Shown piece after piece: positions 1 through 43,257 of a stretch of 43,257 nucleotides of DNA (its first letter is position 1; each line of letters opens with the position of its first letter). The notes under the pieces were generated by a model. It saw nothing but the letters and a program-made list of their open reading frames with translations. It searched no databases and had not been told where the DNA came from. The position numbers and the translations under genes are program-made. Source of the stretch: Bacteroidales bacterium (GTDB taxonomy: Bacteria; Bacteroidota; Bacteroidia; Bacteroidales; F082); contig JAEETH010000024.1 in the NCBI GenBank assembly GCA_016290215.1, forward strand, positions 1-43,257. The letters run 5' to 3'.

Positions 1-271
1 CATCAGGATGGTCATGGTTCGTTGCATAAACGCAAGAGACCATTTGTGACATGTCAGGATTGGGTTGTTCTCCTAAGCAATAACCGTAAGCCCAGAGCTC
101 ATTAATGTTTTTGTCAAGCGATTTAATGGTACCGGTAATTTTTGCATAATGTGCCTGAACTATTTCTGGCTGATTGGTCTTGATGGTAACTTTTTCACCG
201 TTTTTGTTGCAACTTGTAAATCCGAAAACGAGCAAAATGCCCATTAAGACTAAAAACTTTGATTTGTTCAT
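1..271 (-). CDS. Hypothetical lipoprotein, C-terminus beyond window edge
   Basis: An open frame starts at the ATG complementary to 269-271 and runs without a stop to base 1, giving about 90 residues. The N-terminus (MNKSKFLVLMGILLVFGFTSC) is a type II signal peptide with lipobox FTSC, so the mature protein should be lipid-anchored at Cys21. The following Asn is neutral for sorting rules in Bacteroidota. The remainder (for example the stretch around ITGTIKSLDKNINELWAYGYC) shows no family I recognise. It begins 26 bases after the purM stop on the same strand, so it may be co-transcribed with purM. Function unknown; the missing C-terminus prevents a better call. Confidence 0.7.
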   Translation of the reverse strand, partial: MNKSKFLVLMGILLVFGFTSCNKNGEKVTIKTNQPEIVQAHYAKITGTIKSLDKNINELWAYGYCLGEQPNPDMSQMVSCVYATNHDHPD

Positions 272-297
272 GATGTTTATGATTTGTAGGTCGTCGT

Positions 298-1458
298 TTA
301 ATACTCAAATGTTCCAAACTCACTCTTAATCGTCAATCTCTTTTGTTCCGATGCCTCCACATGCCCAATAATCTGGCTGTCAATGTTGAACTGTTTGGCG
401 ATAGCAACCATTTCATTGGCAGCCTTTTCGTTGGTGTAAATCTCCAAGCGGTGGCCCATGTTGAAGACCTTGTACATCTCGTGCCAGTCGGTGCCCGAAG
501 CCGCTTGAATCATTCGGAACAAGGGCGGCAACGCCAGCATATTGTCCTTCACGATGTGCAGCTTGTCAACGAAATGCAGCACTTTGGTCTGCGCACCGCC
601 GCTGCAATGGATGATGCCGTGGATTTGTTTGCGGAACTCCTTCAGAATCGGAATCATCAGCGGGGCGTATGTGCGGGTGGGCGAGAGGATGAGTTTGCCT
701 ACATCCACGCCTGGAACTTCGGTCGGGTCGGTCAGTTTGTGCGGGCCGGAATAGACCAACTCTTCAGGGATGCTGTGGTCGTAGCTTTCGTCGTATTTCT
801 CGGCCAGATAATGATTCAGCATGTCGTGGCGGGCTGAGGTGAGGCCGTTGCTACCCATGCCGCCGTTGTAGCTTTCCTCGTAGGTGGCTTGTCCGTAGGA
901 AGCGAAGGCCACGATAACATCGCCTGGCTGCAAATTATTCTCAATCACTTCGTCGCGGCGGATTCGGGTGGTCACGGTGCTGTCGACGATGACGGTGCGC
1001 ACCAAGTCGCCCACATCGGCGGTTTCGCCTCCTGTGAGGTAAATGCCGATGCCCAAGTCACGGAGCTTCTGCAAGAAATGCTCTGTGCCGTTAATCAAGG
1101 CGGAAATGACTTCTCCAGGGATCAGGCTCTTGTTGCGTCCGATGGTGGAGGAGAGCAGCATATTGTCGGTCGCGCCCACGCAGATAAGGTCGTCGGTGTT
1201 CATCACCACGGCGTCTTGTGCCACGCCTTCCCACACGCTCATGTCGCCGGTCTCTTTCCAATAGAGGTAGGCTAGAGAGGATTTCGTTCCTGCGCCGTCG
1301 GCGTGCATGATGTTGCAATATGCGGGGTCGCCGCTGAGGATGTCGGGGATGATTTTGCAGAATGCGTTGGGATAGAGCCCCTTGTCGAGGTTCTTGATGG
1401 CGTTGTGGATGTCTTCCTTTTCGGCTGAAACGCCGCGTTGGCTGTAGCGATTGTCCAT
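298..1458 (-). CDS. purM: Phosphoribosylformylglycinamidine cyclo-ligase (AIR synthase)
   Basis: This is the fifth step of purine synthesis: ATP-dependent ring closure of FGAM to AIR in the cytosol. The 386-residue product has the PurM signatures: the Gly/Asp nucleotide-binding segment HADGAGTKSS near residues 52-61, QDAVVMNTDD near 81-90 (equivalent to the family's DxVAMxxND motif), and the GGETADVGD loop near 143-151. It is about 40 residues longer than E. coli PurM, as is usual for the Bacteroidota form. The start at 1458 gives a conserved N-terminus (NRYSQRGVSAEKEDI). A palindromic repeat of the ATGGCC family lies directly upstream, separating it from the PorE-like gene. The other purine gene in the window, the purF-like gene at 22963, is not linked to it. 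Confidence 0.93.
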   Translation of the reverse strand: MDNRYSQRGVSAEKEDIHNAIKNLDKGLYPNAFCKIIPDILSGDPAYCNIMHADGAGTKSSLAYLYWKETGDMSVWEGVAQDAVVMNTDDLICVGATDNMLLSSTIGRNKSLIPGEVISALINGTEHFLQKLRDLGIGIYLTGGETADVGDLVRTVIVDSTVTTRIRRDEVIENNLQPGDVIVAFASYGQATYEESYNGGMGSNGLTSARHDMLNHYLAEKYDESYDHSIPEELVYSGPHKLTDPTEVPGVDVGKLILSPTRTYAPLMIPILKEFRKQIHGIIHCSGGAQTKVLHFVDKLHIVKDNMLALPPLFRMIQAASGTDWHEMYKVFNMGHRLEIYTNEKAANEMVAIAKQFNIDSQIIGHVEASEQKRLTIKSEFGTFEY

Positions 1459-1469
1459 GTTTTCTTTTT

Positions 1470-1546
1470 ACTATGGCTTATGGCCTATGACTATGGCCTT
1501 CTTTCATTGGCCAACAGGCCATAGGCCATAGTCATAAGCCATAGTC
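1470..1546. repeat. Intergenic palindromic repeat, ATGGCC family
   Basis: Two arms built from the words ACTATGGCTTATG and ATGGCCT face each other around a short centre (TTCTTTCATTGGCCAACA). The right arm is the reverse complement of the left except that one 7-base word is placed differently. It fills the gap between the purM start and the stop of the PorE-like gene. The same family recurs at 40664-40739. It could fold as a strong hairpin in the transcript. Confidence 0.8.
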
Positions 1547-1549
1547 TAA

Positions 1550-4006
1550 TTATTTGAATTTCAGTTTCTGTTCCTTAGTATCAAACTCAAAGTTGCCGAG
1601 CTGCTTCATGTTCTTTTGGCCGATAACCCAGCGTTCAATCATGCGGCTGACGACCTTGCACTCCACGTTATAGAGCGAGCGTCCGGCGATTCTCACTTCC
1701 TTGACGACGAAGACTGCCTCATTGGCAATGCCTCCTGTGGTGAAGATCTTTTCCGGGTCGCCTTTGAAGTCGTCGGCGGTGATGCGCCCGTTCTTGAGCA
1801 TCTCCAAAGCATAGCTCTCGCTGACGCAGAAGTCGGCATTTTGGCTGTAGGTGACAGGCTCATTGTAGCCATCCACGTTGGCGACGAAGTTGAAGTAGCC
1901 TTTTTTGTCGACGGTAAATGTCAGGATTTCGTCTTCCTGCGGGTTGATGGCGATGTTGACAGTCTGGTCGTCGCTGATGTTGGTGCGTGGCACAAAGTCC
2001 TTGCTCAAAATCCTAAACTCGGTACGACGGTTCATCTGGTGTGCAGCTTCCTTAACCTCAGTGTTGGGCAGTTTGTTGATGAAGTCTTCGGTGAGTTTGG
2101 TACCTGCCTTGAAAGTGTAACCCTTCACGGTCATGTCGTTTTGGAGGGTGCGTGGCACACGCTCACCGTAACCTTTTGCGGTCAAACGCAGCGGGTCGAT
2201 GCCGCGGATGATAAGGTAGTCGACCACACTTTGGGCACGCTTTTGCGACAGGATGTCGTTATGCTCGTCGGTGTCGCGGGCATCAGTGTGCGAAGCCAAC
2301 TCAATAGTGATGGTCGGATTGACTTGCAGCGTCTCAATCAGACCTTGCAGCGAGTCTTCAAACTGGGGTTTGAGGTCCCATTTGCCTAAGTCGTATAGGA
2401 TGTCGGGCAGCATGATGGGCTCCTGCGGAATCGGTTCGATGTCGTAGTCTTTTTCAATGTCCTTGCTGAATTCTAATCCAATGGTGGTCTCCTGTGTAGC
2501 CAAAGTGAAGTAGTTCTCCTTGTCGATGGTGATGTCGTAGGTCGTGTTCTTGTTGATTTGGCTGTCGCTGAAGTTGAAATAGCCTTTGTCGTTGGTGCGT
2601 GTCATGATGCTTGAACCATCACTGCCCACCAATCTGACGGTGGCATTGTTCACAAATTGCTTGGTTTTGGCGTCTTTGACCGTTCCCGATAAAGTGAACA
2701 GGATAGGCGGCTCTTCAAAATAATAGATGTTGTCCAAACCACGCGTGTTGCCGCGGTTCGACGAGATGAAGCCACGTTCTTCAGTGGGGTGGAACACGAT
2801 GGCGAAGTCGTCTCCAGTCGAATTGATGGGATACTTCAGGTTGCGTGGTTCGCCCCAGTTGCCAGCAGTGTCCATGGACGAAACGAAGATGTCCAAACCT
2901 CCCATGCCGCCATGGCCGTCAGAAGCAAAATACAACACGGTGTCGTATCTCAAGAAGGGGAACACCTCATTGCCAGGGGTGTTGATTTTATCACCGAGGT
3001 TGAAAGGATGCTTGAAAGATTCTGTTGCGTTGTCGCGCATGGCTACCCAAATGTCGTTGCCGCCGAAGCCACCTTTGCGTTCGGCAGCAAAGTACATGAT
3101 GAGCTCGTCGCTCGAAAGGGAAGGATGTCCGACAATGTCCAAGGTATCGACACCGGCAATCTCGACGGGGTGAGCTTCGGAGAAAGCGCCACCGCTCTTG
3201 CCTGCCACCATAATCTGGCAGCCATTCTTCTTATGGGCACCGTTTTGGCAACGGGTGAAGTAGAGTTTCGTGTATTTTGAGTTCATGAAGGGCGTGCCTT
3301 CGCTGGCCGTGGTATTGATGTTCTCACTTTCGTCAGCAAGCACGGGTGTGCTCCAGTCGCCTTTGCGGTCTTGTTTCGAAGTGAAGAAGTCGGCAAACTC
3401 TTGGCCAGTGATGCCGTCTTTTTCCTTGCCGGTGGCAGCATCGCGGGTGGAAGTGAATATGATTTCGTTGTAGTTGTTGTTAAGCCAGGTGGCTGCGTAG
3501 TCAGAGTCTTTGGTGGAGTTGATTTTCTTCAAGAGGGTAAGCTCGTATTTCGACGGGTTTTCTTTCCATTCTGCAATCATGGCTGTGGTTTCTGCGCCAA
3601 GTCGTCCTCGTGGGTCGTCGGGCACTCTTTGTGCGTAGGTTTCATACATCTCGATGGCCTCCTTGAACTTTTCATTGGTTTTGTAGGTCTCGGCTAAGTA
3701 GAGATAAACCTCGGGATGGGTGTTGGGATATTCGGTGTTCAGCAGGCGCTTGTAGAAAGGCTCAGCTCTTTTGGTGAGTCCGATAAGACGATAGCATTCA
3801 GCCATTTGAAAACTGATGCGGTTGCGTTCGTCCTTATTTCGACGCACCTTGCGGTAGGCTTTTTTGTAACGGTCGGCGGCTTCGATGTATTGCTTGCGGC
3901 CAAAGGCCAAGTCGGCGTTTTTGGCAGGGTTTCTTCTTTGCGCGTAAAGGTCGCTGCTCATAAAGATGAACAGGGCCGACATGATGATAAGGATGTATCT
4001 TTTCAT
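1550..4006 (-). CDS. PorE-like OmpA-family protein with degenerate retropepsin-like C-terminus
   Basis: The start is set at the ATG at 4006, giving MKRYILIIMSALFIFMSS, a clean signal peptide ending at YAQ; the open frame extends 32 codons further but without coding character. The 818-residue order is signal peptide, TPR-like helices (about 30-150), a PD40/WD40-type beta-propeller (about 190-440, with repeated YFASDG and YFTR blades), a carboxypeptidase-regulatory-like fold (LSGTVKDAKTKQFVNNATVRLVG), an OmpA peptidoglycan-binding domain (IELASHTDARDT ... LSQKRAQSVVDYL), and a final 120 residues. The first four match the architecture of Porphyromonas PorE, the T9SS component that tethers the machine to peptidoglycan. 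PorE is a lipoprotein; this protein has no lipobox. The last segment resembles clan AA retropepsins but lacks the catalytic DTG. A T9SS or general envelope-anchoring role is inferred. Confidence 0.8.
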   Translation of the reverse strand: MKRYILIIMSALFIFMSSDLYAQRRNPAKNADLAFGRKQYIEAADRYKKAYRKVRRNKDERNRISFQMAECYRLIGLTKRAEPFYKRLLNTEYPNTHPEVYLYLAETYKTNEKFKEAIEMYETYAQRVPDDPRGRLGAETTAMIAEWKENPSKYELTLLKKINSTKDSDYAATWLNNNYNEIIFTSTRDAATGKEKDGITGQEFADFFTSKQDRKGDWSTPVLADESENINTTASEGTPFMNSKYTKLYFTRCQNGAHKKNGCQIMVAGKSGGAFSEAHPVEIAGVDTLDIVGHPSLSSDELIMYFAAERKGGFGGNDIWVAMRDNATESFKHPFNLGDKINTPGNEVFPFLRYDTVLYFASDGHGGMGGLDIFVSSMDTAGNWGEPRNLKYPINSTGDDFAIVFHPTEERGFISSNRGNTRGLDNIYYFEEPPILFTLSGTVKDAKTKQFVNNATVRLVGSDGSSIMTRTNDKGYFNFSDSQINKNTTYDITIDKENYFTLATQETTIGLEFSKDIEKDYDIEPIPQEPIMLPDILYDLGKWDLKPQFEDSLQGLIETLQVNPTITIELASHTDARDTDEHNDILSQKRAQSVVDYLIIRGIDPLRLTAKGYGERVPRTLQNDMTVKGYTFKAGTKLTEDFINKLPNTEVKEAAHQMNRRTEFRILSKDFVPRTNISDDQTVNIAINPQEDEILTFTVDKKGYFNFVANVDGYNEPVTYSQNADFCVSESYALEMLKNGRITADDFKGDPEKIFTTGGIANEAVFVVKEVRIAGRSLYNVECKVVSRMIERWVIGQKNMKQLGNFEFDTKEQKLKFK

Positions 4007-4099
4007 AGACAATATTTCTCTTTTTCCAAACGCTGCGAAGGCGTTTTTATTATCGGACAAAAGTACAATAATTCCTTGAATTGGAAAGGGAAGAGGCAA

Positions 4100-4133
4100 C
4101 AAAAAAATCCCGCCGTTTCCAGCGGGATTCTTT
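4100..4133 (-). terminator. Rho-independent terminator of secDF
   Basis: On the minus strand an AATCCCGC arm, loop TGGAAACG and GCGGGATT arm are followed by a run of seven T. It lies between the secDF stop (4168) and the start of the PorE-like gene (4006). Confidence 0.85.
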
Positions 4134-4167
4134 GCAAGCAGTTTAGAAGGTTAATTATGATGTTTTA

Positions 4168-7100
4168 TCATTTCTTCTTGGGAGTGTCTTCAATGTCCTG
4201 GTCTTTCTTGTTGCCCTTCATTAAGACGTAGGCGAACGGCGACGACAGGAACACTGACGAGAAGGTACCGGCCAACACACCGACCAACAGGGCGAAGATG
4301 AAGCCGCGGATGGTGTCGCCACCGAAGATGAAGATGGCGAGCAACACGACCAAGGTAGAACCTGAGGTGTTGAACGAACGGGTCAACGTGCTGTTGACGG
4401 CGCTGTTCATGTTGTCCTTCCACGAGGCCTTCGGGTGCAGGTTGACATTTTCACGCACACGGTCGAAGATAACCACCGTAGCGTTGATGGAGTAACCGAT
4501 GACGGTCAGCACGGCAGCGATGAAGCTTTGGTCGACTTCCATGGTGAAGGGCAAAATGTTGTAGAACAAGGAGTACATACCCAACACGATGAGGGTGTCT
4601 TGTGTCAAAGCCATGATGGATGCCACACCATATTGCCACTTCTTGAATCGGATGGCGATGTAGATGAACATCAAAGCCAAGGCCACGATGATGGCGATGA
4701 TTGATTTACGCGTAACGTCGCTGGCGATGGTGGCGCCCACCTTCTGGGTGCTCAGGATACCCACGGTTTCGTCTTCTGACGAGAACTGGCTCATGGTCAA
4801 ATCGTTGTTGTAGAGTCCCATCAAGTTTTCGTAAAGGATCACTTGGATGACGCTATCGACGGCAGGGCTGTCGTTGTTGATCAAGAACTTGGTCGTGATC
4901 TTCACTTGACCGTTGGTACCGTAGGTCTTCACTTCAGGCGTTGACCAACCTTCCACTTCTTGGTCTTCTCTCATTTCGAGGGCGCTGTGGATGGCTTGAG
5001 GATTGATGGTAACCTTTGATTCGGCCAAGGCTTCACGCACTTGCTCGACCTTGATGCTCGGATCGTCGAATTGGACGACGTAGTTACGACCACCCTTGAA
5101 GTCGATGCCGAGGTTCAAGCCACGAATGGCGAGTGAACCCAAGCTGACCACGAGGAAGCAGATGCAGATAATGAACGAGGTCTTGCGAAGGTCGATGAAG
5201 TTGTAGTGCTTGTCTTGCAAGAAGTTGCGAGTCCATTCGGTGCTGAAGCTGATTTCTCTTTCCTTGTCAAGCATACGTTCGAAGATCAAACGCGAGACGA
5301 AGATGGAGGTGAACAGTGAGGTGAGGATACCGATGCAGAGGGTGACGGCGAAGCTGTGGACAGGACCCGTACCCAAGATGATCAGGATGATACCAGTAAT
5401 CAAGGTGGTGACGTTACCGTCGATGATGGCGGAATAAGCGTTCTTGTAACCGTCTTGGATGGCGAGCTTGATGCCCTTGCCAGCCTTGATTTCTTCCTTG
5501 ATACGCTCGAAGATAATCACGTTCGAGTCAACAGCCATACCCAAGGTCAACACGATACCTGCGATACCAGGCAAGGTCAGCACGGAGCCGAGGCAAGCCA
5601 GCACACCGAACAGGAAGAATACGTTGACTAACAGGGCGACGTCGGCCACGAGACCAGCCTTCTTGTAGAAGAACACCATGTAAACCAGCACAAGGATGAA
5701 GGCGAACACCATAGACCACATACCTTTTTGCACGGCTTCCTTACCCAACGAAGGACCAACCACTTGCTCTTCCAGGATTCTGGCGGGAGCAGGCAACTTA
5801 CCAGCCTTCAGGATGTTGGCCAAGTCTTGGGCTTCTTCGATAGTCATGCCACCACCGCTGATGGACGAACGACCGTTCGGAATTTCACCGTTGACGACGG
5901 GATAGCTGTAGACGTAATCGTCAAGAACGATGGCGATTTGCTTGCCGATGTTCTCACCGGTGAGGCGCTTCCATGCCTTGGCACCTTCGGGGTTCATCTG
6001 GATGGTGACTTCCACTTGGTTGCCTTGACCGTAGTCCTGACGGGCATCAGTGATGACTTCACCACCGAGGGCGCAAGTGTTGTCGCGCGACATCTTCAGG
6101 GCCACGAGGTCGAGCACTTCAACCGATTCACCGTCGTTGCCGCTGAGCGTTTCGGGTTTCACGGTCCAAGCTAACTTCAGGTTGCGGGGGAAGAGGCTCT
6201 TGGTCTCAGCCAGCATTTGGTTGATGGCGGCAGTGTCTTTCACTTGAGCCATACCGACACGAGCTGTGTTGCTGTTCATCACCATCAGTTTGGCAAACAG
6301 CGGGTTGTTTTCGGCATATTGGTCTTCGGTCATTTCTTCTTCGGCTTCAGCCTCATCGGTGTTTTCGTTGAGTTGGCCGAGAAGGTCGTCGTTGGCTGTG
6401 CTGTCGGCAGCGGCCATGGCGGTGCTGTCGGCGACAACGGCAGTGCTATCAACAACGGCAACAGTGCTGTCGTTAACAGGCTCAGCAACGGGTTCGGTCT
6501 CTTCCAAAGCGTTCTTGGCCTTGCGGGTTTGGGCCAGCTTGTTGTTGGCATCCATGAGATACTGCTGAATCTCGGAGAAGTTGTAGGTCTCCCAGAACTC
6601 AAGTTGAGCAGTACCTTGGAGGAGCTTACGCACACGCTTCGGGTCCTTGATACCAGGCAGTTCGACGAGGATGCGGCCCGAATTTTCCATCTTTTGGATG
6701 TTGGGCTGTGCAACGCCGAAACGGTCGATACGAGTGCCTAAGATTTGGTATGAACGGTCAACGGCACCGTCGCATTCTTCCTTCAAGACCTTCAGCACAT
6801 CGTTGTTGCTGGAGTTGACGGTGATGCCTTTGTCCTTGAATTCATAGAGGAAAATGGAAGCAAGTCTGGCGTTGGGATCAACTTCCTCAAAAGCTTGGCC
6901 GAACAGGGTGACGAAGTCGCCTTCGCTCTTTTCCTGTCTTTGCGTGGCCAAATCCATCGCTTTCAAGAATGTGGGGTCTTGTGAATTGCCCGACAAGGCC
7001 TTGACGATGTCTTTCACCGAGACTTCGAGGGTGACGTTCATACCGCCCTTCAAGTCCAGACCTAAGTTGATTTCTCTTTCCTTTGCATCGCGGTAGGTGT

Positions 7101-7344
7101 ATTTCTTGACCAGCAAGTTATACACGTTCACGTTGCTCATCGAGTCTAAATAATAAGTTTCTTTCTCGTCTTTGAGAAGGTTAAACTGTGACTCGTCTCC
7201 GTTTGCAAGTTTCGTAGCCTCTGCTTCGGCATACTTCTCGGCCTTGTTTTCCACACGCTTGGTCACCAAGGTGAAGGAAAGCTGGTAGATGAAGATGAGC
7301 GCGAAGATAATGGCTATCGTCCTGATTGCTCCTTTGTTTTGCAT
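4168..7344 (-). CDS. secDF: Fused protein translocase SecDF
   Basis: This inner-membrane RND-type subunit uses the proton gradient to pull exported polypeptides out of SecYEG. The 1058-residue chain contains a complete SecD half (LGLDLKGGMNVTLEV near the N-terminus, GTRIDRFGVAQPNIQ, then a six-helix membrane block with GMAVDSNVIIFERIKEE) followed by a SecF half (GIDFKGGRNYVVQF, second membrane block with GYSINATVVIFDRVREN). Fusion is normal in Bacteroidota. The periplasmic part of SecD carries a low-complexity insert with four DST motifs and acidic residues (encoded at about 6310-6540). A promoter lies at 7421-7453 inside the 3' end of the ABC permease gene, and a terminator follows at 4100-4133, so it can be transcribed alone. 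Confidence 0.95.
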   Translation of the reverse strand: MQNKGAIRTIAIIFALIFIYQLSFTLVTKRVENKAEKYAEAEATKLANGDESQFNLLKDEKETYYLDSMSNVNVYNLLVKKYTYRDAKEREINLGLDLKGGMNVTLEVSVKDIVKALSGNSQDPTFLKAMDLATQRQEKSEGDFVTLFGQAFEEVDPNARLASIFLYEFKDKGITVNSSNNDVLKVLKEECDGAVDRSYQILGTRIDRFGVAQPNIQKMENSGRILVELPGIKDPKRVRKLLQGTAQLEFWETYNFSEIQQYLMDANNKLAQTRKAKNALEETEPVAEPVNDSTVAVVDSTAVVADSTAMAAADSTANDDLLGQLNENTDEAEAEEEMTEDQYAENNPLFAKLMVMNSNTARVGMAQVKDTAAINQMLAETKSLFPRNLKLAWTVKPETLSGNDGESVEVLDLVALKMSRDNTCALGGEVITDARQDYGQGNQVEVTIQMNPEGAKAWKRLTGENIGKQIAIVLDDYVYSYPVVNGEIPNGRSSISGGGMTIEEAQDLANILKAGKLPAPARILEEQVVGPSLGKEAVQKGMWSMVFAFILVLVYMVFFYKKAGLVADVALLVNVFFLFGVLACLGSVLTLPGIAGIVLTLGMAVDSNVIIFERIKEEIKAGKGIKLAIQDGYKNAYSAIIDGNVTTLITGIILIILGTGPVHSFAVTLCIGILTSLFTSIFVSRLIFERMLDKEREISFSTEWTRNFLQDKHYNFIDLRKTSFIICICFLVVSLGSLAIRGLNLGIDFKGGRNYVVQFDDPSIKVEQVREALAESKVTINPQAIHSALEMREDQEVEGWSTPEVKTYGTNGQVKITTKFLINNDSPAVDSVIQVILYENLMGLYNNDLTMSQFSSEDETVGILSTQKVGATIASDVTRKSIIAIIVALALMFIYIAIRFKKWQYGVASIMALTQDTLIVLGMYSLFYNILPFTMEVDQSFIAAVLTVIGYSINATVVIFDRVRENVNLHPKASWKDNMNSAVNSTLTRSFNTSGSTLVVLLAIFIFGGDTIRGFIFALLVGVLAGTFSSVFLSSPFAYVLMKGNKKDQDIEDTPKKK

Positions 7345-7420
7345 TGTAAAACTGATTTAATTATTTGACTTTTAATTTATTAAATTTCCAATTATGTCTT
7401 TTTACTCAATTACGAGCCTG

Positions 7421-7453
7421 CAAAAATACGAAATATTTCTATTTATATTTCAA
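7421..7453 (-). promoter_or_regulatory. Bacteroidota-type promoter for secDF
   Basis: On the minus strand the -7 box is TATTTTTG (7421-7428) with an upstream TTG at 7451-7453. The 22-nt spacing is slightly long for the class. It implies a leader of about 70 nt before the secDF ATG. Confidence 0.55.
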
Positions 7454-8752
7454 CCACTTGAAAATTTCCTTGTAAGTTAGTTTTTTTCCGTACATCAGAA
7501 TGCCTGTGCGATAGATTTTTGCTGCTATCCAAGTCATCAGGACAAAGGTGCAAGCCAATAGCAGCACCGAAACCACGATTTGCCAGATGGGCACGCCAAA
7601 TGGTATCCTTACCATCATCGAGATAGGGGAAGTGAAAGGTATCATAGAGAGCCACACCGCCAAAGAGCTATCAGGGTTGTTGACGATGTAGAACGAGGAA
7701 ATAATGGCTACCATCAACGGCACAGTGACGGGCAAGGTGAATTGCTGCGAGTCGGTGTTGTTGTCGACCAACGAACCGATGGCGGCGTATAAAGTGGCGT
7801 AAAGCAGGTATCCTAAGATGAAGAAAATGAGGAAGCATGCGATGATGGTGCTGAAGTCGATGCTGTGAACGATTTGCAGGATGCTCTGCACGCTTTCGTT
7901 GCTCATGATGTCGGTGGAGGTGATTTCTTGTGCCATCACGGTGCCCTGCGACAGCATGTCGGGGTGGCTGATGCCGATGAAGGCCGAGAAGCCCACATAG
8001 AGTACGATTGTCAGCAGAATCCACATCACAAACTGGGTAAGGGCAACCAACGAAACACCGATGATTTTACCCATCATCAGCTGGAACGGCTTCACCGAGC
8101 TGATGATGACTTCGATGATGCGGTTGGTTTTTTCTTCCGAAACGCCTTGCATCACTTGCCCGCCAAAGAACATGATGAACATGTAGACCAGCATAGATAA
8201 TATGATGCCGAGCGTAAACTGCACCTTGGTAAATGTCTCTTTTTCATTGCCGTTTTCGTCCATGCGCATGATTTGCAGGTTGACATCTGTCTTCACCGCA
8301 CTGACGATTTCGGGGTCAACGCCCTTCGCCATAAGTTTTTGTTCCTCAATCTCTTTCTCCATCACACTGCTGATGTAGGTCTCCACTTCCATGGGTACTT
8401 GCCTGATGCTGTATACCGTGGCATTCGATGGGATGTTAAGTTGTGTGGGGGGCACATACAATGCTATGTCGAAAACGCCCGTTTTCACCATCTCCTTGAC
8501 CGAGTCGATGGGCTGGCCGGGCATGGTGACGAAAGTGTGTTCTTTGTTGCTGGTGAACCGGTCCTCAAACCAATGGCTTTCGTCGACAACGGCCACGCGC
8601 AGATGGTCGGTGCTCGAATTGAGGGCAAGCATGATGGGGATGATGTAGATGGCAGCCATCAGGATGGGCCCCAAGAAGGTCAGGATGAGGAAGCTGCGCT
8701 TGCGCACACGCGTCAGGTATTCGCGTTTGATGATGAGTCCGATCTTGTTCAT
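7439..8752 (-). CDS. ABC-2 type transporter permease (NatB-like)
   Basis: This 437-residue membrane protein has one N-terminal helix (SFLILTFLGPILMAAIYIIPIML), a large extracytoplasmic domain of about 150 residues and then a block of five to six helices at the C-terminus. That is the layout of NatB/ABC-2 exporter permeases. The motif MQGVSEEKTNRIIEVIISSVKPFQLMMGKI just after the first C-terminal helix is the characteristic coupling segment. Its start overlaps the stop of the ATPase gene by 4 bases (ATGA), so the two are translated together and should form one exporter. NatAB of Bacillus exports sodium; the substrate here cannot be read from the sequence. Confidence 0.88.
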   Translation of the reverse strand: MNKIGLIIKREYLTRVRKRSFLILTFLGPILMAAIYIIPIMLALNSSTDHLRVAVVDESHWFEDRFTSNKEHTFVTMPGQPIDSVKEMVKTGVFDIALYVPPTQLNIPSNATVYSIRQVPMEVETYISSVMEKEIEEQKLMAKGVDPEIVSAVKTDVNLQIMRMDENGNEKETFTKVQFTLGIILSMLVYMFIMFFGGQVMQGVSEEKTNRIIEVIISSVKPFQLMMGKIIGVSLVALTQFVMWILLTIVLYVGFSAFIGISHPDMLSQGTVMAQEITSTDIMSNESVQSILQIVHSIDFSTIIACFLIFFILGYLLYATLYAAIGSLVDNNTDSQQFTLPVTVPLMVAIISSFYIVNNPDSSLAVWLSMIPFTSPISMMVRIPFGVPIWQIVVSVLLLACTFVLMTWIAAKIYRTGILMYGKKLTYKEIFKWLKYK

Positions 8753-9672
8753 GAGGCTTGGTTTTGGGATTGCACTTCTTGGATAAAGATGTCGTTCATC
8801 GAGGGTAGCACTTCCTTATAAGAGACAAGCTCTCCGAATTGCATTAGTTGGCCCAATAGCTCATTCGGTGACGCGCTGTAGGTGGTCAGCTTTATCTCGT
8901 TGGCGGCCTCGGTCGGTTCCACCTTTATATTATTATAGGTGTCGCCCAAGGCATAAATCGGTTGCGGTTCTTCCGTTCGGATGATGATTTCCCGTTTGTG
9001 GGTGTCGTGTTGCCGCTTGATGTCGCCCACTTTGCCTTGCAGTATGCTCTTGCCCTTGTTGACCAAGGTGATGTTGTCGCAGAGTTCCTCGACGGAGGCC
9101 ATGTTGTGGGTGGAGAGCAGTATGGTAGCCCCTTTGTCGCGCAACCCGAGGATGGATTCCTTCAGCAGGTTGGCGTTGATGGGGTCGAAGCCGCTGAAAG
9201 GCTCGTCGAAGATGAGGATGTCGGGCTCATGGATGATGGTGGTGATGAACTGTATCTTTTGCTGCATGCCTTTGCTGAGTTCCTCGACTTTTTTGTCCCA
9301 CCACCCATCGATTTCAAACTTTTCAAACCACACCTTCAGCCTTTTCTGGGCCTCCGCTTTCTTGATGCCTTTCAGCTCGGCGAGGTAGATGGCTTGTTCC
9401 CCGACTTTCATCTTTTTGTAAAGGCCACGCTCTTCGGGCAGGTAGCCGATGCGGGCGATGTGGTTTTGGCTGAGTTTTTCGCCGTTGATGAGTACTTCGC
9501 CAGTGTCGGGGGCAGTGATTTGGTTGAGGATGCGAATGAGGGTGGTCTTGCCCGCACCATTGGGACCTAAAAGGCCGTATATGCACCGCTCGGGAATGTC
9601 GATGCATATACGGTCCAAGGCAGTGTGGTCGCCATAGCGCTTTGTGACCTCGTTGACGGATATTTTAGTCAT
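8749..9672 (-). CDS. ABC transporter ATP-binding protein (NatA-like)
   Basis: The 307-residue ATPase partners the adjacent permease. Walker A is GPNGAGKTT at residues 36-44, the signature is ELSKGMQQKIQ, Walker B is ILIFDEPFSGFDP, and the switch His lies in LLSTHNM. After the nucleotide-binding domain there is a C-terminal extension of about 80 residues (from about THKREIIIRTEEPQP), as is common in NatA/DrrA-type exporters. It is upstream of and 4-base overlapping with the permease gene. A CATTGCGAGG-type palindrome lies between it and dnaJ. Substrate unknown. Confidence 0.92.
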   Translation of the reverse strand: MTKISVNEVTKRYGDHTALDRICIDIPERCIYGLLGPNGAGKTTLIRILNQITAPDTGEVLINGEKLSQNHIARIGYLPEERGLYKKMKVGEQAIYLAELKGIKKAEAQKRLKVWFEKFEIDGWWDKKVEELSKGMQQKIQFITTIIHEPDILIFDEPFSGFDPINANLLKESILGLRDKGATILLSTHNMASVEELCDNITLVNKGKSILQGKVGDIKRQHDTHKREIIIRTEEPQPIYALGDTYNNIKVEPTEAANEIKLTTYSASPNELLGQLMQFGELVSYKEVLPSMNDIFIQEVQSQNQAS

Positions 9673-9697
9673 GTGTCAGTTGATGCGTTAGTCTTAA

Positions 9698-9775
9698 CGT
9701 CATTGCGAGGAGGAACGACGAAGCAATCTAGGGTTAAAGCTTGTTTTCTGGATTGCTTCGTTCCTCGCAATGACG
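9698..9775. repeat. Palindromic intergenic repeat, CGTCATTGCGAGG family
   Basis: The arms CGTCATTGCGAGG (9698-9710) and CCTCGCAATGACG (9763-9775) are exact reverse complements. The pairing continues inward through ACGAAGCAATC/GATTGCTTCGT with a 6-base bulge on the left. It sits between dnaJ and the ABC ATPase gene. I have seen this kind of word in intergenic DNA of several bacterial phyla; no coding content. Confidence 0.85.
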
Positions 9776-9791
9776 CGAAGCGTGTCGAGTA

Positions 9792-10985
9792 TTAGTTAAA
9801 GTAATCCTTAATCTTACTAAAGAAGCTCTTCTCCTCAGCGGTGGGGTTGGGCTTGAAATTTTCCGACTGGGCGAGTTGCTGCAACAGTTCCTCGTCTCTC
9901 TTGCTGTATTTCTTCGGAATCCACACGTTGACGTTGACGAGCATGTCGCCGGTGCCGTAGCCGTTGACGACGGGCAAACCTTTGCCTCTCAGTCTCAACA
10001 CCTTGCCGCTCTGTGTGCCAGGGGCAATCTTCACACGCACCTTGCCGTCGACGGTGGGCACTTCGGCTTGGGTGCCAAGGATGGCCTCAGGGATGGTGAT
10101 GAATAGGTTGTAGATCAACGTGCTCTCGTCGCGCTCGAAGTCGGGATGGGGCTCTTCCTCGATGAGGACGAGCAGGTCGCCGCTGATGCCGTTGTGCGGA
10201 CCAGCGTTGCCTTTGCCGCGTACGGTGAGTTGCATACCTTCGCCCACGCCGGCAGGGATGTCGATTTCGATGACTTCATCACCTTTCATGACACCCTCGC
10301 CGCCGCAATGGGTGCATTTCTTTTTGATGACGGTGCCTGTGCCATTACAGGTGGGACAAACAGAAGCGGTCTGCATCTGTCCGAAGAATGAGTTGACGGT
10401 CTGCACCACCTGGCCACGGCCATGGCAGGTAGGGCAGGTCTCGGTGGAGCCGTCCTCCGAGCCGCTGCCGTGGCAATGCGTGCAAGCCACATATTTGCTC
10501 ACCTTGATTTTCTTTTTCGTGCCATGGGCAATCTCCTGAAGGTTTAGTTTCACCTTCACGCGAAGGTTGGCACCACGTTGCTTGACGGTGCCGCCACGGC
10601 TGCCACCGCCTCCGAAGCCACTGAAACCGCTGAAGCCGCCGCCACCAAAGTCGAAGCCGCGTCCAAACACGCTGTTCAGGATGTCGTTCAAGTCGAAGTC
10701 GCCGAAGCCGCTAAAACCGCCGCCACCGCTGGAGGAGCCTCCATCCATGCCGGCGAAGCCATAACGGTCGTAACGTGCCTTCTTGTTGGCGTCACTCAAC
10801 ACGGAATAGGCCTCCGAGGCTTCCTTGAAGTTCTCCTCGGCGGTCTTCTTCTCGGCGTCGGTGCCGTTCACCCACTTATCGGGGTGCCATTTCAAGGCAG
10901 CCTTACGGTAGGCGCTTTTTATTTCGTCGGGCGTTGAGTTCTTGTTGACCCCCAACACCTCGTAGTAATCTCTTTTTTGTGCCAT
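9792..10985 (-). CDS. dnaJ: Molecular chaperone DnaJ
   Basis: This co-chaperone delivers unfolded clients to DnaK and stimulates its ATPase. The J domain occupies residues 1-75 with HPD at 34-36. A Gly/Phe-rich linker ([15 protein letters not shown] ... [14 protein letters not shown]) follows, then four CxxCxGxG zinc-binding repeats ([32 protein letters not shown]), and two beta-rich substrate-binding domains. The 397-residue length is typical of class A DnaJ. It lies 138 bases downstream of grpE on the same strand, so the pair likely forms a heat-shock unit; dnaK is not in this window. Confidence 0.97.
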
Positions 10986-11123
10986 GTTTTTCTCTCCTTT
11001 TTCTTTTTTGGGATTGCCTACGGCAAGAAATCTTATAAAATTGTTTTAAAATCTTTCAAAAATCTGATTTTGAATGATTTTTGTTCTGATTTTTGACAGA
11101 TTTCTCGCAAAGCGATTCCCATA

Positions 11124-11753
11124 TCAATTCCCGACGACAACGCGTGCGAAGCGTATCACCTTGCCGTTCAGCTTGTAGCCCTTTTGGATGACATCCAACA
11201 CCTTGCCTTTTTGGTCTTCCTCGGGGGCTGGAATCATCGTCAACGCTTCGTGCTCGTCTGTGTTGAACTCGGCTCCCATGGCTTCGATTTCCTCCAAACC
11301 TTTCTTTTTCAAGGTGTCTTTCAACTTGTTGTAAATCAAGGTGACGCCTTGCATGTCGGCTTCGTTGCCGTTCTTCTCCATGTTTTGCAAGGCACGCTCA
11401 AAATCGTCGAGCACGGGAAGAATGTCCTTGATAACGTTTTCGGAAGCTGTGACTGTGAGGTCGAGTTTCTCCTTGGCCGTGCGCTTGCGGAAGTTGTCGA
11501 ACTCCGAGAACAGGCGCAAGAACTTGTCGTTCAGCTCAGCATATTTGGTTTTTTCCTCTTCCAAGGCCTTCTCGGCGGCATGACGAATCTTGAACCGCTT
11601 CGACTTTTTATCGGAAACATTGTCACTTGTGGCTTCTTTGGTTTCCTCTTGTTTCGGTTGATCATCGGTGGGTTTTGGGGTGCTCTCCATGTCGGGATTG
11701 ACGGTGTCTTTCAAGGCATCGTCTTGATTGTTAACGTTTTCGTTTTCTTTCAT
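11124..11753 (-). CDS. grpE: Nucleotide exchange factor GrpE
   Basis: GrpE promotes ADP release from DnaK. The 209-residue product has an acidic disordered N-terminus of about 65 residues, the long coiled coil (AEKALEEEKTKYAELNDKFLRLFSEFDNFRKRTAKEKLDL), the dimer core, and the C-terminal beta-wing ending in QKGYKLNGKVIRFARVVVG, which contains the family's conserved GY..ngkvlR.A.V.V motif. It is immediately upstream of dnaJ. A T-rich leader precedes it (11754-11800). Confidence 0.95.
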   Translation of the reverse strand: MKENENVNNQDDALKDTVNPDMESTPKPTDDQPKQEETKEATSDNVSDKKSKRFKIRHAAEKALEEEKTKYAELNDKFLRLFSEFDNFRKRTAKEKLDLTVTASENVIKDILPVLDDFERALQNMEKNGNEADMQGVTLIYNKLKDTLKKKGLEEIEAMGAEFNTDEHEALTMIPAPEEDQKGKVLDVIQKGYKLNGKVIRFARVVVGN

Positions 11754-11901
11754 GATATGTTTGTTTTTACTTTTTTCTCATTTTGCCGCAAAGACAATCA
11801 AATCCTTTGCCAAAATGAAGGTTTTGACAAAATGGCAGAATTGGTGAGGAATGAGTTTATGAGGTAGGAGGTTGGGCTCCTTCGCATTGTGGGGTGTAGG
11901 G

Positions 11902-13200
11902 TCAAAGCCTTTCGATTTGTGCACCGAGGGCGTTCAGCCGCTTGTCAATGTACTGGTAGCCGCGTTCGATTTGGTCGCTGTTGTCGATGATGCTGTTGCC
12001 TTCGGCGGAGAGGGCTGCGATGAGCAATGCAACGCCAGCGCGGATGTCGGGGGAGGCCATTCGGATGCCACGCAGGGCATGGCTGTGGTCGAGGCCGATG
12101 ACGTTGGCTCGGTGAGGGTCGCAGAGGATAATCTGCGCGCCCATGTCGATGAGCTTGTCGACGAAGAACAGACGGCTCTCAAACATCTTCTGGTGGATGA
12201 GCACGGTGCCTTTGGCTTGTGTGGCCACCACTAATACGATACTGATTAAGTCTGGTGTGAAGCCAGGCCATGGGGCATCGGCGACGGTGAGGATGCTGCC
12301 GTCCATGAAGGTCTGAACCTCATAATGGTCTTGGGCAGGGATGAAGATGTCGTCGCCACGGTATTCCATCTGGATGCCGAGCCTGCGAAACACATCAGGG
12401 ATGATGCCCAATTGGGCGATGCCCGCATTCTTGATGGTGATTTCGCTACCCGTCATGGCGGCCATACCGATGAATGAGCCCACCTCAATCATGTCGGCAA
12501 GCAGGGTGTGTTCCGTGCCGTGCAAATGGCTCACGCCATTGATGGTTAACAAATTGGAGCCTACACCCTTGATGTCGGCACCCATGTTGTTGAGCATGGT
12601 GCAGAGTTGCACGAGGTAAGGCTCGCAAGCGGCGTTGAAGATGGTGGTAGTGCCTTCGGCCATCACTGCGGCCATGACGATGTTGGCTGTACCGGTGACG
12701 GAGGCCTCGTCAAGGAGCATGTAGCAGCCTTTCAACCCGCCCCGTTGCACCTCGACTTGGTAGGAATTGAAATCGAAGATGGCTCCTAGTTTTTGCAAGC
12801 CGATGACGTGGGTGTCCAATCTGCGGCGACCGATTTTGTCGCCACCGGGCTTAGGCATATAGGCCTTGCCGAAACGGGCCAGCATTGGGCCGGTCATCAT
12901 CACGCTACCGCGTAGCTTGGAGGCGGTGCTTTGGTAGGCGCTCAGGTGGAAGTAGTTGAAGTTGATGCTTTTGGCTTGCAGGATGATGTCGTGGCGCGTG
13001 GGGCGTTCGATGCTGACCCCCATGCCTTCCAACAGCGCAATCAAGTTGTTGATGTCGAGGATGTCGGGCAGGTTGTGGATGGTGACTTTCTCGTCGGTGA
13101 GCAGGCAGGCACAAAGAATCTGCATGGCTTCGTTTTTCGCGCCTTGCGGGATGATTTCGCCTTGCAGCTTGCAGCCGCCTTTTATCTTTAGTGAGGCCAT
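11902..13200 (-). CDS. murA: UDP-N-acetylglucosamine 1-carboxyvinyltransferase
   Basis: MurA performs the first committed step of peptidoglycan synthesis, transferring enolpyruvate from PEP to UDP-GlcNAc. Conserved features are GAKNEA (Lys22, Asn23), the loop PKPGGDKIGRRRLDTH around 117-131, and the C-terminal RAGVALLIAAL. In the loop, the residue equivalent to E. coli Cys115, the site alkylated by fosfomycin, is Asp121. Asp at this position keeps activity and gives intrinsic fosfomycin resistance in other bacteria, so resistance is expected here. Length is 432 residues, normal for the family. It follows the DUF4290 gene; a CAGCCGT/GCTGATAG repeat separates them. Confidence 0.95.
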   Translation of the reverse strand: MASLKIKGGCKLQGEIIPQGAKNEAMQILCACLLTDEKVTIHNLPDILDINNLIALLEGMGVSIERPTRHDIILQAKSINFNYFHLSAYQSTASKLRGSVMMTGPMLARFGKAYMPKPGGDKIGRRRLDTHVIGLQKLGAIFDFNSYQVEVQRGGLKGCYMLLDEASVTGTANIVMAAVMAEGTTTIFNAACEPYLVQLCTMLNNMGADIKGVGSNLLTINGVSHLHGTEHTLLADMIEVGSFIGMAAMTGSEITIKNAGIAQLGIIPDVFRRLGIQMEYRGDDIFIPAQDHYEVQTFMDGSILTVADAPWPGFTPDLISIVLVVATQAKGTVLIHQKMFESRLFFVDKLIDMGAQIILCDPHRANVIGLDHSHALRGIRMASPDIRAGVALLIAALSAEGNSIIDNSDQIERGYQYIDKRLNALGAQIERL

Positions 13201-13205
13201 ATTTT

Positions 13206-13281
13206 CAGCTTTCAGCCGTCAGCCGTCAGCCGTCAGCAATCGGCACTATGGCTGATAGCTGATGGCTGATAGCTGATAGCT
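13206..13281. repeat. Intergenic short-tandem palindrome, CAGCCGT/GCTGATAG family
   Basis: Three tandem CAGCCGT words (13213-13233) are followed by tandem GCTGATAG/GCTGATG words on the other side of an AATCGGCACT centre, so the two halves can pair imperfectly. It occupies nearly the whole gap between murA and the DUF4290 gene. A related element is at 22773-22850. Confidence 0.8.
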
Positions 13282-13284
13282 ATT

Positions 13285-13992
13285 TTACATTTTACCCAGT
13301 TCTTGCATACGCTTTTTATACGCCGGGTTGTTCGGGTTATTCATGTTGGCCTTCAGGTTCGGCACTTTCTTTTTCTTCTTCTTGCCTTGCTGGGGCTGTT
13401 GTTGTTTGGCTTGTTGCTGCGGTTTGCTTGGCATCTCGCCCGTTGAGTTCAGCTTGGTCTCTTCGGAGATGACGAGCCTTCCGCCGCTGATGGTTTTCAG
13501 GTCGTCGATGATGACTTGGTCGTTGACCACGCTCTTATTCCATTCCAAGTAGTCGCGTTTCATCTGGCCAGCCAGGGAGTAGGCGAGGGCTTCGCGCACT
13601 TCGTCATTGGGTTCTACGGCAGCGGCCTCGATCATCTTGATGAGGTATTGCCCGTAGTGACCATATTTGATGTTGTTGTTTTGGTAGCCGATATGTTGTG
13701 GCTTGCTTTGCTGTGCCACTGGGATAGGGGGGGCGTATGGGCTGTCTAAATCCAAGTTGTAGCCTGATATCATATAGAGGTGGTCCCACAGCTTGTGTTC
13801 ATAGTCGCTCGATTCCTTGATGCTTGGGTTCATCTGTACCATCACGCTGATGATGTATTTGGCGGCTTCTGTGCGCTGCTTGCGATCTTCAATCTCCGGT
13901 AGTTTCTTGATCATCTCCTGGACGCAACGTCCATATTGGGTGATGACGATTTGTTCTTTCTCCGTATTATAGGTTAAGCCTATTCTTTCCAT
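13285..13992 (-). CDS. DUF4290 family protein
   Basis: The 235-residue cytosolic protein matches the Bacteroidota-specific DUF4290 family (LTYNTEKEQIVITQYGRCVQEMIKK, then PEIEDRKQRTEAAKYIISVMVQMNP, and HKLWDHLYMISGY). A helical N-terminal domain of about 175 residues is followed by a Gln-rich, then Lys-rich linker (QQQAKQQQPQQGKKKKKK) and a short Asn-rich end (NMNNPNNPAYKKRMQEL). No catalytic motif is visible and its function is unknown. The genomic link to murA suggests, but does not show, an envelope-related role. A TATCTTTG -7 box lies 20 bases upstream of the ATG (14012-14019). Confidence 0.85.
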   Translation of the reverse strand: MERIGLTYNTEKEQIVITQYGRCVQEMIKKLPEIEDRKQRTEAAKYIISVMVQMNPSIKESSDYEHKLWDHLYMISGYNLDLDSPYAPPIPVAQQSKPQHIGYQNNNIKYGHYGQYLIKMIEAAAVEPNDEVREALAYSLAGQMKRDYLEWNKSVVNDQVIIDDLKTISGGRLVISEETKLNSTGEMPSKPQQQAKQQQPQQGKKKKKKVPNLKANMNNPNNPAYKKRMQELGKM

Positions 13993-14011
13993 AGTTTTCC
14001 TAATTTTCGTG

Positions 14012-14019
14012 CAAAGATA
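14012..14019 (-). promoter_or_regulatory. -7 box of the DUF4290-murA unit
   Basis: TATCTTTG on the minus strand fits TAnnTTTG. No good TTG is seen 19 nt upstream, so the call rests on the -7 box and on its position just before the first gene of the run. Confidence 0.5.
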
Positions 14020-14144
14020 GTGATAATTGTTGAATTGGCTTGAAACACTTGTTGAAGAAAAAACTGTTTTTTTGAGGTGAATGAGTGAATTTTATGGAAT
14101 TTGTATTATTTTTGCAGTTAGAATCATATACAAATCTATTAAAT

Positions 14145-14435
14145 ATGTCTACTACAACATTACAAATTCGTGTCGAAGATAGTCTCAAAGAACAGGCTAT
14201 GGCATTGTTTGAACGTCTTGGCCTTGACCTTCCGACCGCCATACGCATTTTTCTTAAAAAGTCTGTCTCAGAGAATGGCGTTCCTTTTGAAATCAAGGAG
14301 AAACCACGTGTCTCCATAGCTGGTTTGGAGGCGTTGTACGCCCTTAATGCTGAAGCTGTGAGAACAGGGAAGGCTGGGTTGACTGAGGAGGAGATTGAAG
14401 CGGAGATTGCATTGGCTCATGCTGAAAATAACTGA
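14145..14435 (+). CDS. RelB/DinJ-family antitoxin
   Basis: The start chosen is ATG 14145, which begins the typical DinJ N-terminus STTTLQIRVEDSLKEQAMALFERLGLDLPTAIRIFL. This is a ribbon-helix-helix DNA-binding and dimerisation domain at residues 1-45. The earlier in-frame ATG at 14085 lacks homology-like sequence and would overlap the likely promoter (TATTTTTG at 14107-14114). The C-terminal half (IAGLEALYALNAEAVRTGKAGLTEEEIEAEIALAHAENN) is the probable toxin-binding tail. It ends in TGATG overlapping the start of the PIN gene by 1 base, giving translational coupling. It should neutralise the PIN toxin and repress its own operon. Confidence 0.85.
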   Translation: MSTTTLQIRVEDSLKEQAMALFERLGLDLPTAIRIFLKKSVSENGVPFEIKEKPRVSIAGLEALYALNAEAVRTGKAGLTEEEIEAEIALAHAENN

Positions 14436-14851
14436 TGACTATGCATTACGTAGTAATTGACATCAATGTCATTGTTTCGGCGTTGTTGGCACAAGACCAT
14501 CAACAATCCATTCCTTTTACTATACTTGAAGCTGTTTTCTTGGGGAAGATTACCCCTGTGCTTTCAAAGGATATCGTAGCTGAATATATTTCTGTGTTGA
14601 ATAGGGAAAAGTTTGGTTTCGACAAAGATAGGGTAAACACAATTTTAGCCGAACTGATGAGCCAAGCTGTAATGGTGAGCCCCATAAAGACGGAATTGAA
14701 ATTGCCTGACCCTAAGGATGTTTGTTTTTATGAAGCGGCTGCCATTTATAAGGATTTGGGTGTCTTCTTGGTAACTGGAAACATGAAGCATTTCCCAGAA
14801 TGTCCTTTTGCCGTAACCCCAGCCGAATTGAAGGAAAGACTTGGCCTTTAA
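14435..14851 (+). CDS. PIN-domain toxin (COG1569-type)
   Basis: The 138-residue protein is a PIN-fold nuclease. The first acidic site is in VVIDINVIVSALL (Asp9), a second in VLSKDIVAEYISVL, a third in LPDPKDVCFYEAA, and the end of the fold is LVTGNMKHFPECP. Proteins of this type are annotated as toxin components that cleave RNA. It is coupled to the preceding RelB/DinJ antitoxin by a 1-base TGATG overlap; ATG 14441 is an alternative start. RelB/DinJ antitoxins classically pair with RelE/YafQ toxins, so this is a mixed pairing. The pair lies as a plus-strand insert between two minus-strand runs and is followed by a terminator at 14907. Confidence 0.85.
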   Translation: MTMHYVVIDINVIVSALLAQDHQQSIPFTILEAVFLGKITPVLSKDIVAEYISVLNREKFGFDKDRVNTILAELMSQAVMVSPIKTELKLPDPKDVCFYEAAAIYKDLGVFLVTGNMKHFPECPFAVTPAELKERLGL

Positions 14852-14906
14852 TTCTCCTTGTTTTTACTTGTAGAGGTGCGTTGTTCGCGTTTTTTACTAT
14901 GAGAAC

Positions 14907-14940
14907 AAAAAAAAGGTGTGCCAACCGGCACACCTTTTTC
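14907..14940. terminator. Bidirectional terminator between the PIN gene and the small secreted-protein gene
   Basis: AAAAGGTGTGCC, loop AACC, GGCACACCTTTTT: a 12-bp perfect stem with A and T tails on both sides. It serves the converging PIN and 14962-15261 genes. Confidence 0.9.
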
Positions 14941-14961
14941 GATTAGAATCCGACTAATGGG

Positions 14962-15261
14962 TTAGTCCTTCTTGTTTCTCTTCGACATGGCGTAGGCTGC
15001 GCCAAAGCCGATGAGCAACAGGGCACCACCACCGAGAGGAGCCTCGGGCTCTTGGTCGGCATCCCAGTTAAGATTGTGACCGTGATTGGGAAGGAATGGA
15101 GAACCATCGTCTGTCATCTTGTTGAAATCCAATTGAGTACGTGAGAACAAACCAGCTTGGTTTTGATTGTCCTTGTTGTTGTTCTGGAACAGGCTATGTT
15201 GAGCGTAAGAACCCATTACGAAACCCATCAGGATTGCTGCTGTCAAAACTAGTTTTTTCAT
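14962..15261 (-). CDS. Small secreted protein with C-terminal anchor-like signal
   Basis: This 99-residue protein starts with a signal peptide (MKKLVLTAAILMGFVMGSYAQ). The short mature middle contains many Asn, Gln and Asp residues (FQNNNKDNQNQAGLF, NLNWDADQEPE). It ends with a tripartite tail: EAPLGGG, a hydrophobic stretch ALLLIGFGAAYAM and a basic end SKRNKKD. Such a tail resembles membrane-embedded sorting signals (PEP-CTERM-like or PID-CTERM-like), which would make it a surface or envelope protein processed at the tail; this is inference. It lies downstream of two T9SS cargo genes but has no T9SS domain. No family recognised. Confidence 0.7.
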   Translation of the reverse strand: MKKLVLTAAILMGFVMGSYAQHSLFQNNNKDNQNQAGLFSRTQLDFNKMTDDGSPFLPNHGHNLNWDADQEPEAPLGGGALLLIGFGAAYAMSKRNKKD

Positions 15262-15306
15262 ATTTTGTGTGTTTTTAATTCGTTAATAATTCAATTACTT
15301 ACTCGA

Positions 15307-17289
15307 TTATTCAACCACAATCTTTTGGGCTTTCACATCGTTGCCATTGCTGAGGCGGACCACATACACGCCAGCGCTCAGGTTGAGGCTCTTGCTGTAG
15401 CAGTTCTGGATGTTCTCAGTGCTCAGGATGCGGCCAGTGATGTCCATCACTTGCAGGGTGGCTTCACCGCTGTTGTTGATCATGAGTTCGCCATTGCTGA
15501 TGAAGGCGAAGTTCTCAGCGATTTCGTTGGTGGCTTGTTCGTCGAACACGAGTTTGAAGCGGGTGGCATAGTTGCTGTCATCGGCATTGAAGCTGTACTT
15601 AGGCGTACGAAGCAGGTCGATGTCGGTGCCAGTCACGTTGTCGATGAGGTGCAGGTAGCTGCAGTTCATGTTTTCAACATTCACGGTGAGGGTGTGGATA
15701 CCACCTTCGGTTGAAGTGAAGCAGAGCGGCATGGTCTTGGCTTCGCCAGCATAAACAGCGGCATACTTCTTACCATTCTGAGGGATGAAGATCTTGGTAC
15801 CTTCCTTGCTCAAGCTGAACTTGTCCAGGTCTTCGCTTTCATAGTTTCTCACGTATGCACGATCTTCCAAAATACCATTGTCGGAAAGAACCTCAATAGT
15901 AATCAAACTCTTTGCACTTCTCACATTTGCTTCCTCGGTGCTGGGAACGAAGGTGACGCGTCTTTGAGTAGCAGGATTACCTCCATTAGCTATGATAAGC
16001 AGTGAGGTGGCGGGAGCCACAATAGGTTCTTCAACGGCAATCACATCGGATCTGCTTTGTTCGTTCATCATATAGTATCCAGTGATTTTGGTACCTGCGG
16101 TGATGCTGGCATTGCAAGGCAGTGGATTACCGACAAGTTGATAACCAGGCCAATCAGAGCCAGCTGCGTTTAACATTGTGTACTGTGGGTTTCCTGAATA
16201 GAAAGTACCAGTGAATGACAAGGTTTTGGTTTCCTTGTTGGCATATAGATAGGCATAGTTAATTTGATTACCATCGGTAAAGTTTTCAGCGCCTTCCATT
16301 CCGGCATCGGGATCGATATACCACTTGTAGTTTTGCCATTCACCTAACCACCATGTTTCATCATATTCTTCTCCATCAAAGTTGATTTCTCCAGCGAAAT
16401 CAGGGTTTTGAGTGAAGAAATACAAGTCGTAGTCACCATTCAGCATGCCTGCGGCTTCGAAACCAGTGCCCAATTCGAACTCAGCGACAGGGACAGAGAT
16501 GAAATAGTAATTACCTCTTACGCTGTTGCCATAACCTTGGATAACTTTTTCAATTGTGCCACTGTATCCTTCGGGAGCGAATAATTGTGCACCGTCTTTA
16601 ACTGTAAATGGAATCTCGGTGTTGAAAGCATCACTAATGGTGAGGGAGTAGCCAGAATTAATAGTAATAGTAGCAGCTTCACCTTCTTCAGCGACGCAGT
16701 TGGCAGCGATGGTCACGTTTTCGACAGCTTGAGGAAGTCTTCCAACCGGTTCACCATCAGCAGTCCAGTTAGCTGCGTTGGACCATTGGTCGTCTTCAAG
16801 ACCTTCAAAGACCATGTCTTTGGGGGCGATGAAGTCAAGAACGATAGGATTTCTTGCAGTACCATCCACATTATTTGTTACGAATGGAACCGTGTAAGAA
16901 CATACATAATTCTCAAGTACTTGTCCACTCTCATGGTCATAAATCATAAAGCTCATAATGCTTTGTTCATGTCCTTCGGGATCGCCAGGGCCATAGCCAT
17001 AGAATGTTACCCAATATTCAGGATAATTTGGATAGGTTGCAAAATATCCAGCGGTATGGCCACCACAGATAACTCCTTCAACATCATTCCATACACCTAA
17101 TTCAAGGTTTGGATTATCTTGAAGGACACCTTCAATAGAAATCACAGCAATAATACTGGCATTATTCTCATAAAATGGTCCATAGAATTGGCCTTGAAAG
17201 TATGAGTTAGGATCGTCTGGCCAAGCTTGAGCAAAAGCAGTTGTTCCGAAAAGCACCAATGCCAATAAGGTAAATAAACTTTTTTTCAT
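15307..17289 (-). CDS. T9SS type A cargo protein, secreted
   Basis: The 660-residue protein has a signal peptide (MKKSLFTLLALVLFGTTAFAQ) and a C-terminal type A sorting domain of about 70 residues (GELMINNSGEATLQVMDITG ... LSAGVYVVRL ... KAQKIVVE), so it should cross the outer membrane by the type IX system and be displayed or released. Residues about 40-150 form a module (IAVISIEG ... LELGVWNDVEG ... ISFMIYD) related to one in the neighbouring cargo protein. A segment starting with DDQWSNAANWTADG and VENVTIAANCV looks like the start of a beta-helix or beta-solenoid domain. No enzyme motif is seen. The N-terminal two thirds of the gene is visibly more A+T-rich than the part coding for the sorting domain. 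Adhesin or surface-structure role possible; function unknown. Confidence 0.85.
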   Translation of the reverse strand: MKKSLFTLLALVLFGTTAFAQAWPDDPNSYFQGQFYGPFYENNASIIAVISIEGVLQDNPNLELGVWNDVEGVICGGHTAGYFATYPNYPEYWVTFYGYGPGDPEGHEQSIMSFMIYDHESGQVLENYVCSYTVPFVTNNVDGTARNPIVLDFIAPKDMVFEGLEDDQWSNAANWTADGEPVGRLPQAVENVTIAANCVAEEGEAATITINSGYSLTISDAFNTEIPFTVKDGAQLFAPEGYSGTIEKVIQGYGNSVRGNYYFISVPVAEFELGTGFEAAGMLNGDYDLYFFTQNPDFAGEINFDGEEYDETWWLGEWQNYKWYIDPDAGMEGAENFTDGNQINYAYLYANKETKTLSFTGTFYSGNPQYTMLNAAGSDWPGYQLVGNPLPCNASITAGTKITGYYMMNEQSRSDVIAVEEPIVAPATSLLIIANGGNPATQRRVTFVPSTEEANVRSAKSLITIEVLSDNGILEDRAYVRNYESEDLDKFSLSKEGTKIFIPQNGKKYAAVYAGEAKTMPLCFTSTEGGIHTLTVNVENMNCSYLHLIDNVTGTDIDLLRTPKYSFNADDSNYATRFKLVFDEQATNEIAENFAFISNGELMINNSGEATLQVMDITGRILSTENIQNCYSKSLNLSAGVYVVRLSNGNDVKAQKIVVE

Positions 17290-17325
17290 TGTTCTCGATT
17301 TTTAAGATTATACTTTCTATTTTAA

Positions 17326-18576
17326 TTATTTCACGATAAGCTTGTCAACATAAACATTGCCTTCGGCGTCGGTCACCTTGATGGTATAGATGCCAGGAGC
17401 CATGTCAGCGGCGAGTTGTGAACCTTCGGCCATGCGGACGCGCTTCATGGTGCTGCCCAACACGTTGATGACTTCAACAGTGCCTTCGGCGGGAAGGGTC
17501 ATGTTGACCATTTCGCCACGGTTGACGGGGTTCGGGAAGAGATTCAAAGCGCCAGCGAAGCTGTTCTTGCTGCTGAAGTTCAGAGCGAAGGGTGAACGCA
17601 ACTTGCCGATCACAGCATCAGCTTTGAAGCTAACGGAAGACTCGTTTGATTCGTAAACATTACCTGATTCATCGAGCATACGGAAGCTGAAAGGCTCGTT
17701 AGTTTCACCATACATGGTCAAGAAGACTAAATATTGATCCAAACCTTCAACATAGATGGGACGCACGGCACCACGGCAGGTCTCGCCATTGAACACACCG
17801 ATTTCAACATTCTCACTACGAAGCTCTTCATTATCCAAGCTGACCACTGCAATCATGTTCATGTTGTCAGGATTGGAGGCCATTTGAGGTTGCCATTCGG
17901 TAGGCATAATGGTAGATGTAACCAACTCTCTGCCTTTGGCTGTTACAGTATTGTAGGTAAAATCAACGGTACCTTCACCCGATCTTTTCAGTTTGTAACC
18001 CAAACCAGGAGTCAGGGTGAGCAAAGTGCCATTCCAACCAAGTTCTTCATCGTATGTGGCAAATGGGCCATTGGTCTTGAAGATTTCATCGTTTACTGGG
18101 CTGGTGTAGTTAGCAAGAGCATCGTTAATTGGTAACTCAATAGCTACAGGATAACCCATCCAGTTCCATCCATTCGAAAGAGAAATGACCGTTTGGTCGG
18201 TTGCGGTACGAGAACCTCTTAAAGTGACCTCGGCCGCTTCTGCCATTTGTATGGCATACATTTGTTCGTTCTCAATAGCGTTTAAGGTACCGCTCCATTC
18301 TCCATCTGCATAGAGGTAGAAAGGACCAGCGGTTCTAATGGCAGTTGCACTTGTTCCTAACATGTTGGTCAAAGCGTCAAGACCATCTTGGCCGCTGACA
18401 TTGATGTAGGTCGACCACCAGTTCCAGCCTTGGGCAAGGCTGAAAGTTTGGCTGCCACCCCAAGCGGGTTGGTTGTCAGTTAGTCCATGGCTCTCAGGCA
18501 ACATAGGAGTCTCCTGTGCAAACGCCATGGATGCGAGCATCACTAAAGATGCCATCGTTAATACTAATTTTTTCAT
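17326..18576 (-). CDS. T9SS type A cargo protein with duplicated GWNW module
   Basis: The 416-residue protein has a signal peptide (MKKLVLTMASLVMLASMAFAQ) and a C-terminal type A sorting domain (LNLFPNPVNRGEMVNMTLP ... VEVINVLGSTMKRV ... APGIYTIKVTD ... VDKLIVK). Between them two similar units of about 75 residues begin with FSLAQGWNWWS and ISLSNGWNWMG and both contain a GPF(Y/A)xY...W(S/N)GTL core, an internal duplication. A third module (IAVVSLDNEELRSENVEIGVFNGETCRG ... FSFRMLDESGNVYES) also occurs near the N-terminus of the next gene's product. It is 36 bases upstream of that gene, so the two form an operon. No catalytic motif; probably a surface-binding protein. Confidence 0.87.
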   Translation of the reverse strand: MKKLVLTMASLVMLASMAFAQETPMLPESHGLTDNQPAWGGSQTFSLAQGWNWWSTYINVSGQDGLDALTNMLGTSATAIRTAGPFYLYADGEWSGTLNAIENEQMYAIQMAEAAEVTLRGSRTATDQTVISLSNGWNWMGYPVAIELPINDALANYTSPVNDEIFKTNGPFATYDEELGWNGTLLTLTPGLGYKLKRSGEGTVDFTYNTVTAKGRELVTSTIMPTEWQPQMASNPDNMNMIAVVSLDNEELRSENVEIGVFNGETCRGAVRPIYVEGLDQYLVFLTMYGETNEPFSFRMLDESGNVYESNESSVSFKADAVIGKLRSPFALNFSSKNSFAGALNLFPNPVNRGEMVNMTLPAEGTVEVINVLGSTMKRVRMAEGSQLAADMAPGIYTIKVTDAEGNVYVDKLIVK

Positions 18577-18647
18577 AGCTTGATGAATTTAGTTAATAAT
18601 TAAAGATTTATTTGTTTACTATTTGTTAATCAAGATGTTATGTTTTT

Positions 18648-18697
18648 GTGAACCATATTGAGGTTCACTTTTTACAATAAGAACCGCAGCAAAAATA
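18648..18697 (-). promoter_or_regulatory. -7 box and leader hairpin of the T9SS cargo operon
   Basis: On the minus strand TATTTTTG (18690-18697) fits the -7 consensus; no clear -33 is seen. About 15 nt downstream of the expected start of transcription lies a perfect inverted repeat GTGAACC/GGTTCAC with a 7-nt loop (18648-18668). This gives a hairpin near the 5' end of a leader of about 110 nt. The rest of the 184-base gap up to the helicase stop is A/T homopolymer tracts. Confidence 0.5.
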
Positions 18698-18760
18698 GAA
18701 AATTAAATCATACGCAGAACATTTTTTTCCAAAAAAATGCGATTTTTTTTCATTTTTTTT

Positions 18761-21055
18761 TCATGGCAGAATTTTCAACTTGGCAAATTTCAACATCAGC
18801 ATTTTCACGCCGGCGGCGTCGAAACGAACCGAAGCTTTCTTGTTGGCCCCAGCCCCATCGATGCTGAGCACGGTGCCTGCACCGAATTTTTGGTGCATCA
18901 CCCGCATCCCTTCCTGCAAGAGGTCAGGGTTGGAGGGTTCAAAGTTTTGAGGCACAGTGGTTTGGATTTCTGTTGGCCTTGTTGTAGGCGTGTTTTCCAA
19001 CTTGCGGAAGCCGTGTTGTTGCGGCTCGCTGAAACGACTGAAAGGCTTTCCGCCCATGGGCGAAGTGCCTCTGAATGTGGCTTTTTGTGTCTGTTCAATG
19101 AGCGTAGGGTCGATTTCGTCGACGAAACGCGAACGCTCGCTGAGGGTGAGGTTGCCGTAACGGTAGCGTTGCTCGGCATAGCTTAGGGTAAGCTTGGTCA
19201 TGGCTCGGGTGATGGCCACGTAGAACAGGCGGCGTTCCTCTTCTAATTCTTCGCGCGTGCTGAGGCTGAGAATGCCGGGGAAGAGGTTCTCCTCCATGCC
19301 CACGACGTAGACGTAGGGGAACTCCAAGCCCTTTGCGCTGTGTATGGTCATCAGGCTGACGCAGTCGCCGTCGTCATCCTTTTTCATTTCGCGGTCGGTG
19401 AGCAGGGCCACGTCTTCCATGAACTGCACTAAGTCGACGCGGGCGGTCTCGCCGGTGGTCTCGTCCACCTGTCGGTCGCTGAACTCCATGATGGCGTTGA
19501 GCAGTTCCTCCACGTTTTCTACCCTTGCCACGCCTTCGGGGCTGTCGTCTTCCTTCAACACCTTGATGAGCCCGATGGTGTTGGTGATGTGCTTTGCCAA
19601 CTCGAAGGCGTTCATCTTTTCTTGCAGGCTCTGGAAACTCTTGATCATCACCATGAAGTCGCGGAAGCGGTTGAGGGTGCCCATATTGAAGTCTTTCGGG
19701 TAGATGTCGTTCTCCATGCATTTCCAGATGCTGGTGCGTTGTTCGTTGGCGGTCACCATCATGCGCTCGATGCTGGTTTTGCCGATGCCACGTGCGGGGT
19801 AGTTGATGATACGGAGCAGGGCTTGCTCGTCCTCGGGGTTGATGACGACGCGGAAGTAGGCCAAGAGGTCTTTGATTTCCTTTCGGTCGTAGAAGGAGAG
19901 ACCCCCATATATTATATAAGGTATATTCTGTTTGCGGAGGGCTTCCTCCATGGAGCGGCTTTGGGCGTTAGTGCGGTAGAGGATGGCGAAGTCCTTGTTG
20001 GCGAGGTGGCGTGTCATCTTGTAGCCGAAGATGCTGTTGGCCACCATGGTGCCTTCCTCGGTGTCGCTGTTGGCGTGGATGAGGCCGATGAGTTCGCCTT
20101 TCTCTTTGTCGCTCCACACCTTTTTCTTGATTTGGTCTTTGTTGTGGGCGATGACGCTGTTCGACGCGTTGACGATGTTTTGGGTGGAGCGGTAGTTTTG
20201 TTCCAGGCGGATGAGTTTGTAGTCGGGGTAGTCGTTCTTGAAGTTGAGGATGTTCTGTATGTTGGCGCCACGGAAGGCGTAGATGCTTTGGGCGTCGTCA
20301 CCTACCACGCAGAGGTTCTCAAATAGGGCGGCGATGCGCTTCACGATGAGGTATTGGGCGTAGTTGGTGTCTTGGTACTCGTCGACGAGGATGAACTTGA
20401 AGTGGTTTTGGTATTTGTAGAGCACGTCGGGGTTGTCGCGGAGCAGGATGTTGGTGAAATAGAGGATGTCGTCGAAGTCCATGGCGTTGGCGCGGTGTAG
20501 GCGTTCATTGTAGAGCTTGAACAGCTGTGCGATGAGGGGCTTGTTCGACTTGCGGTCGGCTTCCTGGATATCGGCATCGTTGGCATAGTCTTCGGGCGAG
20601 TAGAGGCTCGACTTGGCCGACGAGATGCGCGACAGCACCTGCTTGGGCGGGTAGACCTTGGTGTCGATGTTGAGGTCTTTGAGGATTTGGGTGATGAGGG
20701 CCTTCGAGTCGTCGGTGTCGTAGATGGAGAAGTTGGGTGTGAAGCCGATCTTTTCCGCCTCGATGCGCAGGATGCGGGCGAAGATGGAGTGGAAGGTGCC
20801 CATCCACACGTTGCGGGCGTCGCTGGCGTTGACGAGTTGCATGATACGTTCCTTCATCTCGCGGGCGGCCTTGTTGGTGAAGGTGAGGGCCATGATGCTG
20901 AAGGGGTCGATGCCTTCTTGGATCATGTAAGCGACGCGGTAGGTGAGGGCGCGGGTCTTGCCCGAGCCGGCGCCCGCAATCACCATCACGGGGCCTTCTA
21001 TGGTGGTGACGGCCTCACGCTGAGGCTCGTTCAGGTCTTTCAGTAAGTCAATCAT
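18761..21055 (-). CDS. UvrD/PcrA-type superfamily 1 DNA helicase
   Basis: This 764-residue ATP-dependent 3'-5' helicase is of the repair and replication-restart type. The start is the ATG at 21055 (MIDLLKDLNEPQREAV), giving the family's normal N-terminus with Q motif LNEPQREAV. The open frame continues 37 codons upstream into a GGGACACGGGAC repeat and is not coding. Motif I is AGAGSGKT (27-34), motif II is VDEYQDTN, motif III is VVGDDAQSIYAFRGA, motif IV is RLEQNYRST, motif V is MTIHSAKGLEFPYVYVVGMEE and motif VI is EERRLFYVAITRA. The C-terminal 50 residues (GMRVMHQKFGAGTVLSIDG ... KASVRFD) form the PcrA-type Tudor-like domain used to contact RNA polymerase in Gram-positives. A TACCTTTG -7 box lies at 21077-21084. 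Confidence 0.93.
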   Translation of the reverse strand: MIDLLKDLNEPQREAVTTIEGPVMVIAGAGSGKTRALTYRVAYMIQEGIDPFSIMALTFTNKAAREMKERIMQLVNASDARNVWMGTFHSIFARILRIEAEKIGFTPNFSIYDTDDSKALITQILKDLNIDTKVYPPKQVLSRISSAKSSLYSPEDYANDADIQEADRKSNKPLIAQLFKLYNERLHRANAMDFDDILYFTNILLRDNPDVLYKYQNHFKFILVDEYQDTNYAQYLIVKRIAALFENLCVVGDDAQSIYAFRGANIQNILNFKNDYPDYKLIRLEQNYRSTQNIVNASNSVIAHNKDQIKKKVWSDKEKGELIGLIHANSDTEEGTMVANSIFGYKMTRHLANKDFAILYRTNAQSRSMEEALRKQNIPYIIYGGLSFYDRKEIKDLLAYFRVVINPEDEQALLRIINYPARGIGKTSIERMMVTANEQRTSIWKCMENDIYPKDFNMGTLNRFRDFMVMIKSFQSLQEKMNAFELAKHITNTIGLIKVLKEDDSPEGVARVENVEELLNAIMEFSDRQVDETTGETARVDLVQFMEDVALLTDREMKKDDDGDCVSLMTIHSAKGLEFPYVYVVGMEENLFPGILSLSTREELEEERRLFYVAITRAMTKLTLSYAEQRYRYGNLTLSERSRFVDEIDPTLIEQTQKATFRGTSPMGGKPFSRFSEPQQHGFRKLENTPTTRPTEIQTTVPQNFEPSNPDLLQEGMRVMHQKFGAGTVLSIDGAGANKKASVRFDAAGVKMLMLKFAKLKILP

Positions 21056-21076
21056 TGGGTGGTAATGTTTGGGGCG

Positions 21077-21084
21077 CAAAGGTA
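21077..21084 (-). promoter_or_regulatory. -7 box of the helicase gene
   Basis: TACCTTTG on the minus strand, 22 nt before the ATG, matches TAnnTTTG. The nearest upstream TTTTG (21110-21114) is 25 nt away, longer than usual. Confidence 0.5.
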
Positions 21085-21132
21085 ATGTATTTTTTGCTAA
21101 GTAACTAATCAAAATTAAACTACATGTTTTTT

Positions 21133-21206
21133 GACGCGGGACACGGGACTTCGGGACACGGGACAAAACAAATTGTCTCGCGTCTCGCGTCTCGTAGTCT
21201 CGCGTC
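21133..21206. repeat. Intergenic palindrome, GACGCGGGACACGGGAC family
   Basis: The left arm is built of GGGACACGGGAC/TTCGGGAC words, the right arm of GTCTCGCGTCTCGCGTC words, pairing around an AAAACAAA centre. It occupies part of the 390-base gap 21056-21445. A related element is at 24533-24611. Confidence 0.8.
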
Positions 21207-21320
21207 CAATATGTAAACTAAAACTGCCCGTCTTCTTATTAGAAAAGGCCAAAGATGTGACTGTTTGAATTATTTTTCCGTGTCTGCTTTCTATAGCTGG
21301 TACAATCTGATAAGGATTCC

Positions 21321-21399
21321 TCTCGGTTTTGTCGGATATTGGGTGATTATTCGTCTCGGTTTTATCAAAAAAGTGGCAATTTTTCGTCTCGGTTTTGTC
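21321..21399 (+). repeat. Three phased 33-nt direct repeats upstream of the truncated AAA_14 gene
   Basis: The word TCTCGGTTTTRTC starts at 21321, 21354 and 21387, an exact 33-nt period (R is G, A, G in order). The linkers are A/T-rich and unrelated except for a shared ATTCG or TTTCG just before units 2 and 3. The array ends about 47 nt before the ATG of the AAA_14 fragment. The core GG-TTTTRTC resembles the GGATTTTATCGTA core of the array at 38555-38695 when both are read on the coding strand. Confidence 0.8.
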
Positions 21400-21445
21400 A
21401 GAAAGTGTATCATTGCCAGCGAAAATATCGATTAAATCTTTTGAA

Positions 21446-21679
21446 ATGAATATAGAACGACCAATAGACGCTTTGCTTTTGGTATGGAAGAACAGCGGCG
21501 TTCACAAACCATTATTGCTTAGAGGTGCACGTCAAGTGGGTAAATCATGGGCAGTGGAGCACTTAGGCGAGACGTTTGAGCATTTTATCGAAGTGAACTT
21601 TGAGAAACAACCTGATATGCTGGAGGTGTTTCAGAAGATTCACGATGTGCATGAGTTGACCAATAGGCTGAGCATGTGA
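21446..21679 (+). pseudogene. Truncated AAA_14 (DUF4143-type) ATPase, N-terminal remnant
   Basis: The reading frame codes for 77 residues (start ATG 21446, MNIERPIDALLLVWKNSG) containing only the N-terminus and Walker A (LLLRGARQVGKSWAVEHLG) of an ATPase family that is normally about 400 residues long, then EVNFEKQPDMLEVFQKI and an early stop. The Walker B, sensor and C-terminal nuclease-like parts are absent and the following DNA leads directly to a tRNA terminator. An intact relative of the same broad family is at 37268-38533. Its upstream repeat array is retained. It is most probably a decayed copy; a small functional peptide cannot be excluded. Confidence 0.75.
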
Positions 21680-21715
21680 CTTGTGGCTGGCAAATCAGGT
21701 GGTTTTGGGGTATGA

Positions 21716-21756
21716 AAAAGACCTAACTGATTGGAAAATCAATTAGGCCTATTTTG
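21716..21756 (-). terminator. Terminator downstream of tRNA-Lys
   Basis: On the minus strand AGGCCTAATTGATT, loop TTCC, AATCAGTTAGGTCT, then TTTTTC. One G-T wobble is in the stem. It begins 5 bases after the encoded CCA end of the tRNA. Confidence 0.85.
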
Positions 21757-21760
21757 AAAT

Positions 21761-21836
21761 TGGTGACCCGGCTGGGGCTCGAACCCAGGACCCCAACATT
21801 AAAAGTGTTGTGCTCTACCTGCTGAGCTACCGAGTC
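21761..21836 (-). tRNA. tRNA-Lys(TTT)
   Basis: The 76-nt cloverleaf has acceptor stem GACTCGG/CCGGGTC (one T-G pair), discriminator A and an encoded CCA. The D-arm is GCTCAGCAGGTAGAGC, the anticodon loop CTTTTAA holds TTT, and the T-arm is CTGGGTTCGAGCCCCAG. The YrdC/Sua5-family gene lies upstream and a terminator downstream. Confidence 0.96.
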
Positions 21837-21915
21837 AACCTTCCCGCTTTTGCGGAATGCGGGTGCAAAAGTACTGCTTTTTTCGTTATGATAGCCTTTT
21901 GAGAACAAATTTTTT

Positions 21916-22533
21916 TCATTCGTCGAGCAAACCTTTGCCTTGACGGATGATAACGATTTCATTATCAGTGCAATCTACTACCGTGCTTTCTTCGTTCTCA
22001 CCCGCTCCGCCATCGATGACGATGTCCACCAAGTCCTTGTAACGGTCGTAGATTTCCTCAGGGTCAGTGAGGTAGGGGTTGATTTCGTCTTCCTCATCGG
22101 CCAACGAAGTGGTCATGATGGGCGAGCCGAACTCCCTGACGATGTTGGTGATGATGGGCTGGTCGGGAATGCGGATGCCGATGGTCTTCTTCTTGCTTTG
22201 GAAGATGCGGGGAATGTTGTTGTTGGCTTCAAGGATGAAGGTGAACGCTCCAGGCAGGTTGCGTTTCATCATCTTGAAGACGTCGTTGTTGATGGGTTTG
22301 GTGAATTCGCTCAACATGCTGAGGTCGTGGAAGATGAATGAGAAGTTGGCCTTCTCCTTCTTGATGCCCTTGATTTGGCAGATGCGCTCAAAGGTGCGTG
22401 GGTTGTTGATACAGCCCCCAAGACCGTAAAGCGTGTCGGTAGGGAAGATGATCGTGCCGCCGTCGGCCAAGCATTCCAAAATCATCTTGACGTAACGGGG
22501 ATTGGGATTGGTTGGATAGAGTTTGAGTATCAT
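21916..22533 (-). CDS. Sua5/YciO/YrdC-family protein (probable threonylcarbamoyl-AMP synthase)
   Basis: The 205-residue product has the YrdC fold signatures: ADGGTIIFPTDTLYGLGG near residues 28-45, the basic segment RICQIKGIKKEKANFSFIFHD, PGAFTFILEAN, TIGIRIPDQP and SPIMTTSLAD. TsaC/YrdC proteins make threonylcarbamoyl-AMP for the t6A37 modification of ANN-decoding tRNAs, including tRNA-Lys, whose gene lies just downstream. The segment after KGIKKEK looks more like the YciO branch, whose activity is less certain. A -7 box TATTTTTG (22554-22561, minus strand) lies about 20 nt before the ATG. Confidence 0.85.
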   Translation of the reverse strand: MILKLYPTNPNPRYVKMILECLADGGTIIFPTDTLYGLGGCINNPRTFERICQIKGIKKEKANFSFIFHDLSMLSEFTKPINNDVFKMMKRNLPGAFTFILEANNNIPRIFQSKKKTIGIRIPDQPIITNIVREFGSPIMTTSLADEEDEINPYLTDPEEIYDRYKDLVDIVIDGGAGENEESTVVDCTDNEIVIIRQGKGLLDE

Positions 22534-22570
22534 TGACTTGCAAAAAATTTCGGCAAAAATAGATAAAATT

Positions 22571-22760
22571 GTTGAATTGTTGGGTGTTGAATTGTTGAAT
22601 TGTTGGCTTTAAGCTTTAAGCCGTAAGCTATAAGCTTGGTTGATGCTGAGCTAATAGCTTACAGCTTATGGCTAATAGCTTACATATTAACTTCGTTGAA
22701 TTGTTGATTGTTTAACTGTTGAATTGTTGAATGAGGAATGTTGAATGTTGAATCTTTAAA
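22571..22760. repeat. TTGAATTGT short tandem repeats enclosing a TAAGCT palindrome
   Basis: In the 429-base gap 22534-22962, GTTGAATTGTTG words occupy 22571-22604 and 22692-22757. Between them, at 22606-22684, TTTAAGCYRTAAGCTATAAGCTT and AGCTAATAGCTTACAGCTTATGG words form a palindromic core. No open frame or RNA gene is recognisable. The TTGAATTGT words recur at 34018-34165. Confidence 0.75.
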
Positions 22761-22772
22761 TTTTGATTTGTT

Positions 22773-22850
22773 TGGCTACCAGCCGTCAGCTGTCAGCAAT
22801 CAGCTTGATGCCAAACTGCTGACGGCTGATTGCTGACAGCTGACAGCCAA
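22773..22850. repeat. Palindrome of the CAGCTGTCAGC family directly upstream of the purF-like promoter
   Basis: TTGGCT...AGCCAA flanks, with inner words CAGCCGTCAGCTGTCAGCAATCAGC on the left and the reverse-complement words GCTGATTGCTGACAGCTGACAGCC on the right. It ends 14 bases before the -33 element of the purF-like gene. Related to 13206-13281. Confidence 0.8.
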
Positions 22851-22863
22851 ATAATGATTTTTT

Positions 22864-22935
22864 TTTGTTGCAATAAGCTTTTTTTTCCTACTTTTGCAGT
22901 CCATCTACAGGGTACTACCCGTGGATGGTTTTTTG
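22864..22935 (+). promoter_or_regulatory. Promoter and terminator-like leader hairpin of the purF-like gene
   Basis: The -33 is TTTG (22864-22867), the spacer is 21 nt and the -7 is TACTTTTG (22889-22896). Transcription should start near 22903. There the sequence forms CCATCTAC-A-GGGT-ACT-ACCC-GTGGATGG (22901-22928) followed by a T-run, so the transcript opens with a hairpin shaped like an intrinsic terminator. The ATG is 35 nt later. Confidence 0.65.
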
Positions 22936-22962
22936 TTTATACACCTTATTAATATAATTACA

Positions 22963-24372
22963 ATGGGCGGCTTTTTCGGCACGGTTTCAAAACATCCTTG
23001 CGTCAAGGATTTGTTCTATGGCATTGATTATCATTCCCATCTCGGCACCAAACGCGCTGGTATGGTGACTTACGACGGTGACTTGTTTCATCGTTCAATC
23101 CACGACATCGAGAACTCGTATTTCCGCACGAAGTTCTGCGACGAGCTGAGCAAGTTTGTGGGTAACATCGGCATCGGCGTCATCAGCGACACGGATGCCC
23201 AACCTATCGTGGTCAACTCGCACTTGGGCAAGTTCGCCATTTGCACGGTGGCTAAAATCAACAACTTGGACGAGCTCGTCGACCATTGCTTGGACCAACG
23301 CCAGCATTTTGCTGAGTTGAGTTCGGGCGCGACCAACCCCACCGAGTTGATGGCTTTGCTCATCACCCAAGGCGAGGATTTTGTCGATGGCATCAAGAAC
23401 GTATATGATAAGATAAAGGGCTCCAGCTCGATGATTATCATGACTTCTGACGGCATTATCGCTGCCCGCGACTATTACGGCCGCACGCCTATCGTGGTGG
23501 GCAAGGGCGAGTCGGGTTATGTGGTGGCTTCCGAAAGCCATAGCTACATCAACCTCGACTATTCGACGTGCTACAATGTCGGTCCCGGCGAAATCGTCAA
23601 AGTGACGCTCGACGGTGTGCAGCAGCTGTTGCCGCCCAGCCCGAAGAAACAGGTTTGTTCCTTCCTTTGGATTTATTACGGTTATCCGGCAGCCGACTAT
23701 GAAGGCATCAACGTGGAAGAGGCGCGTTACAACGAAGGCCGCGAGATGGGTAAATACGATCACACCGACATCGACTATGTGTCGGCCATCCCCGACTCCG
23801 GCATCGGCATGGCCTTGGGCTATTCCAATGTGCGGATGACGCCCTATTTGCGCGGCGTGGTGAAGTACACACCTACTTGGTCGAGGAGTTTCATGCCGGT
23901 CAACCAGACCCAACGCGAACATGTGGCCAAGATGAAGCTGATTCCCAACCGTGCCTTGTTGGAAGGGAAGAAAGTGGCGTTTTGCGATGACTCTATCGTG
24001 CGTGGCACCCAGTTGCGCGACAACGTGAAGATGCTCTATGATTACGGTGCCAAGGAGGTGCATGTGCGCATCAGCTGCCCGCCCTTGCTGTTCGGCTGTC
24101 CCTTCCTTAATTTCTCCGCGTCAAAGAATGTTTTGGAGCTCATCACGCGTCGTTGCATCAAGGAGATGGAGGGCGACGACAACCGAAACATTGAGAAATA
24201 TTGTGACCCTACAAGCCAGGAATATGCCAACCTCGTTGAGATGTTACGCAAGCATGTCGGCGTGGATACATTGAAATTCAATACCTTGGAAAGCGTAGTG
24301 AATGCCATAGGCCTGTCCAAGTGTGAGCTTTGCACGCATTGCTTCGACGGGTCGAGCTACGGCCACGAGTAA
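22963..24372 (+). CDS. PurF-like amidophosphoribosyltransferase lacking the glutaminase nucleophile
   Basis: The start is ATG 22963, giving MGGFFGTVSKHPC, which aligns with the mature N-terminus of PurF (MCGIxG). The 469-residue chain has the N-terminal Ntn-amidotransferase fold and a PRTase domain with the intact PRPP-binding motif KVAFCDDSIVRGTQ (about 336-349). Cys pairs near the end (CPPLLFGCPF and CELCTHCFDG) match the iron-sulfur ligands of the Bacillus-type enzyme. The catalytic Cys after Met is Gly. The RYST and NGN segments of the glutamine site are also replaced (GVISDTDAQP, AKINNLDEL). It may therefore use free ammonia, pair with another subunit, or do something other than make phosphoribosylamine. 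The same form is common in Bacteroidota, I believe, as a second PurF. Confidence 0.85.
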   Translation: MGGFFGTVSKHPCVKDLFYGIDYHSHLGTKRAGMVTYDGDLFHRSIHDIENSYFRTKFCDELSKFVGNIGIGVISDTDAQPIVVNSHLGKFAICTVAKINNLDELVDHCLDQRQHFAELSSGATNPTELMALLITQGEDFVDGIKNVYDKIKGSSSMIIMTSDGIIAARDYYGRTPIVVGKGESGYVVASESHSYINLDYSTCYNVGPGEIVKVTLDGVQQLLPPSPKKQVCSFLWIYYGYPAADYEGINVEEARYNEGREMGKYDHTDIDYVSAIPDSGIGMALGYSNVRMTPYLRGVVKYTPTWSRSFMPVNQTQREHVAKMKLIPNRALLEGKKVAFCDDSIVRGTQLRDNVKMLYDYGAKEVHVRISCPPLLFGCPFLNFSASKNVLELITRRCIKEMEGDDNRNIEKYCDPTSQEYANLVEMLRKHVGVDTLKFNTLESVVNAIGLSKCELCTHCFDGSSYGHE

Positions 24373-24389
24373 AAAATTTCGGTTTTTGC

Positions 24390-24419
24390 TTGCCAATCCA
24401 AGAAAAGTCCGTACTTTTG
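24390..24419 (+). promoter_or_regulatory. Promoter of the SRP RNA gene
   Basis: -33 TTG (24390-24392), 19-nt spacer, -7 TACTTTTG (24412-24419); the RNA 5' end follows 5 nt later. A textbook match to the Bacteroidota consensus. Confidence 0.85.
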
Positions 24420-24423
24420 CAAC

Positions 24424-24520
24424 GGGTAAGTCTTATACGACCAGCTCCCTCTGAAATCCCCCAGGACAGGAATGTAGCAAGGGTAGGAGGTTGTAGCGGT
24501 GCGATATGAGTAGCTTACCC
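24424..24520 (+). ncRNA. ffs: Signal recognition particle RNA (4.5S type)
   Basis: The 97-nt hairpin RNA is closed by GGGTAAG/CTTACCC at its ends. The apical part contains the Ffh-binding domain: CCCCCAGGACAGGAATGTAGCAAGGG, with the GGAA tetraloop and the symmetric loop GCA opposite CAGGAC-type bases, as in bacterial SRP RNA. A T-rich end (TTCTTTGTTTTT) follows. With Ffh and FtsY it targets membrane proteins to SecYEG. Confidence 0.93.
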
Positions 24521-24532
24521 TTCTTTGTTTTT

Positions 24533-24611
24533 GGACGCGAGACTTGAGGACGCGAGGCTACGGGACAAGGTCCCTGAGCTTGTCGAAGGGCCACCCCGAA
24601 GTCCCGAAGTC
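24533..24611. repeat. Intergenic composite repeat, GGACGCGAGAC plus CCCTGAGCTTGTCGAAGGG words
   Basis: It starts with words of the family seen at 21133-21206 (GGACGCGAGAC, GGACGCGAGG) and continues with TCCCTGAGCTTGTCGAAGGGCC, the word family at 26703-26770. It lies between the SRP RNA and the DPP III gene. Two otherwise separate families are joined here. Confidence 0.75.
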
Positions 24612-24649
24612 AAAAAAAATGCTGAAAACTATATTAAACAACTGATAAA

Positions 24650-26698
24650 ATGAAAAAACTGATGATTTGCATGGGAATGGCTGCCGCTCTTGTGGGCTGC
24701 GCACCGAAGCAGGAGGAAGTTGTCGAACAACAACCTCAGCCCAAAGAGGAATTCAAGTACTTGGTGGACGAGTTCGCCGACTTGAGAATCATGCGTTACC
24801 AAGTCCCCGATTGGGACCAGCTGACGCTGCAACAGAAAAGCTATGTCTACTATTTGGGTGAAGCCGCCAAGTGTGGCCGCGACATCCTCTTCGACCAGAA
24901 CTTCAAGTACAACTTGAAAGTCCGTAAGACCATCGAGGCTGTGCTGAACTCGTATCAAGGCGACCGTGAGAGTGCTGCTTTCCAAAATTTTGTGGTCTAT
25001 GCCAAGCGTGTGTTTTTCAGCAATGGCATTCATCACCATTATGCTGAGGATAAGTTCTTCCCCGAAATCAGCGAGGCCTATTTTGCCGACTTGGTGAAAG
25101 GCAGCGACGCTAATTTGTTGCCGCTCAACGAAGGTGAGACTGTCGAGGACTTCATCGCTTTCCTCACGCCTGTCATCTTCGACCGTGACCTGTATAAGAA
25201 GCGCCGTAGCAGCGAGGACGACATCATCGCCAATTCGGCGGTGAACTTCTATGAAGGCGACATCAAAAAAGCTGAAGTGGAAGCTTTCTACAATAAGATG
25301 CGCGTGCCCAACGATGCCACACCGATTTCCTATGGCTTGAACTCCAAGTTGGTGAAGAAAGACGGGAAACTGTATGAAGATGTTTATAAGGCTGACGGCT
25401 TGTATGGGGATGCCATCAAAGCCATCATCGTCTGGTTGGAAAAGGCCAAGGAGGTGGCTGAGAACGAAAGCCAACGCAATTATACTCAGAAACTTATCGA
25501 CTATTACACCACTGGCGACCTGAAGACTTGGGACGAATACAACATCGCTTGGGTGCAGGATTCCCTCTCCCATATCGACTATGTGAACGGTTTTATTGAG
25601 GACTATGGTGACCCGATGGGCTTGAAGGCCACTTGGGAGGCCATCGTTGACTATAAGGATATTGAGGCCACCGTTCGCTCCAATATCATCAGCGAGAATG
25701 CACAGTGGTTTGAGGACAACTCACCCGTTGACCCGCGCTTCAAGAAAGAGGAGTGCAAAGGCGTGTCGGCAAAGAGCATCATCGTCACCACCTTGGGCGG
25801 CGACTGCTTCCCCTCGCCTCCGATTGGCATCAACCTGCCCAACGCCGACTGGATTCGTAAGGATTATGGCTCCAAGTCGGTGACCATCACCAACTTGATG
25901 GAAGCCTACGACAAGGCCGCCGACGAATGCCCGAGAAGTGCTTTGGCCGAGTTTGCCTACTCGCAGGATGAAGTCGCCCTCTGCAAGAAATACGGTTCCG
26001 ATGCCGATGTGGTTCACACCAACTTGCATGAGTGTCTGGGCCATGGCTCGGGTAAGTTGTTGCCTGGCACGCAGCCTGGTGCCTTGAAGGAGTTCAGCTC
26101 TACCTTGGAAGAAGCCCGCGCCGACCTCTTTGGCTTGTATTACACGGCCGACCCGAAGATGGTGGAGTTGGGCGTGATGCCTGATGCTGATGCGTATAAG
26201 TCCGAGTATTGCGCCTATATCCGCAACGGCATGATGTCGCAGCTGGCTCGTGTCGAGCTTGGTAAGGACATCACCGAAGCCCACATGCAGAACCGCAAGC
26301 TCGTTTCCGAGTGGTGCTATGAACACGGCAAGGATGCCAACGTCATTGAAAAGAAGGTGGAAAACGGAAAGACCTACTTCGTCATCAACGATTTTGAGGC
26401 GTTGCGCAAACTCTTTGGCGAGTTGCTTGCCGAGGTGCAGCGCATCAAGAGTGAAGGCGACTATGCTGCTGGCAAGGCTTTGGTGGAAAAATATGCCGTC
26501 AAAGTCGACCAAGACCTGCACAAAGAAGTCTTGGAACGTTACAATGCCCTTGGCCTGAAACCCTACGGTGGCTTTATCAATCCTGAAATCGTCCCCGTTG
26601 TGGAGAACGGCAATGTCGTTGACTACAAGATTGAATATCCTTCTGATTTTGTGGCGCAACATCTCAAATACGGTAAAGAATACAGCTTTTTGAAATAA
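24650..26698 (+). CDS. Dipeptidyl-peptidase III family lipoprotein (M49)
   Basis: The 682-residue zinc metallopeptidase should remove dipeptides from the N-terminus of short peptides. The signature HECLGH (His460-His465) is the M49 HExxxH motif with the catalytic Glu461, and the second zinc motif is LEEARAD with Glu487/Glu488. The N-terminus (MKKLMICMGMAAALVGCAPKQEEVVEQQ) is a lipoprotein signal with Cys17, so the enzyme acts in the periplasm or at the outer membrane, unlike the cytosolic mammalian DPP III. Two other peptidases in the window (S9, PepD) fit a peptide-using lifestyle. A long minus-strand frame inside it is a shadow. Confidence 0.92.
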   Translation: MKKLMICMGMAAALVGCAPKQEEVVEQQPQPKEEFKYLVDEFADLRIMRYQVPDWDQLTLQQKSYVYYLGEAAKCGRDILFDQNFKYNLKVRKTIEAVLNSYQGDRESAAFQNFVVYAKRVFFSNGIHHHYAEDKFFPEISEAYFADLVKGSDANLLPLNEGETVEDFIAFLTPVIFDRDLYKKRRSSEDDIIANSAVNFYEGDIKKAEVEAFYNKMRVPNDATPISYGLNSKLVKKDGKLYEDVYKADGLYGDAIKAIIVWLEKAKEVAENESQRNYTQKLIDYYTTGDLKTWDEYNIAWVQDSLSHIDYVNGFIEDYGDPMGLKATWEAIVDYKDIEATVRSNIISENAQWFEDNSPVDPRFKKEECKGVSAKSIIVTTLGGDCFPSPPIGINLPNADWIRKDYGSKSVTITNLMEAYDKAADECPRSALAEFAYSQDEVALCKKYGSDADVVHTNLHECLGHGSGKLLPGTQPGALKEFSSTLEEARADLFGLYYTADPKMVELGVMPDADAYKSEYCAYIRNGMMSQLARVELGKDITEAHMQNRKLVSEWCYEHGKDANVIEKKVENGKTYFVINDFEALRKLFGELLAEVQRIKSEGDYAAGKALVEKYAVKVDQDLHKEVLERYNALGLKPYGGFINPEIVPVVENGNVVDYKIEYPSDFVAQHLKYGKEYSFLK

Positions 26699-26702
26699 TA
26701 CG

Positions 26703-26770
26703 GCCCTTCGACAGGCTCAGGGACCTTTGCTTTATGTAAAAGTCGAGGGTCATTGAGCCTGTCGAAATGC
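26703..26770. repeat. Palindrome of the CCCTTCGACAGGCTCAGGG family
   Basis: TTCGACAGGCTCA (26707-26719) and TGAGCCTGTCGAA (26754-26766) are exact reverse complements, 34 bases apart. It fills the gap between the DPP III stop and mpl. The word is, in my experience, frequent between genes in several phyla. Confidence 0.85.
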
Positions 26771-26811
26771 CCGTTTTATCATATATAAATCTTAGTGAGA
26801 AACACACAACG

Positions 26812-28167
26812 ATGAAAAAGGTCCATTTTATTGCCATTGGCGGCAGTGCCATGCACAACCTCGCCATTGCCTTGCACCGCAAGGGTTACGAAGTCACGGG
26901 TTCAGATGATGAGATTTTTGAGCCATCCAAGTCACGTCTTGCCAAGGAAGGCATCCTGCCGCCGCAGTGGGGCTGGTATCCCGAGAAACTCGACAATACC
27001 TATGACGCTGTCATTCTCGGTATGCACGCCCGCATCGACAACCCTGAGCTGGTGCGTGCCCAGGAACTTGGTTTGAAGGTGTATTCTTATCCTGAATATC
27101 TCTACGAGCAGAGCAAGGACAAGACCCGCATCGTTATCGGCGGCAGCCATGGAAAGACGACCATCACCTCGATGATTCTCCATGTGTTGCAAAAGGTGGG
27201 CATTGAGACTGATTTCATGGTTGGCGCCCAATTGGCAGGTTTTGATGTGATGGTGCGTCTCAGCGAGACGGCGAAATACATGGTCATGGAAGGCGACGAA
27301 TATCTTACTTCGCCCATCGACCGTGTGCCGAAGTTCCATCACTATCATCCTCATATTGCGGTGATTAGCGGCATCGGCTGGGACCATGTCAATGTGTTTC
27401 CGACCTTCGACAACTATCTGGAGCAGTTCCGCATCTTTGTCCGCACCATTGAATCTGGCGGTTGCTTGATTTATGACCAAACCGACGTGGAGGCCGAGAA
27501 GATTGCCCAGGGCGCACAATGCCAGACTTTTGGCTATGGCGTGCATCCTTTTGAGAGTGAGGGAATCAAGACGACCTTGCTTTTGCCTGACGGCAGTAGG
27601 AGGGAAGTGGGTGTGTTTGGCAGCCACAACATGAAGAACATCAATGCGGCGCGGTTGGTTTGCAAGCAATTGGGCGTGACTGACGAACAGTTTTATGAGG
27701 CTATTGCTTCGTTTAAGGGTGCAGCCAGACGTCTGGAGTTGCTGTTCGACAATGGCGACAACTACGTTTTCCGCGACTTCGCCCATGCGCCTTCGAAGGT
27801 GAATGCCAGCGTGAAGGCCTTGCGTGAGCAGTTCCCTGAAAAACATCTGATTGCGGTCTTTGAGTTGCACACCTACAGCAGCCTCAGCGAGGTCTTTATC
27901 GACCATTATCGTGATGCCTTGAAATTAGCCGACCGAGCCATCGTCTTTTATGATCCACATGCCGTTGCCATCAAGAAGCTGGAACTGATGCCTGACGAGC
28001 GCATCGTTGAAGGTTTCGGTCGCAAGGATTTGCAGGTCGTGCACAACAAGGCAGAGCTCATTGCCTTATTAGAAAAAGGCCAACGAAATAATGTCGTTGG
28101 TGCTTTCATGAGCAGTGGTGACTTCAATGGCCTCACGACGGACGACCTAAAGGCGTTGTACGCATAG
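26812..28167 (+). CDS. mpl: UDP-N-acetylmuramate:L-Ala-gamma-D-Glu-meso-DAP ligase
   Basis: Mpl recycles peptidoglycan by joining the released tripeptide to UDP-MurNAc in the cytosol. The 451-residue protein starts at ATG 26812 (MKKVHFIAIGGSAMHNLAIAL, a Rossmann UDP-sugar site). The Mur-ligase ATP loop GGSHGKTTITSM lies at about 110-121. The Glu/His segment MEGDEYLTSPIDR and HPHIAVISGIGWDHVNVFPT follow, and the C-terminal domain has the Mpl-specific DFAHAPSKV in place of the DYAHNP of biosynthetic ligases. It points to DAP-type peptidoglycan. A 15-codon upstream extension overlaps a palindromic repeat and is not used. Followed by a terminator. Confidence 0.94.
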   Translation: MKKVHFIAIGGSAMHNLAIALHRKGYEVTGSDDEIFEPSKSRLAKEGILPPQWGWYPEKLDNTYDAVILGMHARIDNPELVRAQELGLKVYSYPEYLYEQSKDKTRIVIGGSHGKTTITSMILHVLQKVGIETDFMVGAQLAGFDVMVRLSETAKYMVMEGDEYLTSPIDRVPKFHHYHPHIAVISGIGWDHVNVFPTFDNYLEQFRIFVRTIESGGCLIYDQTDVEAEKIAQGAQCQTFGYGVHPFESEGIKTTLLLPDGSRREVGVFGSHNMKNINAARLVCKQLGVTDEQFYEAIASFKGAARRLELLFDNGDNYVFRDFAHAPSKVNASVKALREQFPEKHLIAVFELHTYSSLSEVFIDHYRDALKLADRAIVFYDPHAVAIKKLELMPDERIVEGFGRKDLQVVHNKAELIALLEKGQRNNVVGAFMSSGDFNGLTTDDLKALYA

Positions 28168-28188
28168 ATCTCTGTCCGTGCCATACTG

Positions 28189-28229
28189 AAATCGGCTGCC
28201 TCGATTGGAATCATAGGCAGCCGATTTTT
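28189..28229. terminator. Terminator between mpl and the LolA-like gene
   Basis: AAATCGGCTGCC, 15-nt loop, GGCAGCCGATTTTT: perfect 12-bp stem and T-run on the plus strand after mpl. The converging minus-strand gene may also use it, with a weaker T-tract. Confidence 0.88.
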
Positions 28230-28245
28230 GTATTATTGTGCTTTA

Positions 28246-28851
28246 TTAAAACTGGAACGTTTCCTTATCTATCGGCACATCACAGATGACATTTGAGATG
28301 ACGTAGGTGTCTTGGTTGTCGCTATAGTCGTACAATACAATCTCCTTAAGCAACAAACTGTCGGCGTGGTATTTGAACACAACCGTTTTGTAGCCAATCC
28401 CAAAAAGTTTCCTTTTTATTATGGTTGCGGTGATGATGTGGCAACCGTCTTCGGTATGTGTCGTTAGGTTGTAGCCGTTTTCATCAGCCAAATCTTGTGT
28501 GCGACCTTGGAAGCCATAAAGGAAAATCCTGCTTAACGATTGCATCATGCCCCCATCCTTCAGTTTGAAGGTCCCGTGAAACATGCCGATGTCCATTTTG
28601 ATTTTTTTCTCGTTGACAATCATGTATTTGCCATTGGTGAACAAGGCGGCATATTCGTTGGGCTTGACGAAATAAAGCTTGCCTTCTTGCGTTCTGGTCG
28701 TCTTCGGCTTGACCATAGTATTCTTTACGTCAGCCTCAAAGGATTGTATCTTTCCGTTGGCGGCTTTGATGCGGTTGAGCAAGACGATGTCTTGGGCCGG
28801 CATCTGTGCGGCTAACAGAAAGAAAACAAGAAAGGCAAGGGCTTTTTTCAT
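28246..28851 (-). CDS. LolA-like outer-membrane lipoprotein carrier
   Basis: The 201-residue protein has a signal peptide ([20 protein letters not shown]) and the repetitive beta-strand pattern of the LolA fold (IQSFEADVKNTMVKPKTTRTQEGKLYFVKPNEYAALFTNGKYMIVNEKKIKMDI). LolA ferries lipoproteins across the periplasm from LolCDE. Sequence conservation within this fold is low, so a more general lipid-binding periplasmic role is possible. It overlaps the rho stop by 1 base (TAATG), so it is translationally coupled to rho. Confidence 0.75.
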   Translation of the reverse strand: MKKALAFLVFFLLAAQMPAQDIVLLNRIKAANGKIQSFEADVKNTMVKPKTTRTQEGKLYFVKPNEYAALFTNGKYMIVNEKKIKMDIGMFHGTFKLKDGGMMQSLSRIFLYGFQGRTQDLADENGYNLTTHTEDGCHIITATIIKRKLFGIGYKTVVFKYHADSLLLKEIVLYDYSDNQDTYVISNVICDVPIDKETFQF

Positions 28852-30704
28852 TATTTATCCAAAGTCATTAGGAATTCTTCGTTGTTGATGGTCTTGGCCA
28901 CACGGTCTTTCAGGAACTCCATGGCTTCGACGGGTGTCATGTCGGAGAAGTGGTTGCGCAAGGCCCACACACGAGCTAAGGTGCGCTCGTCGACCAAGAG
29001 GTCGTCGCGGCGCGTGCCCGAAGCCACGATGTCGATGGCAGGGAAGATGCGCTTGTTCGACAAACGACGGTCGAGTTGCAGCTCCATGTTGCCGGTACCC
29101 TTGAATTCTTCGAAAATGACTTCATCCATCTTGGAACCTGTGTCGATGAGAGCGGTGGCCAAAATGGTCAGCGAGCCACCGTTTTCGATCTTACGGGCGG
29201 CACCGAAGAAACGTTTGGGCTTCTGCAAGGCATTGGCTTCAACGCCACCAGTGAGCACCTTGCCCGAGGCAGGCGAAACGGTGTTGTAAGCGCGTGCCAG
29301 ACGGGTGATGGAGTCGAGTAGGATGACCACGTCGTGACCACATTCGGTGAGGCGCTTGGCCTTTTCGAGGACGATGTTGGCAATCTGCACATGTTTTGAT
29401 GCAGGCTCGTCGAAGGTGGAGGCGATGACCTCTGCATTCACGCTGCGCTGCATGTCGGTGACTTCCTCTGGACGCTCGTCGATGAGCAAAATAATAAGGT
29501 ACACTTCGGGGTGGTTGGCGGCGATGGCGTTGGCCACCTCTTTCAGCAGGACGGTCTTACCGGTCTTGGGCTGAGCCACAATCAAGCCACGTTGGCCTTT
29601 GCCGATAGGGGCGAAGAGGTCCATGATGCGGGTCGAGATGGTGCAGCCTTTATGCCCCGTGATGTTGAACTTTTCGTTGGGGAACAAGGGCGTGAGGTAG
29701 TCGAAGGGGATGCGGTCGCGCACTTCCTCGGGCTTACGTCCGTTGATGAGGTCGGTCTTGATGAGCGGGAAGAACTTCTCGCCAGCCTTGGGCGGACGGA
29801 TGACGCCTCTGATGGTGTCGCCGGTCTTCAGGCCCAACAACTTGATTTGCGACTGCGACACATAGATGTCGTCAGGGGAAGGCAGGTAGTTGTAGTCCGA
29901 CGAACGGAGGAAACCGAAGCCTTCGGGCATGATTTCTAACACGCCTTCAGCGACTACGGTACTGTCGAATTGGCTCAGCAGGTCGTCGCGGCGGGGACGT
30001 TGTTCGAAACGCTCAGTTTTTTCCTGCTTTTCGATTTTTGGAGCAGCAGGCTCTTCAATGGCCACGGTAGTCTCTTCAACGGCTTTTTCCTCTTCGGGTG
30101 CAGGGACTTCTTTGGGAGTCATGTCGTTGTTTTCGCGGAGGCGCTTGCGTTTTTGCTTGAAGCTTTCACGCTTTTCGGCAAAGGGTTTAGGCTCGGCGGT
30201 AGCTTCGTTAGCCATGGTTTCTGCTGTCTCGATGGACTCAACAGGAGCAGGCTCGGCAGGCATCTCTTGTTTGGAGACGGGTGCTTCGACAGGAGCTGTT
30301 AGCGTGTCTTTTTGCCAATCGCTGCCATTGCTTTCACCGTTTTTAGTGATGCGCGGACGTCTGCCTCGCTTGGCTGGGTGCTCGTCGTTGTTGGGGTTTT
30401 CTTTTTCTTCCTTGATAGGGGCAATGGGCTCTTTCACAGGAGTTTCCGCTGGTTTTATATCTTCTTTAGGCGTTTCCGCTATAGGCTCGGCTTGAGGCTC
30501 GGGTTTATCTGTTTTTGGGCTTTTTTGCTTTTTATTCTTTTGTTTGACAGGGGCTTTTTTGATGTCGGGGTGGTCGACCTGATGGTCGATGATGTCGTAG
30601 ATGAGTTGGGTGCGATCCCTGTTTTCATCGTCAATGCCCATTTCGGTTGCAATGATTTTAAGGTCGTCCAACGACTTCTCATTGAGTTCAAAAATGTTGT
30701 ACAT
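28851..30704 (-). CDS. rho: Transcription termination factor Rho with long disordered insert
   Basis: Rho is a hexameric RNA helicase that ends transcription. The 617-residue protein begins with the Rho_N SAP-like helix bundle ([24 protein letters not shown]), then a charged, Pro/Glu/Lys-rich stretch of about 180 residues (about 50-235). The RNA-binding cold-shock domain follows ([36 protein letters not shown]) and the ATPase with Walker A AQPKTGKT, Walker [17 protein letters not shown] and the Q/R loops. E. coli Rho is 419 residues; the difference is the insert, characteristic of Bacteroidota. A strong promoter lies at 30813-30842. It is coupled to the LolA-like gene downstream. Confidence 0.96.
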
Positions 30705-30812
30705 AAATAATTGATGTGAAATTTCCCGAAGGAAAAGGATAAATAGTAACGTAATTTGGTTGGATTACTCTTTTTATGAAGCCAAACTTAGGCTTGGATC
30801 GAAAAAGTGTTG

Positions 30813-30842
30813 CAAAAGTAGTGTTTTTTTTCTGAACGGCAA
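30813..30842 (-). promoter_or_regulatory. Promoter of rho
   Basis: On the minus strand -33 TTG (30840-30842), 19-nt spacer, -7 TACTTTTG (30813-30820). It predicts a leader of about 100 nt before the rho ATG; no clear structure is seen in it. Confidence 0.75.
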
Positions 30843-30934
30843 GTTTTTGTTGCAAAAAAACGCTGTTTTTGCTGTTTTTCTTTACTTTTTACCCTCGTTT
30901 TATGTTTTTCGGGCAGATGTTGGGGGTAAAATCG

Positions 30935-30942
30935 TATTTTTG
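30935..30942 (+). promoter_or_regulatory. -7 box of the DUF4293 gene
   Basis: TATTTTTG, 23 nt before the ATG. No good -33 is found at 19 nt. The rest of the 261-base gap between rho and this gene is T-rich, without other recognisable content. Confidence 0.5.
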
Positions 30943-30965
30943 CGGCAATTTAAAAACGAATTATT

Positions 30966-31478
30966 ATGTCTCAAAGATTTCAACCTGTTTTCTACTTCCT
31001 TTCGGCACTGTTTTTAGCCTTGTTGTTTTTTCTGCCTTTCGCCAGCTTCTACGGTGATTTTCACACTTTTGACTTGTTTGGTTACGGTGTCACCTCTCCC
31101 GACAATTGGGATAATGGTGCCTCTCCGTTCAGTATGACCTTCTCGTTGCCCATCCTGATTTTGACCATTACCGCGATGGTTTTGGGTGGTTATTTGGCCA
31201 TGGGCTTGTTCAGAGCAGTTAAATTGGCCCAGTTCCAGAAGTTGCTGAAGACAGCGCGCATCGCTATTATCGTTATGGTGGCCTGCGTTGCCGCTTATCT
31301 TGGCTATTCTTATTTCATCATCCCCAAGATGGCACAATCGGTTGACATTACCATCGCTCAGCCTACTTTTAGGTTTGGTGCTATCCTTCCTTTGGTTGCT
31401 TTACTGCTGATGTTTTTGGCGACTTCAGGTTTGAAAAAGGATATTAATAAGGTGCGTGCCACCGACCGAATCCGTTAA
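30966..31478 (+). CDS. DUF4293 family membrane protein
   Basis: This 170-residue protein has four predicted membrane helices (residues about 7-27, 60-82, 95-118, 133-150), an N-terminus MSQRFQPVFYFLSALFL and a C-terminus ending NKVRATDRIR. Both ends are typical of DUF4293, a Bacteroidota family often found divergently next to rho. Function unknown. It is transcribed away from rho and ends at a bidirectional terminator. Confidence 0.85.
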   Translation: MSQRFQPVFYFLSALFLALLFFLPFASFYGDFHTFDLFGYGVTSPDNWDNGASPFSMTFSLPILILTITAMVLGGYLAMGLFRAVKLAQFQKLLKTARIAIIVMVACVAAYLGYSYFIIPKMAQSVDITIAQPTFRFGAILPLVALLLMFLATSGLKKDINKVRATDRIR

Positions 31479-31492
31479 GGAAACCGAAATGT

Positions 31493-31536
31493 AAAACGAA
31501 GGCCGACTTCCATTGGGGAGCCGGCCTTTCCGTTTT
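31493..31536. terminator. Bidirectional terminator between the DUF4293 and phosphoesterase genes
   Basis: AAAACG-AAGGCCG-CTTCC and its complement ending CGTTTT form a stem of about 18 bp with a short loop, with A/T flanks on both strands. Confidence 0.88.
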
Positions 31537-32039
31537 CAGATGACCTTGTAGCGGTCGAGTTCGAAGATTTCCATGTCCTTGAACGTCTTCCCGTCTATGA
31601 CCATTCGGATGAACGTTATTTTTTTGTGAAAGCCCGAATTGCCCGCTGCACCAGGGTTGACGTGAAGCAGGTTGAGTTTTTTGTCGTAGATCACCTTTAA
31701 GATATGCGAATGGCCGCAGATGTAAAGGTCTGGCTTTTTGTCCTCCAAAATGTGTTTCACCTCGGGCATGTAATGGCCTGGATAGCCGCCGATGTGGGTC
31801 ATGTAGACGTTGACGTCTTCCACGTGGAAAAACAAATCCTCTGGATATTGCATCCGCACCATAAAATCGTCGATGTTGCCATGCACGGCACGCAAAGGTT
31901 TGAAATGCGCCAAGGCATCGGCGGTTTCAATGTTGCCGATGTCGCCCGCATGCCACAGCTCGTCGACGTCCTTGAAGAAGTCGAAGAGCTGTGGGATGAG
32001 GGTGCAATGCGTATCAGATAGGATGCCGATGCGTTTCAT
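31536..32039 (-). CDS. YfcE/MJ0936-family metallophosphoesterase
   Basis: The 167-residue calcineurin-like phosphoesterase has the metal-site motifs GILSDTH (residues 4-10), ELWHAGDIG, AVHGNIDD and ICGHSHILK. This small single-domain group includes YfcE, a phosphodiesterase with activity on artificial substrates; the natural substrate is unknown. The DUF3078 gene is 3 bases upstream on the same strand, so the two are an operon. Confidence 0.9.
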   Translation of the reverse strand: MKRIGILSDTHCTLIPQLFDFFKDVDELWHAGDIGNIETADALAHFKPLRAVHGNIDDFMVRMQYPEDLFFHVEDVNVYMTHIGGYPGHYMPEVKHILEDKKPDLYICGHSHILKVIYDKKLNLLHVNPGAAGNSGFHKKITFIRMVIDGKTFKDMEIFELDRYKVI

Positions 32040-32042
32040 TCT

Positions 32043-32942
32043 TTATTTCAAATTTACCATAAATCCAATGGCCAGCACTTCCTTGAACTGGACTTTGGAG
32101 CCTTTTTCGACGTCCGGGAAAGGAATGTCGTAGTCATAGATGAGGTGGGTGGAGAGATTGGCGTTGAGCCAGTCGTTCACCTTCAGCACGAGCATGTTCT
32201 GCCAGTCCACATCGATGCGCTCGGGGTGGTTGAGGTAGTTGGAGAAGAGCTCAAGTTTCGAGCTGAAATCGATGTTCTTGGCCAAAGGATACTGGAACTT
32301 GGCCACGGCGCGGGCACCAAACTCGTAGCGGATTTTGTTGACGGCATGTTGAATAGTGTCGTTGGCGTCCAGGGAATTGACACCAAAAGCCCCAATCTCG
32401 GCAAGATGGTCGTCATTGACGATGGTCATACGGCCAGTGATGGGCGAGAAGTAAAGAGAAAAGTGAGGGCTGGGGACCCATTCGATACCAAGGCCGAGGG
32501 TGACATAGGCAGGGGCAAGGAACTTTGAAATGTAATGGGTCGAGTCGGTGGCATAGTCAAAGCCTTTGGCGAATTGTGAGCGGAAGGCCAACTCAGCGCC
32601 ATAGTTGAGATGCTTGGTGGCTTTCAATGTGGCCAACGAGGTGAATTCAATCTTGTCGTCCATCTTGACGGGCTTCTTCTTGAAGTCGAAGATGCTGTAA
32701 CCCAAGGCGGTGTTCAGCGTGTTGTCCCATTTGAACTTGTTTTTTAGGTAATGGATTTCGTAGTTGAACATGGCCTGTCCAGTGATGGAGCTCTGTCCAC
32801 CAGCAGCCCAGTTGGTGAAGTAATTCTGCCCGATATTGAGGCCGATGTTACCTTTGTGGGTCCAACCTTGTGGCTGTTCGTCTTGTGCAAACGCTGCGAT
32901 GCATAGCATAAATGCCAATGCGCTAAGTAATACTTTTTTCAT
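32043..32942 (-). CDS. DUF3078 outer-membrane beta-barrel protein
   Basis: The 299-residue protein has a signal peptide (MKKVLLSALAFMLCIAAFAQ). Its alternating beta-strands begin with GWTHKGNIGLNIGQNYFTNWAAGGQSSITGQ, a hallmark of the DUF3078 family. The strand pattern and aromatic C-terminal end (EVLAIGFMVNLK) suggest an outer-membrane barrel. Function unknown. It lies 3 bases before the phosphoesterase gene, with a repeat-rich gap upstream. Confidence 0.85.
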   Translation of the reverse strand: MKKVLLSALAFMLCIAAFAQDEQPQGWTHKGNIGLNIGQNYFTNWAAGGQSSITGQAMFNYEIHYLKNKFKWDNTLNTALGYSIFDFKKKPVKMDDKIEFTSLATLKATKHLNYGAELAFRSQFAKGFDYATDSTHYISKFLAPAYVTLGLGIEWVPSPHFSLYFSPITGRMTIVNDDHLAEIGAFGVNSLDANDTIQHAVNKIRYEFGARAVAKFQYPLAKNIDFSSKLELFSNYLNHPERIDVDWQNMLVLKVNDWLNANLSTHLIYDYDIPFPDVEKGSKVQFKEVLAIGFMVNLK

Positions 32943-32965
32943 TTGTTGATGGTTTAAATGTTTAA

Positions 32966-33175
32966 TTGTTAGATTTCAAGATTCAAAGATTTAAAATTCA
33001 AAGATTTAAAAATTCCGCATTCCTCATTCATCGTTCCTCATTCCGCATTTCGCATTCAGCATTCCTCATTCCGCATTCCACATTCCTCATTCCGCATTCC
33101 ACATTCCGCATTCATCATTCCGCATTCCTCATTCATCAAACCTCACACCTCATACCTCCAAACTCCTAACTGAAC
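32966..33175. repeat. Short tandem repeats, CATTCCGCATTCCTCATTCC family
   Basis: GATTCAAAGATTTAAAATTC words (32975-33012) lead into about 12 CATTCC-NCATTCC words of 10-11 bases (33010-33140), then CTCATACCTCCAAACTCC and CTAACTGAACAACTC words. It fills the 257-base gap between the DUF3078 and TonB_C genes. The same family, more regular, is at 34951-35094. Confidence 0.85.
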
Positions 33176-33199
33176 AACTCCTAACTGAACAACTCTCAA

Positions 33200-33976
33200 C
33201 TAATAGCTGTTCCCGTCCTGAAAATTCCTATTCCCAATGCTAAACGTAATGTCCTGCATATTATGACTGCGCACATATTTCCCATTCTTTTCGGCAGGAA
33301 TCCATACCGTCTCCTGGATGAGTCGGATGGCCTCATTATCGCAGCCGCCGCCCACCGAGTTGATGACGACGATGTTCGACACGTTGCCGTTGGTCTCCAC
33401 CACGAAGCTCAGCCTCACAGTGCCTTGAATCTCGCGTTCTTTGGCTGCGTCGGGGAATTTCAGGTTGTGGGCGATATATTTCCCCATGTTGCTGCCGTCG
33501 GCGAAGTAGGGCTTGGCCACTTCGTTCAACTGCTTGTATTCGTAGATGTTATACGAGGTGTCGGCTTCTAATGTGAGCGGTGCAGTAAGGCGCTCGTGAC
33601 GTTTCCAATAGCGCTTGTAGCTCTTGGCGTTGAAGTCGACCTCGTATTCGTAGTCATATTCCATGGGGATGCCGATGTCCAAGGCGGGTTTCCAGAGAAT
33701 GGTTTTGACCAAGTGCATGGCAATAGGGGAGGCAGCCTCGCTGAAAGTTGACTTCACCGTATGTTGGGTGGCATTGCCTTTCTCGTCGAGGTGAAAACCG
33801 ATGACGACGGTGCCGCTGTTGCCTTGCTCAAGGTCAGATTCGGGATAGACTAGGTTTTGCGTGATGTATTCCTTGGTCAAAGGATGGCCTGCAAGAGGCT
33901 CTGGCAAAGTGATTTGCGCGCTCAATTGCAATCCCGTAAATAGAGCGGCTAATGCGATAATAAGTATCTTTTTCAT
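33200..33976 (-). CDS. Secreted protein with two TonB C-terminal domains
   Basis: The 258-residue protein has a signal peptide (MKKILIIALAALFTGLQLSAQ) and no other membrane helix. The first TonB_C-like domain is about residues 40-110 (NLVYPESDLEQGNSGTVVIGFHLDEKGNATQHTV ... ILWKPA). The second is about 165-240 (NLKFPDAAKEREIQGTVRLSFVVETNGNVSNIVVINSVGGGCDNEAIRLIQETVWIPAEKNGKYV). Classical TonB has an inner-membrane anchor and one such domain. Here both sit free in the periplasm, or are parts of a TonB-like adaptor; the role is not known. A TACTTTTG -7 box (33999-34006, minus strand) lies upstream. Confidence 0.82.
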   Translation of the reverse strand: MKKILIIALAALFTGLQLSAQITLPEPLAGHPLTKEYITQNLVYPESDLEQGNSGTVVIGFHLDEKGNATQHTVKSTFSEAASPIAMHLVKTILWKPALDIGIPMEYDYEYEVDFNAKSYKRYWKRHERLTAPLTLEADTSYNIYEYKQLNEVAKPYFADGSNMGKYIAHNLKFPDAAKEREIQGTVRLSFVVETNGNVSNIVVINSVGGGCDNEAIRLIQETVWIPAEKNGKYVRSHNMQDITFSIGNRNFQDGNSY

Positions 33977-34017
33977 AGCGATAATGGTTTTGATGATGCA
34001 AAAGTAATTATTTTGTT

Positions 34018-34165
34018 GAATTAACTACGTTGAATCTTCGATTTGTTGAATTGTTTATTTAACTTTGTTGAATCTTCGATTTGTTGAATTGTTGAGTTGG
34101 CGGTAACTTTGCAACAATTAAATAGTTCAATACCTAACAATTGACTTCGTTGAATCGTAGATTTC
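34018..34165. repeat. Direct repeats of GTTGAATCTTCGATTTGTTG words
   Basis: A 27-nt word (GTTGAATCTTCGATTTGTTG plus AATTGTT) is repeated exactly at 34029-34055 and 34067-34093. Shorter related words (GTTGAATCGTAGATTTCAACA) follow at 34149-34169, the last a partial palindrome. It fills the gap between the divergent TonB_C and rlmB genes. Confidence 0.85.
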
Positions 34166-34176
34166 AACATTATACC

Positions 34177-34184
34177 TATTTTTG
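34177..34184 (+). promoter_or_regulatory. -7 box of rlmB
   Basis: TATTTTTG 17 nt upstream of the rlmB ATG. The nearest TTG (34150-34152) is 24 nt away and lies in a repeat word. Confidence 0.5.
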
Positions 34185-34200
34185 CCGAAAATTTAAGGCC

Positions 34201-34950
34201 ATGGAAGACAACTACAAGAACAATATGGTGTTTGGTATCCACCCCGTGTTGGAACTGATTCGTTCCCAAAAAGAGATCGAGAAGGTTTATATACAAGGCG
34301 GCACGCGCTCGCTCGAGATTGCAGAGATTGCCAACACCTGCCGTGCCAATGGCGTGCCGGTGCAGTTTGTGCCCGTCGAGAAGATGAACCGCCTGACGCG
34401 CAAGAACCACCAGGGCGTGGTGGCCTTCATCTGTCCGATAGAATATCAGCCTCTTGAAAAGGTCGTCCAGATGATCTTCGAGGACGGCCGCGACCCCTTC
34501 GTCCTGATGCTCGACCGCGTGACCGACGTGCGCAACTTCGGCGCCATCGCCCGCACGGCCTATGCCGCCGGCGTGGATGCCATCGTCATCCCTGCCCATG
34601 GCTCGGCCTCTATCAACGGGGACGCGATGAAGACCTCGGCAGGAGCCCTGTCGTTGATCAACGTGTGCCGTGTGGAGAACCTGAAGGACGCCATCGACTT
34701 CCTGAAGGCCAGCGGCCTGCGTGTGGTGGGCTTCACCGAAAAGGCGCAAGAAAGCCTTTGGAAATCCGACCTCACGGGTCCGCTCTGCGTGATGATGGGC
34801 TCGGAGGAAGACGGCATCAGCCCTGCCTACATGAAACGCCTCGACGACCATCTGATGATTCCCATGCCTGGCGACATCGATTCATTGAATGTCTCGGTGG
34901 CCACGGGCGTGGTTTGTTTTGAGGTGGTGAGGCAGAGGAATGCTGAATAA
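34201..34950 (+). CDS. rlmB: 23S rRNA 2'-O-methyltransferase, RlmB/TrmH family
   Basis: A 249-residue SPOUT methyltransferase. The start is ATG 34201 (MEDNYKNNMVFGIHPVLELIRSQ); the 20-codon upstream extension runs through promoter and repeat DNA. The N-terminal ribosomal-RNA-binding domain (EKVYIQGG ... VPVQFVPVEKMNRLTRKNHQGVVAF) is followed by the three knot motifs: NFGAIARTAYAAGVDAIVIP, CVMMGSEEDGI and IPMPGDIDSLNVSVATGVVCFEVVRQR. RlmB methylates Gm2251 of 23S rRNA; other TrmH-family targets cannot be excluded from sequence alone. Confidence 0.92.
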   Translation: MEDNYKNNMVFGIHPVLELIRSQKEIEKVYIQGGTRSLEIAEIANTCRANGVPVQFVPVEKMNRLTRKNHQGVVAFICPIEYQPLEKVVQMIFEDGRDPFVLMLDRVTDVRNFGAIARTAYAAGVDAIVIPAHGSASINGDAMKTSAGALSLINVCRVENLKDAIDFLKASGLRVVGFTEKAQESLWKSDLTGPLCVMMGSEEDGISPAYMKRLDDHLMIPMPGDIDSLNVSVATGVVCFEVVRQRNAE

Positions 34951-35094
34951 TGAATTAAGAATGCGGAATGAACCTACCGTAGGCAGTCATTCCGCATTCC
35001 TAATTCCGCATTCCTAATTCCACATTCCTAATTCCACATTCCTAATTCCACATTCCTAATTCCGCATTCCTAATTCTGCATTCCTAATTCCGCA
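34951..35094. repeat. Exact 14-nt tandem repeat between convergent rlmB and S9 peptidase genes
   Basis: ATTCCRCATTCCTA occurs seven times back to back from 34989 to 35086 (one copy has CTG in place of CCR), with an eighth partial copy. An inverted copy (AATTAAGAATGCGGAATG) lies at 34954-34971, so the ends can pair. It reaches the stop codons of both flanking genes. Confidence 0.9.
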
Positions 35095-37194
35095 TTATTT
35101 CAGGTATTTATCCAACCAATTGTAGAATCTGCGTTGCCAAAGCACGCCGTTCTGCGGTTTCAGCACCCAGTGGTTCTCGTCGGGGAAATAGAGGAACTCG
35201 GCAGGGATGCCGCGTAGGATGGCGGCGTTGTAGGCCTGCATGCCCTGCGTGAAGCAGATGCGGTAGTCCAAGCCGCCGTGGATGACGAGGATGGGCGCGG
35301 TCCACTTGTCGACGAAAAGGTGAGGTGAGTTGGCGTAGGTCTTGCGCACGGTGGCGTCGTTCCATTGCCAGTAAGGGCCGCCGAGGTCCCAGTTGACGAA
35401 CCACATCTCCTCGGTCTCAAGATATTGCGCCTCTAAGTTAAACATGCCGTCGTGGGCGATGAGTGCCTTGAAGCGGTCTTCGTGGTGACCAGCCAGCCAG
35501 TACACGCTGAAGCCGCCGAAGCTGGCACCCACGGCACCAAGGCGATTCTCGTCGATGTAAGGCTCTTTCTTTAGTTCGTCGATGGCGCTGAGGTAGTCTT
35601 TCATGCACTGCCCGCCATAGTCGCCGCTGATTTCCTCAAGCCATTCCTGACCGAAACCGGGCAAGCCGCGACGGTTGGGGGCGACGACGATGTAGTCGTT
35701 AGCAGCCATCATCTGGAAGTTCCAGCGGTAGCTCCAGAACTGGCTCACCGTGCTCTGCGGTCCGCCTTCGCAGTAGAGCAGGGCAGGGTATTGCTTGTTG
35801 GCATCGAAGTGAGGCGGGTAGATGACCCAAACGAGCATGTCTTTTCCGTCGGTGGTCTTCACCCAGCGCTCCTTGACCTCACCCATGGTGAGTTGGGCGA
35901 AGATGTTGTCGTTGATATGCGTGATCTGTTCGGCTTCTCCTGTGGTGGGGCTGACGGCGAACAGCTCCGTCGGGTGGCTCATCGACTGGCGACCGGCAAT
36001 TAGTTTTTCGCCGTTGTAATGCACGGAGATGTAGTTGTGCTTGCCCGTGGTCAGCTTCTTGATTTCGCCGTTCTCGAGGTTGAGGGCGTAAATCTGGTCG
36101 GTGGCGTAAGCATCGCTGATGAAATAGAGCATTTTGCTGTCGTCGGCCCAGCTGAAACCTGTGCAGCATTGGTCGAACTTAGCCGAGTAGTCGGTCTTCT
36201 CGCCGAGAAGGAGGTCCATCACGAAGAGGCGTTGCTTGTCGCTCTCATAGCCGTCGCGTTCCATGCTCTCCCAAGCCATGTAGCGGCCGTCGGGCGAGAT
36301 GACGGGGTTGAGGTCGTAGCCCATCATGCCTTCGGTGAGGTTCTTGCACTCGCCGCTTTGGATGATGTACTGGTAGATGTCGGTGTTAGTGGAGAGGGCG
36401 TAGTCCTTGCCGACCTTCTTGCGGCAGCAGTAGACGAAGCTCTGTCCGTCGGGCAGCCACTGCACCTGCTCCATGCCGCCGAAGGGGCGCACGGGGGCTT
36501 CCCATTGCTCGCCCTTCATGGCGTCGAAGGCGTTTTCGATCTTGCCGTTGCTGAAGTTACCCACGAAGATATGGCCATAGGTGTCGACCCATTGGTCCCA
36601 GTGACGGTACATCAGGTCGTTGTTGATGCGGCCCGACGATTTGTCGAGGTCGGGATAGATGTCGGCCACGGTCTCTTTCAGCTTCACTTCCTTAGTGAAC
36701 AGCACTTGAGCGCAGTCGGGCGAATAGAGGAAGCCGTTGATGTCGTCGGCCTCGTTGGAGACGCATTGGCGTCCCGTGCCGTCGGGGTTGATTTCCCAAA
36801 GTTGCATCACGCCGTCGTCGTTAGGGGCGAGGAAGCCGATTTTCTTGCCGTCGGGGCGCCATTGCGGGCTGTATTCGCTCACGTTGGAATCCGACAGCAC
36901 GTGGTTGTTCGAGCCGTCGGCGTTCATAATATACAAGGTGGAGCCGCTGCGGTTTTCGGGCACGCTGTAGTAGGTCACGTTGTAGACGATTTGCGAGTGG
37001 TCGGGCGAGAGACTGTACTCCCCGATGCGGCCCATGGCCCATAGCACTTCGGGCGTCATGATGTCCGAAGTCAGGGTGAGTTCTTGCGGCCCGATTTTGT
37101 CTTTGCCTTTGGGCTCTGTCTCAGGCTTTTGTGTGTTGCACGATACGATTGAACAGGTAATCATGGCTAACAGGAAAAGTTTGGTTTTTCTCAT
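35095..37194 (-). CDS. Prolyl-oligopeptidase (S9) family lipoprotein, DPP5-like
   Basis: The 699-residue serine peptidase has a lipoprotein signal (MRKTKLFLLAMITCSIVSC, Cys19), an N-terminal beta-propeller (for example SLSPDHSQIVYNVTYY, SPQWRPDGKKIGFLAPN, NPVISPDGRYMAWES) and a C-terminal alpha/beta-hydrolase. The triad is Ser558 in GASFGG, Asp643 in GGLDYRI and His675 in DENHWVL. S9 enzymes of this layout, such as Porphyromonas DPP5, release dipeptides from peptides in the periplasm. Exact specificity is not readable. It should complement the DPP III lipoprotein and PepD in the window. Confidence 0.9.
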   Translation of the reverse strand: MRKTKLFLLAMITCSIVSCNTQKPETEPKGKDKIGPQELTLTSDIMTPEVLWAMGRIGEYSLSPDHSQIVYNVTYYSVPENRSGSTLYIMNADGSNNHVLSDSNVSEYSPQWRPDGKKIGFLAPNDDGVMQLWEINPDGTGRQCVSNEADDINGFLYSPDCAQVLFTKEVKLKETVADIYPDLDKSSGRINNDLMYRHWDQWVDTYGHIFVGNFSNGKIENAFDAMKGEQWEAPVRPFGGMEQVQWLPDGQSFVYCCRKKVGKDYALSTNTDIYQYIIQSGECKNLTEGMMGYDLNPVISPDGRYMAWESMERDGYESDKQRLFVMDLLLGEKTDYSAKFDQCCTGFSWADDSKMLYFISDAYATDQIYALNLENGEIKKLTTGKHNYISVHYNGEKLIAGRQSMSHPTELFAVSPTTGEAEQITHINDNIFAQLTMGEVKERWVKTTDGKDMLVWVIYPPHFDANKQYPALLYCEGGPQSTVSQFWSYRWNFQMMAANDYIVVAPNRRGLPGFGQEWLEEISGDYGGQCMKDYLSAIDELKKEPYIDENRLGAVGASFGGFSVYWLAGHHEDRFKALIAHDGMFNLEAQYLETEEMWFVNWDLGGPYWQWNDATVRKTYANSPHLFVDKWTAPILVIHGGLDYRICFTQGMQAYNAAILRGIPAEFLYFPDENHWVLKPQNGVLWQRRFYNWLDKYLK

Positions 37195-37267
37195 ATTGAT
37201 AGGGTTTTGAATTTGGGTGTAAAAGTAGGAAATTTTCTGATATAAGGAGCTGACTGGTGTTTTTTTA

Positions 37268-38533
37268 TTATGGTATCAACCAATTGGCTGCCGAAACGAT
37301 ACGGATGGTGAAACCATCTTGTTCCACCTCCTCTTGGTTGTCAAGGGTGACAAGAGTCAGGTTGTTGCAATGCAGTTTGTTGGCGGCTTTTAGCAATCCA
37401 TTCAATTCGCGTCGGCGGGTCTTAGGGCTGCTGATGTCGTATGAGACTTGAACCAACTCGATGACTCTGCCTGCTTGGGCAACAACGAAGTCACATTCAT
37501 AGTCTTTCTCCCTGAAGTAGAACACATCAGCGTAATTGGGTCGGTGGCGGCGAAGCAACTCGATATAGACGATGTTCTCTAACCGCCAACCGAGGTTTTC
37601 GGTCTGAAAGGTGTCGTTTCGTTCCGAAATGAAAGCAGGATCAACGACATACACTTTTTCGTTTCGGATGCGACTTTTGCTTTTGAAGGAAAACTTGCGT
37701 ACACTGAAAAGAAGAAAAGCCTCTTGCAGGTAGTGAAAATAGTTCTCTGCCGTGTGGTCGGTGATGCCAAATAGTTTGCCAATCTCATCGGCCTTAAACT
37801 CTTGACAAAAATTGTCCATCAGGTAGGCCGCCATGCGATATAGCACGTCAACATGGCGTAGCTTGAAACGCTTTGCGATGTCGTTGCGGATGATATTGTC
37901 CAACAGTGCCATGATATAGCTTCGTCGGTTTTTCTCGTTCAGCAATTCAGGAAATCCCCCTTGGGTTAGGTAATCCGTCAAAGCAGCTTTTCGCAAGGCT
38001 TGCCCTTTTACCGAGAGAGAGGTCGTGTCCACATTGCGGAAGGCGCAATATTCTGAAAATGAGAAGGGATACAACTCCACTTTATTGTGACGACCCGTAA
38101 GATGCGTTGCCAATTCCCCACTCAACAGTTTGCTGTTGCTGCCCGTAAGGAAAATGTGGATTTCTTGCCTGAGCAGGCGGTTGACAAATAAGTGCCATTG
38201 CTTCACGTTTTGGATTTCGTCCATGAAAAGATAGTGGAAATCTCCGTAAAGCCTGTAAAGTGCTTCAAGTAGGGTGTCAAGGTCTGCAGTTTTGAATGAG
38301 GCCAATCGGTCGTCGTCAAAGTTGACGTATGCTGGAGCGATTTTTCGGCCGGCGAAGTATTTGAGGCATAGGGTCGACTTGCCACTTCTTCGTACACCAA
38401 TGACCACTTGAGCTAATCTGCTATCCAATGAGAGCTGGGATTCTTCCATGCGAGTGCATAGATTCCTCTTGCTAAAACGCTGAAATTCTTCCTTTTGATC
38501 TGATAAAACTTTTACTAAGTCTTGTATATTCAT
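37268..38533 (-). CDS. AAA_14/DUF4143 ATPase, intact
   Basis: The 421-residue protein has Walker A GVRRSGKST (46-54), Walker B LFMDEIQN (Asp105, Glu106), a sensor at IFLTGSNSKLL, a helical or winged-helix stretch (FKADEIGKLFGITDHTAENYFHYLQEAFLLF) and a C-terminal DUF4143 domain of restriction-endonuclease-like fold (ENIVYIELLRRH ... YECDFVVAQAGRVIELVQVSYD). In the nuclease-like part the usual Glu-x-Lys is Glu-Leu-Val-Gln, so catalysis is doubtful. This family is often present in many copies per genome; its function is unknown. The gene is preceded by the five-unit 32-nt repeat array that straddles its promoter, and the winged helix makes self-binding plausible. A truncated relative is at 21446. 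Confidence 0.9.
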   Translation of the reverse strand: MNIQDLVKVLSDQKEEFQRFSKRNLCTRMEESQLSLDSRLAQVVIGVRRSGKSTLCLKYFAGRKIAPAYVNFDDDRLASFKTADLDTLLEALYRLYGDFHYLFMDEIQNVKQWHLFVNRLLRQEIHIFLTGSNSKLLSGELATHLTGRHNKVELYPFSFSEYCAFRNVDTTSLSVKGQALRKAALTDYLTQGGFPELLNEKNRRSYIMALLDNIIRNDIAKRFKLRHVDVLYRMAAYLMDNFCQEFKADEIGKLFGITDHTAENYFHYLQEAFLLFSVRKFSFKSKSRIRNEKVYVVDPAFISERNDTFQTENLGWRLENIVYIELLRRHRPNYADVFYFREKDYECDFVVAQAGRVIELVQVSYDISSPKTRRRELNGLLKAANKLHCNNLTLVTLDNQEEVEQDGFTIRIVSAANWLIP

Positions 38534-38554
38534 ATCCGATTATCCTATTTAAAC

Positions 38555-38695
38555 TACGATAAATAAAGATTTTTACGCTACAAAAGTACGATAAAATCCG
38601 AAAATATCAATAATAAAGTACGATAAAATCCAATTTTTTATATCGTAAACTACGATAAAATCCAAAATTTCACTCTGAAAACTACGATAAAATCC
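38555..38695 (-). repeat. Five phased 32-nt direct repeats straddling the AAA_14 promoter
   Basis: On the plus strand TACGATAAAATCC starts at 38587, 38619, 38651 and 38683, all exact, and the related TACGATAAATAAA at 38555. The period is exactly 32 nt throughout, close to three helical turns. Linkers are A/T-rich and not conserved. The -33 TTG lies between units 2 and 3 (38608-38610), the -7 TACTTTTG lies at 38581-38588, and unit 2 fills the 19-nt spacer. Unit 1 would be just after the transcription start. Confidence 0.9.
38581..38610 (-). promoter_or_regulatory. Promoter of the AAA_14 gene
   Basis: -33 TTG (38608-38610), 19-nt spacer, -7 TACTTTTG (38581-38588) on the minus strand. It sits within the repeat array. 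Confidence 0.75.
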
Positions 38696-38734
38696 AAATT
38701 TAGCTAAGACAATAACACTTTTTTTCATAAATCC

Positions 38735-38765
38735 TTTGCCATTTCCCTGAAATCCACTACCTTTG
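38735..38765 (+). promoter_or_regulatory. Promoter of efp
   Basis: -33 TTTG (38735-38738), 19-nt spacer, -7 TACCTTTG (38758-38765): a perfect consensus match. The leader of about 70 nt is A/T-rich (TTGAATTTTAAATC words). Confidence 0.85.
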
Positions 38766-38843
38766 CACCTTCATTTCATTACCTTGGAATTGAATTTTGA
38801 ATTTTAAATCTTTGAATCTTAAATATTTAAATCTGAAATACCT

Positions 38844-39407
38844 ATGTTAAGTCAAGATGTAAAGATTGGAAGTGCCGTCCGTTTGGATGGAAAGATTTAT
38901 TTCTGCATTGACTTCCAACATGTTAAGCCTGGCAAGGGCAACACTATCATGCGTATCAAACTGAAGGATGTGATGAGCGGCAACGTTCTTGAAAAGCGCT
39001 TCGACATTGGCGTGAAGCTGGAGGATGTCCGTGTGGAACACCGTCCCTATCAGTACCTCTACAAGGAAGGTGAAGACTACATCTTCATGCACACCGAGAC
39101 CTACGAACAAATCCCGATCGCTGGCGACAACATCACGGGCGTGAAGTTCATGAAGGAAAACGATGTGGTTGATGTCATCGTCGATGCCAGCACCGAGACC
39201 ATCCTCTTCGCCGAAATGCCGGTGAAGACCGTGCTGCAAGTGACCTACACCGAGCCTGGTGAGAAGGGCAACACCGCCACCAACGCTCTGAAGGAAGCCA
39301 CCGTCGAGACCGGTGCCATGGTCCGCGTGCCGTTGTTCATCAACACCGACGACATGATCCGCGTCGACACCCGCACGGGCGAATATTGCGAACGCGTGAA
39401 GGCTTAA
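38844..39407 (+). CDS. efp: Elongation factor P
   Basis: EF-P binds the ribosome between the P and E sites and helps it through polyproline stretches. The 187-residue product has the three beta domains, with the N-terminal loop FQHVKPGKGNTIMRIKL. Its tip residue Lys31 is the site modified in other bacteria. The C-terminal domain ends GAMVRVPLFINTDDMIRVDTRTGEYCERVKA, the canonical end of the family. It has its own strong promoter and is followed by hairpins; the LpxD-type gene lies downstream. Confidence 0.97.
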   Translation: MLSQDVKIGSAVRLDGKIYFCIDFQHVKPGKGNTIMRIKLKDVMSGNVLEKRFDIGVKLEDVRVEHRPYQYLYKEGEDYIFMHTETYEQIPIAGDNITGVKFMKENDVVDVIVDASTETILFAEMPVKTVLQVTYTEPGEKGNTATNALKEATVETGAMVRVPLFINTDDMIRVDTRTGEYCERVKA

Positions 39408-39493
39408 TCGTCTCTAACCGAAAGGATCCTAAAGATCCGAAGGTGTGTTTCTGCAGGATTCGGATTCGTTCGGTTTGAGATAAATAAAACAGA

Positions 39494-39536
39494 AAAGTGC
39501 AAGGTTTGTTGACTTTGCGCTTTTTTTGTATTTTTG
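39494..39536 (+). promoter_or_regulatory. Terminator after efp merging with the promoter of the LpxD-type gene
   Basis: AAAGTGCAAGG, loop TTTGTTGA, CTTTGCGCTTTTTTT (39494-39527) ends efp transcription. Its T-run leads directly into -7 TATTTTTG (39529-39536), with -33 TTTG at 39505-39508 (20-nt spacer) inside the hairpin. Upstream, at 39414-39476, AACCGAA...TTCGGTT words form further structure. Confidence 0.65.
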
Positions 39537-39541
39537 CAGGC

Positions 39542-39690
39542 GAAGTTTATTACACGCAGAATGCGCAGAACTATGTGAATCGCAATGCGACGCAATGTTT
39601 GACACCGGCAGGCTTCTGCGTTTTAACTGCGTTGAATGCTTTGCATTTCAGCGAATTCTGCGTGAAATAATAAGTGTTTTTTGCGTGAAA
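39542..39690. repeat. Large imperfect palindrome in the leader of the LpxD-type gene
   Basis: TTATTACACGCAGAATGCGCAGAA (39548-39571) pairs with TTCAGCGAATTCTGCGTGAAATAA (39647-39670) with few mismatches. Between them are further GCAATGCG and AACGCAG words. It lies within the 183 nt between the promoter and the ATG. Confidence 0.75.
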
Positions 39691-39719
39691 TAATTGTTAT
39701 TCAATCAATTCATAAGCCG

Positions 39720-40658
39720 ATGAAAATACAAAAGACGACTCTTAAAACTATTGCGGAACTCATTGGTGCCAAATACGTTGGCCCCGCCAACTTCCCCATC
39801 ACGGGCCTGAACGAAATCCACAAGGTGGAGGCAGGCGATATCACCTTCGTCGACCATCCGAAATACTATGCCAAAGCACTTAACTCGGCGGCTACGGTGG
39901 TGCTTATTAATAAAGAGGTGGTTTGTCCCGAAGGGAAAGCATTACTTCTTCATGACGATCCCTTTGACGCTTTTTTGCGTATCATGCGCCATTTTCGTCC
40001 CTTCGAGCCGCAGACGCAACCCATCAGCGACAGCGCGACGATAGGCGAGGGGTCGCTGATTATGCCTGGGACTTTTGTGGGCCATCACACCGTCATCGGG
40101 AAGAATTGCCTCATCCATCCCAACGTGACCATCTACGACCACTGCGTGATTGGCGACAACGTCATCATCCACTCGGGCAGCGTCATCGGGGCTGACGGCT
40201 ATTATTTCCAACGCCGCAACGAAGGCTTCAAGAAGTTCGAGTCGTTTGGCCGTGTGGTCATTGCCGACGATGTGGAAATTGGCGCCCTGTGTAGCATCGA
40301 CCGTGGTGTCACCTCGGACACCATCATCGAGAGTGGCACCAAACTCGACAACCACTGCCAGATTGGTCACGACAGCTACATTGGTCACAACTGCCTCATC
40401 GGTGCCCATGCCGCCATCGCTGGCGTGACGCGCATCGAAGACGATGTTATCCTTTGGGGCCGTGTATGTGTCAACAAAGACCTTGTAATCGGTACGGGGG
40501 CTGTGGTCTTGGCCACTTCCGCTGTCGACAAGAACATTGAGCCTGGCAAGGCCGTCTTCGGTGTGCCTGCACAAGAGGTGAGGAAACAATGGCGCGAACA
40601 AGCCGCCTTGCGCTCCCTGCCTGATTTTCTGAAAGAATACTATAAAACACATCAATAA
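39720..40658 (+). CDS. LpxD-type UDP-3-O-acyl-glucosamine N-acyltransferase
   Basis: The 312-residue protein has an N-terminal uridine-binding domain (IAELIGAKYVGPANFPITGLNEIHKVEAGDITFVDHPKY) and then a left-handed beta-helix of hexapeptide repeats (IGEGSLIMPGTFVGHHTVIGKNCLIHPN ...). The active-site-like His lies in NHCQIGHDSYIGHNCLIGAH. LpxD adds the second acyl chain in lipid A synthesis. At 312 residues it is somewhat short compared with about 340 for E. coli. Bacteroidota may have a second, longer LpxD elsewhere, so this copy may be a paralogue acting on another UDP-sugar. The start is ATG 39720; the 13-codon upstream extension is unsupported. Confidence 0.85.
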   Translation: MKIQKTTLKTIAELIGAKYVGPANFPITGLNEIHKVEAGDITFVDHPKYYAKALNSAATVVLINKEVVCPEGKALLLHDDPFDAFLRIMRHFRPFEPQTQPISDSATIGEGSLIMPGTFVGHHTVIGKNCLIHPNVTIYDHCVIGDNVIIHSGSVIGADGYYFQRRNEGFKKFESFGRVVIADDVEIGALCSIDRGVTSDTIIESGTKLDNHCQIGHDSYIGHNCLIGAHAAIAGVTRIEDDVILWGRVCVNKDLVIGTGAVVLATSAVDKNIEPGKAVFGVPAQEVRKQWREQAALRSLPDFLKEYYKTHQ

Positions 40659-40663
40659 CAATG

Positions 40664-40739
40664 GTTGATGGCCGATGACTATGGCCTGCTTTGACCGACA
40701 GACTGGCCATAGTCATAAGCCATAGGCCATAAGCTAAAA
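40664..40739. repeat. Intergenic palindromic repeat, ATGGCC family
   Basis: GACTATGGCC (40677-40686) and GGCCATAGTC (40705-40714) are exact complements, followed by ATAAGCCATAGGCCATAAGC words. Same family as 1470-1546, some 39 kb away. Confidence 0.85.
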
Positions 40740-40749
40740 CTCTAACAAG

Positions 40750-41673
40750 ATGAAAAAACTCACATCTTTTCTGTTGCTTCTGTTAATGGTTGCTACCCAA
40801 AGCGCCTTTGCGCAGGACATGAAGACGTACCAGTTTGCTGAGCGCGACACACTGCAGCTTTACCTTGATTTCTACACTCCCGAACATGTCCATGACAGCA
40901 CGATTTGCATGGTTTATGTTTTCGGAGGCGGCTTTATCGGGGGACATCGTGATGGCGATTGGGAGAAGGCCTATTTCAAACAATTAGTCGACGAAGGCTT
41001 TATGGTGGCCTCCATCGACTACCGCTTAGGGCTCAAGGGCGCTAAAAACTTGAGCGTTTTCAATTCCGAACCGCTTAAGATAGCCATTGATATGGCTACG
41101 GAGGATGCCATTTCTGCCTTAGTTTACCTTCTCGAACATGCCGCTGAGCTGAAGGTGAACAAGGATTGGATCGTGATGATTGGCTCCAGTGCGGGTGCCA
41201 TTACCTCCTTGCATGTGGATTATGCGCTTTGCAACGGCTTTCTGAATAGCAACATTTTGCCCGAGGATTTCCGGTTGGCAGGTGTGGTGTCGTATGCGGG
41301 TGCCATCTTCTCCAATGAGGGTCCTGTAGTATATCGTAACCATGCTCCAGCTCCGACGATGATGTATCACGGCATGGCCGACCGATTGGTGCCCTACAAG
41401 AAAATCAGTTTCGGGAAAATAGGCTTCTTTGGCACCGATGCCTTGGTGAATCGCTTCGAGAAGTTCGACTATCCTTTTTTTGCACGTCGTTTTGATGAGT
41501 ATGGCCATAGCATCGCATTGGCTGGTCCGCTTACTGTCGACGACTTGCTGTGGTTCTGCAAGCATTACATTTGGAAGAAGCAACGTCTTCAAGTGGACGG
41601 CACCTATCATGAGCTTGACAAGACCCAGTTGCCGCCTTTTGATGTCTATACGCCAGGGGATTTGTACAAGTAA
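40750..41673 (+). CDS. Secreted alpha/beta-hydrolase (esterase/lipase-like)
   Basis: The 307-residue protein has a signal peptide (MKKLTSFLLLLLMVATQSAFAQ). The esterase-type oxyanion strand is YVFGGGFIGGHRDG, the nucleophile elbow GSSAG holds Ser147, and the likely acid and His are in MADRLVPY and DEYGHSIA. The GGGF motif in place of HGGG and the SSAG elbow place it with the BD-FAE/HSL-type carboxylesterases. The substrate may be an acetylated or feruloylated sugar polymer, but this cannot be read from the sequence. It ends at a terminator at 41678. Confidence 0.82.
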   Translation: MKKLTSFLLLLLMVATQSAFAQDMKTYQFAERDTLQLYLDFYTPEHVHDSTICMVYVFGGGFIGGHRDGDWEKAYFKQLVDEGFMVASIDYRLGLKGAKNLSVFNSEPLKIAIDMATEDAISALVYLLEHAAELKVNKDWIVMIGSSAGAITSLHVDYALCNGFLNSNILPEDFRLAGVVSYAGAIFSNEGPVVYRNHAPAPTMMYHGMADRLVPYKKISFGKIGFFGTDALVNRFEKFDYPFFARRFDEYGHSIALAGPLTVDDLLWFCKHYIWKKQRLQVDGTYHELDKTQLPPFDVYTPGDLYK

Positions 41674-41677
41674 AAAC

Positions 41678-41715
41678 AAAAAGTCCGCCAGTGTTGATGT
41701 CTGACGGACTTTTTT
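41678..41715. terminator. Bidirectional terminator between the esterase and PepD genes
   Basis: AAAAAGTCCG-C-CAG, loop TGTTGATGT, CTG-A-CGGACTTTTTT. One mismatch in the stem; T-runs on both strands. Confidence 0.88.
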
Positions 41716-41733
41716 CATGTTTAGCGCAAAGCC

Positions 41734-43257
41734 TTATCTCTTTGCAGCCTTATTGGCCGGAGATTTCTTAGCCGCACTCTGCTTGGCCGTGGCTTTGCTG
41801 ACAGCGGCTTTCTGAACAGACGCAGTCTTCTTGCTGCCAACGGCTTTCTTGGCTTGAGACTTATGTTCAGGTGCTTTTGTGCGCGTAGCCTTCTCGTCAG
41901 CAGCCTTTTCTTCGGTTGCTTTCTTAGCTGTCGCTTTCTTGGTCTCCTTCTTGGCTGCTTTTTGGGCTTTCTTTGCTGCTGCCTTATTTACGGTAGACAT
42001 TTTCTTTGGCTTAGGCATGTCAGCAGTCGCAGGCACGTTCTTCAAGATGTCGCACATGAAGTCCCAGAACATCTGAACGGTTGCGATTTCGCAACGTTCG
42101 TCGGGTGAGTGTACACCGCGCAGGGTGGGACCGAAGCTGATCATGTCCATGCCCGGAATCTTGTCGCCGATGAGGCCGCATTCCAAACCAGCGTGGATGG
42201 CTCTGACTTTAGGATCCTTGTTGAAGCGTTTCTTGTAGCAGTTCACTGCGACGTCCAAGATGGCGCTGTTGGGGTTGGGTGCCCAGCCTGGATAGCCGTC
42301 AGTGTGCTCCACATCGGCGTCGGCAAGGCTCCACACGGCTTCCACCATGTTGGCGATGTCCTGCTTCGACGACTCGATGGAGCTGCGCTGTGAGGTCTGG
42401 ATGAAGAAATAGCCTTCCTTCTTCTTGCAGGAGGCGAGGTTGGTCGAGGTTTCCACGAAGTTCGGGATGGTCTGCGACATGGCGATGACACCGTGCGGGC
42501 AGGCATAGAGGCCGTTCAGCAGGTTGAACTGCGACATTTCGTCGATGACCACATCAGGCTGTACTTCAGCCACTTCAGCCGTGACTTTCAGGTCGGGTTC
42601 GGTCACTTGATACTCTTGCTTGAAGTGCTTCTCCATGTCCTTCACATAGTGCATGAAGTCGCCCACGCTCTCGTTCGGGATGAAGGCCACAGCCGTGGCT
42701 TCGCGAGCGATGGCGTTGCGCAGGTTGCCGCCTTGGAAGTCGTAGAGTTGGAGGTCAAACCAAGTGGTGGCTTGCCAGAGTATGCGAGTCAAGAGTTTGT
42801 TGGCATTGGCCAGATTCTTGTTGATGTCGTCGCCGCTGTGGCCACCTTTCAGACCGCTGACCGTGATGCGGTATGCCGTGGCCTCTTCCGGAGCAGGTTC
42901 CAGTTCGTACCACACCTTAATAATCGTGTCCATGCCGCCGGCGCAGCCGATGAAGATTTCGCCTTCGTCCTCGCTGTCGAGGTTGAGGAGGATGCAGCCC
43001 GTGAAGTCCTTCGGGTCGAGTTTCATGGCACCGGTCAGACCGGTTTCTTCGTCAACGGTGAAGATGCACTCGAGTGGACCGTGTTCCACTTTCGGGTCGG
43101 CAATGACGGCCAAGGCTGCTGCCACGCCGATGCCGTCGTCGGCACCGAGGGTCGTGCCGTTGGCGTGAACCCACTCGCCTTTGATAACCGCCTCGATGGG
43201 GTCTTTCTCAACGTCGTGCTGCTTGTCGTTGTTTTTCTCGCAAACCATGTCCATGTG
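41734..43257 (-). CDS. pepD: PepD-type M20 dipeptidase with Lys/Ala-rich tail, N-terminus beyond window
   Basis: The reading frame is open to the window edge (first codon CAC, giving HMDMVCEKN), so about 75 N-terminal residues are missing. Zinc and catalytic motifs are HMDM, GADDGIGVA, VDEETGLTGA, NLDSEDEGE, GLKGGHSGDDI and GVHSPDERCEI, which is the aminoacyl-histidine dipeptidase group of M20 (PepD). It should cleave Xaa-His and other dipeptides in the cytosol. Family members normally end shortly after QMFWDFMCDILKNV. Here a tail of 94 residues follows (encoded by 41737-42018), with 28 Lys and 25 Ala and many AKKA/KKAT words, like histone H1 or bacterial H1-like proteins. Confidence 0.9.
   Translation of the reverse strand, partial: HMDMVCEKNNDKQHDVEKDPIEAVIKGEWVHANGTTLGADDGIGVAAALAVIADPKVEHGPLECIFTVDEETGLTGAMKLDPKDFTGCILLNLDSEDEGEIFIGCAGGMDTIIKVWYELEPAPEEATAYRITVSGLKGGHSGDDINKNLANANKLLTRILWQATTWFDLQLYDFQGGNLRNAIAREATAVAFIPNESVGDFMHYVKDMEKHFKQEYQVTEPDLKVTAEVAEVQPDVVIDEMSQFNLLNGLYACPHGVIAMSQTIPNFVETSTNLASCKKKEGYFFIQTSQRSSIESSKQDIANMVEAVWSLADADVEHTDGYPGWAPNPNSAILDVAVNCYKKRFNKDPKVRAIHAGLECGLIGDKIPGMDMISFGPTLRGVHSPDERCEIATVQMFWDFMCDILKNVPATADMPKPKKMSTVNKAAAKKAQKAAKKETKKATAKKATEEKAADEKATRTKAPEHKSQAKKAVGSKKTASVQKAAVSKATAKQSAAKKSPANKAAKR

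Follow-up and report, generated by a model that had tools for sequence, protein, structure and literature searches.

PDC-S01 candidate systems, in which an ATPase is fused to a domain of the PD-(D/E)-X-K superfamily, come fourth in abundance among the defences of prokaryotes (9,986 counted in archaea, 29,494 in bacteria), and validation is pending for most PDCs (available text of PMC12988326). They are ranked among the commonest candidate systems in both PMC12988326 and PMC13356809, and the available portions of these two papers make no mention of upstream arrays or of self-regulation of PDC-S01. A defence-linked regulator, RptR, has been described (accessible part of PMC12255303) to repress its native promoter via a set of direct repeats that includes two overlapping the -10 box, representing the nearest precedent for a regulated defence. 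Here, an AAA_14/DUF4143 ATPase gene and its upstream region were analysed within a 43,257 nt stretch of DNA (designated here as the window; positions 1 to 43,257 of the forward strand of contig JAEETH010000024.1, assembly GCA_016290215.1) from a Bacteroidales bacterium (F082).

Repeat array and ATPase at the window locus

The array upstream of the ATPase gene consists of four exact copies of TACGATAAAATCC (at 38587, 38619, 38651 and 38683, every step being 32 bp) and a partial copy, TACGATAAATAAA, at 38555, and is located between this gene and a divergently oriented neighbour (Table 1). The four exact units are 100 % identical, compared with an average identity of 48 % for the 19-bp linkers, and the array segment scored 24 against a maximum of 20 in shuffled sequence, with none of 1000 dinucleotide shuffles equalling it. 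Exact matching, linker identity and shuffling thus confirmed the earlier note, which had described four perfect units and one partial unit, 32 nt apart with unconserved linkers. Allowing up to two mismatches, TACGATAAAATCC had six matches in the window, four of which constitute the array, versus 0.5 expected by shuffling. Across the entire 3.8-Mb genome, exact matches were limited to the four copies of the array, and seven scattered one-mismatch sites were observed, compared with three for the reversed pattern. CRISPR repeats measure ~23-50 bp, and the 13-bp units of the window array fall below this range. Tandem repeats built from 7- or 14-bp units were also observed in the window, at 33012-33158 and 34989-35096 (21 copies of ATTCCTC and 7.7 copies of a 14-mer), and intergenic repeats of such short units, many of them 7 or 14 bp, are common in the source genome.

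Table 1. Features of the window locus (positions are those of the window; strand '.' denotes a feature without strand)
Feature	Position	Strand	Basis or detail
Phased direct-repeat array	38555..38695	.	5 units of 13 bp, period 32 bp
AAA_14/DUF4143 ATPase gene, 421 aa (P0001)	37268..38533	-	PADLOC PDC-S01
AAA_14 domain, residues 41-163	38045..38413	-	
DUF4143 match	37442..37885	-	Pfam
Winged-helix-like domain, about residues 228-280, suspected DNA reader	37694..37852	-	AF2 model; role putative
-7 box TACTTTTG of ATPase promoter, Bacteroidota type	38581..38588	-	motif match
-33 TTG of ATPase promoter, 19 nt from -7 box	38608..38610	-	motif match
Divergent neighbouring gene	38844..39407	+	own promoter motif TTG 38736 / TACCTTTG 38758, outside array
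Segment missing as one block in L217 (gene and array; 6 nt instead)	37268..38709	.	blastn

The ATPase promoter was called against a consensus which we take to be that of Bacteroidota. The unit at 38587-38599 spans the final 11 nt of the promoter spacer and runs into the beginning of the -7 box, and the claim of the earlier note that this unit exactly fills the spacer between the -33 and -7 boxes was therefore overstated. The partial unit is located past the expected start site of the ATPase gene.

The neighbouring gene, presumably encoding elongation factor P (EF-P), was found in 54 of 60 genomes of the genus, and its best 30 loci were compared by blastn. An array match was lacking at 27 of these 30 loci, while the remaining three represent the window copy and two relatives that retain traces of the ATPase gene. 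Most of the ATPase gene has been lost in L196 and L225, with the array kept in part (L196) or with all five units (L225), and in several relatives this site is occupied by different genes or arrays. In L217, the gap extends from the ATPase stop codon to just beyond the last unit. As the array is absent from most neighbour-gene loci and is missing together with the ATPase gene in L217, it was attributed to the ATPase gene rather than to its neighbour. A role in serving the neighbouring gene was rejected, since the promoter motif of that gene begins ~40 bp away and since 27 of the 30 neighbour-gene loci are without an array match.

Near the EF-P gene of L198, L205 and L219, arrays of another type (TCCCTTGAAAAAGTGT) were observed with no ATPase gene seen behind them, and in L198 and L219 the array promoter runs straight into the EF-P gene, as if an ATPase gene had been deleted. 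Inspection by eye of the region upstream of EF-P in L208 suggested that the end of another gene of the DUF4143 type lies there. The EF-P-adjacent spot may represent a turnover point for DUF4143-type genes.

The deduced protein, P0001, matched Pfam AAA_14 (116 bits, cut-off 27) followed by DUF4143 (71.3 bits, cut-off 28.1), and its best match among the PADLOC PDC-S01 models was PDLC04787 (E 1.7e-105). The C-terminal part (residues 288-421) exhibits a PD-(D/E)XK-like fold, consistent with the fold that defines PD-(D/E)XK nucleases. With columns assigned by alignment, the catalytic D...ExK of these nucleases was not found in P0001: all 26 sequences compared, those of P0001 and of 25 relatives, conserve D348, carry Q in place of E and have S, A, T or C in place of K. 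Among own-genome paralogues, 11 of 27 retain the catalytic K, as judged from columns likewise assigned by alignment. The AF2 model of P0001 resembles STAND- and ORC-type ATPases, and the STAND NTPase core (NTPase, helical and winged-helix domains) is present. In STAND NTPases, the C-terminal sensor is made of superstructure repeats and the winged helix is usually without DNA contact; such repeats were not observed in P0001, as the 421-aa protein ends with the PD-(D/E)XK-like domain. Foldseek comparison with viral models returned broad AAA+-type matches with TM-scores of at most 0.42.

Arrays in the source genome and across relatives

Arrays were scored as triplets of similar 12-mers with even spacing (18-72 bp) and compared with 100 dinucleotide shuffles. 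Each gene was assumed to begin at the first ATG in its frame or, for the second clade, where the match begins, so that some array-to-start distances may be inaccurate. Locus counts include near-identical copies unless collapsed.

The source genome encodes 28 DUF4143 matches, many of which have upstream regions with arrays, each spelled differently; 20 of the 28 beat all 100 shuffles and eight do not. Controls comprised first 103 and then 223 promoters from stretches of the same genome that exclude its 28 DUF4143 genes. Arrays with both spacings of 30-35 bp were observed upstream of 16 of the 28 DUF4143 genes versus two of the 223 controls (Fisher p 6e-16), and these two control matches represent the two sides of one intergenic region preceding an AAA_14 gene that is absent from the DUF4143 search list, indicating that a blind spacing scan re-finds such genes. 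The question raised in the earlier note, whether such repeats are equally common upstream of unrelated genes, was thus answered in the negative for the source genome by this single region among 223 promoters. At any period, 21 of the 223 controls beat all shuffles, 17 of these at 18-24 bp. The corresponding number for the first control set was 13 of 103, including a 30-31 bp region before an ATPase_2 gene that beat all shuffles for one of its two genes; with new shuffles, this region was not among the matches from the 223 promoters.

Units proved largely private to their gene, as 11 of 14 tested (from the 20 arrays) match no other array of the genome at one mismatch. Those that do comprise two short units of 10-11 bp and a core, TTTTGAGAATTTTG, common to the paralogues L017 and L023, in which it recurs at differing periods (22 and 33 bp, respectively). 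A regulon extending beyond the own gene was considered and rejected: 12 units of at least 13 bp were nowhere matched exactly across 400 kb of control DNA, and at one mismatch the same units yielded three matches, compared with three for reversed units.

In the sister family PF01637 (ATPase_2, 470-aa type) of the same genome, private repeats of alternating orientation seem, by eye, to precede the promoter (examples being L316, L318, L322 and L325, from the set L315-L333). In an inverted-repeat test of 19 loci, L316 and L315, the latter perhaps a terminator, exceeded all 60 shuffles, and for L318, L319 and L329 the score was reached by one shuffle.

Phased repeats upstream of orthologues, for which the earlier note had proposed a search, were indeed present. 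Among 28 close relatives (30 less L058 and L079, which are located at contig ends; the window gene is included as L057), 27 upstream regions beat all 100 shuffles, and all 28 were reached by at most one. The further relatives of P0001, which are mostly more distant (39 loci, L234 having been dropped from 40), included 14 loci that beat all shuffles and 25 that do not, with the ten nearest (46-50 % identical) all beating them. A second clade was obtained by a scan of a genome collection, of which the best 80 of 567 matches were considered and two of the 80 dropped (<170 bp upstream). Arrays at 65 of these 78 loci beat all shuffles, with a period of 32-34 bp in nearly all, and the loci were distributed over Bacteroidota, Bacillota, Spirochaetota and Fibrobacterota, as assigned from record titles; one counted array, that of L171, precedes a protein called at only 64 aa. 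When collapsed at 80 % identity, 15 of 16 clusters of close relatives, nine of 22 of further relatives and 44 of 49 of the second clade (best 80 of 567) beat all shuffles.

For the 380-aa DUF4143 type (29 order-level loci, four of which were dropped as no gene was called; the gene calls of L099 and L114 are doubtful), direct arrays beat all shuffles in three of 25 loci. Inverted repeats near the promoter beat all 60 shuffles in eight of these 25 loci (L088-L115), compared with four of 103 controls; an inverted repeat as an alternative operator of this type is suggestive only, because some of these repeats look like terminators. Nine plasmid copies were also analysed: those of Collinsella, Vibrio, Acinetobacter and Segatella beat all shuffles, that of Glaesserella was borderline (reached by one of 100 shuffles), and those of Fusobacterium, Bacteroides, Ruminococcus and Desulfosarcina do not beat all shuffles. 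With regard to a phage origin, 20 relatives were found among 2.9 million viral contigs (viral_contigs) and 19 phage records were obtained, and no paired exact units were found in viral contigs. The phased-array pattern, presented in the earlier note for a single locus, is real and more widespread, extending to much of the family but not to every member.

Among 125 arrays that beat all shuffles (best 80 of 567 for the second clade), 294 of 321 spacings were 32 or 33 bp. In three other clades of the genus, for each of which 18 loci were tested (six of 60 loci having been dropped as no gene was called), arrays beat all shuffles in 14, nine and seven of the 18 loci, and 24 of the 54 do not. Spacing was 22 bp in 13 of the 14 arrays (44 bp in the other), 22-23 bp in nine of nine and 51-52 bp in six of seven. 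Array spacing thus follows clade, at 22, 32-33 or 52 bp. Such spacings correspond to approximately two, three and five DNA turns, which points to contacts between neighbouring proteins bound on one face.

Unit and protein distances were correlated in two clades (rho 0.16, n=67, and 0.29, n=40), with none of 500 permutations reaching the observed values; the correlation is weak and indicates no single domain. A single domain of specificity was also sought with sliding windows of protein versus unit distance and rejected, as no clear peak was obtained and the window's clade was flat. The second-clade peak fell on residues 139-165 of L018, a segment that includes the stretch used to seed the genome scan.

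Promoter position and predicted self-repression

Promoter boxes were identified as motif matches; the Bacillota scan favours a -35 beginning with TTG, which is present in some units. In the Bacteroidales sets, TAnnTTTG was found within the last 95 bp before the start codon for 57 of 60 arrays, compared with 8.5 % in shuffles. Of these 57 promoters, 47 have a unit over the -33 region and 53 have no counted unit beyond the -7 box; the window array is not counted over -33, because its units sit in the spacer and over the -7 box. By a stricter measure, second-clade Bacteroidota (best 80 of 567) have a unit overlapping -33 in 11 of 38 loci, and units downstream of the -7 box in 14 of the 38 with such a box. 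In Bacillota, TTGAAA or a similar -35 occurs within many units, and among 18 loci with good promoters (best 80 of 567) a unit lies over the -35 in 15 and another just past the -10 in 13, positions that by analogy are those at which repressors bind. Repeats therefore lie over promoter boxes, a feature shared with self-repressing defence operators such as that of RptR.

Each AAA_14/DUF4143 ATPase is predicted, and we consider this probable, to repress its own gene through a private phased operator. Indirect support is provided by the arrays and their statistics, by spacing that follows clade, by the overlap with promoters, by the private spelling of units and by the absence of gene and array together in L217. 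Less favourable to self-repression are the own-genome DUF4143 genes, distant relatives, 380-aa genes and loci of the three other clades that do not beat all shuffles, the weak correlation of unit with protein distance, the position of the window units off -33, the scarcity of counted units beyond the -7 box in Bacteroidales, the usual lack of winged-helix contact with DNA in STAND proteins, and the array remnants in L196 and L225. Self-repression by a multimeric AAA/winged-helix protein had been suggested in the earlier note, and what holds of this suggestion is that the array belongs to the ATPase gene, overlaps the promoter and fits the model. We infer that the gene's own product binds the array and that this binding represses, as well as the existence of a trigger and of an effector action. 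ATPase subunits would bind their own repeat units via the winged-helix region, one per unit, and neighbouring subunits, approximately three helical turns apart on the same DNA face, would touch, allowing cooperative binding. The bound ATPase would cover the promoter, at -33/-35 for many of the family and at the spacer plus -7 box for the window gene, often together with the start site, and its own gene would be nearly silent until the ATPase is pulled away or switched. Because the paralogues read different units, some 20 circuits may operate per cell with little cross-talk. As a protein that solely represses itself would be pointless, the ATPase must have another job, which for PDC-S01 ATPases is presumed to be defence, and relief of repression would presumably serve it.

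The ATPase might instead bind its array and activate, with subunits upstream of -33 recruiting RNA polymerase in a positive-feedback switch, which we regard as fairly unlikely. The Bacteroidales arrays, most of which touch -33 without a counted unit beyond the -7 box, are consistent with activation, as are the resemblance of the fold to STAND and ORC ATPases and the archaeal AAA+/winged-helix regulator Orc1-2, which binds a motif on its own promoter (accessible text of PMC9738581); the Bacillota units over -35 and past -10, and the second-clade Bacteroidota units downstream of the -7 box, argue against it. Unlikely, too, is a reading in which silent STAND-like subunits are stored as a phased row on the private array until a trigger frees all of them together. 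If true, release would both derepress the gene and free a pre-formed set of subunits against an invader, and each genome would hold some 20 insulated alarm circuits, each a gene-plus-array cassette.

Binding of the units by another regulator, with the ATPase merely the regulated gene, would accord with the fact that no DNA-contacting region was pinned down in the ATPase, whose own binding is a prediction from sequence. This is improbable, however, as the private spelling of 11 of 14 units would require many separate private regulators, and as the array follows the ATPase gene (no blastn match at 27 of the best 30 neighbour-gene loci). It appears very improbable that the array chiefly serves for DNA docking or targeting, with at most a minor part in transcription, i.e. 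as a self mark, a PD-(D/E)XK recombination or cleavage site or a centromere-like site: the C-terminal PD-(D/E)XK-like fold and the joint absence of gene and array in L217 would fit such a site, but array position is tied to promoter boxes, and the window protein is, by alignment, without the usual active-site E and K. Functionless tandem-repeat slippage in AT-rich intergenic DNA is hardly credible, despite the short-unit intergenic repeats in which the genome is rich and the control promoters that beat all shuffles mostly at 18-24 bp, given that units are identical while linkers differ, that similar units recur across several phyla and that 30-35 bp arrays in the source genome are all but confined to AAA-type ATPase genes.

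Self-repression through a private operator, if correct, would provide a direct handle on PDC-S01 genes, which are among the commonest candidate defence genes: it predicts the DNA bound by a given protein and offers a reporter for the trigger. Private operators would also supply a natural set of distinct DNA-binding ATPases, and promoter arrays allow many AAA_14/DUF4143 genes to be recognised.

Comparison with described systems

No earlier description of phased arrays before such ATPases was found in the open-licence literature, among the matches listed. The archaeal ATPases SSO1545 (2FNA) and PABY2304 (2QEN) match P0001 in a manner that leaves out the PD-(D/E)XK-like part of the window protein; among the matches listed, no studies of their function were found in the open-licence literature. 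The likeness to PDC-S01 lies in the match of the window protein to the PADLOC models of this candidate defence. As far as the available descriptions go, RptR is a dedicated repressor of small size whose repeats measure 9 bp, whereas the window operator is that of a single-gene ATPase and differs between paralogues. The archaeal DNA-damage regulator Orc1-2, which combines AAA+ with a winged helix and binds a motif of its own promoter, sets a precedent for such a protein on its own promoter; in the accessible text, it reads one hexanucleotide common to several promoters, in contrast to the private phased array of each paralogue observed here.
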